A stretch of 64,000 nucleotides of DNA from Streptomyces sp. G44 (GCF_016905445.1 NZ_JAFEXF010000013.1:1-64000), one strand, 5' to 3'; shown: positions 1 to 64,000, counted from the stretch's first letter. A program made the numbers and translations. Notes: generated by a model from the sequence alone, not told the origin.

Positions 1-875
1 CCGCCGGTCGAGCGGCGGCCGGTGAGCGTCCCGCGCGGCGCACCCGCTCGGTGAGCGAGGGCTCGGCGAGCCAGGCCGCGGCCCCCCAGCCCCCGGAAGC
101 CCCCACCCGCCCCCCACGCCGCTCCCGCAGCGTCAGCCAGGGCTCGGCCTCCCAGCGGACGACGACGGATACGTCGCCCACGGCGTCGGAGCCGGGGCGG
201 GGGCCGGGGCTGGAACCGACGGAGGCTGCGGCTGCGGCTCAGGATGCGGCTGAGGTGAGCCCGAAGCCTGCTGTGGAACCGGAACCGGAACCGGAAGCGG
301 CGCCCGGCACCAAGGCCGAGGCAGCCCCTGCCCCCGCCCCCGAGAGCGGGGCCGCGGCCGCGGCGAGGCCCGAGGCCAAGCGCCCCTCCGCGCCACGCAG
401 CTCCGACGCCCCATGGCACCACGCTCGCCCGGCATTCGACGCCCCGCCTGAGCCGACGCCGACGGCCTCCCCCGTCGAGCCGGAGGCCGACCGCCCGGGT
501 AGGGAGCCCACGGGCCCCGAGCCGGAGCCCGAGCGGCCGGAAGCGGGTCCCGCGCAGCCTGAGCCGGAGGCTGTGCGGCCGGATGCGGGTCCCGCGCGTC
601 CCGTGCGGCCGGTTGCGGGTCCCGCGCGCCCCGAAGCGGAGTCTGTGCGGCCGGATGCGGAGCCTTCGGGCCCCGAGCCGAAGGCCGAGCACCCCGAAGC
701 CAAGCCCCCGGCGGCCTCCGCCCCGGAGGCCACACCCTCCGCCCCCGCCGAACCCACCCCGGTGCCCGAGTCCACGCCGAAGCCCGAACCCACCCCGAAG
801 CCCAGTCCTTCCGCCCCGCCCGCCACCCCGCACCCCGAAGACGACGGCCGCAACCGCACCGGAGGCACCGAGTGA
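1..875 (+). CDS. Partial: Pro/Glu/Ala-rich C-terminal tail of the complex I subunit gene preceding nuoH
   Basis: The frame is open from base 3 to the TGA at 873-875, so the start lies outside the window. What is visible is a long hydrophilic tail with almost no predicted fold. It is rich in Pro, Glu, Ala and Arg and carries two near-identical segments, TRSVSEGSASQ and SRSVSQGSASQ, about 26 residues apart, followed by degenerate repeats of the VRPDAGPARP type. The stop overlaps the nuoH GTG in a GTGA junction, so it is translationally coupled to nuoH and is presumably a hydrophilic nuo subunit. NuoD or NuoC type is more likely than NuoG, because no iron-sulfur or molybdopterin-like segment is seen; this is inference from gene order. 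The identity of the folded part cannot be read here. Confidence 0.6.
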   Translation, partial: AGRAAAGERPARRTRSVSEGSASQAAAPQPPEAPTRPPRRSRSVSQGSASQRTTTDTSPTASEPGRGPGLEPTEAAAAAQDAAEVSPKPAVEPEPEPEAAPGTKAEAAPAPAPESGAAAAARPEAKRPSAPRSSDAPWHHARPAFDAPPEPTPTASPVEPEADRPGREPTGPEPEPERPEAGPAQPEPEAVRPDAGPARPVRPVAGPARPEAESVRPDAEPSGPEPKAEHPEAKPPAASAPEATPSAPAEPTPVPESTPKPEPTPKPSPSAPPATPHPEDDGRNRTGGTE

Positions 876-1840
876 ACGACGCCCTCGACGTCGCCCTGCG
901 CCTCGTCATCGTCTTCGCGGTGTTCCTGGTCCTGCCCCTCGTCATCGGCCAGACCGAACACAAGGTGATGGCCCACATGCAGGGCCGCCTCGGCCCCATG
1001 TACGCCGGCGGCTTCCACGGCTGGGCCCAACTCGTCGCCGATGGCGTCAAGTTCGCCCAGAAGGAAGACATCGTCCCGGCCTCCGCCGACCGCCGCGTCT
1101 TCCAGCTGGCCCCCGCCGTCGCCCTGCTGCCCTACCTCCTCGTGCTCGTCGCCATCCCGATCGGCCCCGGCGAGGGCGCGGTCGGCGAGGTCGTCGACGC
1201 GGGCATCTTCTTCGTCCTCGCGATCATGGGCGTCAGCGTGCTCGGCTCGCTCATGGCGGGCTGGGCCAGCGCCAACAAGTTCTCCCTCCTCGGCGGCCTG
1301 CGCACCGCCGCCCAGCTCCTCGCCTACGAACTGCCCATGCTGCTCGCCGCCGCCTCGGTCGCGATGGCGGCGGGCACGGTCTCCCTGCCCGGCATCGTCA
1401 ATGCGTTCGAGTGGTGGTGGCTGCCCTGGCAGATCGTCGGCGCCCTCGTGTTCTTCGTCGCCGGCCTCGCCGAACTCCAGCGCCCGCCCTTCGACATGCC
1501 GGTCGCTGACTCCGAGATCATCTTCGGTGCCTACACCGAGTACACCGGCCTGCGCTTCGCCCTCTTCCTCCTCGCCGAGTACGCCGGAATCGTCGTCCTG
1601 TGCGGCCTGACCACCGTCCTCTTCCTGGGCGGCTGGCACGGCCCGTGGGGCGCCGACGGCCTGGGCTGGGTCTGGACCCTGCTCAAGACGGCCGTCCTCG
1701 CGTTCGTCGTCATCTGGCTGCGCGTGTCCTACCCCCGTCTCCGAGAGGACCAGCTCCAGAAGCTGGCCTGGACCACCCTCGTTCCCCTCGCCCTCGCGCA
1801 GATCGCGCTCACCGGAATCGTGAAGGTGGCGATCAACTGA
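872..1840 (+). CDS. nuoH: NADH-quinone oxidoreductase subunit H
   Basis: Membrane subunit of respiratory complex I (322 aa) that forms part of the quinone-binding cavity at the junction with the peripheral arm. About eight hydrophobic segments are visible. Family signatures include [10 protein letters not shown] with the following [11 protein letters not shown] near the N-terminus, [10 protein letters not shown], and the conserved [17 protein letters not shown] loop that contacts quinone. The GTG start at 872 overlaps the previous stop (GTGA), and the stop overlaps the nuoI ATG. Length is normal for NuoH. It belongs to a tightly coupled H-I-J-K-L-M-N operon. Confidence 0.96.
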
Positions 1841-2460
1841 TGCCTCCGATCCCAGGGTCCGGCCTCGCCAAGGGCCTCGCCGTCACCCTCCGCACGATGA
1901 CGAAGAAGACCGTCACCGAGCAGTACCCCGACGCCCAGCCCGAACTGCCGCCCCGCACCCGTGGCGTCATCGGCCTGTTCGAGGAGAACTGCACGGTCTG
2001 CATGCTGTGCGCCCGCGAGTGCCCGGACTGGTGCATCTACATCGACTCCCACAAGGAGACGGTGCCGCCCGCCGCCCCCGGTGGCCGCGAGCGCAGCCGC
2101 AACGTCCTCGACCGCTTCGCCATCGACTTCTCCCTCTGCATGTACTGCGGCATCTGCATCGAGGTCTGCCCCTTCGACGCCCTCTTCTGGTCCCCGGAGT
2201 TCGAGTACGCCGAGACCGACATCCACGAACTCACCCACGAGCGCGACAAGCTCCGCGAGTGGATGTGGACGGTCCCGGCCCCGCCCGCCCTGGACCCCGG
2301 CGCCGAGGAACCGAAGGAACTCGCCGCCGCCCGCAAGGCGGCGGAGAAGCTGGCCGCCGCCCAGGAACCCAGGCCCCAGCCGCAGCCGCCCGCGCCGCCC
2401 ACCAGCGAGCCCGAGCCCGAGTCCAAGTCCCAGCCCGAGACGCGGGAAGGGGAGTCGTGA
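1840..2460 (+). CDS. nuoI: NADH-quinone oxidoreductase subunit I, two [4Fe-4S] ferredoxin-type subunit
   Basis: A 206-aa peripheral-arm subunit that carries electrons through two tetranuclear clusters. Cluster cysteines are visible at C51/C54/C57/C61 ([11 protein letters not shown]) and C100/C103/C106/C110 ([11 protein letters not shown]), each followed by Pro as is usual for 8Fe ferredoxin folds. The ATG at 1840 lies in an ATGA overlap with the nuoH stop. Roughly the last 50 residues form a Pro/Gln/Glu-rich hydrophilic tail not typical of NuoI, matching tails on neighbouring subunits. The gene's TGA overlaps the nuoJ GTG. Confidence 0.95.
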
Positions 2461-3107
2461 CCTCCGCAGCAGCCACCGCGGCGACGGCGGCCGCGGCCGC
2501 CGAGAACCACGGTTTCCTCTCTCCGACCGGCGTCGAGATCGCCTTCCTCCTCGTCGGCCTCGTCACGCTCGGCGCGGCGGTCGTCACCGTCACGACCCGG
2601 CAGCTGGTGCACGCCGCCCTGTGGCTGGTCGTGGCGCTGGGCGGCCTCGCCGTCGAGTACCTCCTGCTGACCGCGGAGTTCATCGCCTGGGTGCAGGTCC
2701 TCATCTACGTCGGTTCCGTCGTGGTCCTCCTCCTGTTCGGTCTGATGCTTACGCGGGCGCCCATCGGCCGTTCCCCGGACGCCGATTCGGGCAACCGCCC
2801 GGTCGCGCTCGCGGTGGCCCTCGCCGCTGCCGCCGCCCTGGTCTGGGTCGTCGTGGACGCCTTCCGCACCACGGTGATCGACCTGGACGGCGCCGCCCAG
2901 GGCTCCACCGGCGTGACCGGATCGGTCCTCTTCCGGCACTGGGTGCTCCCCTTCGAAGCGCTCTCGGTCCTCCTCCTCGCGGCCCTCGTCGGCGCGATCG
3001 TCCTGTCCCGCAAGAACGCCGCGGCGGAAGCCGGCGCTACGGAAACCGGCGCCACGGATGCCCCCGCCACGGATGCCCGCGGCGCGGACCGGGAGGGGAA
3101 CCGCTGA
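2457..3107 (+). CDS. nuoJ: NADH-quinone oxidoreductase subunit J
   Basis: Membrane subunit (216 aa) of the complex I proton-pumping arm with about five transmembrane segments. The signature [19 protein letters not shown], holding the characteristic YVGAVMVLFLF-like helix, lies near residue 80. An Ala-rich stretch of about 15 residues precedes the first helix. The GTG at 2457 is chosen because it gives the same 4-nt GTGA coupling used at the other junctions and the N-terminus then runs straight into the first helix. The stop overlaps the nuoK ATG. The C-terminal end is hydrophilic and rich in Ala, Thr and Asp. Confidence 0.94.
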
Positions 3108-3532
3108 TGCACCTCCATCTCGCCTATCCCGCCGTCCTCGCCGTCCTCCTCTTCTGCGTCGGCCTCTACGGCGTGCTCGCCCGCCGCAACGCGATCCTGG
3201 TCCTGATGTCCGTCGAGCTGATGCTCAACGCCGTCAACCTCAACCTCGTCGCCTTCGACGTCTGGCTCCGCGACGCCCTCCACGCCGGCCAGGCCCTGAC
3301 GCTCTTCACCATCGCCATCGCCGCCGCCGAGATCGGCATCGGCCTCGCGATCGTCCTGGCCGTCTACCGCAACCGCGGCACCTCCGCCGTCGACGACCTC
3401 CGCGACACCGCCGAGCCCACCACGGAGCAAGAGGCGCGGGCACAGGAGGAACAGATGCGGGCCGAGCAGGCACAGGCGTCGCGCGAGCCCCAGCCGTCAC
3501 CGCAGTCGCAGAAGACCGAGGCCACCGCGTGA
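3107..3532 (+). CDS. nuoK: NADH-quinone oxidoreductase subunit K with extended C-terminus
   Basis: Small antiporter-like (MrpC-like) membrane subunit. Three helices are visible, with the conserved acidic residues of the family in [19 protein letters not shown] (Glu of SVELMLN) and in [13 protein letters not shown]. Typical NuoK proteins are about 100 aa. This one is 141 aa because a charged Glu/Gln/Ala-rich tail of about 40 residues follows the third helix. The ATG at 3107 overlaps the nuoJ TGA, and the stop overlaps the nuoL GTG. The function of the tail is unknown. Confidence 0.95.
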
Positions 3533-5523
3533 CCACGACCACCCTCGCCATCCTCGTCCCCCTCCTGCCGTTCCTGGGCGCGGCCGCGGGCCTGCTGCTC
3601 GGCCGCCGGAACCCCGGACTCGTACGCCCCCTCGCGGTGCTGCCCACGCTGACGGCGCTCGTGCTGGCCGTCCTCGTCGCCGCCCGCCAGGGCGGCGGCC
3701 GGGCCGTCGACGCCGCCACCGAGCTGACCCCGACCGGCTCGGTCCCCATCGAGCTCGCCCTGCACATCGACGGCTTCGCCGCCCTCGTCGCCGTCCTGGT
3801 CGGCGTCGTCGCCTCCTGCGTGCAGATCTACTCGACGGCCTACCTCCGCGAGGACCCGCGCTACCCCTCGTACGCCGCTCTGGTCTCCCTCTTCACCTCC
3901 GCGATGCTGCTCGTCGTCTACTCCGGCGACCTGATGGTGCTCCTGGTCGGCTGGGAGATCATGGGCATCTGCTCGTACTTCCTCGTCGGCCACTACTGGG
4001 AGACGCCCGAGGCGCGCGCCGCCTCCCTCAAGGCCTTCCTGGTCACCAAGCTCGGCGACGTCCCCTTCCTCATCGGCCTGTTCGCCCTCGCCGTCGACGC
4101 GGGTTCGTTCCGCGTCACGACGATCCTCGCGGCGGTCGGCGACGGCGGCCTCGACCACCCGACGCTGATCGCCCTGCTCCTCCTCGCGGGCGTGGCGGGC
4201 AAGTCGGCGCAGTTCCCGCTGCACACCTGGCTGCCCGACGCGATGGCGGGCCCCACGCCCGTCTCCGCGCTGATCCACGCCGCGACGATGGTCGCCGCCG
4301 GTGTCTACTTCGTGGCCCGGCTCCTCCCCGTCTTCGCCGCCTCCGGGGCGGCCCTGGTCGTCCTCGCCGTCATGGCCGCCGTCACGATGGCCGGCTCGGC
4401 CCTCGCCGCGCTCGCCCAGGACGACATCAAGCGCGTCCTCGCGTACTCGACGATCGGCCAGCTCGGCTACATGACCGGTGCCCTCGCCGTCGGCGACCAG
4501 GGTGCCGCCGTCTTCCACCTCCTGTCCCACGGCGCCTTCAAGGCGCTGCTGTTCCTCGCGGCAGGCGTGATCATCCACGCCGCCGGCACCAACTCCCTGG
4601 CCGCCATGTCCCGCGTGCGGGGCCTGCGCGACCGCGTCCCGGACGCCTACTGGACGATGACCGTGGCGCTCCTCGCGCTCGCCGCCATCCCGCCGTTCAG
4701 CGGCTTCTTCTCCAAGGAGGCCGTGCTCGGCGCCGCCGAGCACACCGCCACGGGCCACGCCGCCTCCGTGCCCGCCGCCGCGGGCTGGATCGTCCTCGTC
4801 GCCGGTCTGCTCACCGCCCTCCTCACCGCCGCCTACGCGACGCGCCTGTGGCTGCTCGCCTTCCACGGCAGGGGCGCCGACGCCCCCGACCACGGGAAGC
4901 AGCCCCTCGCCATGACGGCCGTGCTGTGGGTGCTGGCCGTGCCCTCCCTCGCCTTCGGTCTCACGGTCGGTGTCCTGCCGGACTGGTTCGACGGCCGCGC
5001 GCTCACCCCGACGCTGACGACCTCCGTGCTCGCCACGGGCCTCGCCCTCGCCGGCGGCCTCGTCACCTACGGCGCGTGGCGGCACACCACCGCGCTCGCC
5101 GCGCGCGTCCCGCTGGGCGCGGTCGCGGTGAGCCCGGACGCCGACGGGGGACAGGTCGAGGCGGAGGCCATCGCCTCGCACGCCCCCGCGTACGGAGACG
5201 TGGCGTCGGCGCACGACCCGGCCGATCCCGGCCGTCTGCTGCTCGGCCCCCTGCACCGCCACGCCGCCGGCGGCTTCCGCCTCGACGCCGTCTACACCGC
5301 GCTGTTCGTCCGTCCGGTCCAGGCCGCCGCGCGGCTCGTCCGCTTCCTCGACCGCGAGGTCGTCGAGACGTACGTGCGCGGCGCGGGCACCGCGCCCCGC
5401 TGGCTCGGCACGGCCGTCCGGCGCGCGCAGACCGGCAACGTACAGACCTATCTGAGCGCGCTGCTCGCAGGCACGGTCGTCCTGGCCGTCGCCGCCGTCC
5501 TCGTCGCCACCGCCGGAGCGTGA
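3529..5523 (+). CDS. nuoL: NADH-quinone oxidoreductase subunit L
   Basis: The largest antiporter-like proton-pumping subunit of complex I (664 aa). The Proton_antipo_N region is followed by the core proton antiporter domain. Visible motifs are [17 protein letters not shown], the [20 protein letters not shown] motif with its essential Lys and His, and [15 protein letters not shown] weakly conserved C-terminal part contains the lateral helix. The GTG at 3529 overlaps the nuoK stop (GTGA). The next gene, nuoM, starts 6 nt after the stop. Confidence 0.97.
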
Positions 5524-5529
5524 GCAGCC

Positions 5530-7119
5530 GTGATCGGTATCAGTGAGTCCGTGATGCAGTTTCTTCTGGCGTTGATCGTCGTCGGCCCGCTCATCGGCGC
5601 CGTGGCCGCTCTCCTCCCGGCCCCGCCCGGGCTGAAGGGGAACTCGCCCGACCAGGCCGTGCTCCGCCACGGCGTGCTCGTGACCGGCGCCGTCCTGCTC
5701 GCCGCGCTCGCCCTCGCGCTCGGCTTCGACCGCGACCACCCGTCGAAGATGCAGGCCACGACCGACATCAGCTGGATCCCCGCACTCGACGTGCGCATCC
5801 ACCTCGGCATCGACGGCATCTCGCTCCCCCTTGTGGTCCTGACCGCGCTGCTGACCTTCCTCTGCGCGCTCTACAGCTACTTCAAGATGCCCGAGGGCCC
5901 GTCCCCCAAGGCATTCGTCGCACTGATCCTCGTCCTCGAGTCCGGCACCCTCGCGACCTTCGCCGTCCTCGATCTGCTGCTGTTCTTCCTGGCGTTCGAG
6001 ATGGTGCTCATCCCGATGTACTTCCTCATCGCCCGCTGGGGCGGCGAGCAACGAACCCAGGCCGCCTGGAAGTTCATCCTCTACACCCTGCTCGGGTCCG
6101 TCGTGATGCTGCTGGGCCTGCTCCTCATCGGGCTCAAGTCCGGCACTTTCGACATGGTGGCACTCGCCACTGACAACGGCCGCGGTCTGAGTACATCCGC
6201 GCAGGTCATCGCCGTTCTGGCGATCGGGATCGGGCTCGCGGTCAAGACGCCGATGTGGCCGCTGCACAGCTGGCTGCCGGACGCCCACACCGCGGCGCCC
6301 ACCGTCGGTTCGGTCCTGCTGGCCGGCGTACTGCTGAAAATGGGTACGTACGGGTACGTCCGCATTCTTCTGCCTGTCGCCCCCGACGGCATGCGGGAGT
6401 TCGCGCCCTGGCTCGCGGCCTTCGCGGTTGTCGGGATCATCTACGGCTCCCTCGCCTGCCTCGCCCTCGCCAAGCGGGGCGCGAAGGGCGACCTCAAGCG
6501 GCTCATCGCGTACTCGTCCGTCGGCCACATGGGCTTCGTGCTGCTCGGCATCGCCACGATGAGCCCGACCGGCGTGAACGGCGCGCTGTTCGCCAACATC
6601 GCCCACGGCCTCATCACCGGCCTGCTCTTCTTCCTCGTCGGCGCCCTCAAGGACCGCACCGGCACCACCGACCTCGACTCACTCGCACAGGAGTCCGGCG
6701 CCGCGCTCTACGGCAAGGCGCCCCGCCTCGGCGGCCTGCTCGCGTTCGGCGCGGTCGCCTCGCTCGGGCTGCCGGGCCTCGCCGGGTTCTGGGGCGAGAT
6801 GCTCGCGCTGTTCGGCGCCTTCAAGCCCGCCGACGGCCTGAGCCGCCCCGCCTTCCTCACCTTCATGGCGATCGCCGCCTTCGGCACGCTGCTCACCGCC
6901 GCGTACATGCTCATCGTCGTACGCCGGGTCTGCATGGGCCCGACGCCGCGGGCAGCCGCCGAGCCCGCCCCCCAGCCGCTCGCCGACGTCCACGGCTACG
7001 AACTCGCCGCCTGGACCCCCCTCGTCGCCCTCACCGTCCTCGCCGGACTCTGGCCCGCGGCTCTCCTCGGCCTGACCGACCCGGCCGTGCAGAAGCTCCT
7101 CACTGGAGGCAAGTCGTGA
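5530..7119 (+). CDS. nuoM: NADH-quinone oxidoreductase subunit M
   Basis: Antiporter-like proton-pumping subunit (529 aa, about 14 helices). Characteristic segments are FLAFEMVLIPMYFLIARWGG, with the conserved glutamate of the channel, VKTPMWPLHSWLPDAHTAAPT, and AYSSVGHMGFVLLGIA. A GTG start at 5530 follows the nuoL stop closely, and the stop overlaps the nuoN GTG, keeping the gene in the coupled operon. Length is normal. Confidence 0.96.
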   Translation: MIGISESVMQFLLALIVVGPLIGAVAALLPAPPGLKGNSPDQAVLRHGVLVTGAVLLAALALALGFDRDHPSKMQATTDISWIPALDVRIHLGIDGISLPLVVLTALLTFLCALYSYFKMPEGPSPKAFVALILVLESGTLATFAVLDLLLFFLAFEMVLIPMYFLIARWGGEQRTQAAWKFILYTLLGSVVMLLGLLLIGLKSGTFDMVALATDNGRGLSTSAQVIAVLAIGIGLAVKTPMWPLHSWLPDAHTAAPTVGSVLLAGVLLKMGTYGYVRILLPVAPDGMREFAPWLAAFAVVGIIYGSLACLALAKRGAKGDLKRLIAYSSVGHMGFVLLGIATMSPTGVNGALFANIAHGLITGLLFFLVGALKDRTGTTDLDSLAQESGAALYGKAPRLGGLLAFGAVASLGLPGLAGFWGEMLALFGAFKPADGLSRPAFLTFMAIAAFGTLLTAAYMLIVVRRVCMGPTPRAAAEPAPQPLADVHGYELAAWTPLVALTVLAGLWPAALLGLTDPAVQKLLTGGKS

Positions 7120-8675
7120 CCGTGGCCGCCGAAAGCGTCGAAAGCGCCTCAAACATGGTCCAGTCCGTCGACTGGCTCGCGATCGCGCCGCCGACCATCG
7201 CCGCGGCGGTCGGCCTCGTCGTCCTCGTGGCCGACCTCTTCGTCGGCGACGGCAGGAAGGGCGTCCTCGGCTGGATCTCCGTGGCGGGCCTGGCCGCGGC
7301 CGCGCTCGCCCTCCTGCCCCTCCTGGACGACGACCGCTCGACCTTCTGCCTGACCGGTGGCGGCACGCACGCGTGCAGCTACACCGCCGACCGCTTCACC
7401 CTGGTCATCCAGCTCCTCGTCCTCGGCGGCGCCCTGCTGGCGGCCCTGCTCTCCATGGGCACCCTCAAAGACGCGAAGGGCACCAAGGGGGAGCTGCCCG
7501 CGGGCGAGTTCTGGTTCCTTCTGCTGTCCTCCGCGGCGGGCGCCGCCCTGCTGCCCGCCTCGCGCGACCTCGCGACGCTCGTCGTCGCCCTGGAGGTCGC
7601 CTCCCTGCCGGCCTTCGCCCTCGTCGGCCTCCGGCACGGTGACAAGCGCTCCTCCGAAGCGGCCCTGAAGTTCTTCCTCTCCTCGGTCACCGCGACCGCC
7701 GTGAGCCTGATGGGTGTCAGCTTCGTGTACGCGGCCACCGGCACCCTGCACCTCACCGAGATCGCCACCAAGCTCCAAGGCCTCCGGATCGCCGACGGAC
7801 AGCTGGACACGCTCGCCGGGACCGGTGTCGCCCTCACCCTCGTCGGCTTCGCCTTCAAGGTGGCGGCCGTGCCGTTCCACTTCTGGGTGCCGGACACCTA
7901 CGTGGGCGCACCGCTGCCCGTGGCCGCCTACCTCTCCGTCGTCGGAAAGGCCGTGGGCTTCACCGGGCTCGTCCTGGTGACCGTCGTCGCCTTCCCCTCG
8001 TACGCGGACGTCTGGGGCCCGGCGCTCGCCGTCCTCGCCGCACTCACCATGACCGCGGGCAATGTCGCCGCCCTGCGGCAGCACTCCACGCGCGCGTACA
8101 GCGCGGTCCGCCTCCTCGCCTGGTCCTCGGTCGGCCAGGCCGGCTACCTCCTGGTGCCGATCGCCGCCGCCGGATACGCCGACAACGAGGCCGGCGCCGA
8201 GAAGGCCATCGGTTCCACCGTCGGGTACGCCCTGATGTACGCGGCCGTGAACCTCGGGGCCTTCGCCGTGGCCGCGCTCGTCGGCCGCGCCCGGCGTCTC
8301 AACCGCGTCAGCGACTACCGGGGCCTGTACGCGCGCAGCCCCCTCGCCGCCCTCGTCCTGGCCTTCTTCCTGCTCTGCCTCGCGGGCCTGCCGCCCGGCA
8401 TCATCGGCCTCTTCGCCAAGGTCACGGTCTTCTCGGCCGCCGTCGACGCGGGCCTCGGCTGGCTCGCCGTGGTGATGGCCGTGAACGTCGTGATCGCGCT
8501 CTACTACTACCTCCAGTGGACCGCGCTCCTCTTCCGCGCCCCAGAGGGCGAGCCGGTCGCGCACCGCGCCCCGGCCCCCGTCACCGCCGCCATCGCGCTG
8601 ACCGCGGTCCTCGGGATCGCGCTCTCCGGAGCGCCCCAGCTCGTCCTGCGGTTCTCGGACACCGGCCTCTTCTGA
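7116..8675 (+). CDS. nuoN: NADH-quinone oxidoreductase subunit N
   Basis: Third antiporter-like subunit (519 aa). It carries the family hallmarks LEVASLPAFALVGLR, FKVAAVPFHFWVPDTYVGAP with the conserved Lys and His, and LLAWSSVGQAGYLL. The GTG at 7116 is used because it forms a GTGA overlap with the nuoM stop; a second possible GTG lies two codons later. It is the last gene of the operon. A G/C-rich stretch follows, and then the promoter region of htpX. Confidence 0.95.
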   Translation: MTVAAESVESASNMVQSVDWLAIAPPTIAAAVGLVVLVADLFVGDGRKGVLGWISVAGLAAAALALLPLLDDDRSTFCLTGGGTHACSYTADRFTLVIQLLVLGGALLAALLSMGTLKDAKGTKGELPAGEFWFLLLSSAAGAALLPASRDLATLVVALEVASLPAFALVGLRHGDKRSSEAALKFFLSSVTATAVSLMGVSFVYAATGTLHLTEIATKLQGLRIADGQLDTLAGTGVALTLVGFAFKVAAVPFHFWVPDTYVGAPLPVAAYLSVVGKAVGFTGLVLVTVVAFPSYADVWGPALAVLAALTMTAGNVAALRQHSTRAYSAVRLLAWSSVGQAGYLLVPIAAAGYADNEAGAEKAIGSTVGYALMYAAVNLGAFAVAALVGRARRLNRVSDYRGLYARSPLAALVLAFFLLCLAGLPPGIIGLFAKVTVFSAAVDAGLGWLAVVMAVNVVIALYYYLQWTALLFRAPEGEPVAHRAPAPVTAAIALTAVLGIALSGAPQLVLRFSDTGLF

Positions 8676-8726
8676 CGCGGGCGCGGGCCGTCACCCGCGC
8701 GGCCCACACCGCTCCTGAGCGCACAA

Positions 8727-8753
8727 GGGAACTAGTGCTCCCCGCCTGGCGTT
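8727..8753 (+). promoter_or_regulatory. Candidate SigR/ECF-type promoter for htpX
   Basis: GGGAAC at 8727-8732 is followed by exactly 18 bases and GTT at 8751-8753. This is one base off the Streptomyces SigR thiol-stress consensus (GGGAAT-N18-GTT) and also resembles SigE-type GGAAC promoters. It lies about 80 nt before the htpX start in an otherwise empty gap, oriented toward htpX. Assignment is by pattern only. Confidence 0.5.
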
Positions 8754-8834
8754 GACCAGTACGGGAGGGTCCACTGAACAGTGGAAGCACCAGTCAGCAG
8801 AGGGTTCCCCCACGCACCATCAGGAGGGCGTACC

Positions 8835-9698
8835 GTGCACCGCCGGCACAACGGGTTGAAGACCGCCGTACTCCTCGGGGGACTGTCCGCTCTCATCCTC
8901 GTCATCGGCAGTTTCTTCGGGCGTACGGGCTTGTTCGTCGCGCTCTTGGTGGCGCTCGGCACCAACGCGTACGCGTACTGGAACAGCGACAAGCTGGCCC
9001 TGCGCGCCATGCGCGCCCGCCCGGTCAGCGAATTCGAGGCCCCATCGCTGTACCGCATGGTCCGCGAGCTCTCCACCCAGGCCCGCCAGCCCATGCCCCG
9101 GCTGTACATCTCGCCCACAGAGGCGCCGAACGCCTTCGCGACCGGCCGCAATCCGCGTAACGCCGCGGTGTGCTGCACCGACGGGATCCTGCGCCTCCTG
9201 GACGAGCGTGAGCTGCGCGGCGTCATCGGCCACGAGCTGAGCCACGTCTACAACCGCGACATCCTGATCTCGTCGGTCGCGGGGGCCCTCGCCTCCGTGA
9301 TCATGTTCCTGGTCAACTTCGCCTGGCTGATCCCCGTCGGCCGGTCGAACGACAACGAAGGCCCCGGCATCTTCGGGATGCTCCTGATCGTGCTGCTCGG
9401 CCCCCTGGCGGCCTCGATCATCCAGCTGGCCATCAGCCGCTCCAGGGAGTACGAGGCCGACGCCTCCGGCGCGCAGCTCACCGGCGACCCCCTCGCTCTG
9501 GCGAGCGCCCTGCGCAAACTCGAAGCCGGGACCAAGCAGTTGCCGCTGCCGCCCGAGCCCCGTCTCGAGACGGCCAGCCACATGATGATCGCGAACCCCT
9601 TCCGTCCGGGGCAGGGCATGTCCAAGATGTTCTCCACGCACCCGCCGATGGCGGAGCGCATCGCCCGACTCGAGCAGATGGCAGGTCGTCAGCAGTGA
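8835..9698 (+). CDS. htpX: HtpX-type membrane zinc metallopeptidase (M48)
   Basis: Membrane-embedded protease (287 aa) that degrades misfolded membrane proteins. Two N-terminal hydrophobic helices (residues about 10-45) are followed by the M48 domain with the zinc motif HELSH at residues 133-137. Two further hydrophobic segments follow, then the third-ligand region [13 protein letters not shown]. The GTG at 8835 is preferred over an in-frame GTG at 8781 because AGGAGGG lies about 6 nt upstream and the N-terminus then matches the family. The stop overlaps the next gene by 4 nt. A SigR-like promoter lies upstream, fitting a stress role. Confidence 0.93.
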
Positions 9699-10090
9699 AG
9701 ACAATCCTCAACGTCATATGGCTCGTCCTGTGCGGCTTCTGGATGTTCCTCGGTTACCTGGTGGCGGGCGTGCTGCTCTGCGTCACGATCATCGGCATCC
9801 CGTTCGGCCTGGCCAGCTTCCGCATCGGCCGCTATGCCCTGTGGCCCTTCGGCCATGCCGCGGTCGAGCGCCGCGACGCGGGCGCGCCCTCGTGCGTGGG
9901 CAACGTCCTGTGGCTGGTCCTCGCCGGCTGGTGGCTCGCGCTCGGCCACATCGTCACCGGCCTCCTCCTGTGCGTCACGATCATCGGCATCCCCCTCGGC
10001 GTCGCCAACTTCAAGCTGATCCCGGTCTCGCTGCTGCCGCTCGGACGCGAGATCGTCCGCACGGACCAGCCGTTCACCGCGCGCTACTAG
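9695..10090 (+). CDS. YccF-domain inner membrane protein
   Basis: A 131-aa membrane protein made of two copies of the YccF unit. Each copy has a hydrophobic helix ending in [10 protein letters not shown] followed by a short amphipathic segment; compare residues about 5-45 with 70-110. The molecular function of YccF proteins is not established. The GTG start overlaps the htpX stop (GTGA), so it is likely co-transcribed and translationally coupled with the protease, which suggests a membrane-maintenance context. Confidence 0.85.
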
Positions 10091-10186
10091 ACCCGGGCGC
10101 GCCGCGCCCCCTCCGGCGGCAGGGTCGCCGTGCTGCCGCCGACGCCGCGGGCCCCGGTTGTCAGTGGCGTGGTCCACCATGAACTC

Positions 10187-10753
10187 ATGACCGACACCGA
10201 GCAGTTGTTGGCACGCGTCGCGGCCGAGGCGCGCGCCACCCGCCCCTGGGGCTGGGATGCCCTGCCCGCGCCCCTGGACACGGCGACCCTGGCCCGGGCG
10301 GAGGCCGCGCTGGGCTTCCGTCTGCCGCCGCTGCTCGCCGCCCTCTACACCCGCATAGGCGACGGCGGATTCGGCCCGGAATACGGCCTGTTGCCCCTGC
10401 TCGAAGGCAAGTCCTCAGGAGGCGAGCCGACGGTCGTCGAGCAGTATGTGGAGATGCGCGACTCCGACGGCTGGGGCTGGCCCGAAGGCGTGCTGCCGAT
10501 ATCCCATTGGGGATGCGCGATGTACGCGTGCGTGGACTGCCGTACGGACACGGCCCAGGTCCTGCTCTTCGAGCCCAACGGCGGCGACCCGGACCACGCC
10601 TGGTTCGTCGACTCCCCGAGCCTCACGGCCTGGCTCACCGCCTGGCTCGACGGCACGGGGTGGTACGAGGAGGACAACGACGGCCTGGAACTGCCGGCAT
10701 GGCCAGACGCCCCCACGCGCGTGACGCCTGCCGGAGGCCCGATGTCTGCCTGA
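10187..10753 (+). CDS. SMI1/KNR4 (SUKH) family protein
   Basis: A 188-aa soluble protein with the SUKH fold signature: an N-terminal helix, then ARAEAALGFRLPPLLAALYTRIGDGGFGP, where acidic/G-LPP spacing and the G-GG-FG turn are typical, then a conserved Trp/Asp-rich core (SHWGCAMYACVDC, WFVDSPSLTAWL). SUKH proteins include immunity proteins of contact-dependent and polymorphic toxins but also housekeeping forms. No toxin gene lies beside it. The ATG at 10187 is chosen because the frame upstream (from 10130) has no family similarity; the ribosome site is weak. Confidence 0.8.
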   Translation: MTDTEQLLARVAAEARATRPWGWDALPAPLDTATLARAEAALGFRLPPLLAALYTRIGDGGFGPEYGLLPLLEGKSSGGEPTVVEQYVEMRDSDGWGWPEGVLPISHWGCAMYACVDCRTDTAQVLLFEPNGGDPDHAWFVDSPSLTAWLTAWLDGTGWYEEDNDGLELPAWPDAPTRVTPAGGPMSA

Positions 10754-10920
10754 AGTCTCAACCCCCGCCAGACGCAGGGCGCCTGCGCACCTGAGCACCG
10801 GCCGGCAGCCGTGTCATGCGTCGCACCGCACGGACCATGGCAACCACACCCCCCGCAGCGGCGTCCTACAGAACAGCAGCGCACGAAGAGCTCACCGCGC
10901 GAGAAAGGCCGGGTCACCGT

Positions 10921-11187
10921 ATGGGCCTCATCAGCTGGATCGTCCTGGGACTGCTCGCGGGGGCCGTCGCCAAAGTGCTGCTGCCCGGCCGCGACCCGGG
11001 CGGCTTCATCGGCACGACCGTCATCGGCATCGCGGGCGCCTTCATCGGCGGCTGGATATCCGCCCGCTACTTCGACCGCCCGATCGCCCACCACTTCTAC
11101 GACGGCGCCACGTGGGCCGCGGCCATCGGCGGCGCGCTCGTCCTGCTCGTCGCCTACCGCATCCTCTTCGGCCACTCACGCCGCTAA
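10921..11187 (+). CDS. GlsB/YeaQ/YmgE family stress-associated membrane protein
   Basis: A small membrane protein (88 aa) with three hydrophobic segments. The Gly-rich signature WIVLGLLAGAVAKVLLPGRDPGG is followed by GTTVIGIAGAFIGGWI, typical of the transglycosylase-associated/GlsB family. The ATG at 10921 gives the canonical MGLISWI start with GAGAAAGG a few bases upstream. The family is often induced in general stress; the biochemical role is unknown. Confidence 0.88.
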   Translation: MGLISWIVLGLLAGAVAKVLLPGRDPGGFIGTTVIGIAGAFIGGWISARYFDRPIAHHFYDGATWAAAIGGALVLLVAYRILFGHSRR

Positions 11188-11230
11188 GAGCCTTTCGCGG
11201 GGAGACGCGGCAGCGCCGTCACCGGAGAGG

Positions 11231-11306
11231 GGCGGGGCGGCCGGATTCGAACCGGCGTCCTCCTCCATGCTGTGTAGGCGCACTACCTCTGTGCTACGAC
11301 CCCGCC
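11231..11306 (-). tRNA. Degenerate tRNA-like gene (pseudo-tRNA or tRNA-like RNA)
   Basis: Read on the minus strand this folds as a tRNA. It has TA then a D-stem GCAC/GTGC with loop AGAGGTA, a perfect T-arm GCCGG-TTCGAAT-CCGGC, and a 5-nt variable region. Three things are abnormal. The anticodon stem CCTAC/GGAGG has an A-G mismatch. The loop ACAGCAT has C instead of U at position 33. The acceptor pairs best as a 9-bp stem with one bulged T (GGCGGGG-t-CG with CGCCCCGCC). A TATGAT -10 hexamer lies 9 nt upstream of the 5' end (11320-11315). No amino acid identity is assigned. Confidence 0.6.
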
Positions 11307-11322
11307 TTGCCATGATCATAGA

Positions 11323-11355
11323 CCGGCGGCCCGTCCAGAAGAGACGGGCCGCCGG
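11323..11355 (-). terminator. Hairpin terminator downstream of yajQ
   Basis: A perfect 13-bp inverted repeat (CCGGCGGCCCGTC / GACGGGCCGCCGG) with a 7-nt loop lies about 55 nt past the yajQ stop. It has no strong U-run, as is common in Streptomyces. It separates yajQ from the tRNA-like gene. Confidence 0.7.
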
Positions 11356-11408
11356 ACCTTGCGACTGCTCACCGGTGACGCACGCGCGTACCGGTCATCA
11401 GGTCATGC

Positions 11409-11897
11409 CTACCGGTAGTTCACGAACTGAAGGGCGAAGTCGAAGTCCTGGCCCTTGAGCAGTGCCTGCACGGCCTGGAGGTCGTCCCGGCTCTTCGAGC
11501 TGACCCGCAGCTCGTCGCCCTGGACCTGCGCCTTGACGCCCTTCGGGCCCTCATCACGGATGATCTTGGCGACCTTCTTCGCGTTCTCCTGGGAGATGCC
11601 CTCCTCGATCGAGGCGAAGATCTTGTACTCCTTGCCGGACAGCTGCGGCTCGCCCGCGTCCAGGGCCTTCAGCGAGATGCCGCGCTTGACCAGCTTGGAC
11701 TGGAAGACATCGAGGATCGCCTTGACCCGCTCCTCGCCGCTCGCCTCCATCAGGATCTTCTCGCCGGACCACGAGATCGAGGCGTCCGTGCCCCGGAAGT
11801 CGTAGCGCTGCGAGATCTCCTTGGCCGTCTGGTTGAGGGCGTTGTCGACCTCTTGCCGCTCGACCTTCGAGACGATGTCGAAACTGGAGTCGGCCAT
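11409..11897 (-). CDS. yajQ: YajQ family nucleotide-binding protein
   Basis: A 162-aa soluble protein of the DUF520/YajQ family, with two ferredoxin-like domains that bind RNA or nucleotides; some homologues bind cyclic di-GMP. Signatures are [20 protein letters not shown] at the N-terminus, the [15 protein letters not shown] segment, and the C-terminal [16 protein letters not shown] with [10 protein letters not shown]. The ATG at 11897 is preceded by AAGGAG. It stands alone on the minus strand. Confidence 0.94.
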
Positions 11898-12093
11898 GTC
11901 CTGTGGCTCCTTGTATCGGGGTGTGCGTACTCAGCGGATACACGGCCGCCTGACGCTGGCCGCATCCGCAAAGCCTAGCCACCGCCCCCGCGCGCGGTGC
12001 CGATCAATCGGGTGGCGAAGCACCCCCGCGCATCAGGTATCGTTTACGTCGTTGCCACGGAGCACCGCGAAAGCGGGGCGAGGCAGCAAACTT

Positions 12094-12175
12094 GGCGGTG
12101 TGCCCGAGCGGCCAAAGGGAGCAGACTGTAAATCTGCCGGCTCAGCCTTCCCAGGTTCGAATCCTGGCGCCGCCA
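12094..12175 (+). tRNA. tRNA-Tyr (GTA)
   Basis: A class II tRNA with long variable arm. Acceptor GGCGGTG pairs with CGCCGCC, the anticodon arm CAGACTGTAAATCTG shows GTA, and the T-arm is CCAGG-TTCGAAT-CCTGG. CCA is not encoded. It is followed at once by a strong terminator. Confidence 0.95.
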
Positions 12176-12183
12176 CACGAAGG

Positions 12184-12228
12184 AGACCCTCTCCGAATTG
12201 CGGAAACGCAACTCGGAGGGGGTCTTTT
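12184..12228 (+). terminator. Intrinsic terminator after tRNA-Tyr
   Basis: A long imperfect hairpin: AGACCCTCTCCGAATTGCG pairs with CGCAACTCGGAGGGGGTCT around a GAAA loop and is followed by TTTT at 12225-12228. It is one of the few classical U-tailed terminators in the window. Confidence 0.88.
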
Positions 12229-12369
12229 CGTATGCCCGGGAAGTTCCAGGCAGTCCAGGCCTCCAGGCAGCTCCAAGCAGCTTTAGGGGGCCGCACCGGG
12301 CTCCTGCGAGCGGTGAACGCTCTGTTTGTGGCCGTCCCCACGAGGGCGCGCGGGGCTCAGAATGGGTGC

Positions 12370-12582
12370 ATGTCGTCCCGCCGCAGAAACTGCCCGGAGT
12401 GCCGCCGCGAGATCGCCGTCGTCGGCGGACGCTTCGCCCGCCACGACCCGCCGGGCCCGCGCGCCACCGGCGACCTGGTCTCCTGCCCGGGATCCCGCAG
12501 GCACGCCCAGCTGGGCGCCGTACAGCCCGCTCTGGACGGCTATACGGTCCCGGACCTGCCGGGCCAGCTCCCGCTGTTCTGA
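12370..12582 (+). CDS. Small Cys-containing conserved protein of unknown function
   Basis: A 70-aa basic protein. It begins with SSRRRNCPECRREIAVVGGRF, where a CPEC pair resembles half of a zinc ribbon. The next parts are HDPPGPRATGDLVSCPGS, with a third Cys, and a Pro-rich end (DLPGQLPLF). I do not recognise a named family; the Cys pattern suggests metal binding. The ATG at 12370 is the first start fitting the coding pattern. A convergent hairpin follows it (12588-12604). Confidence 0.6.
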   Translation: MSSRRRNCPECRREIAVVGGRFARHDPPGPRATGDLVSCPGSRRHAQLGAVQPALDGYTVPDLPGQLPLF

Positions 12583-12587
12583 ACGCG

Positions 12588-12604
12588 CCTGAGGGGTCCT
12601 CAGG
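12588..12604. terminator. Short hairpin between convergent genes
   Basis: CCTGAGG-GGT-CCTCAGG, a 7-bp perfect stem, lies between the small Cys protein and the convergent NAD(P)-binding gene. It may serve both strands; no U-run. Confidence 0.4.
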
Positions 12605-12629
12605 GCCTCTCGGGCCCGGAAGGCCGGAC

Positions 12630-13286
12630 TCAGTTCCCCGCGACCGACTTGACGGCCACCGAAACCGGCACCGAACCGCTGACCAGCTCCAGCGTCAGCC
12701 CGGCCGTAGCCGACGTCTCCAGAAGCTCCGCGAGCACCGCGGCGACATCGTCCCGCGGGACCGGCCCGCGCCCCGTCGACGCCTCCAGGCGTACGAGACC
12801 GGTGCCCGCGTCGTCCGTCAGCATGCCGGGCCGCAGGATCGTCCAGTCCAGGGCGGCACGCGCGCGTACGTTCGCGTCCGCCTCGCCCTTGGCCCGCAGG
12901 TAGGCGTCGAAGACCTCGTCGCCCTGGTGGGCCGGATCGGCGCCCATCGACGACACGACGACGTACCGCCGCACCCCGGCCCGCTCCGCCGCGTCGGCGA
13001 AGAGCACGGCCGCGTCGCGGTCCACGGTGTTCTTCCGGTCGACGCCACTGCCCGGCCCCGCGCCCGCCGCGAAAACGGCCGCGTCGGCTCCGCGCAGCTT
13101 CTCGGCGACCTCGTCGACCGAGGCCGACTCCAGATCGCACAGCACCGGTTCGGCGCCGGCCGCACGCAGGTCGGCCTCCTGGCCGGCATTGCGGATCAGC
13201 CCTGCGGCCTCGTCACCACGCGCGGCGAGCAGACGCTCCAGCCGCAGCGCGATCTGACCATGACCTCCAGCGATGACAATGCGCAT
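12630..13286 (-). CDS. NAD(P)-binding atypical short-chain dehydrogenase (YwnB/NmrA-like)
   Basis: A 218-aa Rossmann-fold protein. The N-terminus MRIVIAGGHGQIALRLERLL gives the atypical nucleotide-binding motif GGHGQIA. Further features are SSMGADP after the fourth strand and a conserved LDWTILRPGMLTDD segment, all typical of the NAD(P)H-binding atypical SDR-a group. The ATG at 13286 is used; a longer frame upstream is Arg-rich and not family-like. Substrate is unknown. Confidence 0.86.
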   Translation of the reverse strand: MRIVIAGGHGQIALRLERLLAARGDEAAGLIRNAGQEADLRAAGAEPVLCDLESASVDEVAEKLRGADAAVFAAGAGPGSGVDRKNTVDRDAAVLFADAAERAGVRRYVVVSSMGADPAHQGDEVFDAYLRAKGEADANVRARAALDWTILRPGMLTDDAGTGLVRLEASTGRGPVPRDDVAAVLAELLETSATAGLTLELVSGSVPVSVAVKSVAGN

Positions 13287-13429
13287 GCTTTCGACCGTAC
13301 GGCAGTGCGGTCGCGTTCGCCGCACCCGCAGCCTGCGGAACACGCGCATCACGCGTATGCGGGCACCCGCGCCCCTGGCCGCGCACTCCGCGTCCCCATC
13401 AGCACGCGCCCCACCCCTCAGGAGGCACG

Positions 13430-14716
13430 TCAGGAAGACGCCTCCCCACCCCTCGACCGCCCGGGCTCATTCCCCTGCGCGCGGCCCTGACGCGGCAGAT
13501 CCAAGGCCACCGCCGCGGCCGAGTCGCAGTACTCCCGCACGGCGCTCGTCCGCGCCACCACGCGCCCCCGGTGCACCACGATGCGGCTGTACGCGAGCGA
13601 CAGCGCCCCCGCCAGCCGGTCGCCGCGCACCGCGAGCAACTCGGCGGGGAAGCCCGCCTCCACACGCACCTCGGGCAGGCCCATGGCGTCCCGCGCCGCC
13701 CCGCTCACCGCGCCATAGGCGTCCTCGGGCCGCAGCCCCCACCGCGAGGCCAGCAGGTACGCGGCTTCCAGCGGGTCCCCGCGTCCCACGGGGTTCGACA
13801 CGTCCCGCATCGACCCGCTGCCGGCGGCCACCCGGACCCCCGCCGACCGCAGCAGCCGCACCGGTGCCACCCCGCGCCGCTCCGCGCTCCCGCACCCGCC
13901 CTGCGGCAGGCAGACCACGGTCACCCCCGCCGCCGCCAGTTGCTCGGCCGTACGCGCGGCCACGTCCCTCGGCAGCCGGCCGAGCCCGCCGCACGGGCCG
14001 ATCGTGACCCCGGCGCGCAGCCCGGCGGCCATCGCGGCGAGCCGCCCGAGCCGGGCCGGGTCGTGACCGTCCGTGTGCAGATCGACGGGGCAGCCGTGCT
14101 CGGCGGCAAGCTCCAGGACCGCCTCCGTGTACCCCGCCGGATCGGGGTCGAGGTCCGGACAACCACCCACTACGGAGGCGCCCATTTTCACCGCGTCCCG
14201 GAGCATCACCAGGCCGTCGGCGCCCGCTACGCCGGTCAGGAGCCGCGGCACGGCGACCGTCGTCAGGTCGACCAGGCCCCGCAGTGACCGCCGCGCCTGA
14301 AGCACGGCCTCCATCGGGTCAAGCCCCTGGACGTCGCCGATCCGCACATGCGACCGCAGGGCCGTCGCGCCGTGCCCGAGCTGGAGCAGGGCCGCCTCCG
14401 TCACTCTGCGTTGCACGTCCGGGATGTCGTACGACACAGGGCCCGCCGCGTCCGCCGACAGGGCCGTGTCGCCGTGCGCGTGCGGTTCGGCGGCGGCCGG
14501 CAGCAGCAGGTAGCCCGCCAGGTCCACGCGCGAGGCGTGCGCGGGCAGGCTGCCTGTCGTGCCGACCGCCTCGATGCGCCCGCCGCCCAGCCGGACGTCC
14601 ACCGTTCTGCCGTCGGTGAGCCTGGCGCCGCAGAGCAGCAGGGCGCCGGACTCGGCCGTGGGGTCGGCGCCGGAGGAGCCGGAGGAGTGGGGCTGCTGCG
14701 GCTGGCTGTCGGGCAT
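13430..14716 (-). CDS. Amidohydrolase-superfamily protein (cytosine-deaminase-like), active site incomplete
   Basis: A 428-aa TIM-barrel amidohydrolase relative. The first metal motif is intact as EPHAHGD, and VDLHTDGHD matches the next strand-end His. By alignment from memory with CodA-type deaminases, other key positions are lost. The catalytic Glu of the HCDE motif is Gly, the later metal-ligand His region reads TIGPCGGLG, and the Asp near the C-terminus is replaced in AAGSGSMRD. It may therefore be non-catalytic or act by another chemistry. The ATG at 14716 has CAGGAG upstream. About 270 nt of apparently empty DNA separates it from tRNA-Thr. Confidence 0.75.
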   Translation of the reverse strand: MPDSQPQQPHSSGSSGADPTAESGALLLCGARLTDGRTVDVRLGGGRIEAVGTTGSLPAHASRVDLAGYLLLPAAAEPHAHGDTALSADAAGPVSYDIPDVQRRVTEAALLQLGHGATALRSHVRIGDVQGLDPMEAVLQARRSLRGLVDLTTVAVPRLLTGVAGADGLVMLRDAVKMGASVVGGCPDLDPDPAGYTEAVLELAAEHGCPVDLHTDGHDPARLGRLAAMAAGLRAGVTIGPCGGLGRLPRDVAARTAEQLAAAGVTVVCLPQGGCGSAERRGVAPVRLLRSAGVRVAAGSGSMRDVSNPVGRGDPLEAAYLLASRWGLRPEDAYGAVSGAARDAMGLPEVRVEAGFPAELLAVRGDRLAGALSLAYSRIVVHRGRVVARTSAVREYCDSAAAVALDLPRQGRAQGNEPGRSRGGEASS

Positions 14717-14985
14717 CGCGCTCCTGGGGTTCGGGGGCGGCTGCTGTCGATTCGAGGCGTCAAGATCACGCAGCGTGTGCCGAGCCTAGGACGGCGACAG
14801 GCCCGCTTCGAGGAGGAGCGAAATAGTCGTACCGGTGTGGTGCGACCTGCGCTGTGACTGTCCTGACGGGGGGTGCGAATGAGGTGTCCGCAGACGCCTG
14901 AGGCGTTCTTCGCGATGCCCCCGGACGGCCCTGGCGAAACGGATTTGGGCGATCGGCGACCAACCGTGTAATGTCTTCATCGCTC

Positions 14986-15058
14986 GCCCCAATAGCTCAG
15001 TCGGTAGAGCGTCTCCATGGTAAGGAGAAGGTCTGCGGTTCGATTCCGCATTGGGGCT
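14986..15058 (+). tRNA. tRNA-Thr (GGT)
   Basis: Cloverleaf with acceptor GCCCCAA/TTGGGGC, D-arm GCTC..GAGC, anticodon stem TCTCC/GGAGA with loop ATGGTAA (anticodon GGT), and T-arm TGCGG-TTCGATT-CCGCA. CCA is not encoded. Confidence 0.96.
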
Positions 15059-15105
15059 CTGATGTCGAGTGATCCTCGCCTTCGGGCGGGGGGATCCGGC
15101 ATCGC

Positions 15106-15178
15106 AGCGGTGTAGCTCAGTCGGTAGAGCAAGCGGCTCATAATCGCTGTGTCACCGGTTCAAGTCCGGTCACCGCTA
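15106..15178 (+). tRNA. tRNA-Met (CAT), elongator type
   Basis: Acceptor AGCGGTG/CACCGCT, anticodon loop CTCATAA (CAT), and T-arm ACCGG-TTCAAGT-CCGGT. The fully paired first acceptor base pair (A-T) argues for an elongator rather than an initiator. It lies 47 nt after tRNA-Thr; a hairpin (GATCC..GGATC type) lies between them. Confidence 0.93.
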
Positions 15179-15184
15179 CTCCTG

Positions 15185-15226
15185 GTAGCCGATTGTGGGG
15201 TCGGTCCTTCGATCGGCTACTCTTTT
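15185..15226 (+). terminator. Terminator after the tRNA-Thr/tRNA-Met pair
   Basis: GTAGCCGAT (15185-15193) pairs with ATCGGCTAC (15212-15220) and is followed by TCTTTTA. The same T-rich stretch (TACTCT) could also act as a -10 for rpmG. Confidence 0.65.
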
Positions 15227-15267
15227 ATGCGTTCATCCGTCCATCCGTCCGTCCAAGGAGCACTCAC

Positions 15268-15432
15268 GTGGCTGCCACCGACGTCCGCCCGAAGATCACG
15301 CTGGCCTGCGTGGAGTGCAAGGAGCGGAACTACATCACCAAGAAGAACCGGCGTAATGACCCGGACCGTCTTGAGATGAAGAAGCACTGTCCGCGCTGCA
15401 ACGCGCACACTGCGCACCGCGAAACGCGCTGA
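15268..15432 (+). CDS. rpmG: 50S ribosomal protein L33, zinc-binding form
   Basis: A 54-aa large-subunit protein. Two CxxC pairs, CVEC and CPRC, make it the zinc-containing (C+) form; Streptomyces usually also carry zinc-free paralogues elsewhere. The GTG at 15268 is chosen because AAGGAG lies just upstream and [17 protein letters not shown] is the usual N-terminus. It is followed by a strong hairpin. Confidence 0.95.
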
Positions 15433-15449
15433 CACGCAGGCTCGTACCC

Positions 15450-15480
15450 GAGGCCGTCCCCTTTCGTGGGGGGCGGCCTC
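15450..15480 (+). terminator. Hairpin terminator after rpmG
   Basis: GAGGCCGTCCCC pairs with GGGGGCGGCCTC (one wobble) around a short TTTCGT-type loop; no U-run. Confidence 0.6.
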
Positions 15481-15536
15481 GCGTCGTTTGCAGACGAATC
15501 CTCACGTAACCACCAACCACAGGAGGTACCGAGTCC

Positions 15537-16001
15537 ATGGCGCTCGACCAGTCCTTCGTGGGGCGGTCCTATCCGCCCACCGATCCTTATGAGGTCGGCC
15601 GGGAGAAGATCCGCGAGTTCGCCGAGGCGGTGGGGGACGCCAATCCCGCGTACGTCGACGCGGAAGCCGCCAAGGCACTCGGTCACCCCGAAGTGATCGC
15701 CCCGCCCACTTTTGTGTTCGCGATCACTTTCAAGGCCGCGGGCCACGTGATCCGGGACCCGCAGCTCGGGCTCGACTACAGCCGCGTGGTGCACGGCGAC
15801 CAGAAGTTCGCCTACACGCGTCCGGTGCGCGCGGGTGACCGGCTCACGGTCACCTCCACCATCGAGGCCATCAAGTCGCTCGCCGGCAACGACATCATCG
15901 ACATCCGCGGTGAGGTCCACGACGAGGCCGGGGAGCACGTGGTGACCGCCTGGACGAAGCTCGTCGCGCGTGCGGCGCAGCCCGCGGGAGAGGGAGTCTG
16001 A
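15537..16001 (+). CDS. hadA: MaoC-like (3R)-hydroxyacyl-ACP dehydratase subunit (HadA-type)
   Basis: A 154-aa hotdog-fold protein. Near the N-terminus is SFVGRSYPPTDPYEVGREKIREFA, as in HadA/FAS1-DH N-terminal proteins. The acyl-binding part contains IAPPTFVFAITFKA and VVHGDQKFAYTRPVRAGD. HadA lacks the catalytic hydratase-2 motif and acts with HadB, encoded 4 nt downstream, in the dehydration step of fatty acid elongation. The ATG at 15537 has AGGAGGT upstream. The rpmG-hadA-hadB linkage is known in actinobacteria. Confidence 0.87.
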   Translation: MALDQSFVGRSYPPTDPYEVGREKIREFAEAVGDANPAYVDAEAAKALGHPEVIAPPTFVFAITFKAAGHVIRDPQLGLDYSRVVHGDQKFAYTRPVRAGDRLTVTSTIEAIKSLAGNDIIDIRGEVHDEAGEHVVTAWTKLVARAAQPAGEGV

Positions 16002-16005
16002 GGCG

Positions 16006-16434
16006 ATGACCGCGAAGATCTCTTACGACGACGTCGAGGTCGGCACCGAGCTGCCGGCCCAGACCTTCCCGGTGACACGCGCCACACTCGTGCGGTACGC
16101 GGGTGCCTCGGGGGACTTCAACCCGATCCACTGGAACGAGAAGTTCGCGGTGGAGGTCGGCCTCCCCGACGTCATCGCGCACGGCATGTTCACCATGGCC
16201 GAGGCGATCCGGGTCGTGACCGACTGGGTGAGCGACCCCGGGGCCGTCGTCGAGTACGGCGTCCGCTTCACCAAGCCTGTCGTCGTTCCCAACGACGACA
16301 AGGGCGCCACCATCGACGTCAGCGCCAAGGTCGCGGCCAAGCTGGACGACAACCGCGTCCGGGTCGACCTGGTCGCCAAGAGCGCGGACCAGAAGGTCCT
16401 CGGCATGTCGCGCGCGGTCGTGCGACTGGCCTGA
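16006..16434 (+). CDS. hadB: MaoC-like dehydratase catalytic subunit (HadB-type)
   Basis: A 142-aa hotdog hydratase. It contains the hydratase-2 motif: YAGASGDFNPIHWNEKFAVEVG has the catalytic Asp and His, followed by VIAHGMFTMAEAIRVV. It pairs with the preceding HadA-type protein to form the heterodimeric 3-hydroxyacyl dehydratase. The ATG at 16006 is favoured, with GAGGGAG upstream. A perfect hairpin closes the operon. Confidence 0.88.
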   Translation: MTAKISYDDVEVGTELPAQTFPVTRATLVRYAGASGDFNPIHWNEKFAVEVGLPDVIAHGMFTMAEAIRVVTDWVSDPGAVVEYGVRFTKPVVVPNDDKGATIDVSAKVAAKLDDNRVRVDLVAKSADQKVLGMSRAVVRLA

Positions 16435-16447
16435 CGGGCACGGCCAG

Positions 16448-16482
16448 GTAAGGGGTGCACTCCATGGGGGTGCACCCCTTAC
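16448..16482 (+). terminator. Terminator after hadB
   Basis: A perfect 12-bp stem GTAAGGGGTGCA / TGCACCCCTTAC with an 11-nt loop lies 14 nt past the hadB stop; no U-run. Confidence 0.75.
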
Positions 16483-16524
16483 GCGTACGCCCGGCGCCCT
16501 CGGTACCCGAACCCCCTTGACGAC

Positions 16525-16542
16525 TTAGTGATTGGCCACTAA
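16525..16542. promoter_or_regulatory. TetR-type operator upstream of tetR gene (TTAGT-N8-ACTAA)
   Basis: TTAGTGATTGGCCACTAA, an inverted repeat of TTAGT(G), lies 9 nt before the TetR-family start and just after a CTTGACG -35-like sequence. The same TTAGT-N8-ACTAA layout recurs before the MFS gene at 17204. Confidence 0.75.
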
Positions 16543-16551
16543 CTTTCCCGC

Positions 16552-17127
16552 ATGGTCAGGATGAGCGCAGAAGAGCGGCGCGAGAGCGTCATCCGCGCGG
16601 CGGTGGTCGAATTCGCCCGCGGCGGTTACCACGGCACCTCCACCGAGGTCGTCGCCAGGCGCGTGGGTGTCTCGCAGCCGTATCTCTTCCGGCTCTTCCC
16701 GAGCAAGCAGGCCATCTTCCTTGCCGCGTCCCTGCGCTGCTGCCAGGAGATCACCGAGGTCTTCAGGCGGGCGGCCGAGGGGCTGGAGGCTGAGGAGGCC
16801 CTCCAGGCGATGGGCGACGCCTACCGTGCGCTCATCGCCGACGATCCGGACCTGCTGCTCATGCAGATGCAGATGTACGTCGCGGTGGCCTCCGCGGAGG
16901 CGGGCGGCGACCGGGAGTTCGGCGAGGCGCTGCGGGCCGCCTGGATGGAGATGTACGACACGGTCCTGCTCGCGATGGGGGCGGACGCCGATGGGACGAC
17001 GCAGTTCCTCGCCTACGGGATGTTGATCAATGTCCTGGTGTCCATGGGGTTCCGGCCCGACCATCGCGTGTGGAGCGGCTTCTACGAATCGGCGCAGCCC
17101 GACGGGCGAGTGGGGCGCGAGGCGTGA
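16552..17127 (+). CDS. TetR-family transcriptional regulator
   Basis: A 191-aa regulator. The TetR N-terminal HTH is clear: SVIRAAVVEFARGGYHGTST followed by EVVARRVGVSQPYLFRLFPSKQAIF. The C-terminal ligand domain is helical and divergent. Matching operators lie in its own promoter (16525) and in front of the MFS exporter (17204), so it probably autoregulates and represses the exporter. The ATG at 16552 is the first start; a short or leaderless leader is likely because the operator ends only 9 nt upstream. Confidence 0.9.
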   Translation: MVRMSAEERRESVIRAAVVEFARGGYHGTSTEVVARRVGVSQPYLFRLFPSKQAIFLAASLRCCQEITEVFRRAAEGLEAEEALQAMGDAYRALIADDPDLLLMQMQMYVAVASAEAGGDREFGEALRAAWMEMYDTVLLAMGADADGTTQFLAYGMLINVLVSMGFRPDHRVWSGFYESAQPDGRVGREA

Positions 17128-17203
17128 GCGCGGGCCATGGGCGTTGAGCGCGGCGCGCGCGACGCCCGCTCGGCGGCCATCCGCTTCTTCATGGCCGTCA
17201 AAG

Positions 17204-17221
17204 TTAGTCATCAATAACTAA
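17204..17221. promoter_or_regulatory. TetR-type operator upstream of MFS gene (TTAGT-N8-ACTAA)
   Basis: TTAGTCATCAATAACTAA, extended to GTTAGT/ACTAAC arms, lies about 40 nt before the MFS start. It shares both half-sites and spacing with the operator at 16525. Confidence 0.75.
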
Positions 17222-17261
17222 CCAATGATCGAACAACCACAGGGAATCGCAGGGGGAAGCA

Positions 17262-18710
17262 ATGTCGCAGAAGTCGGCAGCACGGGCCACAGGCGCGAGC
17301 GTGGCCTGGGTCATGGTCATCACCAGCGTGGCCGGATTCATGGCGGCGCTGGACAACCTCGTCGTCACCACCGCTCTGCCGTCCATCCACGAGGACCTCG
17401 GGGGAGGGCTGCACGACCTGGAGTGGACGGTCAGCGCCTACACCCTCACCTTCGCCGTGCTCCTGATGTCCGGCGCGGCCCTGGGCGACCGCTTCGGCCG
17501 CCGCAAGCTCTTCACCGTCGGCCTCGCCGTCTTCACCGGCGCCTCTGCCGCGGCGGCCCTCGCCCCCGGCCTCGACGCCCTGATCGCCGCCCGGGCCGTG
17601 CAGGGCGTCGGCGCCGCGATCATGATGCCGCTCACGCTGACCCTGCTGACCGCGGCCGTGCCCGAGGGCAGGCGTGGAACGGCGTACGGGATATGGGGCG
17701 CCGTCAACGGCCTGGCGGTCGCCGGCGGGCCGCTCATCGGCGGCAGCCTCACCGAGCACATCTCCTGGCAGTGGATCTTCTGGCTGAACGTCCCGCTCGG
17801 CCTGGCCCTGCTGCCGCTCGCCCGCCTGCGCCTCGCCGAGTCGTACGGCTCCGGAGCGCGCCTCGACGTCGTAGGCACCCTGCTCGCCAGCGGTGGCCTC
17901 TTCGGGGTCGTGTACGCCCTGGTCCGCGGGCCCGTCGACGGGTGGGCCGGCGCCACCGTGCTCGGGGGCCTCATCACGGGCGGCGTGCTGCTCGGCGGCT
18001 TCGTCCGCCACGGGATGCGCGCCGAGGCGCCGATGCTGCCGATGCGCCTCTTCCGCAGTCGCGCGTTCTCCGGCATCAACGCCGCGAGCCTGCTGATGTT
18101 CCTCGGCATGTTCGGCTCGATCTTCCTGCTCAGCCAGTACATGCAGACCGTCCTCGGCCACTCGCCCACCGAGGCCGGTCTGCGGATGCTGCCCTGGACC
18201 GGCATGCCGATGCTCGTCTCACCCCTCGCGGGCCACCTCTCCGACCGGATCGGCGGGCGCCCGGTCGTCGCCGCCGGCCTCTTCCTCCAGGCGACGGGCC
18301 TGGCCTGGTTCGCGTGCGTGGCGGCACCCGACGCCACGTACGCCGCCCAGTTGCCCGCGCTGGTCATCAGCGGCATCGGGATGTCCCTCTACTTCGCCCC
18401 GGCCTCCAGCCTGGTCATGGCCGGCGTCCGGCCGCATGAGCAGGGCATCGCCTCCGGCGCCAACAACGCGCTGCGCGAGGTCGGCGGCGCCCTCGGCATC
18501 GCCGTGATGTCCTCGGTCTTCTCGGCCCAGGGCGGCTACGCCTCCCCGCAGCACTTCGTCGACGGCCTGCGCCCCGCGCTCTGGACGGGCGCCGCGGTGG
18601 TGGCCGTCGCCGCGGTGGCCGCGCTGTGCATCCCCAGCCGCCGCCCGGCCGCCCCCACGCCGGGCCGGAAAGCGTCCGGAGAGCGTGACGAAGCGCTGAC
18701 CGCGGCCTGA
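17262..18710 (+). CDS. DHA2-family (EmrB/QacA-type) MFS drug efflux transporter
   Basis: A 482-aa integral membrane protein with about 14 predicted helices. Visible DHA2 motifs are motif D1 at LDNLVVTTALPSI, motif A at GAALGDRFGRRKLF, motif B at ARAVQGVGAAIMMP, and motif C-like AVNGLAVAGGPLIGG. The proton-driven exporter presumably expels small toxic compounds. The ATG at 17262 has AGGGGGAA upstream. The operator shared with the adjacent TetR gene indicates substrate-induced derepression. The C-terminal tail is short, basic and Pro-rich. Confidence 0.93.
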   Translation: MSQKSAARATGASVAWVMVITSVAGFMAALDNLVVTTALPSIHEDLGGGLHDLEWTVSAYTLTFAVLLMSGAALGDRFGRRKLFTVGLAVFTGASAAAALAPGLDALIAARAVQGVGAAIMMPLTLTLLTAAVPEGRRGTAYGIWGAVNGLAVAGGPLIGGSLTEHISWQWIFWLNVPLGLALLPLARLRLAESYGSGARLDVVGTLLASGGLFGVVYALVRGPVDGWAGATVLGGLITGGVLLGGFVRHGMRAEAPMLPMRLFRSRAFSGINAASLLMFLGMFGSIFLLSQYMQTVLGHSPTEAGLRMLPWTGMPMLVSPLAGHLSDRIGGRPVVAAGLFLQATGLAWFACVAAPDATYAAQLPALVISGIGMSLYFAPASSLVMAGVRPHEQGIASGANNALREVGGALGIAVMSSVFSAQGGYASPQHFVDGLRPALWTGAAVVAVAAVAALCIPSRRPAAPTPGRKASGERDEALTAA

Positions 18711-18726
18711 CCGACGCCTGGGGGAG

Positions 18727-18755
18727 CGGCCCCGCCGGACCCGCGGGGCCGTTCT
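18727..18755 (+). terminator. Hairpin terminator after the MFS gene
   Basis: CGGCCCCGC (18727-18735) pairs with GCGGGGCCG (18743-18751) and is followed by TTCTC. Confidence 0.6.
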
Positions 18756-18770
18756 CGTACTCTTGGGCAC

Positions 18771-19826
18771 GTGCAGGAACTCATCGACGCCCCCCTCGCC
18801 CCGCTGACCACCTTCCGTCTCGGTGGCCCCGCGACCCGCCTGATCACCGCGACGACCGACGCCGAGGTGATCGCGGCCGTCCGCGAGGCCGACGACTCCG
18901 GGACCCCGCTGCTGCTCATCGGCGGCGGCTCGAACCTGGTCATCGGCGACAAGGGCTTCGACGGCACCGCCCTGCGCATCGCCACCCGGGGCTTCGCCCT
19001 CGACGGCACAAAGCTGGAGCTGGCGGCCGGCGAGGTCTGGACGGACGCGGTCGCCCGCACCGTCGAGGCAGGCCTCGCGGGCATCGAGTGCCTCGCCGGA
19101 ATCCCCGGCTCCGCGGGCGCGACGCCGATCCAGAACGTGGGCGCGTACGGCCAGGAGGTCTCCTCGACGATCACCGAGGTGGTCGCGTACGACCGGCGGG
19201 CCCGCGAGACGGTCGTCATCCCGAACGCCGAGTGCGACTTCTCGTACCGCCACAGCCGCTTCAAGGCCGAACCCGAGCGCTTCGTGGTCCTGCGGGTCCG
19301 CTTCGCGCTGGAGGACGCCCAGGGGATGAGCGCCCCGCTCAAGTACCCCGAGACCGCACGCACCCTCGGTGTCGAGGCGGGCGAACGGGTCCCGGCCGCG
19401 GTCGCGCGGGAGACCGTCCTGAAGCTCCGCGCGGGCAAAGGCATGGTGCTCGACCCCGAGGACCACGACAGCTGGTCGGCCGGGTCCTTCTTCACCAACC
19501 CGATCCTCACCGAGGACGAGTTCGCGGCATTCCACGCGCGCGTGGCGGACCGGCTCGGCCCCGGCATCGACCCGCCCGGCTTCCCCACGGGCGACGGCCG
19601 AGTGAAGACGTCCGCCGCCTGGCTCATCGACAAGGCGGGCTTCACGAAGGGCTACGGAGAGGGCCGCGCCCGCATCTCCACCAAACACACCCTCGCCCTG
19701 ACCAACCGGGGCGGCGCGACCACCGAGGACCTGCTGGCCCTGGCCCGGGAGGTCGTCGCCGGGGTGCGGGACGCCTTCGGGATCACGCTGGTCAACGAAC
19801 CGGTGATGGTCGGCGTCGGCCTGTAG
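18771..19826 (+). CDS. murB: UDP-N-acetylenolpyruvoylglucosamine reductase
   Basis: FAD-dependent cytosolic enzyme (351 aa) that makes UDP-MurNAc in peptidoglycan synthesis. Motifs are TTFRLGGPATRLI, the FAD-binding LLLIGGGSNLVIGDKGF, IPGSAGATPIQNVGAYGQE, the catalytic-site SYRHSRFK, and the C-terminal SAAWLIDKAGFTKG with STKHTLALTNRGGATTEDL. The GTG at 18771 has no clear ribosome site. A TACTCT -10-like hexamer ends 7 nt upstream, so the mRNA is probably leaderless. Confidence 0.95.
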   Translation: MQELIDAPLAPLTTFRLGGPATRLITATTDAEVIAAVREADDSGTPLLLIGGGSNLVIGDKGFDGTALRIATRGFALDGTKLELAAGEVWTDAVARTVEAGLAGIECLAGIPGSAGATPIQNVGAYGQEVSSTITEVVAYDRRARETVVIPNAECDFSYRHSRFKAEPERFVVLRVRFALEDAQGMSAPLKYPETARTLGVEAGERVPAAVARETVLKLRAGKGMVLDPEDHDSWSAGSFFTNPILTEDEFAAFHARVADRLGPGIDPPGFPTGDGRVKTSAAWLIDKAGFTKGYGEGRARISTKHTLALTNRGGATTEDLLALAREVVAGVRDAFGITLVNEPVMVGVGL

Positions 19827-19835
19827 GCACGGGAC

Positions 19836-19852
19836 GGCCGCCACCGGCGGCC
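19836..19852. terminator. Hairpin between convergent murB and add
   Basis: GGCCGCC-ACC-GGCGGCC, a 7-bp perfect stem 10 nt after the murB stop, is placed to serve both convergent genes. Confidence 0.5.
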
Positions 19853-19915
19853 TCCAGGCCTCCAGCAGGCCTCAGCGGGCCCCGGTGGGGCGCGCCCGCA
19901 CGCTCCTCGTGGGGA

Positions 19916-20935
19916 TCAGCCGCCGAGCCACGCGTCGATCCCGGCCAGCAGCTTCTCCCGTACGTCCACGGGAGCGGCCGAGCCGCGGACCGACTGGCGC
20001 GCCAGCTCGGCCAGTTCGGCGTCGTCGAAGCCGTGGTGCTCGCGCGCGATCTCGTACTGGGCGGCCAGACGCGAGCCGAAGAGCAGTGGGTCGTCGGCGC
20101 CCAGGGCCATCGGCACCCCGGCGTCGAAGAGGGTCCGCAGCGGCACGTCCTCCGGCTTCTCGTAGACCCCCAGGGCCACGTTGGAGGCCGGGCACACCTC
20201 GCACGTCACGCCGCGGTCCGCGAGCCGCTTCAGGAGCCGCGGGTCCTCGGCGGCCCGCACCCCGTGCCCGATCCGTGCCGCGCCCAGGTCGTCCAGGCAG
20301 TCCCGGACCGAGGCCGGGCCGGTCAGCTCGCCGCCGTGCGGCGCCGCGAGGAGCCCGCCCTCGCGCGCGATCGCGAAGGCCCGGTCGAAGTCGCGCGCCA
20401 TGCCGCGCCGCTCGTCGTTGGAGAGCCCGAAGCCGACGATGCCCCGGTCCGCGTAACGCACCGCGAGCCGCGCCAGCGTGCGGGCGTCCAGCGGGTGCTT
20501 CATGCGGTTCGCGGCGACGAGGACGCGCATCCCGAGGCCGGTCTCCCGCGAGGCGGCGTCGACCGCGTCCAGGATGACCTCCAGGGCCGGGATCAGCCCT
20601 CCGAGCCGCGGCGCGTACGAGGTCGGGTCGACCTGGATCTCCAGCCACCCCGAACCGTCCCGCAGATCCTCCTCGGCGGCCTCCCGCACCAGCCGCTGGA
20701 TGTCCTCGGGTTCGCGCAGACAGGAACGCGCCGCGTCGTACAGCCGCTGGAAGCGGAACCACCCGCGCTCGTCGGTGGCGCGCAGCTTGGGCGGTTCGGC
20801 GCCGGTCAGCGCGTCCGGGAGCCGCACCCCGTACTTGTCGGCGAGCTCAAGCAGGGTCGAGGGCCGCATCGACCCGGTGAAGTGCAGGTGCAGATGGGCC
20901 TTGGGCAGCTCACTTATGTCTCGTACACGCGCCAT
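19916..20935 (-). CDS. add: Adenosine deaminase family protein
   Basis: A 339-aa zinc-dependent TIM-barrel purine deaminase that converts adenosine to inosine in salvage. Metal and catalytic residues are in place: LPKAHLHLHFTGS (HxH), AAPHGGE (His and catalytic Glu), ARIGHGVR (His), CPASNVALG, and GADDPLLF (tandem Asp). HLHLH, where HxHLDG is usual, places it in an ADA-like subfamily, so adenine or another substrate is possible. The ATG at 20935 begins the usual MARVRDISELPKAHLH. Confidence 0.88.
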   Translation of the reverse strand: MARVRDISELPKAHLHLHFTGSMRPSTLLELADKYGVRLPDALTGAEPPKLRATDERGWFRFQRLYDAARSCLREPEDIQRLVREAAEEDLRDGSGWLEIQVDPTSYAPRLGGLIPALEVILDAVDAASRETGLGMRVLVAANRMKHPLDARTLARLAVRYADRGIVGFGLSNDERRGMARDFDRAFAIAREGGLLAAPHGGELTGPASVRDCLDDLGAARIGHGVRAAEDPRLLKRLADRGVTCEVCPASNVALGVYEKPEDVPLRTLFDAGVPMALGADDPLLFGSRLAAQYEIAREHHGFDDAELAELARQSVRGSAAPVDVREKLLAGIDAWLGG

Positions 20936-21009
20936 TCCAGGATCTTGCCGTACGCACCAGGCGTCCCGGTAGCGCCTTTCCCCCTTCGGGTCTTCCCCGA
21001 ACGAAGAAA

Positions 21010-21051
21010 CGGGCCGCCCCTCCAGTGGAAAGCCAGTGGAAAGGCGGCCCG
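21010..21051 (-). terminator. Terminator downstream of the aminotransferase gene
   Basis: CGGGCCGCC (21010-21018) pairs with GGCGGCCCG (21043-21051). The loop holds a perfect 11-nt tandem duplication, CCAGTGGAAAG twice (21022-21043). Confidence 0.6.
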
Positions 21052-21087
21052 CACGCGCGCGTGAGGCGCGGTGTTCTCCGGCGAAGC

Positions 21088-22314
21088 TCAGTCGCGGGCC
21101 TCCGCGAGGAGCTTCTGGAGGCGCGAGATGCCCTCGACGAGGTCCTCGTCGCCGAGCGCGTACGAAAGGCGCAGGTAGCCCGGCGTCCCGAAGGCCTCGC
21201 CCGGGACCACCGCGACCTCGGCCTCCTCCAGGATCAGCGCGGCCAGCTCGACGGAGTCCTGAGGGCGCTTGCCGCGGATCTCCTTGCCGATGAGTCCCTT
21301 GACCGAGGGGTAGGCGTAGAAGGCGCCCTCGGGCTCGGGGCAGAAGACGCCCTCGATGTCGTTGAGCATCCGCACGATGGTCTTGCGGCGCCGGTCGAAG
21401 GCCTCGCGCATCTTGTCGACGGCGACCAGATCACCGGAGACGGCGGCCAGCGCGGCGGCCTGCGCGACGTTGGAGACGTTGGACGTGGCGTGCGACTGGA
21501 GGTTCGTCGCGGCCTTCACCACGTCCCTCGGGCCGATGATCCAGCCGACCCGCCAGCCGGTCATCGCGTACGTCTTGGCGACGCCGTTGACCACGATGCA
21601 CTTGTCGCGCAGTTCGGGGAGGATCGCGGGGAGCGAGGTGAACCTCGCGTCTCCGTAGACGAGGTGTTCGTAGATCTCGTCGGTCATCACCCACAGGCCG
21701 TGCTCGACGGCCCAGCGGCCGATCGCCTCGGCGTCGGCCTCGCTGTAGACGGCGCCCGTGGGGTTGGACGGGGAGACGAAGAGCACGACCTTCGTGCGCT
21801 CCGTGCGGGCGGCCTCCAGCTGCTCGACGGAGACGCGGTAACCGGTCGTCTCGTCGGCGACGACCTCGACCGGGACACCGCCGGCCAGCCGGATCGACTC
21901 CGGATACGTCGTCCAGTAGGGAGCCGGGACGATGACCTCGTCACCCGGGTCGAGGATCGCGGCGAACGCTTCGTAGATGGCCTGCTTGCCGCCGTTCGTC
22001 ACCAGGATCTGCGAGGCGTCCACCTCGTACCCGGAGTCGCGCAGCGTCTTCGTGGCGATCGCGGCCTTGAGCTCGGGAAGGCCGCCCGCCGGCGTGTAGC
22101 GGTGGAACTTCGGGTTCTTGCAGGCCTCGACGGCCGCCTCGACGATGTAGTCCGGCGTGGGGAAGTCGGGCTCACCCGCGCCGAAGCCGATCACCGGACG
22201 CCCGGCGGCCTTCAGGGCCTTGGCCTTGGCGTCGACGGCGAGGGTCGCGGACTCGGAGATCGCGCCGATGCGCGCGGACACCCGGCGCTCGGTCGGAGAA
22301 GTTTCAGCGCTCAT
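21088..22314 (-). CDS. aspC: Pyridoxal-phosphate aspartate aminotransferase (class I)
   Basis: A 408-aa fold-type I aminotransferase. PLP residues are visible: [13 protein letters not shown] in the cofactor phosphate-binding region, [12 protein letters not shown] (Asn), [12 protein letters not shown] (Asp-x-x-Tyr), and [16 protein letters not shown] containing the Schiff-base Lys; the substrate-binding Arg is in YLRLSYAL. It transfers amino groups between aspartate and 2-oxoglutarate. The ATG at 22314 faces the tRNA-Trp/secE genes divergently. The gene symbol is by usual Streptomyces naming. Confidence 0.92.
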
Positions 22315-22495
22315 GGCCCCATCGTTCCAGACCCCGAAGGCCCCCGGTGCGGGGGTTTCCCGCCGGGCCGGAACCCAATCTGTTCGACGGAGGGCCGCGG
22401 ACCACGTACACTCACTGCTCGTTGGCCCTCACCGGCCGCGCCCTCTCGCCGCACTCCGTGCACCTGAGCGGATGCGGTAGGTTGGGGAAAACCAA

Positions 22496-22568
22496 AGGGT
22501 CGTAGCTCAATTGGTAGAGCACTGGTCTCCAAAACCAGCGGTTGGGGGTTCAAGTCCCTCCGGCCCTG
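22496..22568 (+). tRNA. tRNA-Trp (CCA)
   Basis: Acceptor AGGGTCG/CGGCCCT, D-arm GCTC..GAGC, anticodon stem CTGGT/ACCAG with loop CTCCAAA (CCA), and T-arm GGGGG-TTCAAGT-CCCTC with one mismatch. A TAGGTT -10-like element lies about 13 nt upstream. It directly precedes secE, an arrangement common in bacteria. Confidence 0.95.
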
Positions 22569-22675
22569 CTACACACTCCTTCGCCAGGATGTGTGCGCAT
22601 GTACGTACTGCATTGCACCGCCGTGCGGCTCAACCGGGCGCGGCACGGCCACGACCCGGAATCAGGTGAGGACGA

Positions 22676-22954
22676 GTGACGGACGCCGTGGGCTCCATCG
22701 ACATGCCTGATGCCCAGGACGAGGCGCCGGAGTCCAAGAAGAAGGGCGGCAAGCGCGGCAAGAAGGGCCCCTTCGGCCGTCTCGCGCTCTTCTACCGTCA
22801 GATCATCGCGGAGCTCCGCAAGGTCGTCTGGCCGACTCGCAGCCAGCTGACGACCTACACCACAGTGGTGATTGTCTTCGTCGTCATCATGATCGGCCTT
22901 GTGACCGTGATTGACTATGGCTTCAGCCACGCTGTCAAGTACATCTTCGGCTGA
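22676..22954 (+). CDS. secE: Preprotein translocase subunit SecE
   Basis: A 92-aa membrane protein of the SecYEG channel. A charged Lys-rich N-terminal part ([11 protein letters not shown]) precedes the amphipathic [20 protein letters not shown] signature, followed by a single transmembrane helix. The GTG at 22676 lies in GAGGACGAGTG. It is followed 77 nt later by nusG, the standard neighbour. Confidence 0.95.
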
Positions 22955-23031
22955 GCCGAGAGCGAAGGGCGCCGTACTCGGCGCCCCTATTCGCGTGTTC
23001 CACCCCTTGTATCCAGGAAGAAGCAGCCACC

Positions 23032-23946
23032 GTGTCTGACCCGAACCTGAACGACGCCGTCGAGCCTCGCGGAGAGGACGCGGAGTCCGTGGAGGACCAG
23101 CTCGACATCGTCGAGGCGGCGGACGCCGAGGAGCCGGATCAGGCCGAGGCGGCCGACGCCGCCGCGGGCGAGCCCGCCGAAGAGGCCGCCGTCCACCTGG
23201 AGGGCGACGCCGAGGCTGTCGCCGAGTCCGAAGAGGACGAGGCCGCCGTCTCCGACGAGGAGTCCGCTCAGGACGAGGCCGTCGAAGACGACGCCGCCGA
23301 GGACGAGGCCGCCGAAGAGGCCGAGCCGGTCGACCCGATCGCCGCCCTGCGCGAGGAGCTCCGGACCCTCCCCGGCGAGTGGTACGTCATCCACACCTAC
23401 GCCGGTTACGAGAACCGTGTGAAGACCAACCTCGAGCAGCGCGCCGTCTCGCTGAACGTCGAGGACTTCATCTTCCAGGCCGAGGTGCCGCAGGAAGAGG
23501 TCGCCCAGATCAAGAACGGCGAGCGCAAGACCATCCGCCAGAACAAGCTCCCCGGCTACGTGCTGGTGCGCATGGACCTGACGAACGAGTCCTGGGGCGT
23601 CGTCCGCAACACCCCCGGCGTCACCGGCTTCGTGGGCAACGCCTACGACCCGTACCCGCTGACCCTGGACGAGATCGTCAAGATGCTCGCCCCGGAGGCC
23701 GAGGAGAAGGCCGCCCGCGAGGCCGCCGAGGCCGAGGGCAAGCCCGCTCCCGCCCGCAAGGTCGAGGTCCAGGTCCTGGACTTCGAGGTCGGCGACTCGG
23801 TCACCGTCACCGACGGCCCGTTCGCGACGCTCCAGGCGACGATCAACGAGATCAACGCCGACTCGAAGAAGGTCAAGGGCCTCGTCGAGATCTTCGGCCG
23901 CGAGACCCCGGTCGAGCTCAGCTTCGACCAGATCCAGAAGAACTAG
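23032..23946 (+). CDS. nusG: Transcription termination/antitermination factor NusG with long acidic N-terminus
   Basis: A 304-aa transcription elongation factor that binds RNA polymerase and couples it to Rho or the ribosome. The NGN domain starts near residue 116 ([20 protein letters not shown]) and includes [12 protein letters not shown]. The KOW domain is near the C-terminus ([21 protein letters not shown]). The first ~110 residues are almost wholly Glu/Asp/Ala, about 40% longer than E. coli NusG overall. Such acidic tails are known in actinobacteria. GTG start at 23032; a strong terminator follows. Confidence 0.95.
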
Positions 23947-23997
23947 CCCGCGGCCCTCGCGGCTGCCACGGCTTCCTCTGGAACACACGCCTCCGAA

Positions 23998-24042
23998 CAG
24001 GTCAGACGGGCTGCCAAAGCCGGTCTGACCTGCTCGGTTTTT
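23998..24042 (+). terminator. Intrinsic terminator after nusG
   Basis: A perfect 10-bp stem CAGGTCAGAC / GTCTGACCTG, with a loop that can add GGCT..AGCC pairing, is followed by CGGTTTTTA (T-run 24038-24042). It separates secE-nusG from rplK-rplA. Confidence 0.88.
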
Positions 24043-24082
24043 AGCCGCGCGACTATACCCGTTATCGTTGTGCGGTATGCCT

Positions 24083-24102
24083 CCATCCGGATGACCGGAT
24101 GG
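24083..24102 (+). promoter_or_regulatory. Leader hairpin upstream of rplK
   Basis: CCATCCGG-ATGA-CCGGATGG, a perfect 8-bp stem with a tetraloop, lies 36 nt before the rplK start. It is a possible site for autoregulation (L1 represses L11 operons in other bacteria), but no L1-site sequence match was made. Confidence 0.45.
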
Positions 24103-24138
24103 CCGGCTGAAAACTCTCACTAGGACCCGGAGAGAGCA

Positions 24139-24573
24139 ATGCCTCCCAAGAAGAAGAAGGTCACGGGGCTCATCAAGCTCCAGATCCAGGCTGGTGCCGC
24201 CAACCCGGCCCCGCCGGTCGGCCCCGCGCTGGGCCAGCACGGCGTCAACATCATGGAGTTCTGCAAGGCCTACAACGCCGCGACCGAGTCGCAGCGTGGC
24301 TGGGTGATCCCGGTGGAGATCACGGTCTACGAAGACCGCTCCTTCACCTTCATCACCAAGACGCCGCCGGCCGCCAAGATGATCCTGAAGGCCGCTGGTG
24401 TCGAGAAGGGCTCCGGCGAGCCCCACAAGACCAAGGTCGCCAAGGTCACCGAGGCGCAGATCCGCGAGATCGCGCAGACCAAGATGGAAGACCTCAACGC
24501 CAACGACCTGGACGCCGCGTCGAAGATCATCGCCGGCACCGCCCGTTCCATGGGCATCACGGTCGAGGGCTGA
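24139..24573 (+). CDS. rplK: 50S ribosomal protein L11
   Basis: A 144-aa protein of the GTPase-associated centre, contacting 23S rRNA and the L10-L12 stalk. It has the typical N-terminal [20 protein letters not shown] with Pro-rich linker, [15 protein letters not shown], and the RNA-binding C-terminal domain ending RSMGITVEG. It is the thiostrepton target region and is relevant to relaxed phenotypes in Streptomyces. The ATG at 24139 has GGAGAGAG upstream. rplA follows 89 nt later. Confidence 0.97.
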
Positions 24574-24662
24574 GACTTCTCCCCCGTCTGACCTTTCTCC
24601 AGTGGTAGGGCCAAGCGCTGGCCCGCACCACGACTCCATACCTGAACACACCAGGAGCAGAA

Positions 24663-25385
24663 GTGAAGCGCAGCAAGACTCTCCGCGCTGCGGACGCCAA
24701 GATCGACCGGGACAAGCTGTACGCCCCGCTCGAGGCCGTCCGTCTCGCCAAGGAGACCTCCGCGACCAAGTTCGACGGCACCGTCGAGGTCGCCATGCGT
24801 CTGGGCGTCGACCCGCGCAAGGCCGACCAGATGGTCCGTGGCACCGTGAACCTCCCGCACGGCACCGGCAAGACCGCCCGGGTCCTGGTCTTCGCGACCG
24901 GTGACCGTGCTGCGGCCGCGGAAGCCGCTGGAGCCGACATCGTCGGCGCCGACGAGCTCATCGACGAGGTCGCGAAGGGCCGCCTGGACTTCGACGCCGT
25001 CGTCGCCACCCCGGACCTCATGGGCAAGGTCGGCCGCCTCGGCCGCGTGCTCGGTCCGCGTGGTCTGATGCCGAACCCGAAGACCGGCACCGTGACCCTC
25101 GATGTCGTCAAGGCTGTCAACGACATCAAGGGCGGCAAGATCGAGTTCCGCGTCGACAAGCACTCGAACCTGCACTTCATCATCGGCAAGGTGTCCTTCG
25201 ACGACACCAAGCTGGTGGAGAACTACGCCGCGGCCCTGGAGGAGATCCTCCGTCTGAAGCCGTCGGCCGCCAAGGGCCGTTACATCAAGAAGGCCGCCAT
25301 CACCACCACGATGGGCCCCGGCATCCCGCTGGACTCGAACCGCACCCGCAACCTCCTCACCGAGGAGGACCCGGCCGCCGTCTGA
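24663..25385 (+). CDS. rplA: 50S ribosomal protein L1
   Basis: A 240-aa protein of the L1 stalk that binds 23S rRNA near the E site and commonly represses its own operon. Signatures are the [19 protein letters not shown] segment, the [20 protein letters not shown] loop, and [23 protein letters not shown] start at 24663 with AGGAGCAG upstream. A strong hairpin follows the stop. Confidence 0.97.
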
Positions 25386-25420
25386 AACTGACGGCAGCCG
25401 CGTCGCGCACGCGTTCTGTG

Positions 25421-25460
25421 GACGGGCCCCGCAACCTTTCGAGGTGCGGGGCCCGTCCTG
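25421..25460 (+). terminator. Terminator after rplA
   Basis: A 13-bp perfect stem GACGGGCCCCGCA / TGCGGGGCCCGTC with an 11-nt loop, followed by CTGTTTG. Confidence 0.82.
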
Positions 25461-25542
25461 TTTGTGTACGAGCCTTTCGGATACGACTGTCAGAGGCCGC
25501 GGCAAGGAAGCGGGCCTCCACGAAGCCAAGGGGTGGGACGGC

Positions 25543-26445
25543 ATGAAGAGCACGACCATGCGGCGTACGGGGATCTCGATCGCGGCGGCGGCCGCGCTGA
25601 CGGGCCTGGCGGCCTGCGGCTCGGGCGACTCGGGGGGCTCCTCCGACAGAGCCGGGGAGGGGAAGGACAAGGGCGGGATCAAGGTCAGCCCGATAGCCGC
25701 CCTGCGCTCGGTCCAGAAGACGACCGACAAGGCGGACACCGCCCGCATCGACGGCACGACCTCCATGGGCTCGCAGGCGTCCATGGACATGAAGGGCGTC
25801 ATGGGCTGGTCCGACGGCATCACGGGCAACGTGACCGTGACCTTCACCGGCGGCACCCAGGCCCGGCAGATGGAGCAGCTGGGCCAGACGAAGATCGACT
25901 ACCGCTATCTGAAGAACGGCTTCTACGCGAACATGGGGGACAAGTTCGCGTCCCAGGCCGGTGGCGGCAAGCACTGGCTGGAGTACGACTACGAGACGCT
26001 GGCGGAGCTGAGCGGCGCCGCGGGCGAGGCGTTCCAGGACCAGATGCAGAACAGCACGCCGAACCAGTCGGTGAAGATGCTGCTGGCCTCGGGCGACGTG
26101 AAGCGCGTCGGTGTGGAGGAGGTCCGCGGGACGAAGGCGACCCGCTACTCGGGGAAGGTCGACGTCGCCGACTTCACGGCCAAGAGCACGGACCTGGACG
26201 AGCAGCAGCTGAGCGAGCTGAAGAAGCAGTTCGAGCAGGCCGGCATGAGCACCGAGACCATCGACATCTGGGTCAACGACGACGATCTGCTGGTCAAGAA
26301 GGTCGAGAAGGCCGACACGAAGAACGGCCCCTTCTCGCAGACCGCGTACTACAGCGACTACGGCACGCCGCTCTCCGTCGAGAAGCCCCCGGCCTCGGAC
26401 ACCGTGAGCTTCAAGGAGCTCATGAACAGGCAGCCCGCCGCATAA
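25543..26445 (+). CDS. Lipoprotein of unknown function (paralogue of the next gene)
   Basis: A 300-aa secreted lipoprotein. The N-terminal signal (basic n-region, Ala-rich core) ends at lipobox LAAC, with Cys near residue 25, followed by a Gly/Ser/Asp linker. The mature part resembles the LppX/LprAFG or LolA-like beta-cradle group (GVMGWSDGITGN, IDIWVNDDDLLVKKV, YYSDYGTPLSVEKP). The family call is tentative. The ATG at 25543 is chosen because it starts the signal peptide; the upstream frame is not signal-like. Confidence 0.82.
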   Translation: MKSTTMRRTGISIAAAAALTGLAACGSGDSGGSSDRAGEGKDKGGIKVSPIAALRSVQKTTDKADTARIDGTTSMGSQASMDMKGVMGWSDGITGNVTVTFTGGTQARQMEQLGQTKIDYRYLKNGFYANMGDKFASQAGGGKHWLEYDYETLAELSGAAGEAFQDQMQNSTPNQSVKMLLASGDVKRVGVEEVRGTKATRYSGKVDVADFTAKSTDLDEQQLSELKKQFEQAGMSTETIDIWVNDDDLLVKKVEKADTKNGPFSQTAYYSDYGTPLSVEKPPASDTVSFKELMNRQPAA

Positions 26446-26524
26446 CCGGAGGCTCGGCGGCACCTGGCTCGGGTACTCTCGGCACTCGGAAATGGTTCGA
26501 TCATGTGTTCCTAGGGGTGGGGTC

Positions 26525-27511
26525 ATGGCTGTTGGTGCCGTACGTGGAAGCAAGGCGCGCGGGCGGCGGGCGGCGAGTGCCGTGCTCGCCACCGCGCTGC
26601 TCTGTACCGGCGCGGTCGCCTGTTCGGGTTCGGACGACAAGTCCGACAAGGGAGCGGCGGACGCGGGTGAGCACCAGTCCCGCTCGCAGGTGACCAAGGT
26701 GATCACGGCCGCGTACAAGAAGACCTCGGCCGCCAAGTCGGCCAAGGTCGAGATGACGATGTCCACGCCGCCCGGCGAGACCGCCAAGGCGATGGGCGGT
26801 GCCGGTGAGATGAAGATGTCCGGTGTCATGGGCTGGGAGCCGACCGTCATGGACATGACGATGTCCGGCTCCGCGCTCACGGAGGGCGACCCCGACGCCC
26901 CCAAGCAGATGCGGATGCTCTGGCGCGACAACGTGATGTACATGGACATGGGCGCCGCCGCGGCCAAGGACATGGACGGCAAGCGCTGGATGAAGATGGA
27001 CCTGAACTCCATCGCGGAGCAGGCCGGCGACGAGAAGCTGGCGAAGCAGATGACCGGCGGCCTGGACAGCATGAGCCAGGACCCCGCGCAGCAGCTCGCG
27101 ATGCTCCTGGAGTCGCCGAACCTGAAGCACACGGGCGCCGCGAAGGTCGACGGCGTGCAGACCCAGCGCTACAAGGGCCGGCTCAGCGTCAAGGAGATGA
27201 TGGAGTCCAACGAGGGGCTCAAGGACGTCCTCGGCAAGAGCGAGCGCGAGCAGCTCCTCAAGAACATCGAGAAGTCCGGCATCAAGGGCTACGACACCGA
27301 GGTCTGGGTCAACGAGGACGACTACCCGGTCCGCATGGACATCGACATCAAGACGCCCGACGGCACGGTGAAGACCTCCCAGGCCTTCTCCGACTACGGC
27401 GCGGCCGCCGAGGTCACCCCGCCGCCGGCCGGGCAGACCGTGGACCTGATGGAGATGTTCAAGGAGCTCGGCAAGGCCGGCTCCGGAGCGGGCTCCGACA
27501 GCGCCTTCTGA
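26525..27511 (+). CDS. Lipoprotein of unknown function (paralogue of the previous gene)
   Basis: A 328-aa lipoprotein with basic start GSKARGRRAAS, hydrophobic core and lipobox AVAC (Cys near residue 34). It is Met-rich in the first half of the mature domain. Like its neighbour it has a GVMGWEP segment, VWVNEDDYPVRMDIDIK and FSDYGAAAEVTPP, which show the two are duplicates. The ATG at 26525 has a GGGGTGGGG ribosome site. It ends just before the rplJ promoter, so the pair is inserted between rplA and rplJ. Confidence 0.82.
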   Translation: MAVGAVRGSKARGRRAASAVLATALLCTGAVACSGSDDKSDKGAADAGEHQSRSQVTKVITAAYKKTSAAKSAKVEMTMSTPPGETAKAMGGAGEMKMSGVMGWEPTVMDMTMSGSALTEGDPDAPKQMRMLWRDNVMYMDMGAAAAKDMDGKRWMKMDLNSIAEQAGDEKLAKQMTGGLDSMSQDPAQQLAMLLESPNLKHTGAAKVDGVQTQRYKGRLSVKEMMESNEGLKDVLGKSEREQLLKNIEKSGIKGYDTEVWVNEDDYPVRMDIDIKTPDGTVKTSQAFSDYGAAAEVTPPPAGQTVDLMEMFKELGKAGSGAGSDSAF

Positions 27512-27516
27512 CCGAT

Positions 27517-27546
27517 TTGCTTGACGAGGACCCGTTCGCGTACTCT
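27517..27546 (+). promoter_or_regulatory. Candidate rplJ promoter
   Basis: TTGCTT (27517-27522), an 18-bp spacer, then TACTCT (27541-27546). It lies immediately after the lipoprotein stop and about 230 nt before rplJ, placing a long leader on the transcript. Confidence 0.6.
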
Positions 27547-27552
27547 TCCCCA

Positions 27553-27774
27553 GAAGCCAAAGACCGCTGGTCGTTGCTGTGTTCTCAACTCAGAGGGTGC
27601 AGTGGCCGAAGGATCCGCTGAAACTGCGGACGACCCGCGCAGGTGACTGTGGATGTGCTCCCGGACGGGATTCTGTTCGGTCGAGCTCACGCCCCGTGCG
27701 CCTGCGCCGGGGCGTCTCGTTTTTCCCAGCCCCTTCTGAGCGGTCCTCATCACCCGGAAGGAGGCCGACGCTCT
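27553..27774 (+). promoter_or_regulatory. rplJ (L10) mRNA leader
   Basis: An untranslated stretch of about 220 nt between promoter and rplJ, in the position of the known L10 leader, which in bacteria binds L10-(L12)4 to control rplJL. It contains GCTGAAACTGCGGACGAC, rich in unpaired A, and ends in a terminator-type hairpin (27689-27724). The assignment rests on position and structure; the L10 kink-turn was not modelled. Confidence 0.6.
27689..27724 (+). terminator. Attenuator-type terminator in the rplJ leader
   Basis: ACGCCCCG pairs with CGGGGCGT around an 11-nt GC-rich loop, followed by CTCGTTTTT. It lies 50 nt before rplJ and after the promoter, so it must be conditional. Confidence 0.72.
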
Positions 27775-28305
27775 ATGCCGACGCCCGACAAGGCTGCCGC
27801 GGTAGCCGAGCTCACGGACAAGTTCCGCAGCTCGAACGCCGCCGTGCTGACCGAGTACCGGGGTCTCACCGTGGCCCAGCTCAAGCAGCTGCGCCGTTCC
27901 CTCGGTGCGAACTCCGAGTACGCCGTGGTGAAGAACACGCTGACCAAGATCGCGGCCAACGAGGCCGGGATCAACACGCTCGACGACCTGTTCACGGGTC
28001 CGACGGCGGTCGCCTTCGTCACCGGTGACCCGGTGGAGTCGGCGAAGGGTCTTCGTGACTTCGCCAAGGAGAACCCGAACCTCGTCATCAAGGGCGGTGT
28101 CCTTGACGGCAAGGCGCTGTCCGCCGACGAGATCAAGAAGCTTGCGGACCTCGAGTCCCGCGAGGTTCTGCTCGCCAAGCTGGCGGGCGCCATGAAGGGC
28201 AAGCAGTCCCAGGCTGCCGCGCTCTTCCAGGCGCTTCCCTCGAAGTTCGTCCGCACCGCGGAGGCGCTTCGTGCCAAGAAGGCCGAGCAGGGCGGTGCCG
28301 AGTAA
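27775..28305 (+). CDS. rplJ: 50S ribosomal protein L10
   Basis: A 176-aa stalk base protein that anchors L7/L12 dimers. Features are the N-terminal [38 protein letters not shown] and the [17 protein letters not shown] core, with a C-terminal helix that binds L12. The ATG at 27775 has GGAAGGAGG upstream; longer frames run into the leader hairpin. rplL follows after 108 nt. Confidence 0.96.
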
Positions 28306-28413
28306 TTCGGCTCGCACACTGACCGCCGCCTGAGGCGACGGTCACCGCGGGCCCAACGTACGCCCGCCTCCATATACACCCGGCACCCGCCGAATTAGTG
28401 GAAGGACGCCACC

Positions 28414-28797
28414 ATGGCGAAGCTGTCCCAGGACGACCTGCTCGCGCAGTTCGAAGAGATGACCCTCATCGAGCTCTCCGAGTTCGTGAAGGCCTTCGAG
28501 GAGAAGTTCGACGTCACCGCCGCCGCTCCGGTCGCCGTTGCCGCTGGTGGCGCCGCTGCCGCTCCGGCCGAGGCCGAGGCCGAGCAGGACGAGTTCGACG
28601 TCATCCTCACCGGCGCCGGCGAGAAGAAGATCCAGGTCATCAAGGTCGTGCGTGAGCTGACCTCGCTGGGCCTGAAGGAGGCCAAGGACCTCGTCGACGG
28701 CACCCCGAAGCCGGTCCTCGAGAAGGTCGCCAAGGACGCCGCGGAGAAGGCCGCCGAGGCCCTCAAGGGCGCCGGCGCCTCCGTCGAGGTCAAGTGA
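28414..28797 (+). CDS. rplL: 50S ribosomal protein L7/L12
   Basis: A 127-aa acidic stalk protein that recruits translation GTPases. The N-terminal dimerization helix ([20 protein letters not shown]), an Ala/Pro/Val-rich hinge, and the C-terminal domain [20 protein letters not shown] with GLGLKEAKD-like [16 protein letters not shown] are clear. ATG at 28414 with GGAAGGA upstream. A hairpin terminator follows at 28865. Confidence 0.97.
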
Positions 28798-28864
28798 CCT
28801 CACGAGTCGTCTGACTCTCTGACCGTACGTATGGCGTAAAGGCTGTAACGCGCGGGACGCCAAG

Positions 28865-28893
28865 GGCGATCACCCATGTGGGTGGTCGCCTTT
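28865..28893 (+). terminator. Terminator after rplL
   Basis: GGCGATCACCC pairs with GGGTGGTCGCC (one wobble) around ATGT, followed by TTT. It lies 67 nt past rplL. The 592-nt gap 28798-29389 holds this hairpin and the rpoB promoter; no gene is seen there. Confidence 0.7.
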
Positions 28894-29197
28894 CGGCGTT
28901 CCCGGGACCCGCGCGAGGCCTGCCTTGCGATGTCGGTCCCGGCGAGTATGGTGATCTTCGTTGTGCCTCGGGACGGCCCGTGACGGTGACGAACGCAGGG
29001 CCACGAACGAACTCAGGGCCATGTCGGGGCAGGGGGCCCTTGACGAACCGCACGCAGCGCGCAATTCTCAGGACGCGTCGCCACAACGATCCGCATCCGA
29101 GGCATGGATCGGTGGCGAAGAGGGCAGTATCGATGTGCATCGAGGGCGTGGCTTGCAGCAGGGGTTGAGAGCAACGAGGGTCTTCCGGAACCCGCAC

Positions 29198-29226
29198 TGG
29201 ACATCAGTGGGCCAACTGGCTACACT
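29198..29226 (+). promoter_or_regulatory. Candidate rpoB promoter
   Basis: TGGACA (29198-29203), a 17-bp spacer and TACACT (29221-29226): a good vegetative promoter about 160 nt before rpoB. Confidence 0.7.
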
Positions 29227-29389
29227 GACCCTTTGCGCTGCCTGTTAGCTGCCTCCTGCCCGTCACCAGGGGCATGCCCATGCTTGAGCACGGTGGACCG
29301 AAGCTTCCCCGACCAGGGACTTCTGGCTCTGTGACCAGCTTGGGACCGGTACGCGCGTAGTGAGTCCGAGCCCTCGGAAGGACCCCCTC

Positions 29390-32300
29390 TTGGCCGCCTC
29401 GCGCACTGCCTCGACCGCGAATACGAACAACGGCGCCAGCACCGCCCCGCTGCGCATTTCCTTTGCAAAGATCAAGGAGCCCCTCGAGGTTCCGAACCTT
29501 CTTGCGCTGCAGACCGAGAGCTTTGACTGGCTGCTCGGCAACGACGCGTGGAAGGCTCGTGTCGAGGCGGCTCTTGAAAGCGGACAGGACGTCCCCACCA
29601 AGTCCGGTCTGGAGGAGATCTTCGAGGAGATCTCCCCGATCGAGGACTTCTCCGGGTCGATGTCCCTGACGTTCCGCGACCACCGTTTCGAGCCTCCGAA
29701 GAACTCGATCGACGAGTGCAAGGAGCGCGACTTCACGTTCGCCGCCCCGCTCTTCGTCACCGCCGAGTTCACCAACAACGAGACCGGCGAGATCAAGTCC
29801 CAGACGGTCTTCATGGGCGACTTCCCGCTCATGACCAACAAGGGCACCTTCGTCATCAACGGCACCGAGCGTGTCGTCGTGTCGCAGCTGGTCCGTTCGC
29901 CGGGCGTCTACTTCGATTCCTCGATCGACAAGACGTCCGACAAGGACATCTTCTCCGCCAAGATCATCCCGTCCCGGGGTGCCTGGCTGGAGATGGAGAT
30001 CGACAAGCGCGACATGGTCGGTGTCCGCATCGACCGCAAGCGCAAGCAGTCGGTCACCGTGCTGCTCAAGGCTCTCGGTTGGACGACCGAGCAGATCCTG
30101 GAGGAGTTCGGCGAGTACGAGTCCATGCGCGCCACCCTGGAGAAGGACCACACCCAGGGCCAGGACGACGCGCTGCTCGACATCTACCGCAAGCTCCGTC
30201 CGGGCGAGCCGCCGACCCGTGAGGCCGCCCAGACGCTGCTGGAGAACCTCTACTTCAACCCCAAGCGCTACGACCTCGCGAAGGTCGGCCGCTACAAGGT
30301 CAACAAGAAGCTGGGTGCGGACGCTCCGCTCGACGCGGGCATCCTGACGGTCGAGGACATCATCGCCACGATCAAGTACCTGGTGAAGCTGCACGCCGGT
30401 GAGACCGAGACCGTCGGTGACAGCGGCACGTCGATCGTCGTCGAGACCGACGACATCGACCACTTCGGCAACCGCCGTCTGCGCAACGTGGGCGAGCTCA
30501 TCCAGAACCAGGTCCGCACGGGTCTGGCTCGCATGGAGCGCGTCGTCCGCGAGCGCATGACGACCCAGGACGTCGAGGCGATCACGCCGCAGACCCTGAT
30601 CAACATCCGCCCGGTCGTGGCGTCGATCAAGGAATTCTTCGGCACCTCGCAGCTGTCGCAGTTCATGGACCAGAACAACCCGCTGTCGGGTCTCACCCAC
30701 AAGCGCCGTCTGTCGGCGCTTGGCCCGGGTGGTCTCTCCCGTGAGCGGGCCGGCTTCGAGGTCCGTGACGTGCACCCGTCTCACTACGGCCGCATGTGCC
30801 CGATCGAGACCCCTGAAGGCCCGAACATCGGTCTGATCGGTTCGCTCGCCTCCTACGGCCGCGTCAACGCGTTCGGCTTCGTCGAGACGCCGTACCGCAA
30901 GGTCGTCGAGGGCCAGGTCACCGACGACGTCGACTACCTGACGGCCGACGAGGAGGACCGCTTCGTCATCGCGCAGGCCAACGCGCCGCTGACGGACGAC
31001 CTCCACTTCGCCGAGGCCCGCGTCCTGATCCGCCGCCGTGGCGGCGAGATCGACTACGTGCCCGGCACGGACGTCGACTACATGGACGTCTCGCCGCGCC
31101 AGATGGTGTCCGTCGCGACCGCGATGATCCCCTTCCTGGAGCACGACGACGCCAACCGTGCCCTCATGGGCGCGAACATGATGCGTCAGGCCGTGCCGCT
31201 GATCACCGCCGAGGCCCCCCTCGTCGGCACCGGCATGGAGTACCGCTGCGCGGTCGACGCCGGTGACGTGATCAAGGCCGAGAAGGCCGGTGTGGTCCAG
31301 GAGGTCTCCGCGGACTACGTCACCGTCACCAACGACGACGGCACGTACACCACGTACCGCATCGCCAAGTTCTCCCGGTCGAACCAGGGCACCTCCGTCA
31401 ACCAGAAGGTTGTCGTCGACGAGGGCGCCCGCGTGATCGAGGGCCAGGTCCTGGCCGACGGTCCCGCGACCGAAGAGGGCGAGATGGCCCTCGGCAAGAA
31501 CCTGCTCGTGGCGTTCATGCCGTGGGAGGGTCACAACTACGAGGACGCGATCATCCTGTCGCAGCGCCTCGTGCAGGACGACGTCCTCTCCTCGATCCAC
31601 ATCGAGGAGCACGAGGTCGACGCCCGTGACACCAAGCTCGGCCCGGAGGAGATCACCCGGGACATCCCGAACGTCTCCGAGGAGGTCCTCGCCGACCTCG
31701 ACGAGCGCGGCATCATCCGTATCGGTGCCGAGGTCGTCGCAGGCGACATCCTCGTCGGCAAGGTCACGCCCAAGGGCGAGACCGAGCTGACGCCCGAGGA
31801 GCGCCTGCTCCGCGCGATCTTCGGTGAGAAGGCGCGCGAGGTGCGCGACACCTCGCTGAAGGTGCCGCACGGTGAGATCGGCAAGGTCATCGGCGTCCGC
31901 GTCTTCGACCGCGAAGAGGGCGACGAGCTGCCGCCGGGCGTGAACCAGCTCGTCCGTGTCTACGTGGCGCAGAAGCGCAAGATCACCGACGGTGACAAGC
32001 TCGCCGGCCGTCACGGCAACAAGGGCGTCATCTCGAAGATCCTGCCGATCGAGGACATGCCGTTCCTGGAGGACGGCACCCCGGTCGACATCATCCTCAA
32101 CCCGCTGGGTGTCCCGTCCCGAATGAACCCGGGTCAGGTCCTGGAGATCCACCTCGGCTGGCTCGCCAGCCGCGGCTGGGACGTCTCCGGCCTCGCGGAC
32201 GAGTGGGCGCAGCGCCTCCAGGCCATCGGCGCCGACAAGGTCGACCCCGGTACGAACGTCGCCACCCCCGTCTTCGACGGTGCGCGTGAGGACGAGCTGG

Positions 32301-32875
32301 CCGGTCTGCTCCAGCACACCATCCCGAACCGCGACGGCGAGCGCATGGTGCTCCCGTCCGGCAAGGCACAGCTGTTCGACGGCCGCTCCGGCGAGCCGTT
32401 CCCGGACCCGATCTCGGTCGGGTACATGTACATCCTCAAGCTGCACCACCTGGTCGACGACAAGCTCCACGCCCGGTCGACCGGCCCGTACTCGATGATC
32501 ACGCAGCAGCCGCTGGGTGGTAAGGCGCAGTTCGGTGGTCAGCGCTTCGGTGAGATGGAGGTGTGGGCGCTTGAGGCTTATGGCGCCGCGTACGCCCTTC
32601 AGGAGCTCCTGACGATCAAGTCCGACGACGTGACCGGCCGCGTGAAGGTCTACGAGGCCATCGTCAAGGGCGAGAACATCCCCGAGCCCGGCATCCCTGA
32701 GTCCTTCAAGGTGCTCATCAAGGAAATGCAGTCGCTCTGCCTCAACGTGGAGGTGCTGTCCTCGGACGGCATGTCCATCGAGATGCGCGACACCGACGAG
32801 GACGTCTTCCGCGCGGCGGAGGAGCTCGGCATCGACCTGTCCCGGCGCGAGCCGAGCAGCGTCGAAGAGGTCTGA
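29390..32875 (+). CDS. rpoB: DNA-directed RNA polymerase subunit beta
   Basis: A 1161-aa core RNA polymerase subunit. The TTG at 29390 is chosen over a GTG at 29360 because GGAAGGA lies 8-14 nt before it and the product then starts [13 protein letters not shown], the usual Streptomyces N-terminus. The rifampicin pocket (residues about 418-445) is wild type: [13 protein letters not shown] with S433, H437 in [10 protein letters not shown], and S442. Other landmarks are [19 protein letters not shown] and the C-terminal [19 protein letters not shown]. It is followed by a hairpin and rpoC. Confidence 0.98.
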
Positions 32876-32882
32876 CGGGTCT

Positions 32883-32911
32883 GGTCGGGGCCTCCTCGTG
32901 AGGCCCCGGCC
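32883..32911 (+). promoter_or_regulatory. Hairpin in the rpoB-rpoC gap
   Basis: GGTCGGGGCCT pairs with AGGCCCCGGCC (11 bp, one wobble) around CCTCGTG. There is no U-run and rpoC follows within 62 nt, so it is more likely a processing or stability element than a terminator. Confidence 0.4.
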
Positions 32912-32973
32912 CTGCCCCGGACCCGTACAGACCATGATTGAGACTCGACCCCGAAAGAGGGATTGACGACAAA

Positions 32974-36888
<3,915 letters not shown>

Positions 36889-36901
36889 GACGCGGATCTG
36901 T

Positions 36902-36937
36902 CGAAGGGCGGTCACCTCTTGGGGTGGCCGCCCTTCG
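36902..36937. terminator. Terminator between convergent rpoC and the M48 peptidase gene
   Basis: CGAAGGGCGGTCACC pairs with GGTGGCCGCCCTTCG (15 bp, one wobble) around TCTTGG. It ends 6 nt before the stop of the convergent minus-strand gene, so it can serve both directions. Confidence 0.82.
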
Positions 36938-36942
36938 GCGTT

Positions 36943-37980
36943 TCAGTCCCTGTGCGTTTCGAGGTAGCGCTGAAGGCTCTGAAGCCGGGTGTGGAGGTCC
37001 GGATACGGAGAGAGCAGTGAGACCGCCGGGCGGAACCTGTCGTTGTCGGGCGGTCCGGACTGCTTCGCCTCTGCTCCGTCGACGATGAACCTCTCCAGCA
37101 CATAGGCGAGTTGGGGGCCATAGCCGCGAGCGGCGGCGGAGCGGTCGGCGCGCAGTTCCGCACGCCGCCTGACCGCGGCGAGCAGCGGGGGGACCAGCGC
37201 CAGCAGAAGCAGCCAGGGGAACAGGCAGACCACCAGCAGCGCGAGGAGTGTCGCGATCAGCAGGAGCTGGCTCCTGGCCTTCGTGTTCTTCCTGGTCCGG
37301 ATGGGGCGCGATGGTGACATCAGGGGGTACAGCGCACGCACGGCCCGCCAGATGAGCCGGGCGGGGAGGGCGTACCAAAAGGTCAGCAGCGCCGTCCAGG
37401 AGTGACCGGCCACATGGTGGCCGAGTTCATGGGCGAGCACGGCGGACAGCTGGCCGGGTGGCAGCCGGAGCGCGGCCGATGTCACGGCGACGATGTGGCC
37501 GGCGGCGGCCTCCGCGCTGGGCTTCTCGCTCTCATGGATCCAGAGTTGATACGCGGTGCCGGCCACACCGAATCGAGCGGTGACGTCATGCCAGGAGGGC
37601 GCGAGCCGGTCCTGTTCGGCGAGTGACGGCGGCCTGTGGCCCAGTACATGGCGAGCCAGGAAGGCCTCGGTGGGACGGTGGAGGACCAGTGCGCCGCTGA
37701 GCAGCCAGCTCACGGCAGTCACCCAGGCAGGCAGGCCGGTCCAGCTCTCCACGAGGAAGCCGAGACAGGTCACGGCCACGAGACCGGCGACCGTGTGCGG
37801 CACATGGAGCGCGAGAGCGCTGATGGCCATGACGTCGGCGCGCCGGCGAGGGGCCGCGATGTGGATGCGCCCGGCGGTGGGGCCGGTCCTCGGGGGTGGG
37901 GGAGCGGAGTCCGGCGGGGAGTGGGGGGTTTCCGCCACGGATATGTGCTCGGGGTACTCCGGTTCGTGTGGTCGGGACAT
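36943..37980 (-). CDS. Membrane-bound M48-type zinc metallopeptidase
   Basis: A 345-aa membrane peptidase, last gene of the five-gene minus-strand operon. A Pro-rich cytosolic N-terminus (about 55 aa) is followed by two hydrophobic segments (VAGLVAVTCLGFLVESW and WVTAVSWLLSGALVL), then the M48 domain with zinc motif AHELGHHVAGH. A further strongly hydrophobic pair (LLLIATLLALLVVCLFPWLL) precedes the third-ligand region RRRAELRADRSAA. The substrate is unknown. ATG at 37980 with GGGAGGGG upstream; it starts 17 nt after the SPFH-like gene, so co-transcription is likely. Confidence 0.85.
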   Translation of the reverse strand: MSRPHEPEYPEHISVAETPHSPPDSAPPPPRTGPTAGRIHIAAPRRRADVMAISALALHVPHTVAGLVAVTCLGFLVESWTGLPAWVTAVSWLLSGALVLHRPTEAFLARHVLGHRPPSLAEQDRLAPSWHDVTARFGVAGTAYQLWIHESEKPSAEAAAGHIVAVTSAALRLPPGQLSAVLAHELGHHVAGHSWTALLTFWYALPARLIWRAVRALYPLMSPSRPIRTRKNTKARSQLLLIATLLALLVVCLFPWLLLLALVPPLLAAVRRRAELRADRSAAARGYGPQLAYVLERFIVDGAEAKQSGPPDNDRFRPAVSLLSPYPDLHTRLQSLQRYLETHRD

Positions 37981-37997
37981 GGGTCCCCTCCCTGGGG

Positions 37998-39011
37998 CTA
38001 GGGGTTCTCGGCCGTACGGCATGGGCTTTCGCGCTGCTCGTCGAGTACTGGTGGGAGGGGAGCGACCGACTTGAGCGGCGGATCCTCTCGCGGGTGCGGT
38101 CCTGACCTCACTTGCGTCAGTGCGGACCTGAAGAGGGCAAGGACCAGCTGCTGGGGTTCTTCGAGCTGGTACTTCTCCAGAGGCCCGTCAGGGAGCACGC
38201 GGTCTATGAGCTGGAGCTGGTTCTCGACCTGCTTCAGCTCATCCGCGCGCAGGCAGTCCACCACCAGGTGGGTGTCCTGTGGATGCTCGGACAGGTGGAG
38301 GAGCAAGGCGCTGAGTCCGCCCCGGGCCAGATGGTGCCGGTAGAACGCGATCTTCTTGGCCCTGAGACTCTGTTCCTGCTCGAGTTGCCGCAGCGCCGGG
38401 TCCCGCTCCAGCCGTGCGGTGCCCTCCATCCGGAGGCCCTGGTGCGCCGCGATGTCTGTGGACGTGTCGAGCAGCTTCTGTACAGAGAGTTCGGCGGCCG
38501 CGCTGGACGAGATGGGGAACATACGGGTCGTCGGGCGCATCAGCCGCTGGAGCACCCGGTTCAGCAGGGCCGGAACGTCCCGTTCGTGGCTGACGACGAA
38601 CTGCTCCGGGTCGACCACCTGCCAGGTGAGGTCGAAGGTGGTGTCGAACTGGAAGCTGTCGGCCGCGCTGGGCAGCCGGATGCGGAGGCACAGCGGATGA
38701 ACCCCCATGTCCACCTCGTACACAGCGGTGTGGCCGCGGAGACCGGCCGGGCGCCGCGGGGGTATGTAGGTCTCGTACGTGTCACCTGCCCCGGCAAGGA
38801 CGAGGGCGCAGTCCGGGCGCCCCAGGTGCCGTCTTCCCGGCAGCTCGTATCGCGTCAGATGACGCACTGCCAGCACGGGGTCGGTGATCTCGATGGGCCG
38901 GTCGAGGAAGCTCGAAGGATCCCGTCGTTCGAGTCGTTCGAGTCGTTCGAGCCCTTCGGGCCGGTCGTGCGGTAAAGCCAGCGGATCCCGCTGGTCATCG
39001 CTGTTCGCCAT
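37998..39011 (-). CDS. SPFH/band-7-like protein of unknown function
   Basis: A 337-aa soluble-looking protein. A charged N-terminus has a LER tripeptide repeat (GLERLERLERR), encoded by three 9-nt repeats. The central part (TAVYEVDMGVHPLCLRIRLP, then TTFDLTWQVVDPEQFVVSHERD followed by ALLNRVLQRLMRP) has the order of a band-7/SPFH domain: a beta meander, xVxDPxxF, then a helix. A Leu/Glu-rich helical C-terminus follows. I infer a scaffold role; the family assignment is tentative. The ATG at 39011 (GAGGAG upstream) lies 17 nt after the STAND-like gene. Confidence 0.6.
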   Translation of the reverse strand: MANSDDQRDPLALPHDRPEGLERLERLERRDPSSFLDRPIEITDPVLAVRHLTRYELPGRRHLGRPDCALVLAGAGDTYETYIPPRRPAGLRGHTAVYEVDMGVHPLCLRIRLPSAADSFQFDTTFDLTWQVVDPEQFVVSHERDVPALLNRVLQRLMRPTTRMFPISSSAAAELSVQKLLDTSTDIAAHQGLRMEGTARLERDPALRQLEQEQSLRAKKIAFYRHHLARGGLSALLLHLSEHPQDTHLVVDCLRADELKQVENQLQLIDRVLPDGPLEKYQLEEPQQLVLALFRSALTQVRSGPHPREDPPLKSVAPLPPVLDEQRESPCRTAENP

Positions 39012-39028
39012 GGGGGGCTCCTCGGTGT

Positions 39029-41164
39029 TCATGAGAAAGCTGAGACGGCTGTTCGCAAGCGTTCGGTGACGCCCAGAGGGCTGCCGTCGGCCTCGCGCGC
39101 GGTGCGCAGCAAATAGCCGATCCGGTGTTGGTTGGTGGCAGGGGCGGAAAGGTCGGACAGCAGCAGTGCCAGCGGCTCCTCGACCTGCCGGTCGTGTTCC
39201 GCCACGCGGAGCCACTGCTGCAACCTGTCCAGTGCGCTGTCGGTGTGGGCACGATCGCCCAGGGCGGCACGCCAGAGAGCGACGAGCAGTTCGTCCTCGT
39301 CACTGTTCGGGTCGGCGTGGGCGGCGGCGTGCCACTCCAGGACAAGGGGGCGCTCCGTGCCCTCCACCGTCTCGCGGCAGGCGAGCCCGAAGGCTCGCAG
39401 GACGTGGTCGTGCACGGTGTGGTCGTCGTGGAGCAGTGGCACGAGTTCCCTGAGCACCGGCCCGCGGGCCGCGAGAAGCAACAGCTGGGTGGCCTCGGCG
39501 AGCTGGTTCACCTCCTCCTCCTCGTCGTTCTCCAGGCGTACGGCCTCAAGCAGCGCATCGAGCGCTTGTTCCGGGTGCCTGGGGCCGAGCAGTCCGTAGA
39601 CGCGGATGGCGGTCCAACGGCGGCTGGGGTGCTCCCCGGTGCACCAGGTGTGCAGGATCCGGTGCACGCCCTCCACCTCGAGCAGACCCGCGAGGCTGAG
39701 CGCGTTGGCGGCGGTCAGCCAGCCGTTGTACGACCGTCCGCTGGCCCACGGTTCGATCAGATGGGCCATGGCGGACGAGAGGTCGGCCTTGGCCAGGAGC
39801 GCGGTGGCCGCCGCGGCCCGAGTACGGACCAGGGGGCGGCCGTCGGAGGCAAGTTGCTGGAGCCAGGGAACGAGGGCCGGCCGGGTCGAGGGGTGGACGG
39901 TCCACACTTCGCGCAGCAGCACGCGCGCGGTGTCGGCGTCCTCGAACTCGACGGAGTACTGGGACACCGGACCCCATTCCGTGACCTCGTCCCGCGTGGA
40001 GCCGAGCGCGTGGGCCAGCTCCAGTCGTGAGGGGATGGAGCTGCCGAAGACCGGGATGCGGGGTGCCTCGTGCGGATTGGCCGTCTCCTGGAGCCGGACG
40101 AAGAGGCGGTCGCCGAGCTCGGCGGCGGTGGCGTAGGGAGCACGGTCGAAGACGGCGAGGGAGATCAGGAACGCCTTGTCGCGCAGCTCATCGCCGTCAG
40201 GCTTCTCCGGTGCCGTGAGCCACCGGGTCACCCGGTCCGCCAACGCCGACCGGGCGAAGTCGATCAGCCTGTCCTCGTCGAGCTCACCACGGTGATGAGC
40301 GGCGAGTTGTTCGGCGAACCTGCGTGTCTCGTCGGGCTGGTGGGTGCACGCGATGAACTCCTCGACTGGCTGGGTCCGCCGCAGCTGCTGCCAGGCCTCC
40401 GTCCCCGCCAGGTGGGTGACGTGAGCAGCGAGGATGTCCTCGACCGGTGGCGGCTCCCAGGTGACACAGGGGACGTCGAGCAGCACGGACGACGTCTCCA
40501 CCGTGATCACGCACAGACCTCCGCGCCGCGCCAGTTGCTCCCGCACGCCCAGTACGTGGGGTTCCAGCAGCGGTTTGCTGCGGCTGGTGGTCAGTTCGTG
40601 CAGGAGATAGCCCGGCGCTCCGTCGAGGGCGTCCGGCAGGGCCGCAGGGGCGGTGTCCGGCTCAAGCAGCCGGATCGGTCGGGCACCGAGCCGGTCCAGC
40701 AGCATCAGAGCGGCGGACCTCCGGCCGGTGGCACGGCTGCCCCGGAGGACCACGACGCGTTCGTCACGAAGCAGCGCAAGGGCTTCGTCGAAGCTCGGGC
40801 AGCTCCGGTAGACGGCGGCCAGTTCCTCCAGGTGGTTCTGAGGGATGTGGCCGGACGCCGTACGGAGGGATCCGCTGAAACCCGGTGACCCGAGCTGGAA
40901 GACGACGTCGCCCGAGACGTGGCCGCCCACCACGCCGAATTGATCGCGAGTGATCAGAGTCTCTGGGGTGTGGTCGATGAGGTCGCGGCGGGCGGCCCAG
41001 GCCGGTTGCCGCTCCCCGGGTTCCTGCGTCGACTCGTCCTGCTCCTGTCCTTCGACGGCGGGCTCACCGTCCGCCGGGGCGGCAGTCCTCCCGGGCTTCT
41101 CGGCCTTGTCCGGGCGATCGCCCTTCGACGGCTTCGCGGCCGCGGGCTGCCCCTCCTGGCTCAC
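39029..41164 (-). CDS. STAND-like degenerate NTPase with HEAT-type repeats
   Basis: A 711-aa protein. Order: a charged disordered N-terminus (1-60); the motif QFGVVGGHVSGDVVF at residues 75-89; then a P-loop-like segment VVVLRGSRATGRRSAALMLL near residues 136-155, where the Walker A Lys-Thr/Ser is replaced by Arg-Arg. A Rossmann-like AAA/STAND core with CVITVETSSVLL follows, and from about residue 400 a long alpha-helical HEAT-like repeat region (ARVLLREVW.., TRAAAATALL.., AIRVYGLLG..). A GTG start overlaps the cyclase-like gene stop (GTGA). Family and sensor/scaffold role are inferred. Confidence 0.65.
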   Translation of the reverse strand: MSQEGQPAAAKPSKGDRPDKAEKPGRTAAPADGEPAVEGQEQDESTQEPGERQPAWAARRDLIDHTPETLITRDQFGVVGGHVSGDVVFQLGSPGFSGSLRTASGHIPQNHLEELAAVYRSCPSFDEALALLRDERVVVLRGSRATGRRSAALMLLDRLGARPIRLLEPDTAPAALPDALDGAPGYLLHELTTSRSKPLLEPHVLGVREQLARRGGLCVITVETSSVLLDVPCVTWEPPPVEDILAAHVTHLAGTEAWQQLRRTQPVEEFIACTHQPDETRRFAEQLAAHHRGELDEDRLIDFARSALADRVTRWLTAPEKPDGDELRDKAFLISLAVFDRAPYATAAELGDRLFVRLQETANPHEAPRIPVFGSSIPSRLELAHALGSTRDEVTEWGPVSQYSVEFEDADTARVLLREVWTVHPSTRPALVPWLQQLASDGRPLVRTRAAAATALLAKADLSSAMAHLIEPWASGRSYNGWLTAANALSLAGLLEVEGVHRILHTWCTGEHPSRRWTAIRVYGLLGPRHPEQALDALLEAVRLENDEEEEVNQLAEATQLLLLAARGPVLRELVPLLHDDHTVHDHVLRAFGLACRETVEGTERPLVLEWHAAAHADPNSDEDELLVALWRAALGDRAHTDSALDRLQQWLRVAEHDRQVEEPLALLLSDLSAPATNQHRIGYLLRTAREADGSPLGVTERLRTAVSAFS

Positions 41165-41904
41165 TGCCTCCCGCCTTGCTCCTGGCCGCGGAAGTCGAAC
41201 GAGAGGTCGCCGTTGACATCACCGCCGGCGACCCCGTACTGCGAACCCATGATCTGCGTGCTGCCGCCGGCGGAGGCCGACGAACTGTCCGGGGCAGGAG
41301 AGCCAGGAGAGGGGGCACCGCCGTCTTTGCGCCCGGCCGAGGGGACCCGGTGCAGCCAGGCGGTCGTGGCGCCCTCCTTGGCCTGCACGGCGACCTGATG
41401 GAACTCCTCGGGCCGCACCCCGTGGTGGCCGTGACGCACCACGCCCTGGTACACGCTGTCGGACACGCAGAGAACGCTGCTGCCGTCGGCGGCCTTCAGC
41501 GCTTCTCGCAGGGGGTCGGCGTCAAGGAGCCGGAAGGCGTGGTTCAGGTCCGATCCGACCCAGCCGTTCTCGTCCAGGGCGACATATCCGGCGGCGAGCA
41601 CGATGCGCAACCGGATCTGAGTGCTGCTCGCCATCAGTCGGTTCTTCGCGTGCAGCAGCATCGGGGTCTCGGTGAGCAGCGCCTTGACCAGGGTGGACAC
41701 CGGCACATTGGCGTCGATGAGTTCGACGACGGCGTCTCCCCTGTCGGTGCGGAGCCGTGCCGTCTCGCTGACGCCGGCGACGTTGAGCGTGCCGTCCGCC
41801 ACGTCGTACAGGAGCCGTCGGAGAATCGCCTGCTCGACGTCGTCCCGGGTGCCGAACTTCTCGATGTCGAAGAGCAGGATGGTGCGGTTCACGGGCTCGG
41901 ACAT
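41161..41904 (-). CDS. Class III nucleotidyl cyclase-like protein
   Basis: A 247-aa protein. The first ~175 residues show a cyclase homology layout: TILLFDIEKFG (first metal Asp), RTDRGDAVVEL (second metal Asp after Gly), and VGSDLNHAFRLLD, where NxxxR matches the transition-state Asn/Arg. The adenine-selecting Lys before GD is not conserved (Thr), so product and activity are open. A Ser/Pro/Ala linker then leads to a C-terminal motif QYGVAGGDVNGDLSF (residues 222-236), shared with the STAND-like protein it overlaps. ATG at 41904 with GAGAGG upstream. Confidence 0.7.
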   Translation of the reverse strand: MSEPVNRTILLFDIEKFGTRDDVEQAILRRLLYDVADGTLNVAGVSETARLRTDRGDAVVELIDANVPVSTLVKALLTETPMLLHAKNRLMASSTQIRLRIVLAAGYVALDENGWVGSDLNHAFRLLDADPLREALKAADGSSVLCVSDSVYQGVVRHGHHGVRPEEFHQVAVQAKEGATTAWLHRVPSAGRKDGGAPSPGSPAPDSSSASAGGSTQIMGSQYGVAGGDVNGDLSFDFRGQEQGGRQ

Positions 41905-41992
41905 GTCTGCCTCTCGTCGGTCGGATTGCTCCGTCGACCAGAACCATGGCGGGTCGCAGGCTGTCCTCAGAGGGCCGATGACGCGTACGAAC

Positions 41993-42008
41993 TGTGACCG
42001 TGTGCACA
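41993..42008. promoter_or_regulatory. Candidate CRP-type operator before the cyclase-like gene
   Basis: TGTGA-CCGTGT-GCACA matches the classical CRP site TGTGA-N6-TCACA at 9 of 10 positions. It lies in the 116-nt gap between the Crp-like gene and the cyclase-like gene, about 90 nt upstream of the latter's start. Confidence 0.6.
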
Positions 42009-42020
42009 GAGGGCGCCGCG

Positions 42021-42737
42021 CTACACGGGTTCGCTTCCGGCTATGCGGCGGAGTATGTCCGGCCGGACGACGACGATGCGGCGACGGCTCGTGACGACGA
42101 TCTGCCGGTTCCGTAGCTCCTTCAGGAGCCGGGCGACCGCCTCGCGGGAGGCACCGACCGAACCCGCGAACTCCTGCTGGCTGAGCGGGATGGTCAGTGC
42201 GATGCCCTCTTCGGTCCGGGTGCCGTGGGTGCGCAGGAGGTCGAGGAGCAGGACGGCGAGCCGCTCGCGGACGGAGAGGGCCGCCCACTCCAGTCGGCGG
42301 CGGTCCGTCGAGCGCTGGCGGTCGGTGGCGAGCCCCAGGAGTTTGAGGGCTACCTCGGGGCTTCCCGCGAGGAACCCGGTGAAGCGGCCCTGCTCGATGG
42401 CGACCGCTTCGACCTGCTCCAGCGCGGTCACGGTGGCCGAGCGGCCGCGGCCGCTCAGGGCGGCGCCCTCTCCGATGATGTCGCCGGGGCCCCGCAGAGC
42501 GAGGAGGGCCTCGTAGCCGTTGGCCGCGGTGGCCGTGACCTTGGTCCAGCCCTGGAGGAGCAGCAGCACATGAGCGGAGGGCTCGTCCTGGCGCATGATG
42601 ACCGCACGGGCGGGATAGTGCAGAGGGCGGCCAATGTCCAGCAGAGCGGTGCGGTCGTCCCGCTCCAGTCGCGCGAGGAAGGGCACCCGATCATCGAGGC
42701 CGTCGTCACTCCACACGTGCCCCAGCCCGCCGGTCAT
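42021..42737 (-). CDS. Crp/Fnr-family transcriptional regulator
   Basis: A 238-aa regulator. The N-terminal cyclic-nucleotide-binding domain holds LLLLLQGWTKVTATAANGYE and a phosphate-binding cassette GDIIGEGAALSGRGRSATV with Glu and Arg-Ser in the positions used to bind cyclic nucleotide. The C-terminal winged HTH is IPLSQQEFAGSVGASREAVARLLKEL, matching the Crp recognition helix. ATG at 42737 preferred (purine-rich upstream); an in-frame TTG at 42791 is possible. It is the first gene of the five-gene module, with a CRP-type site between it and the next gene. Confidence 0.9.
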   Translation of the reverse strand: MTGGLGHVWSDDGLDDRVPFLARLERDDRTALLDIGRPLHYPARAVIMRQDEPSAHVLLLLQGWTKVTATAANGYEALLALRGPGDIIGEGAALSGRGRSATVTALEQVEAVAIEQGRFTGFLAGSPEVALKLLGLATDRQRSTDRRRLEWAALSVRERLAVLLLDLLRTHGTRTEEGIALTIPLSQQEFAGSVGASREAVARLLKELRNRQIVVTSRRRIVVVRPDILRRIAGSEPV

Positions 42738-42899
42738 CCCGCTGCCCCCGTGTTCACGTGCGTCGATGCCATCGGTTTCGCAACCAGTCAACGTACTTCA
42801 GGTGGCCGATCGGGGGACCGGCGACAACCAGCCGCGCTGGCCGGGAGCATTCGTGCGCGAATCGAAAAGCCCGGCGTGTCGCCCCCCACCGCATTTGTT

Positions 42900-42928
42900 T
42901 TGACCAGACTCGATGAGGTAGGTACGCT
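42900..42928 (+). promoter_or_regulatory. Candidate str-operon promoter (rpsL)
   Basis: TTGACC (42900-42905), 17-bp spacer, TACGCT (42923-42928). It gives a leader of about 190 nt before rpsL. The 388-nt gap 42738-43125 holds this promoter and the conserved hairpin at 43051; no gene is seen in it. Confidence 0.75.
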
Positions 42929-43050
42929 CAGACCTTGTGCCTGGGGTGTGCCTGGGCTCGTGCGCGTGTCTTCAGCCGCAGCGCGAGTCCGTCAACAAGG
43001 CCACCGCAATCTGCGCCCCTTTCCGCCTCGCGGCGGGAGTATGCAGCATT

Positions 43051-43075
43051 CGACACACCCGACCGCGTGGGTCGG
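43051..43075 (+). promoter_or_regulatory. Conserved stem-loop element in the rpsL leader
   Basis: CGACAC, one A, then CCCGACCGCGTGGGTCGG. It folds as a 7-bp stem CCCGACC/GGTCGGG with loop GCGTG. The element is identical at 24 of 25 positions to one in the rpsJ leader (49943-49967). Confidence 0.8.
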
Positions 43076-43125
43076 GGACGTTCCAGGTTAGCTTTACTAT
43101 TCGGCACACAGAAACCGGAGAAGTA

Positions 43126-43497
43126 GTGCCTACGATCCAGCAGCTGGTCCGTAAGGGCCGGCAGGACAAGGTCGAGAAGAACAAGACGCCCGCACTCGAG
43201 GGTTCGCCCCAGCGCCGTGGCGTCTGCACGCGTGTGTTCACGACCACCCCGAAGAAGCCGAACTCGGCCCTCCGTAAGGTCGCGCGTGTGCGTCTGACCT
43301 CCGGGATCGAGGTCACGGCCTACATTCCGGGTGAGGGACACAACCTGCAGGAGCACTCCATCGTGCTCGTGCGTGGTGGCCGTGTGAAGGACCTGCCTGG
43401 TGTTCGTTACAAGATCATCCGCGGTTCCCTCGACACCCAGGGTGTCAAGAACCGCAAGCAGGCCCGCAGCCGCTACGGCGCCAAGAAGGAGAAGTAA
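43126..43497 (+). CDS. rpsL: 30S ribosomal protein S12
   Basis: A 123-aa decoding-centre protein. The GTG at 43126 gives the standard [12 protein letters not shown] start with CCGGAGAA upstream; the frame is open further upstream but that part is the leader. Streptomycin-resistance positions are wild type: K43 (TTPKKPNS) and K88 (GGRVKDLPG). First gene of the str operon, with rpsG 2 nt after the stop. Confidence 0.97.
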
Positions 43498-43499
43498 GA

Positions 43500-43970
43500 A
43501 TGCCTCGTAAGGGCCCCGCCCCGAAGCGCCCGGTCATCATCGACCCGGTCTACGGTTCTCCTCTGGTGACCTCCCTCATCAACAAGGTGCTGCTGAACGG
43601 CAAGCGCTCCACCGCCGAGCGCATCGTGTACGGCGCCATGGAGGGCCTGCGCGAGAAGACCGGCAACGACCCGGTCATCACGCTCAAGCGCGCGCTCGAG
43701 AACATCAAGCCGACCCTCGAGGTCAAGTCCCGCCGTGTCGGTGGCGCGACCTACCAGGTCCCGATCGAGGTCAAGCCGGGCCGTGCGAACACGCTCGCCC
43801 TGCGCTGGCTGGTCGGTTACTCCCGCGCCCGTCGCGAGAAGACCATGACCGAGCGTCTGCTCAACGAGCTCCTCGACGCCTCCAACGGCCTCGGTGCCGC
43901 TGTGAAGAAGCGCGAGGACACCCACAAGATGGCCGAGTCCAACAAGGCCTTCGCGCACTACCGCTGGTAG
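43500..43970 (+). CDS. rpsG: 30S ribosomal protein S7
   Basis: A 156-aa small-subunit head assembly protein that binds 16S rRNA and, in other bacteria, represses the str operon. It has [39 protein letters not shown], and the helical core [17 protein letters not shown] with AHYRW at the end. ATG at 43500 directly after rpsL suggests coupling. fusA follows 39 nt later. Confidence 0.97.
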
Positions 43971-44009
43971 TCGCTACCCACATCGAGACCGAGAGAAGAC
44001 TGAGCCGAC

Positions 44010-46136
<2,127 letters not shown>

Positions 46137-46170
46137 CTCACCCCAGTTAACGCTTTAGGCTTGACACCAT

Positions 46171-46209
46171 CCGCCGGGGTTCGACCCCGTAGGGCGAGAA
46201 CCCCGGCGG
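46171..46209 (+). promoter_or_regulatory. fusA-tuf intergenic hairpin
   Basis: CCGCCGGGGTT (46171-46181) pairs perfectly with AACCCCGGCGG (46199-46209). It follows a GGCTTGACACC stretch containing a -35-like TTGACA and lies about 70 nt before tuf. It may be a leader element of a tuf-specific transcript or a processing site. A separate tuf promoter in this gap is known in some streptomycetes (recalled, not checked). Confidence 0.5.
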
Positions 46210-46279
46210 CTGGCTTCCCAGCAAAGATCACCTGGCGCCGATGAAGCAAGGCGTACAGAACCACTCCCAGGAGGACCCA

Positions 46280-47473
<1,194 letters not shown>

Positions 47474-47548
47474 GCTTCCCGCTTGCTTGCGGATCGGGGA
47501 GACCCGGTCGCTCTGAACTGAGCGCATCGCAGTACACGCAGTAACGGA

Positions 47549-47583
47549 AGGGCCCGTACGACTTCGGTCGTACGGGCCCTTTC
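47549..47583. terminator. Strong terminator after tuf1
   Basis: A 14-bp perfect stem AGGGCCCGTACGAC / GTCGTACGGGCCCT closed by a TTCG tetraloop and followed by TTTC. It lies between convergent tuf1 and the Uma2-family gene. Confidence 0.88.
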
Positions 47584-47598
47584 GCGTGCGCGGTGCGC

Positions 47599-48186
47599 TC
47601 ACTGGTAGCGGGGCAGGTCCGCGGTCGAGATCGTCCACTGGGCGATCGTGACGTCCTCGCCGTAGACGAAGTCCTTGCGCGTGGCATAGCGGGGGCCGTC
47701 GGGGGTGGCGTGGATGTCGGTGAGGACCGCGCCCGTGCCGCTCCGGGGATCGAAGATCGCGTAGACCGGGATGCCGAGCAGGGCATAGTCACGGGTCTTG
47801 CCGACCCAGTCGTTCTCGGGGTTGGAGCGGGACACGACCTCGATGGCGGCAACCAGGGTGCGGGGGTCGATGGAGGGCTCGACGTTCAGATCGGCCCAGG
47901 CGATCACGATCACGTCGGGGTGGCGCAAAATACCCCCGGGTTCGTGCTCCACATCGGGTGTACCCGTGTGGGCCAGCAGCTCGTCCGGCATGGCCTTTTC
48001 CAGGCGACGGCTGATGTGGGCCGCCGTCACCTCGTGCGGGCCTCCGGGCGACATCATGTCGTGCACGATCCCTTCCTTGGTGATCTCGAATTTGCCGGGC
48101 AGTGTGTCCCGCATCCGATCGACGGTGTCGCGCATCGCCCGGTACTGAGAACTGACATTCCGCGTTTCGTCCGGGGTGACGGTCAT
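47599..48186 (-). CDS. Uma2-family (DUF820) restriction-endonuclease-fold protein
   Basis: A 195-aa protein with a PD-(D/E)xK-like core as in the Uma2/DUF820 family: [39 protein letters not shown] with Glu and Lys of the putative active site, and [13 protein letters not shown]. Such genes are highly multiplied in Streptomyces and cyanobacteria, and their biological role is not settled. ATG at 48186 with GAGGAG upstream. It lies downstream of a HTH protein gene on the same strand. Confidence 0.85.
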
Positions 48187-48235
48187 GGCGTGCGCTCCTC
48201 GTCTGTGCCCAGGGGCAAGGGTCGTCACGTTCATG

Positions 48236-49180
48236 CTAGGTGGCCCCCTGTAGGTCGGGTCGGCAGTCGCGGCAGCGCCCCGGGGCCGGGGCGCGGAAGG
48301 CGCGGTCGCAGGAGTCGCAGTTGTGCAGGGGGTGGCGTGCGGGTGGCGGGGCCGCGGCCGGGGGCCTGAACGGTGGCGGTGGCGGCAGCAGGGCCGTGAG
48401 GCGGTGGGCGAGCAGGGCAGCCGGTCGGCGGGGGCCCTCGGGTGGCAGGCCGCGGGTGAGGGCGTGGCGTACGGCGACGGGCTCGGCGTCGCGTTCCAGC
48501 CAGGCGGCGACGCCGGGGGCGCGGTGGGCGGTGTCGTGGGCGGAGAGGAGCAGGCGGGGGTCGTGGTGGCGCAGCTCCGCGAGGAGGTCGGCGGCCTGCT
48601 GGAGGAGCGCGGGGGCCGGGTACGCGGGGTGCGGCACGGCCGGGAGGGGGCGTGGCTGCTTGCGCGGCGGCGGGTGGGGTGCCGGGTGCTCGGCGGCTTC
48701 CGGAGGCCGGGTCCGCGGGGGAGCGGGGGAGGGCGGGGGTTGTCGGGCCGCGCCCGGCTGGTTGCAGGAGATCGTGCGGGTGACGATGCGGCCGGCGGGG
48801 GTGCGTTCGCGCTCGCGGCGCAGATAGCCGTGGGCCTCCAGCTCGCGCAGGGCGGCGGCGATGCGGGTCGTGCCCTCCGGGAAGCGGGCGGCGAGCGTCT
48901 TGATGTCGGCGCGGGCCCCGGCGGGCAGCGACTGGATGTGGCACGCGAGGCCGATCGCCAGGAGGGAGAGCTCCGGGTGCTGGGTGAGGTGGTTGCCGAT
49001 CACCGTGAAGCGGGTGGTGTGGCGGGTGTTGTCGTGAGCGATGCCGGAAGGGCGGGCGGTGGTGCGCCGCCGATGGGCGTCGGGCCGGCCGGGCGGGCGC
49101 TGGATCGCTCGTGCGTGGGATTGACTGCCGGCAACGGCGGGCCGGGCGTGCGGGGGCACGCTAGGGTTTTGGGTGTCCAT
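48236..49180 (-). CDS. Helix-turn-helix protein with C-terminal zinc ribbon
   Basis: A 314-aa putative DNA-binding protein. A basic N-terminal part (ARPSGIAHDNTRHTTRFTVIGNHL) precedes a winged-HTH-like region, ADIKTLAARFPEGTTRIAAALREL followed by EAHGYLRRERERTPAGR. Then come a long Pro-rich linker, a helical block containing PGVAAWLERDAEP, and a C-terminal CDSC...CRDC ribbon. Common in Streptomyces as an unnamed family; target unknown. ATG at 49180, purine-rich upstream. A 10-bp inverted repeat lies about 155-225 nt upstream. Confidence 0.72.
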   Translation of the reverse strand: MDTQNPSVPPHARPAVAGSQSHARAIQRPPGRPDAHRRRTTARPSGIAHDNTRHTTRFTVIGNHLTQHPELSLLAIGLACHIQSLPAGARADIKTLAARFPEGTTRIAAALRELEAHGYLRRERERTPAGRIVTRTISCNQPGAARQPPPSPAPPRTRPPEAAEHPAPHPPPRKQPRPLPAVPHPAYPAPALLQQAADLLAELRHHDPRLLLSAHDTAHRAPGVAAWLERDAEPVAVRHALTRGLPPEGPRRPAALLAHRLTALLPPPPPFRPPAAAPPPARHPLHNCDSCDRAFRAPAPGRCRDCRPDLQGAT

Positions 49181-49623
49181 CGGGAAGCTCTCTCTTCCTC
49201 GGTGGTCAGGCCCTCGCCATTGGGATTGCCGTCCCGGCGGGGGCCGTCGCATGTCTGCGGTTGTTGTGCCTACTGGCGCCGAGAGTAAGGGAGTTGGGGG
49301 GCCGCAGATCCAGCCGAACCCGGGATGTTCACCCGCGTGAGTGAGCGGGGCGTGAGGCTGGACGTGGGGGTGCGGGGGGCTCGGTGAGGTTCTTTCTCAC
49401 TCACGTTCTTTTCAGGGAAGGCGCCTGAGACACCGGAGCACGAGGGGACGGGCCCCGGTGCGATGACATTCCGGGGGGCGGCGGCCGGAGGCGCTGCGGG
49501 GGCATCAGGCAGGGCGCAGACGTCGTCACGGCGCGTGAGCAGTTGCGTACGCTGGCGGAGTGGCGTGACGGAATGGTGTGACGGACGCGGGACCGTTGGA
49601 GGGGGCGGACCGCCACGCCGGGT
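49181..49623. other. Gap between the HTH gene and the S10-operon promoter
   Basis: No convincing gene. It contains a widely spaced 10-bp inverted repeat, CGTGAGTGAG (49336-49345) and CTCACTCACG (49396-49405), and the promoter region of the divergent HTH gene. A 163-codon minus-strand frame crossing it has no family features and overlaps the rpsJ promoter. Confidence 0.6.
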
Positions 49624-49651
49624 TTGACCTTCGTCACCCACGGGGTAGTCT
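49624..49651 (+). promoter_or_regulatory. Candidate S10-operon promoter (rpsJ)
   Basis: TTGACC (49624-49629), 16-bp spacer and TAGTCT (49646-49651). It produces a leader of about 375 nt before rpsJ, which contains small hairpins (such as CTGCCGCCTGCGGCAG) and the conserved element at 49943. Confidence 0.7.
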
Positions 49652-49942
49652 TCTCGGCTCGATTGGCCCCGGGCATGCTCCATGTGGCAGACTGTCGGGG
49701 TTGCTCGGTTGAGTGCCGATGCTGCGCGCCTCCCGCCGGGAGGACCGGAAGCGAGTCCCACAGTACTCGTCGCCTTATCTGCCGCCTGCGGCAGCGCTGG
49801 GGCGGACGTACGGGAATCTTTCGGGAAGTGTCAGCGGGGGGCTCGACCAGGCACCTGGTGGGTTTCTTCCCCCAGACCTTGCGGCTTTGGGCCGCAGACC
49901 CTTGGCAGGGAATCCGTACGGATATTTCTGTCAGCGGGACTG

Positions 49943-49967
49943 CGACACGCCCGACCGCGTGGGTCGG
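49943..49967 (+). promoter_or_regulatory. Conserved stem-loop element in the rpsJ leader
   Basis: CGACAC, one G, then CCCGACCGCGTGGGTCGG; the stem is CCGACC/GGTCGG with loop GCGTG. It differs at one base from the rpsL-leader element at 43051. A GTTCCAG heptamer follows both copies (43080 and 49993). Confidence 0.8.
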
Positions 49968-50031
49968 AGGAAGAGTGAAACAGGGCCCACAGGTTCCAGA
50001 GCGTTACGAGAGACAGGACTACTAAGTAGCC

Positions 50032-50340
50032 ATGGCGGGACAGAAGATCCGCATCCGGCTCAAGGCCTACGACCACGAGGTCATCGACTCTTCGGCGAAG
50101 AAGATCGTCGAGACGGTGACTCGCACTGGTGCGTCGGTCGCGGGCCCGGTGCCGCTGCCCACTGAGAAGAACGTGTACTGCGTCATCAAGTCGCCGCACA
50201 AGTACAAGGACTCGCGCGAGCACTTCGAGATGCGCACGCACAAGCGCCTGATCGACATCCTCGACCCGACGCCCAAGACCGTTGACTCGCTGATGCGCCT
50301 GGACCTTCCGGCCGGCGTTGACATCGAGATCAAGCTCTGA
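50032..50340 (+). CDS. rpsJ: 30S ribosomal protein S10
   Basis: A 102-aa small-subunit head protein, also the NusE antitermination factor. It contains [20 protein letters not shown] and [22 protein letters not shown] at 50032; the ribosome site is weak. First gene of the S10 operon, after a leader of about 375 nt; rplC follows 14 nt later. Confidence 0.97.
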
Positions 50341-50354
50341 AGGGCGCGGAGAAG

Positions 50355-50999
50355 ATGACCAAGCAGATCAAGGGCATCCTGGGCGAGAAGCTCGGCATGA
50401 CCCAGGTCTGGGACGAGAACAACCGTGTCGTCCCGGTGACCGTGGTCAAGGCCGGGCCCTGCGTCGTTACCCAGGTCCGTACGAATGACAGCGACGGCTA
50501 CGAGTCGGTCCAGATCGCCTTCGGCGAGATCGACCCGCGCAAGGTGAACAAGCCCCTCAAGGGCCACTTCGCCAAGGCCGACGTGACCCCCCGTCGCCAC
50601 CTCGTCGAGATCCGTACCGCTGGTGCCAGCGAGTACACCCTCGGCCAGGAGCTGACCGCCGAGACGTTCGAGGCCGGTATCAAGGTCGACGTCACCGGCA
50701 AGAGCAAGGGCAAGGGCTTCGCCGGTGTGATGAAGCGTCACAACTTCCACGGCGGCAAGGCCTCTCACGGTGCCCACCGCGTGCACCGCAAGCCCGGTTC
50801 CATCGGTGGCTGTGCCACCCCCGGCCGTGTCTTCAAGGGCATGCGCATGGCGGGCCGCATGGGCAACGAGCGGGTCACCACCCAGAACCTGACCGTCCAC
50901 GCCGTTGACGCGGAGAAGGGTCTGCTGCTCATCAAGGGCGCGGTCCCCGGTCCGAACGGCGGCCTCGTCCTGGTCCGTACCGCGGCCAAGGGGGCCTGA
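50355..50999 (+). CDS. rplC: 50S ribosomal protein L3
   Basis: A 214-aa protein that enters the peptidyl transferase region. It starts [20 protein letters not shown] and has [28 protein letters not shown] and GRMGNERVT spread along the central extension. ATG at 50355 with GCGGAG upstream. Only 8 nt separate it from rplD. Confidence 0.97.
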
Positions 51000-51007
51000 G
51001 GTAACCC

Positions 51008-51661
51008 ATGAGCACCATTGACATCCTTTCGCCGGCAGGCGACAAGACCGGGACGGTCGAGCTCCCCGCGGAGATCTTCGACGTCGAGAAGATCAGCATC
51101 CCGCTGATCCACCAGGTCGTCGTCGCGCAGCTGGCCGCGGCCCGTCAGGGCACGCACAAGACCAAGACCCGCGGTGAAGTCCGTGGTGGCGGCAAGAAGC
51201 CGTACCGCCAGAAGGGCACCGGCCGCGCGCGCCAGGGTTCGACCCGTGCGCCGCAGTTCGCCGGCGGTGGCGTCGTCCACGGCCCCGTGCCGCGTGACTA
51301 CTCCCAGCGCACCCCCAAGAAGATGAAGGCTGCCGCCCTGCGTCACGCCCTCACCGACCGGGCGCGCAACTCCCGCATCCACGTCGTCACCGGCGTGGTC
51401 GAGGGCGAGATCTCCACGAAGGCCGCCAAGAGCCTGCTCGGCAAGGTCAGTGAGCGCAAGAACGTGCTCCTGGTCATCGAGCGCTCGGACGAGGCCTCGC
51501 TGCTCTCCGCCCGCAACCTGCCCCAGGTGCACATCCTGGAGCCGGGCCAGCTGAACACGTACGACGTGCTCGTCTCGGACGACGTGGTCTTCACCAAGGC
51601 CGCCTTCGAGTCCTTCGTGTCTGGCCCCAAGGCCAATGAGACCGAAGGGAGCGAAGCCTGA
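51008..51661 (+). CDS. rplD: 50S ribosomal protein L4
   Basis: A 217-aa exit-tunnel protein; in some bacteria it autoregulates the S10 operon. The tunnel loop [20 protein letters not shown] and [18 protein letters not shown] are clear. ATG at 51008 with GAGGTAA upstream. The stop overlaps the rplW ATG (TGATG), indicating coupling. Confidence 0.97.
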
Positions 51662-52080
51662 TGGCTATTCGTCACCAGAGCATCGCGTCCAAGGCTGCGA
51701 AGGCCGCCAAGGCCGCGCGCGTCGCCAAGGCGAAGCGCATCGCGACCGAGGGCAAGATCGCTGTTGAGCCCACCCCGCTGAGCAAGTCCTTCTCGGACCC
51801 GCGCGACGTCCTCGTCAAGCCGGTCGTCTCCGAGAAGTCGTACGCGCTGCTCGACGAGGGCAAGTACACGTTCATCGTGGCCCCCGGCTCCAACAAGACC
51901 CAGATCAAGCAGGCCGTCGAGGCGGTCTTCTCGGTCAAGGTCACCGGAGTCAACACGATCAACCGTCAGGGCAAGCGCAAGCGCACGAAGTCTGGTTTCG
52001 GCAAGCGTGCCGACACCAAGCGCGCGATTGTGACCCTTGCTGAGGGCGACCGTATCGACATCTTCGGCCAGGCCTCCTAA
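51661..52080 (+). CDS. rplW: 50S ribosomal protein L23 with extended N-terminus
   Basis: A 139-aa protein at the tunnel exit that docks SRP and trigger factor. The core starts near residue 45 ([28 protein letters not shown]). The first ~40 residues are a Lys/Ala-rich extension absent from typical ~100-aa L23 proteins. It is coupled to rplD; rplB follows 39 nt later. Confidence 0.96.
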
Positions 52081-52119
52081 CGGAGCGCCCTGGTCCGAAT
52101 ATCGGACGAGGACTGAGAA

Positions 52120-52956
52120 ATGGGAATCCGCAAGTACAAGCCGACTACGCCGGGCCGCCGTGGCTCCTCCGTAGCCGACTTCGTCGAGGTAACGCGGTCC
52201 ACGCCGGAGAAGTCGCTGGTTCGCCCGCTGCACAGCAAGGGCGGCCGTAACAACGCCGGTCGGATCACCGTTCGCCACCAGGGTGGCGGACACAAGCGCG
52301 CCTACCGCGTCATCGACTTCCGTCGCCACGACAAGGACGGCGTGCCGGCCAAGGTCGCGCACATCGAGTACGACCCCAACCGCACCGCGCGCATCGCGCT
52401 GCTGCACTACGCGGACGGCGAGAAGCGCTACATCCTCGCCCCGCGCGGCACGCAGCAGGGTGACCGGATCGAGAGTGGCCCCGGCGCCGACATCAAGCCC
52501 GGCAACAACCTGGCGCTGCGCAACATCCCGGTCGGTACGACCATCCACGCCATCGAGCTGCGGCCCGGCGGCGGCGCGAAGTTCGCCCGCTCCGCGGGTG
52601 CCTCCGTGCAGCTGCTCGCGAAGGAAGGCGCCATGGCGCACCTTCGCATGCCGTCCGGTGAGATCCGTCTGGTCGACGTCCGCTGCCGCGCCACCATCGG
52701 CGAGGTCGGCAACGCCGAGCAGTCGAACATCAACTGGGGCAAGGCCGGCCGCATGCGCTGGAAGGGCGTCCGCCCGACCGTGCGTGGTGTCGTGATGAAC
52801 CCGGTCGACCACCCGCACGGTGGTGGTGAAGGCAAGACCTCCGGTGGTCGTCACCCGGTCTCGCCGTGGGGCAAGAAGGAGGGTCGTACTCGTGATCGCA
52901 ACAAGGCGAGCAACAAGTACATCGTCCGCCGCCGCAAGTCGAACAAGAAGCGCTAG
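52120..52956 (+). CDS. rplB: 50S ribosomal protein L2
   Basis: A 278-aa peptidyl-transferase-centre protein. It has [21 protein letters not shown], the C-terminal [16 protein letters not shown] with the conserved His, and a basic tail ending [12 protein letters not shown] at 52120. rpsS follows 12 nt later. Confidence 0.97.
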
Positions 52957-52968
52957 GAGCGGGTTTAG

Positions 52969-53250
52969 ATGCCGCGCAGTCTCAAGAAGGGGCCCTTCGT
53001 CGACGACCACCTCGTAAAGAAGGTGGACGCCCAGAACGAAGCCGGCACCAAGAACGTCATCAAGACCTGGTCCCGTCGCTCGATGATCATCCCCAGCATG
53101 CTGGGCCACACGATCGCGGTGCACAACGGCAAGACCCACATCCCGGTGTTCGTCACCGAGTCGATGGTCGGCCACAAGCTCGGCGAGTTCTCGCCGACGC
53201 GCACCTTCCGGGGTCACGTCAAGGACGACCGGAAGTCGAAGCGCCGCTAA
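52969..53250 (+). CDS. rpsS: 30S ribosomal protein S19
   Basis: A 93-aa small-subunit head protein that contacts S13 and the 50S. It has [39 protein letters not shown] and [17 protein letters not shown] at 52969 with GGAGCGGG upstream. Confidence 0.97.
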
Positions 53251-53292
53251 GGCGGGGTGGAATCGACTATGACTAACACCGAAGGGACAACC

Positions 53293-53640
53293 ATGGAAGC
53301 CAGGGCCCAGGCGCGGTACATCCGCGTCACGCCCATGAAGGCCCGCCGCGTGGTGGACCTCATCCGTGGCATGGATGCCACGGAGGCTCAGGCGGTCCTG
53401 CGTTTCGCCCCGCAGGCCGCGAGCGTGCCGGTCGGCAAGGTGCTGGACAGCGCCATTGCCAACGCCGCGCACAACTACGACCACACCGACGCCTCTTCGC
53501 TGGTCATCAGCGAGGCGTACGTGGATGAGGGCCCGACCCTGAAGCGGTTCCGTCCGCGTGCTCAGGGCCGTGCCTACCGGATCCGTAAGCGGACCAGCCA
53601 CATCACCGTGGTCGTCAGCAGCAAGGAAGGAACCCGGTAA
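53293..53640 (+). CDS. rplV: 50S ribosomal protein L22
   Basis: A 115-aa exit-tunnel protein. It has [20 protein letters not shown], the tunnel hairpin [21 protein letters not shown] and a C-terminal [13 protein letters not shown]. The ATG at 53293 (GAAGGGA upstream) is preferred because it gives the usual N-terminus; in-frame starts at 53257 and 53269 would add 12 or 8 residues. The TAA overlaps the rpsC ATG. Confidence 0.95.
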
Positions 53641-54476
53641 TGGGCCAGAAGGTAAACCCGCACGGGTTCCGGCTCGGTGTCACGACCGACTTCAAGTCGC
53701 GTTGGTACGCCGACAAGCTGTACAAGGACTACGTCAAGGAAGACGTCGCCATCCGTCGGATGATGACGTCCGGCATGGAGCGCGCCGGCATCTCGAAGGT
53801 GGAGATCGAGCGCACCCGTGACCGCGTGCGTGTGGACATCCACACCGCTCGTCCCGGCATCGTCATCGGCCGCCGTGGCGCCGAGGCCGACCGCATCCGC
53901 GGCGACCTCGAGAAGCTCACGGGCAAGCAGGTCCAGCTGAACATCCTCGAGGTCAAGAACCCCGAGGTCGACGCTCAGCTCGTGGCCCAGGCCGTGGCGG
54001 AGCAGCTGTCCTCCCGCGTCTCCTTCCGTCGTGCCATGCGCAAGAGCATGCAGTCGGCGATGAAGGCGGGCGCCAAGGGCATCAAGATCCAGTGTGGTGG
54101 CCGTCTCGGCGGCGCCGAGATGTCGCGCTCGGAGTTCTACCGCGAGGGCCGCGTGCCCCTGCACACGCTCCGCGCCAACGTCGACTACGGCTTCTTCGAG
54201 GCCAAGACGACCTTCGGCCGCATCGGCGTGAAGGTCTGGATCTACAAGGGCGACGTCAAGAACATCGCCGAGGTCCGCGCCGAGAACGCCGCTGCCCGCG
54301 CTGGCAACCGCCCGGCCCGTGGCGGCAACGACCGCCCGGCCCGCGGTGGCCGCGGTGGTGGCGAGCGTGGCGGTCGCGGCCGCAAGCCGCAGCAGTCGGC
54401 TCCGGCCGCCGAGGCCCCCAAGGCCGAGGCGCCCGCCGCTGCTCCGGCTGCTGAGAGCACCGGAACGGAGGCCTGA
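53640..54476 (+). CDS. rpsC: 30S ribosomal protein S3 with extended C-terminus
   Basis: A 278-aa mRNA-entry protein. The KH-type domain is at [19 protein letters not shown], and the C-terminal domain has [20 protein letters not shown]. Beyond the normal end (near KVWIYKGD) there is a tail of about 60 residues, first RG-rich (repeats of NRPARGG) and then Ala/Pro/Glu-rich. ATG at 53640 is coupled to rplV (TAATG). Confidence 0.97.
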
Positions 54477-54481
54477 CCGAA

Positions 54482-54901
54482 ATGCTGATCCCCCGTAGGG
54501 TCAAGCACCGCAAGCAGCACCACCCGAAGCGCAGCGGTATGTCCAAGGGTGGTACGCAGGTTGCGTTCGGCGAGTACGGCATTCAGGCCCTCACTCCGGC
54601 GTACGTGACCAACCGCCAGATCGAGGCGGCTCGTATCGCGATGACCCGCCACATCAAGCGTGGCGGCAAGGTCTGGATCAACATCTACCCGGACCGTCCG
54701 CTCACCAAGAAGCCCGCCGAGACCCGCATGGGTTCCGGTAAGGGTTCTCCCGAGTGGTGGATCGCGAACGTCAAGCCCGGTCGGGTGATGTTCGAGCTGT
54801 CCTACCCGAACGAGAAGATTGCTCGTGAGGCGCTCACCCGCGCTGCTCACAAGCTTCCGATGAAGTGCCGCATCGTCCGGCGCGAGGCAGGTGAGTCGTG
54901 A
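54482..54901 (+). CDS. rplP: 50S ribosomal protein L16
   Basis: A 139-aa protein near the A site. It has [39 protein letters not shown] and [23 protein letters not shown] at 54482; the TGA overlaps the rpmC ATG at 54901. Confidence 0.97.
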
Positions 54902-55125
54902 TGTCGGCCGGTACCAAGGCTTCCGAGCTGCGCGAGCTGGGCGACGAGGAGCTTGTCAACAAGCTCCGCGAAGCCAAGGAAGAGCTGTTCAACCTCCGCT
55001 TCCAGGCGGCGACGGGTCAGCTCGAGAACCACGGTCGGCTCAAGGCCGTCCGCAAGGACATCGCGCGGATCTACACCCTGATGCGTGAGCGCGAGCTGGG
55101 CATCGAGACGGTGGAGAGCGCCTGA
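54901..55125 (+). CDS. rpmC: 50S ribosomal protein L29
   Basis: A 74-aa two-helix protein at the tunnel exit: [29 protein letters not shown] and [19 protein letters not shown] in order. The ATG at 54901 (GTGATG) is preferred to the GTG one codon earlier. The stop overlaps the rpsQ ATG. Confidence 0.95.
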
Positions 55126-55409
55126 TGAGCGAGAGCAACGTGACTGAGAACACCGAGACCCGCGGCTTCCGCAAGACCCGCGAGGGTCTGGTCGTCAGCG
55201 ACAAGATGGACAAGACCGTCGTCGTCGCCGTCGAGGACCGCGTCAAGCACGCGCTGTACGGCAAGGTCATCCGCCGTACGAACAAGCTCAAGGCGCACGA
55301 CGAGCAGAACGCTGCCGGCGTCGGCGACCGCGTCCTCCTGATGGAGACGCGTCCGCTGTCGGCGACCAAGCGCTGGCGCATCGTCGAGATCCTCGAGAAG
55401 GCCAAGTAA
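55125..55409 (+). CDS. rpsQ: 30S ribosomal protein S17
   Basis: A 94-aa OB-fold protein: [39 protein letters not shown] and [23 protein letters not shown] at 55125 in TGATG overlap with rpmC. Last gene of the S10 operon; hairpins follow. Confidence 0.97.
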
Positions 55410-55448
55410 TTCTCTGAGGCATCCCTCAGAGTTCGTTCCGCCAGGCTC

Positions 55449-55483
55449 GGCAGGGGCCCACTCGTAAGAGCCAGGCCCCTGCC
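55449..55483 (+). promoter_or_regulatory. Hairpin at the S10/spc operon junction
   Basis: GGCAGGGGCC (55449-55458) pairs perfectly with GGCCCCTGCC (55474-55483) around a 15-nt loop, ahead of rplN. A smaller CTCTGAGG-CAT-CCCTCAGAG hairpin precedes it at about 55412. It is a likely partial terminator or processing site. Confidence 0.6.
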
Positions 55484-55512
55484 GGGAACCGGCAGACAAT
55501 CAGGAGATAGAC

Positions 55513-55881
55513 GTGATCCAGCAGGAGTCGCGACTGCGCGTCGCCGACAACACGGGTGCGAAGGAAATTCTCACCATCCGTGTTCTCGGTGGCTCGGGTC
55601 GCCGCTACGCGGGCATCGGTGACGTCATCGTCGCCACCGTGAAGGACGCGATCCCCGGTGGCAACGTGAAGAAGGGTGACGTCGTCAAGGCGGTCATCGT
55701 TCGCACCGTCAAGGAGCGCCGCCGTCCGGACGGCTCGTACATCCGCTTCGACGAGAACGCCGCCGTCATTCTGAAGAACGACGGCGACCCTCGCGGCACC
55801 CGTATCTTCGGCCCCGTCGGCCGTGAGCTGCGCGAGAAGAAGTTCATGAAGATCATCTCGCTCGCGCCGGAGGTGCTGTAA
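55513..55881 (+). CDS. rplN: 50S ribosomal protein L14
   Basis: A 122-aa intersubunit-bridge protein: [41 protein letters not shown] and [23 protein letters not shown] start at 55513 with AGGAGATAG upstream. First gene of the spc group. Confidence 0.97.
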
Positions 55882-55883
55882 GC

Positions 55884-56207
55884 ATGAAGATCAAGAAGGG
55901 CGACCTGGTCCAGGTCATCACCGGTAAGGACAAGGGCAAGCAGGGCAAGGTCATTGCCGCTTACCCGCGCGAGGAGCGCGTCCTGGTCGAGGGTGTCAAC
56001 CGGGTCAAGAAGCACACGAAGGCCGGCCCGACCGCCAGCGGCTCGCAGGCCGGCGGCATCGTGACCACCGAGGCCCCCGTCCACGTCTCCAACGTCCAGC
56101 TGGTCGTGGAGAAGGACGGCAACAAGGTCGTCACGCGCGTCGGTTACCGCTTCGACGACGAGGGCAACAAGATCCGCGTTGCCAAGCGGACGGGTGAGGA
56201 CATCTGA
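55884..56207 (+). CDS. rplX: 50S ribosomal protein L24
   Basis: A 107-aa KOW-domain assembly initiator: [21 protein letters not shown] and [16 protein letters not shown], with [16 protein letters not shown] 2 nt after the rplN stop; the TGA overlaps the rplE ATG. Confidence 0.97.
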
Positions 56208-56764
56208 TGACGACCACCACCACTCCGCGTCTCAAGACGAAGTACCGCGAGGAGATCGCGGGCAAGCTGCGTGAGGAGTTCTCGTACGAGAACGTCATGC
56301 AGATCCCCGGCCTCGTCAAGATCGTGGTCAACATGGGTGTCGGCGACGCCGCCCGTGACTCGAAGCTGATCGACGGTGCCATCCGCGACCTCACCACGAT
56401 CACCGGCCAGAAGCCGGCCGTGACGAAGGCCCGGAAGTCCATCGCGCAGTTCAAGCTGCGCGAGGGCCAGCCGATCGGCTGCCACGTCACGCTCCGTGGC
56501 GACCGCATGTGGGAGTTCCTGGACCGCACCCTGTCGCTCGCGCTGCCGCGCATCCGCGACTTCCGCGGCCTGTCCCCCAAGCAGTTCGACGGCCGTGGCA
56601 ACTACACCTTCGGTCTCACGGAGCAGGTCATGTTCCACGAGATCGACCAGGACAAGATCGACCGCGTCCGGGGTATGGACATCACCGTGGTCACCACGGC
56701 GACCAACGACGCTGAGGGCCGCGCGCTCCTTCGTCACCTCGGCTTCCCGTTCAAGGAGGCGTAA
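56207..56764 (+). CDS. rplE: 50S ribosomal protein L5
   Basis: A 185-aa 5S rRNA-binding protein of the central protuberance: [39 protein letters not shown] and [23 protein letters not shown] at 56207 in TGATG overlap with rplX. Confidence 0.97.
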
Positions 56765-56769
56765 GCGAG

Positions 56770-56955
56770 ATGGCGAAGAAGGCTCTGATTGCCAAGGCTG
56801 CTCGTAAGCCCAAGTTCGGTGTGCGTGCGTACACCCGCTGCCAGCGCTGCGGCCGTCCGCACTCCGTCTACCGCAAGTTCGGCCTCTGCCGCGTGTGCCT
56901 TCGTGAGATGGCTCACCGTGGCGAGCTCCCGGGCGTGACCAAGAGCTCCTGGTAG
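56770..56955 (+). CDS. rpsN: 30S ribosomal protein S14, zinc-binding (type Z)
   Basis: A 61-aa short form with two CxxC pairs (RCQRCGRP and CRVCLREMA): the zinc-containing S14 as in other Gram-positives. [20 protein letters not shown] is the usual start. ATG at 56770, 5 nt after rplE. A 219-nt structured gap follows before rpsH. Confidence 0.97.
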
Positions 56956-57174
56956 TCCTGCCCTTCAAGGGTTTTTAGGACTCCTGGATCTCTCGGTAAG
57001 TAAAGGGTCGGCAGAGGCCCCGCTCTCCATGGCTTAGGCTAGGAGGGTTGGGCGTCTGCCGCCCTGACCGACTTACTACGCCGTAGGTCCCCGCGCCGCA
57101 CCCGTCCCGCCTCTGAGTGGGGAGAGGGATGGCGCAGATAGGAAACCCCGGCGAGAGAGGCCGAAGGCCAATTC
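56956..57174 (+). promoter_or_regulatory. Structured rpsN-rpsH intergenic region
   Basis: This is the largest gap inside the spc genes. It begins with a weak terminator-like CCCT-TCA-AGGG-TTTTT (T-run 56972-56976). It then has complementary blocks in nested order: GTAAGT (56996), GGG, CGGCAGA (57009) against TCTGCCG (57055), CCC and ACTTAC (57071). TAGGCT/TAGGAG -10-like hexamers lie inside. It may be a second promoter with leader, or an S8-type regulatory target. Confidence 0.5.
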
Positions 57175-57573
57175 ATGACCATGACTGATCCGATCGCGGA
57201 CATGCTGACTCGTCTGCGTAACGCGAACTCGGCGTACCACGACACCGTGGCGATGCCGCACAGCAAGATCAAGTCTCACATCGCGGAGATCCTCCAGCAG
57301 GAGGGCTTCATCACGGGCTGGAAGGTCGAGGACGCCGAGGTTGGCAAGAACCTCGTTCTCGAGCTGAAGTTCGGCCCGAACCGTGAGCGCTCCATCGCGG
57401 GCATCAAGCGGATCTCCAAGCCCGGTCTCCGGGTTTACGCGAAGTCCACCAACCTGCCGAAGGTCCTCGGCGGCCTGGGCGTGGCGATCATCTCCACGTC
57501 GCACGGTCTCCTGACCGGCCAGCAGGCAGGCAAGAAGGGCGTAGGTGGGGAAGTCCTCGCCTACGTCTGGTAG
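57175..57573 (+). CDS. rpsH: 30S ribosomal protein S8
   Basis: A 132-aa 16S rRNA central-domain protein; its E. coli homologue represses the spc operon. It has [40 protein letters not shown] and [20 protein letters not shown] at 57175, with a second ATG two codons later. Confidence 0.97.
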
Positions 57574-57594
57574 TCGGGAACGGAGGAATAGCTA

Positions 57595-58134
57595 ATGTCG
57601 CGTATTGGCAAGCTCCCCATCACGGTTCCCGCCGGCGTGGACGTCACCATCGACGGCCAGACGGTCGCGGTCAAGGGTCCCAAGGGCACCCTGAGCCACA
57701 CCATCGTCGCGCCGATCGAGATCGCTAAGGGTGAGGACGGCGTCCTGAACGTCACCCGCCCGAACGACGAGCGTCAGAACAAGGCCCTCCACGGCCTGTC
57801 CCGCACGCTGGTGGCGAACATGATCACCGGCGTGACCCAGGGTTACGTGAAGAAGCTCGAAATCAGCGGTGTCGGTTACCGCGTCCTGGCGAAGGGCTCC
57901 AACCTGGAGTTCTCGCTCGGCTACAGCCACCCGATCCTGATCGAGGCGCCCGAGGGCATCTCCTTCAAGGTCGAATCGGCGACCAAGTTCTCGGTCGAGG
58001 GCATCGACAAGCAGAAGGTCGGCGAGGTTGCGGCCAACATCCGCAAGCTGCGCAAGCCCGACCCGTACAAGGCCAAGGGCGTCAAGTACGAAGGCGAAGT
58101 CATCCGCCGCAAGGTCGGAAAGGCGGGTAAGTAA
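57595..58134 (+). CDS. rplF: 50S ribosomal protein L6
   Basis: A 179-aa protein with two similar domains near the sarcin-ricin loop: [20 protein letters not shown], the repeated [19 protein letters not shown], and [23 protein letters not shown] at 57595 with GGAGGAA upstream. Confidence 0.97.
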
Positions 58135-58137
58135 GCC

Positions 58138-58521
58138 ATGGCATACGGTGTCAAGATTGCTAAGGGCGACGCTTACAAGCGTGCTGCCATCAAGCGTCGT
58201 CACATCCGCATCCGTAAGCACATCTCGGGTACGGCTGAGCGCCCGCGCCTGGTCGTGACGCGCTCCAACCGCCACATCGTGGCCCAGGTCATCGACGACA
58301 TCAAGGGTCACACCCTGGCGTCGGCGTCGACCCTGGACTCCACGATCCGCGGCGCCGAGGGCGACAAGTCCGCGGCCGCCAAGTCGGTCGGCGCCCTGGT
58401 CGCCGAGCGCGCCAAGGCCGCCGGTGTCGAGACTGTCGTGTTCGACCGTGGTGGTAACCAGTACGCCGGGCGCATCGCCGCCCTGGCGGACGCCGCCCGC
58501 GAAGCCGGACTCAAGTTCTGA
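58138..58521 (+). CDS. rplR: 50S ribosomal protein L18
   Basis: A 127-aa 5S rRNA-binding protein: [39 protein letters not shown] and [23 protein letters not shown] at 58138, 3 nt after rplF. Confidence 0.97.
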
Positions 58522-58562
58522 GTCGGTTCCGTAGCTAGCGGAAACAGAGAGAGGTAATTCCA

Positions 58563-59171
58563 ATGGCTGGACCCCAGCGCCGCGGTGGCGGTGCCGGTGG
58601 CGGCGAGCGGCGGGACCGGAAGGGTCGCGACGGTGGCAACGCCGCCGCCGAGAAGACCGCGTACGTTGAGCGCGTCGTCGCGATCAACCGCGTCGCCAAG
58701 GTTGTGAAGGGTGGTCGTCGCTTCAGCTTCACCGCGCTGGTCGTGGTGGGCGACGGTGACGGCACCGTGGGTGTCGGTTACGGCAAGGCCAAGGAGGTGC
58801 CGGCCGCCATCGCCAAGGGTGTTGAGGAGGCCAAGAAGCACTTCTTCAAGGTCCCCCGTATCCAGGGCACCATCCCGCACCCGATCACGGGCGAGAAGGC
58901 CGCGGGCGTCGTCCTGCTCAAGCCTGCTTCCCCCGGTACCGGTGTTATCGCCGGTGGCCCGGTGCGTGCCGTGCTCGAGTGCGCCGGCGTTCACGACATC
59001 CTGTCGAAGTCGCTCGGTTCGTCGAACGCGATCAACATCGTGCACGCGACCGTGGCGGCCCTCAAGGGTCTGCAGCGTCCCGAGGAGATCGCGGCTCGCC
59101 GTGGTCTGCCCCTCGAGGACGTCGCTCCCGCGGCTCTGCTGCGGGCGCGTGCCGGGGCTGGTGCTGCGTAA
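58563..59171 (+). CDS. rpsE: 30S ribosomal protein S5
   Basis: A 202-aa fidelity protein near the mRNA entry. The N-terminal ~35 residues are Gly/Arg-rich. The dsRNA-binding-like domain ([20 protein letters not shown]) and [19 protein letters not shown] are clear. ATG at 58563 with GAGAGG upstream; the TAA overlaps the rpmD ATG. Confidence 0.97.
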
Positions 59172-59353
59172 TGGCACAGCTCAAGATCACGCAGACGAAG
59201 TCGTACATCGGCAGCAAGCAGAACCACCGCGACACCCTGCGTTCCCTTGGTCTCAAGGGCATCAACACGCAGGTCGTCAAGGAGGACCGTCCCGAGTTCC
59301 GCGGCATGGTGCACACCGTCCGCCACCTCGTGACGGTTGAGGAGGTCGACTGA
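59171..59353 (+). CDS. rpmD: 50S ribosomal protein L30
   Basis: A 60-aa protein: [20 protein letters not shown] then [13 protein letters not shown] and [18 protein letters not shown] at 59171 in TAATG overlap with rpsE; longer frames upstream lie inside rpsE. rplO starts 1 nt after the stop. Confidence 0.96.
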
Positions 59354-59354
59354 C

Positions 59355-59810
59355 ATGGCGGAGCAGAACCCGCTGAAGGTCCACAACCTCCGGCCCGCCC
59401 CGGGCGCCAAGACCGCCAAGACCCGTGTGGGTCGTGGTGAGGCGTCCAAGGGTAAGACCGCTGGTCGTGGTACCAAGGGCACCAAGGCCCGTTACCAGGT
59501 TCCGGAGCGCTTCGAGGGTGGCCAGATGCCCCTCCACATGCGTCTCCCGAAGCTCAAGGGCTTCAAGAACCCGTTCAAGACCGAGTTCCAGGTCGTGAAC
59601 CTCGACAAGCTGAGCGCGCTGTACCCCGAGGGTGGCGAGGTCACCGTCGAGGGTCTCGTCGCCAAGGGTGCCGTTCGCAAGAACAGCCTCGTCAAGGTCC
59701 TCGGCCAGGGTGAGCTCACCGTGGCGCTTCAGGTGACGGTCGACGCCGTCTCCGGTTCCGCCAAGGAGAAGATCACCGCCGCGGGCGGTACTGTCACCGA
59801 GCTCGTCTGA
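59355..59810 (+). CDS. rplO: 50S ribosomal protein L15
   Basis: A 151-aa late-assembly protein: [40 protein letters not shown] and [19 protein letters not shown]. The ATG at 59355 is preferred to a TTG at 59337 that overlaps rpmD; AGGAGG lies 10 nt upstream. A terminator follows. Confidence 0.96.
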
Positions 59811-59847
59811 TTCCCTCAGACGTGTCGATGACATGAGCGATTCCCAG

Positions 59848-59879
59848 CCGGGGATGCCCCACAAAAGGGGCATCCCCGG
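59848..59879 (+). terminator. Terminator after rplO
   Basis: A 13-bp perfect stem CCGGGGATGCCCC / GGGGCATCCCCGG around ACAAAA. It divides the spc genes from secY. Confidence 0.85.
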
Positions 59880-59935
59880 TTGGTCGTTCCAAGGGGGGCA
59901 CGGTCGCCGGTAAGGTGGCGTGCACTGTCTAAGCT

Positions 59936-59963
59936 CCGTGCGGTCTGTCCGCACGGTTTTGTT
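59936..59963 (+). terminator. Terminator-type hairpin in the secY leader
   Basis: CCGTGCGG-TCTGT-CCGCACGG followed by TTTTGTT (T-run 59957-59960). It comes after a TAAGGT -10-like hexamer (about 59911) and 73 nt before secY, so it may attenuate secY transcription. Confidence 0.6.
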
Positions 59964-60035
59964 GACTGATACGTATTCGTCGAACCTCAAGACCACCACC
60001 TCTGGCGCACGCGCGCGGGGGTCGCAGGAGGCACC

Positions 60036-61349
60036 GTGCTCACCGCGTTCGCCCGGGCGTTCAAGACGCCCGACCTGCGCAAGAAGCTGCTCTTCACGCT
60101 CGGCATCATCGTGATCTACCGGCTGGGTACGCATGTCCCGATTCCCGGTGTCAATTACAAGAACGTGCAGACCTGCGTCGACAACGCCAGTCAGAACCAG
60201 GGCCTGTTCGGTCTCGTCAACATGATGAGCGGCGGCGCGCTGCTCCAGATCACGATCTTCGCGCTCGGCATCATGCCGTACATCACGGCGAGCATCATTC
60301 TGCAACTGCTGACCGTGGTGATCCCGCGGCTCGAGGCCCTCAAGAAGGAGGGTCAGGCCGGCACGGCGAAGATCACGCAGTACACGCGCTACCTGACCAT
60401 CGCGCTCGCGATCCTTCAGGGCACGGGCCTGGTGGCCACCGCCCGCACCGGCTCCCTCTTCCAGGGCTGCCCGGTCGCCAGCCAGATCGTGCCCGACCAG
60501 TCGATCTTCGTCACGATGACCATGGTCATCACGATGACCGCCGGCACGGCGTGTGTGATGTGGCTCGGTGAGCTGATCACCGACCGCGGCATCGGCAACG
60601 GCATGTCGATCCTGATGTTCATCTCGATCGCCGCGACCTTCCCGGCCGCCCTGTGGGCCATCAAGGAGTCGGGCTCGCTCGCCGACGGCTGGATCGAGTT
60701 CGGCACCGTTATCGCGGTGGGTCTCGTCATGGTCGGCCTGGTGGTCTTCGTCGAGCAGGCGCAGCGGCGCATCCCGGTCCAGTACGCGAAGCGCATGATC
60801 GGCCGCAGGTCCTACGGCGGTACGTCGACGTACATCCCGCTGAAGGTCAACCAGGCGGGCATCATCCCTGTGATCTTCGCCTCTTCGCTGCTCTACATTC
60901 CGGCGCTGGTCGCCCAGTTCGCGGGTGGCAACTCGGGATGGAAGCAGTGGATCGACGCAAACCTGACCAAGGGTGACCACCCGATTTACATCACCACGTA
61001 CTTCGTGCTGATCGTGTTCTTCGCCTTCTTCTACGTCGCGATCTCCTTCAACCCCGAGGAAGTCGCCGACAACATGAAGAAGTATGGTGGCTTCATCCCG
61101 GGCATCCGGGCTGGCCGTCCGACCGCTGAGTATCTGAGTTACGTACTCAACCGGATCACCTGGCCGGGTTCGCTGTATCTGGGTCTGATCGCTCTTGTGC
61201 CGACGATGGCGTTGGTGGGCTTCGGGGCCAACCAGAACTTCCCCTTCGGCGGGACGAGCATCCTCATCATCGTGGGTGTGGGTCTGGAAACCGTGAAGCA
61301 GATCGAGAGCCAGCTCCAGCAGCGCAATTACGAAGGGTTCCTCCGCTGA
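60036..61349 (+). CDS. secY: Preprotein translocase subunit SecY
   Basis: The channel protein of SecYEG (437 aa, ten transmembrane helices). LGTHVPIPGVNY in the first loop/plug region, FALGIMPYITASIILQLLT, and the cytoplasmic loop AQRRIPVQYAKR followed by IPLKVNQAGIIPVIFASSL are diagnostic. GTG at 60036 with CAGGAGG upstream. The stop overlaps the adk ATG (TGATG). Confidence 0.97.
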   Translation: MLTAFARAFKTPDLRKKLLFTLGIIVIYRLGTHVPIPGVNYKNVQTCVDNASQNQGLFGLVNMMSGGALLQITIFALGIMPYITASIILQLLTVVIPRLEALKKEGQAGTAKITQYTRYLTIALAILQGTGLVATARTGSLFQGCPVASQIVPDQSIFVTMTMVITMTAGTACVMWLGELITDRGIGNGMSILMFISIAATFPAALWAIKESGSLADGWIEFGTVIAVGLVMVGLVVFVEQAQRRIPVQYAKRMIGRRSYGGTSTYIPLKVNQAGIIPVIFASSLLYIPALVAQFAGGNSGWKQWIDANLTKGDHPIYITTYFVLIVFFAFFYVAISFNPEEVADNMKKYGGFIPGIRAGRPTAEYLSYVLNRITWPGSLYLGLIALVPTMALVGFGANQNFPFGGTSILIIVGVGLETVKQIESQLQQRNYEGFLR

Positions 61350-62002
61350 TGCGTATCGTCCTCGTCGGGCCGCCCGGTGCGGGCAAGGGAACGCAGGCCG
61401 CGTTCCTCGCCAAGAACCTGTCGATCCCGCACATCTCCACGGGCGACCTCTTCCGTGCCAACATCAGCCAGGGCACGGAGCTGGGCAAGCAGGCGAAGGC
61501 GTACATGGACGCCGGGAACCTGGTGCCCGACGAGGTGACGATCGGCATGGCGAAGGACCGCATGGCGCAGCCGGACGCAGCGGACGGCTTCCTGCTCGAC
61601 GGCTTCCCGCGGAACGTGTCGCAGGCCGAGGCGCTGGACGTGGCCCTGAAGGCCGATGACGTGAAGCTCGACGCCGTCCTGGACCTGGAGGTCCCGGAGG
61701 ACGAGGTCGTCAAGCGGATCGCCGGCCGTCGCGTGTGCCGCAACGAGTCGAGCCACGTCTTCCACGTGACGTACTCGCCGCCGAAGCAGGAGGGCGTCTG
61801 CGACGTCTGCGGCGGCGAGCTGTACCAGCGCGGCGACGACAGCGAGGACACGGTCCGCAACCGCCTCGACGTCTACCACACGCAGACCGAGCCGATCATC
61901 GACTACTACCGGACCCAGGGTCTGGTCGTCACGATCTCGGCGCTCGGCAAGGTGGACGAGGTCACCGCGCGCGCGATGGAAGCCCTGAAGGGCGACAAGT
62001 AG
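61349..62002 (+). CDS. adk: Adenylate kinase
   Basis: A 217-aa enzyme interconverting ATP+AMP and 2 ADP. P-loop GPPGAGKGTQAAF, AMP-binding ISTGDLFRANI, and DGFPRNVSQAEAL are visible. The long-form LID carries CDVCGGELYQRGDD on one side, but on the other side CRNESSH lacks the second Cys of the usual Gram-positive CxxC, so the LID is a mixed type (possibly Cys/His zinc). ATG at 61349 is coupled to secY. Confidence 0.96.
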   Translation: MRIVLVGPPGAGKGTQAAFLAKNLSIPHISTGDLFRANISQGTELGKQAKAYMDAGNLVPDEVTIGMAKDRMAQPDAADGFLLDGFPRNVSQAEALDVALKADDVKLDAVLDLEVPEDEVVKRIAGRRVCRNESSHVFHVTYSPPKQEGVCDVCGGELYQRGDDSEDTVRNRLDVYHTQTEPIIDYYRTQGLVVTISALGKVDEVTARAMEALKGDK

Positions 62003-62136
62003 TCAGTGCGCTGTTTCGGCCGCGGTGCCCGTGAGGGGACCGCGGCCGTACTGTTGTCTACGTACGCGTTGCGTGCAGGTAGCCGGTTGTGCGTACGCGG
62101 CCGGAATGTCGACGGATGACGGAGAGCGGAAGCCCC

Positions 62137-62976
62137 ATGGTGCAGATCAAGACCCCCGAGCAGATCGCGAAGATGCGTGAGGCGGGCCTTGTCGTCGCCG
62201 CGATTCACGCCGCCACCCGTGAGGCGGCGGTGCCCGGTGCCACCACGAAGGACCTGGACGAGGTCGCCCGCAAGGTGATCGCCGAGCACGGCGCGAAGTC
62301 GAACTTCCTCGGGTACGGCGGCTTCCCCGCGACGATCTGCACCTCGGTCAACGAGGTCGTCGTCCACGGCATCCCCGACGACAAGACCGTCCTCAAGGAC
62401 GGCGACATCATCTCCATCGACGCCGGCGCGATCGTCGACGGCTGGCACGGCGACGCGGCGTACACGGCGTTCGTCGGCACCGGGCACGCCCCGGAGCTGA
62501 TCGAGCTCTCCCGGGTGACCGAGGAGTCGATGTGGGCCGGGCTCGCGGCCATGAAGCAGGGCAACCGGCTCGTGGACATCTCCCGCGCCATCGAGACGTA
62601 CATCCGCCGCCAGCCGAAGCCGGGCGGCGGCAAGTACGGGATCATCGAGGACTACGGCGGCCACGGCATCGGCACCGAGATGCACATGGACCCGCACCTG
62701 CTGAACTACGTGGAGCGCCGCCGCGGCAAGGGCCCCAAGCTGGTCCCCGGCTTCTGCCTCGCGATCGAGCCGATGGTCTCCCTCGGCACCCCGCGCACGG
62801 AGGTCCTGTCGGACGACTGGACGGTCATCACCACGGACGGCACCTGGTCCTCGCACTGGGAGCACTCGGTGGCGCTGACGGAGGAGGGCCCGCTGGTCCT
62901 CACCGCTCCGGACTGCGGCAAGGCGAAGCTGGCGGAGTACGGGGTCACGGTGGCGCCGGATCCCTTGGGAGCCTGA
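62137..62976 (+). CDS. map: Methionine aminopeptidase, type I
   Basis: A 279-aa dimetal enzyme that removes the initiator Met. Metal ligands are visible: SIDAGAIVDGWHGDAAYT (two Asp), GGHGIGTEMHMDP (His), AIEPMVSLG (Glu) and WEHSVALTEEGPLVL (Glu). The ATG at 62137 is preferred (GGAGAGCGGAAG upstream); in-frame starts at 62089 and 62116 would add non-family residues. Confidence 0.95.
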   Translation: MVQIKTPEQIAKMREAGLVVAAIHAATREAAVPGATTKDLDEVARKVIAEHGAKSNFLGYGGFPATICTSVNEVVVHGIPDDKTVLKDGDIISIDAGAIVDGWHGDAAYTAFVGTGHAPELIELSRVTEESMWAGLAAMKQGNRLVDISRAIETYIRRQPKPGGGKYGIIEDYGGHGIGTEMHMDPHLLNYVERRRGKGPKLVPGFCLAIEPMVSLGTPRTEVLSDDWTVITTDGTWSSHWEHSVALTEEGPLVLTAPDCGKAKLAEYGVTVAPDPLGA

Positions 62977-63139
62977 CCCCCTTTGCTTAAGGATCTCCGT
63001 CGTGGGGCAGACTTTCTCGATTCGTCTTTCCGAGTGCTCTGACGTAGACTGACGCGTCGGCTCTCGTGCATCCGTGTGTCTCCATCCGGAGACATGCCAG
63101 TACGCGGCCGATCAAGGTAGTCGATTCGAAGGGCGAAGC

Positions 63140-63361
63140 GTGGCCAAGAAGCAAGGTGCCATCGAGATCGAAGGCACTGTCGTCGAGTCTCTTCCGAACG
63201 CCATGTTCAAGGTGGAGCTCCAGAACGGCCACCAGGTCCTGGCACACATCAGCGGCAAGATGCGCATGCACTACATCCGCATCCTCCCTGACGACCGGGT
63301 CGTGGTGGAGCTGTCTCCGTACGACCTGACGCGTGGCCGGATCGTCTACCGGTACAAGTAG
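63140..63361 (+). CDS. infA: Translation initiation factor IF-1
   Basis: A 73-aa OB-fold factor that fills the A site of the 30[21 protein letters not shown] then [20 protein letters not shown] and [19 protein letters not shown] at 63140 with GAAGGG upstream. rpmJ follows 58 nt later. Confidence 0.97.
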
Positions 63362-63419
63362 ATCTTGCCCGCACTCCGCCGCGGCGGGGTGGTGGCACTG
63401 ACCCGGAGAACCTCACCCA

Positions 63420-63533
63420 ATGAAGGTCAAGCCGAGCGTCAAGAAGATCTGCGACAAGTGCAGGGTGATCCGCCGTCACGGCCGGGTCATGATCATCTGC
63501 GACAACCCGCGCCACAAGCAGCGCCAGGGCTGA
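63420..63533 (+). CDS. rpmJ: 50S ribosomal protein L36, zinc-binding form
   Basis: A 37-aa protein: [20 protein letters not shown], then [18 protein letters not shown]11, C14, C27 and His32 form the zinc site of the C+ type. ATG at 63420; GGAGAA lies upstream. The order infA-rpmJ-rpsM is standard. Confidence 0.95.
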
Positions 63534-63625
63534 CGCACGACTGCAAGTTCGCAGATTTTCGCGCGACGCACGTAAAGCACATATGCAGGACCCGTCCCTC
63601 TTCAGTTCCATCTGGTAATGGAGGG

Positions 63626-63650
63626 CGACACCCCCGGTCGGAGGCCGGGG
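63626..63650 (+). promoter_or_regulatory. Leader hairpin before rpsM, preceded by CGACAC
   Basis: CGACAC at 63626-63631 is followed at once by CCCCGG-TCGGAGG-CCGGGG. The layout (CGACAC then a GC stem) matches the rpsL and rpsJ leader elements, although the stem sequence differs. Confidence 0.45.
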
Positions 63651-63724
63651 ACCCAGTTCGTACCTCATACGGCGACTGGGAGTGGTTCTGCTGAAGACCT
63701 CCGAAGAATCAACAGGAGCCATGA

Positions 63725-64000
63725 ATGGCACGCGTTGAAGGCGTTGACCTCCCGCGCGACAAGCGCATCGAGGTCGCCCTCACCTACGTGTTCGGCATCG
63801 GCCGCACGCTGGCCCAGCAGACGCTGGACGCCACCGAGGTGGACCGCAACACCCGCGTCCGCGACCTGACCGAGGAAGACCTCGTCAAGATCCGCGAGTA
63901 CGTGGACGCCAACATCAAGACCGAGGGTGACCTCCGTCGCGAGATCCAGGCCGACATCCGCCGCAAGGTCGAGATCGGCTGCTACCAGGGTCTGCGTCAC
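63725..64000 (+). CDS. rpsM: 30S ribosomal protein S13 (partial, cut by window end)
   Basis: The first 92 codons of S13, a head protein contacting P-site tRNA and the 50[35 protein letters not shown] (HhH region) and [19 protein letters not shown] at 63725 with ACAGGAGCC upstream; the 3' end is outside the window. Confidence 0.96.

What the first reader, a model, noticed from the sequence alone, without database searches (positions are those of the whole stretch)
36943..42737. Five-gene Crp / cyclase-like / STAND-like / SPFH-like / M48 peptidase module between rpoC and rpsL
Seen: five minus-strand genes with gaps of 116, -4, 17 and 17 nt, bounded by terminators and housekeeping operons. Known: Crp proteins sense cyclic nucleotides, class III cyclases make them, STAND NTPases act as switch/scaffold proteins, and SPFH proteins and M48 peptidases act at membranes. 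Inference: a nucleotide-signal module with an NTPase hub and a membrane protease output, possibly a stress or conflict (defence or cell-death) system rather than part of RNA polymerase or ribosome biology.
Basis: partly seen in the sequence, partly recalled or inferred. Interest (0 to 1): 0.85.

Follow-up and report, generated by a model that had tools for sequence, protein, structure and literature searches.

The report
NLR-wired nucleotide-cyclase switch in Streptomyces
Next to the RNA-polymerase genes of a Streptomyces sits an accessory gene cluster in which an immune-receptor-like protein and a signal-nucleotide-making enzyme carry matching short sticky tags, a pattern that suggests the receptor switches the enzyme on by templated assembly, probably as a stress or virus-defence alarm; this has not been tested at the bench.

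Summary
The five genes are real, with exactly the gaps stated, and form a conserved gene cluster. Crp–cyclase–STAND–SPFH recur in the same order and strand in 38 of 50 loci fetched from Streptomycetaceae; most exceptions are truncated, broken or rearranged loci. The second protein has a class III nucleotide-cyclase fold with both metal aspartates kept. The third is a STAND-like NTPase with HEAT-type repeats and usually Arg in place of the Walker A Lys.

(1) The cyclase's extreme C-terminus and the STAND protein's N-terminus carry matching Gly-rich motifs that co-vary between loci (0 of 20,000 permutations) and are specific within genomes (8 of 8). This is the architecture of bacterial amyloid-signalling motifs, which are described with Bell, CHAT or TIR partners, not cyclases. 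(2) In most relatives a PycTM (Pycsar effector) gene directly follows SPFH; the window's clade lacks it. (3) A CRP-like dyad about 100 nt upstream of the cyclase is conserved in most loci.

Best reading: an NLR-gated, Pycsar-like cyclic-nucleotide alarm with Crp feedback and a membrane output, accessory at the rpoC–rpsL site. Motif matching and gene-cluster conservation are shown. Amyloid templating, cyclase activity and defence are inferred.

The parts
42021..42737 (-). Crp/Fnr-family regulator (238 aa): intact cNMP phosphate-binding cassette (GEGAALSGRGRSA) and winged HTH; Asp at the E. coli CRP Ser128 base-contact position
   Evidence: Pfam cNMP_binding 7e-18 and HTH_Crp_2 2e-14; residue comparison over 45 homologues: G71, E72, R82, S83 kept, S128 to D in 44/45
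41992..42009 (-). CRP-box-like dyad CTGTGCACACGGTCACAG, about 90-105 nt upstream of the cyclase start codon; putative Crp operator
   Evidence: only perfect CTGTG-N8-CACAG in the 64 kb window; conserved at about the same distance in most loci, mean 7.9/10 matches against 6.15 in shuffles
41164..41904 (-). class III nucleotide-cyclase-fold protein (247 aa), catalytic-like domain residues 1-188, disordered linker, C-terminal pairing motif
   Evidence: profile hits 3et6 4e-6 and 5d0g 1e-5; AF2 pLDDT 83, >90 over the core; Foldseek 2bw7 2.9e-9; D13, D57 40/40, R125 39/40, N121 in the window
41182..41256 (-). cyclase C-terminal pairing motif (...TQIMGSQYGVAGGDVNGDLSFDFRG)
   Evidence: matches the STAND N-terminal motif; co-varies across loci
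39029..41164 (-). STAND/NLR-like protein (711 aa): disordered N-terminal tail with pairing motif, NTPase-like domain about 106-235 (P-loop GSRATGRRS, K to R), helical middle, HEAT-like repeats about 412-711
   Evidence: nSTAND3 in 28/44 and HEAT_2 in 15/44 homologues; AF2 pLDDT 85.7; Foldseek SAMD9, ARM/HEAT proteins, AVAST5 filament, low TM-scores
40892..40960 (-). STAND N-terminal pairing motif (ITRDQFGVVGGHVSGDVVFQL)
   Evidence: the only other place in the 8.4 Mb genome that matches the cyclase tail, 48% over 23 aa; low confidence/disordered in the model
37998..39011 (-). SPFH/Band-7-like protein (337 aa), no predicted TM segment
   Evidence: Band_7 in 5/31 homologues, best 6e-5; the window copy itself has no Pfam hit; hydropathy
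36943..37980 (-). M48-family membrane metalloprotease (345 aa; alternative start 38022), HELGH and ELRAD motifs, at least three hydrophobic membrane segments
   Evidence: Pfam Peptidase_M48 1.1e-12; sequence; hydropathy
36901..36937 (.). GC-rich hairpin between the convergent M48 and rpoC stop codons; likely bidirectional terminator or insulator
   Evidence: -27.7 kcal/mol, z -5.4, 0/200 shuffles

Best explanation
A cyclic-nucleotide alarm gated by an NLR-like protein. A STAND-like sensor or scaffold (pseudo-NTPase plus HEAT-type repeats) detects an unknown danger cue and clusters. Its N-terminal Gly-rich motif then templates the matching motif at the C-terminus of the adjacent-gene class III cyclase, probably as a beta-arch or amyloid-type assembly. 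This brings cyclase subunits together; class III cyclases act as dimers with active sites at the interface. The cyclic nucleotide is read by the co-encoded Crp, which binds the CRP-box in front of the cyclase–STAND–SPFH–(PycTM)–M48 operon (feedback), and in most relatives by a PycTM-type membrane effector. SPFH and M48 would localise or execute the membrane response, as in prohibitin/OMA1- or HflKC/HtpX-like pairings. Shown: gene-cluster conservation, cyclase fold and metal residues, cognate motif co-variation, PycTM linkage in relatives, conserved operator-like dyad. Inferred: amyloid nature, activation by templating, the signal molecule, the output, and the defence or cell-death role.
For: Gene order conserved. 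Class III cyclase by profile, model and fold search with D13, D57 and R125 conserved. Cognate tail/N-terminus similarity 71.3 against 40.3 (sd 2.6) permuted, 0/20,000; divergent subset 43.3 against 31.3 (sd 1.6), 0/20,000; control STAND region no effect. Tail beats its own composition-shuffled versions (p<0.01) in 32/46 loci including the window. Eight of eight genomes with two systems prefer cognate over swapped pairs. The motif occurs in the own genome only in these two proteins, and the second own-genome system uses a different matched motif shared by its cyclase and two STANDs. PycTM directly after SPFH in about 31 loci and within 6 kb in 39. CRP-box dyad conserved; cNMP pocket intact. Accessory at the rpoC–rpsL site, with near-empty sites and one remnant. 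The BASS literature describes the same architecture, C-terminal motif on the effector and N-terminal motif on the NLR in adjacent genes, with Bell and less often CHAT or TIR (PMC7889193, PMC8086366).
Against: No biochemical data. The motifs could be ordinary docking peptides. Walker A Lys is Arg in 38/44 STANDs, so ATP-driven switching is doubtful. About 13 of 46 loci, mostly divergent, show no tail/N-terminus similarity beyond composition. The window's clade lacks PycTM. PADLOC PycC models do not match the cyclase. The SPFH assignment is weak. The cyclase's substrate-Lys position is Thr here and mostly Glu in relatives, and N121 is Asp in 16/40, so activity and substrate are uncertain.
Confidence: 0.55

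Rival explanations
1. The paired motifs are a conventional, non-amyloid docking interface (beta-augmentation or short linear motif) that recruits the cyclase to a STAND/SPFH membrane scaffold. The system is a constitutive envelope-stress or developmental regulator, not an alarm.
For: Cognate co-variation needs only binding, not templating. SPFH with M48 resembles membrane quality-control pairs. Crp plus an operator-like dyad suits transcriptional control. The module sits at one chromosomal site across genera of the family.
Against: The motifs lie at disordered extreme termini behind low-complexity linkers, as amyloid-signalling motifs do. PycTM linkage and patchy distribution with near-empty sites point to a conflict role.
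Confidence: 0.3
2. The cyclase-like protein is catalytically dead and acts only as a nucleotide-binding or scaffold partner; Crp responds to another cyclase's product.
For: Substrate-Lys position not Lys (T in the window, E or A in most relatives) and N121 to D in 16/40. Inactive cNMP cyclase domains are reported in related conflict systems (PMC7159879).
Against: Metal Asp D13 and D57 in 40/40 and Arg125 in 39/40. Glu at the substrate position is the guanylyl-cyclase state. Co-encoded Crp keeps the cNMP pocket and relatives co-encode PycTM.
Confidence: 0.12
3. Motif similarity is only a by-product of DNA-level duplication or gene conversion across the overlapping cyc/STAND genes, without function.
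For: In L037, L040 and L059 the two motif copies use the same codon for every identical residue (29/29, 29/29, 18/18), which points to recent conversion.
Against: In the window 5 of 11 identical residues use different codons, and likewise about half in L046, L049 and L079: old divergence with protein similarity kept. The similarity is confined to this segment. Two STANDs in the second own-genome system share one motif.
Confidence: 0.05

Closest known systems
Bacterial amyloid signalling sequences (BASS 1-10) with NLRs (Dyrka et al. 2020, as described in PMC7889193 and PMC8086366)
   Same: Short matching motifs at the C-terminus of one protein and the N-terminus of an NLR/STAND protein encoded by the adjacent, often overlapping gene; many motif classes; filamentous actinomycetes
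   Different: The partner is a class III nucleotide cyclase rather than a Bell pore domain (or the less frequent CHAT or TIR). The NTPase is nSTAND3-like with Arg in the P-loop. The gene cluster adds Crp, SPFH, PycTM and M48. Amyloid formation not shown
Pycsar (PycC cyclase plus PycTM or PycTIR)
   Same: Class III cyclase fold, and PycTM effector encoded in the same gene cluster in most relatives; cNMP-binding domain protein present
   Different: The cyclase does not match PADLOC PycC models. An NLR-like regulator and matching motifs are added. The CNB protein is a Crp regulator, not PycTIR. The window copy lacks PycTM
EAD/STAND/cNMP-cyclase conflict systems of multicellular bacteria (VMAP and iSTAND ternary systems; Kaur et al., PMC7159879, PMC8195603)
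   Same: cNMP cyclases linked to STAND NTPases by homotypic adaptors; Band-7, HEAT, peptidase and CRP-like components recur
   Different: Those use folded effector-associated or death-like adaptor domains and MoxR-vWA cores; here the adaptor is a ~25-aa Gly-rich motif and no MoxR-vWA core is present
Avs (AVAST) and SAMD9 STAND proteins
   Same: P-loop plus helical-repeat architecture; AVAST5 filament and SAMD9 among Foldseek matches
   Different: Low TM-scores (0.2-0.3), no fused effector domain, degenerate Walker A

Membership tests
Class III nucleotide cyclase | cyclase-homology-domain fold | tested here: met
   profile 3et6 4e-6; AF2 and Foldseek 2.9e-9 to 2bw7, top 50 all cyclases
Class III nucleotide cyclase | two metal-binding Asp and transition-state Asn/Arg | tested here: met
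   D13 and D57 40/40, R125 39/40; N121 in the window and 22/40
Class III nucleotide cyclase | catalytic activity and product | not testable with these tools
   needs enzyme assay; substrate position T in the window, E in 28/40
Pycsar | cyclase of a known PycC clade | tested here: not met
   no PADLOC PycC match at E<1
Pycsar | PycTM or PycTIR effector in the operon | tested here: not met
   absent in the window, where SPFH and M48 are 17 nt apart; present in most relatives. Own-genome PycTM lies elsewhere, on C539
Pycsar | pyrimidine cyclic nucleotide | not testable with these tools
   needs LC-MS
BASS-type NLR/effector amyloid pair | matching motif at effector C-terminus and NLR N-terminus in adjacent genes | tested here: met
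BASS-type NLR/effector amyloid pair | Bell-domain effector | tested here: not met
   effector is a cyclase fold
BASS-type NLR/effector amyloid pair | motif in a catalogued BASS 1-10 family | not tested
   BASS profiles not on hand; the original paper is not held
BASS-type NLR/effector amyloid pair | amyloid/beta-arch assembly and templating | not testable with these tools
   needs ThT, EM or foci assays
STAND NTPase | P-loop NTPase plus helical repeats | tested here: met
   nSTAND3 28/44, HEAT_2 15/44; model
STAND NTPase | Walker A Lys | tested here: not met
   Arg in the window and 38/44; Lys in 4/44
Crp/Fnr regulator | cNMP-binding domain plus Crp HTH | tested here: met
SPFH/Band 7 | Band_7 domain | tested here: inconclusive
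   5/31 homologues, best 6e-5; none in the window copy; no PDB profile hit
M48 peptidase | HExxH, family profile, membrane segments | tested here: met
   Pfam 1.1e-12 above cut-off; HELGH; hydrophobic segments

The most novel reading that the evidence does not exclude
A prion-like (amyloid-templated) immune receptor that switches on a second-messenger cyclase: NLR polymerisation nucleates a class III cyclase through one of several mutually insulated motif classes, kept matched in the two genes partly by gene conversion, with PycTM or SPFH–M48 membrane execution and Crp feedback. This would join BASS-type signalosomes and Pycsar into one pathway.
Probability: 0.4. Interest if true: 0.9.

Novelty: new variant of a known kind. 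Interest (0 to 1): 0.77.

Why it matters
If true, it connects two separately described bacterial immune principles, NLR/amyloid-type motif signalling and cyclic-nucleotide (Pycsar-like) alarm signalling, in multicellular actinomycetes. It suggests how a class III cyclase can be gated by templated assembly. It supplies natural sets of orthogonal motif pairs, sometimes two in one genome, for testing insulation and co-evolution of assembly motifs. It also gives a function hypothesis for a gene cluster whose STAND gene has matches in about a third of the sampled Streptomycetaceae genomes (55/150) and which, in one lineage, is lodged beside rpoC/rpsL.

Tried and rejected
- Single-sequence Pfam, NCBIfam and PADLOC scans of the cyclase-like, STAND-like and SPFH-like proteins gave little; alignments were needed.
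- SPFH, Crp and M48 as third carriers of the pairing motif: no cognate signal.
- A PycTM partner elsewhere in the own genome: one copy, near an FtsK-like transfer gene, not linked to a cyclase.
- SPFH-profile search of solved structures: no hits.
- Rfam in the region: none. Sigma70-type promoters: none.
- Literature: no description found of this gene set and no cyclase partner for BASS motifs in the papers held. The original BASS paper could not be read, and most subscription papers are not held.
- A phylum-wide search at n=400 and class-wide searches failed technically. The n=250 search showed strong hits only in Streptomyces and two further genera of the class.
- cGMP as the signal (Glu at the cyclase substrate position in 28/40; Crp S128D, recalled as resembling the guanine-contacting Asp of CNG channels) is a prediction only.

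Full report
OBSERVATION. The window is contig C44 of an 8.4 Mb Streptomyces-type genome. The five minus-strand genes exist with the stated gaps. The cluster converges on rpoC, with a strong hairpin between the two stop codons, and diverges from rpsL. A consensus scan found no other convincing terminator.

CONSERVATION. One protein search brought named relatives from Streptomyces and Streptacidiphilus, in which the gene set between rpoC and rpsL is recognisable where the contig extends that far. The STAND gene has matches in 55 of 150 sampled Streptomycetaceae genomes. In 50 loci, crp–cyc, cyc–STAND and STAND–SPFH adjacency on one strand hold in 43, 46 and 46; the exceptions are mostly truncated contigs, broken genes or loci with a displaced crp. 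cyc and STAND overlap by 4 nt in 35 of 47 measured loci. Two lineages appear: one at rpoC–rpsL with M48, and divergent copies elsewhere without M48. Outside the family, an f3 genome of the same class carries crp–cyc–STAND–SPFH–PycTM (L120). Of 16 genomes without a close copy, the rpoC–rpsL gap could be measured in 15; ten have 0.96-1.3 kb there, and one (L132) keeps only crp and m48 remnants, so the module is accessory and can decay.

CYCLASE. No Pfam hit for the single sequence. A 40-sequence profile hits class III cyclases in the PDB (3et6, Ma1120). The AlphaFold model has a core with pLDDT >90 and a disordered tail, and its best 50 structural matches are adenylyl and guanylyl cyclases. Both metal Asp are invariant and Arg125 nearly so. 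The substrate-Lys position is Glu in 28/40, as in guanylyl cyclases, but Thr in the window.

STAND PROTEIN. nSTAND3 hits in 28/44 and HEAT_2 in 15/44 homologues. The model shows an alpha/beta NTPase-like domain followed by helices and HEAT-like repeats, with weak structural similarity to SAMD9, ARM/HEAT proteins and the AVAST5 filament. The P-loop Lys is Arg in 38/44.

PAIRED MOTIFS. Nearly every intact cyclase ends in a linker followed by a short, mostly Gly-rich motif, and most STANDs carry a similar one in their disordered N-terminus. The motif differs between loci (for example GGDQHGVSGGQVTGDVVMGG, GDVVGRDKVV, NINTGTVHGGQ, VDARGAVFGFG), yet the two partners of one locus match. Cognate scores exceed permuted ones in all 20,000 permutations, also within the divergent subset; a control region gives nothing. 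Composition-shuffled tails are beaten at p<0.01 in 32/46 loci; about 13 loci, mostly divergent, show no such match. In eight genomes with two systems the cognate pairing always beats the swapped one. In the window's own genome the tail matches only the neighbouring STAND, while a second system on C221 uses an unrelated motif shared by its cyclase and two STANDs. SPFH, Crp and M48 show no such motif. Codon comparison shows recent gene conversion in some loci and old, protein-level conservation in others, the window included. Relatedness between loci is a caveat for the permutation test; the within-genome and composition controls address it in part.

PycTM AND CRP. A ~170-180-aa gene directly after SPFH in about 31 loci (within 6 kb in 39) is PycTM (Pfam PF18967, 1e-13 to 3e-22; PADLOC PycTM). 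The window's clade lost or never had it. Crp keeps the phosphate-binding cassette and has Asp at the Ser128 position in 44/45. A CRP-like dyad about 100 nt upstream of the cyclase start is conserved in most loci, with a variant half-site in divergent copies; it is the only perfect such dyad in the window.

MECHANISM. These parts fit an NLR-gated cyclic-nucleotide alarm: STAND clustering, motif templating, cyclase dimerisation, cNMP, then Crp feedback and membrane output (PycTM or SPFH–M48). The first arrow rests on co-variation and on analogy with BASS (PMC7889193, PMC8086366); the last on PycTM linkage and Pycsar biology (PMC11224242). Nothing has been tested biochemically.

NOVELTY. The held literature describes BASS motifs with Bell, CHAT or TIR effectors and cyclase/STAND links through folded adaptor domains. 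A cyclase wired to a STAND protein by a short matched motif, in a Pycsar-like gene cluster, was not found described.

Noticed in passing
L085 (own genome C221) 2567-9867: Second, divergent crp–cyc–STAND–SPFH system plus an additional STAND gene; all three proteins share the motif APHG(N/T)(I/V)NTG(T/S/L)V(H/T)GGQ. Possibly two receptors for one cyclase.
   Followed up: partly
L132 (G060), rpoC–rpsL interval: Only crp and m48 remnants remain; cyclase, STAND and SPFH are not detected. A decaying copy.
   Followed up: no
L060, L061: Copies with interrupted or split STAND or neighbouring reading frames, apparently pseudogenised systems.
   Followed up: no
L086 7216-8085 (own genome C539): A PycTM-domain protein beside an FtsK-like transfer gene on what looks like an integrative element, without a linked cyclase.
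   Followed up: partly
L072, L073, L077, L080, L081: Divergent systems without M48 neighbour a tubulin-like protein and/or a vWA membrane protein (clusters 12 and 13), a conserved neighbourhood not examined further.
   Followed up: no
L127, L139, L140 (rpoC–rpsL interval): Other genomes have 2.7-4.7 kb of unrelated DNA between rpoC and rpsL, so the site may be a general insertion spot.
   Followed up: no
L037, L040, L059: The two motif copies are nearly identical at DNA level, suggesting gene conversion that changes both partners together.
   Followed up: partly
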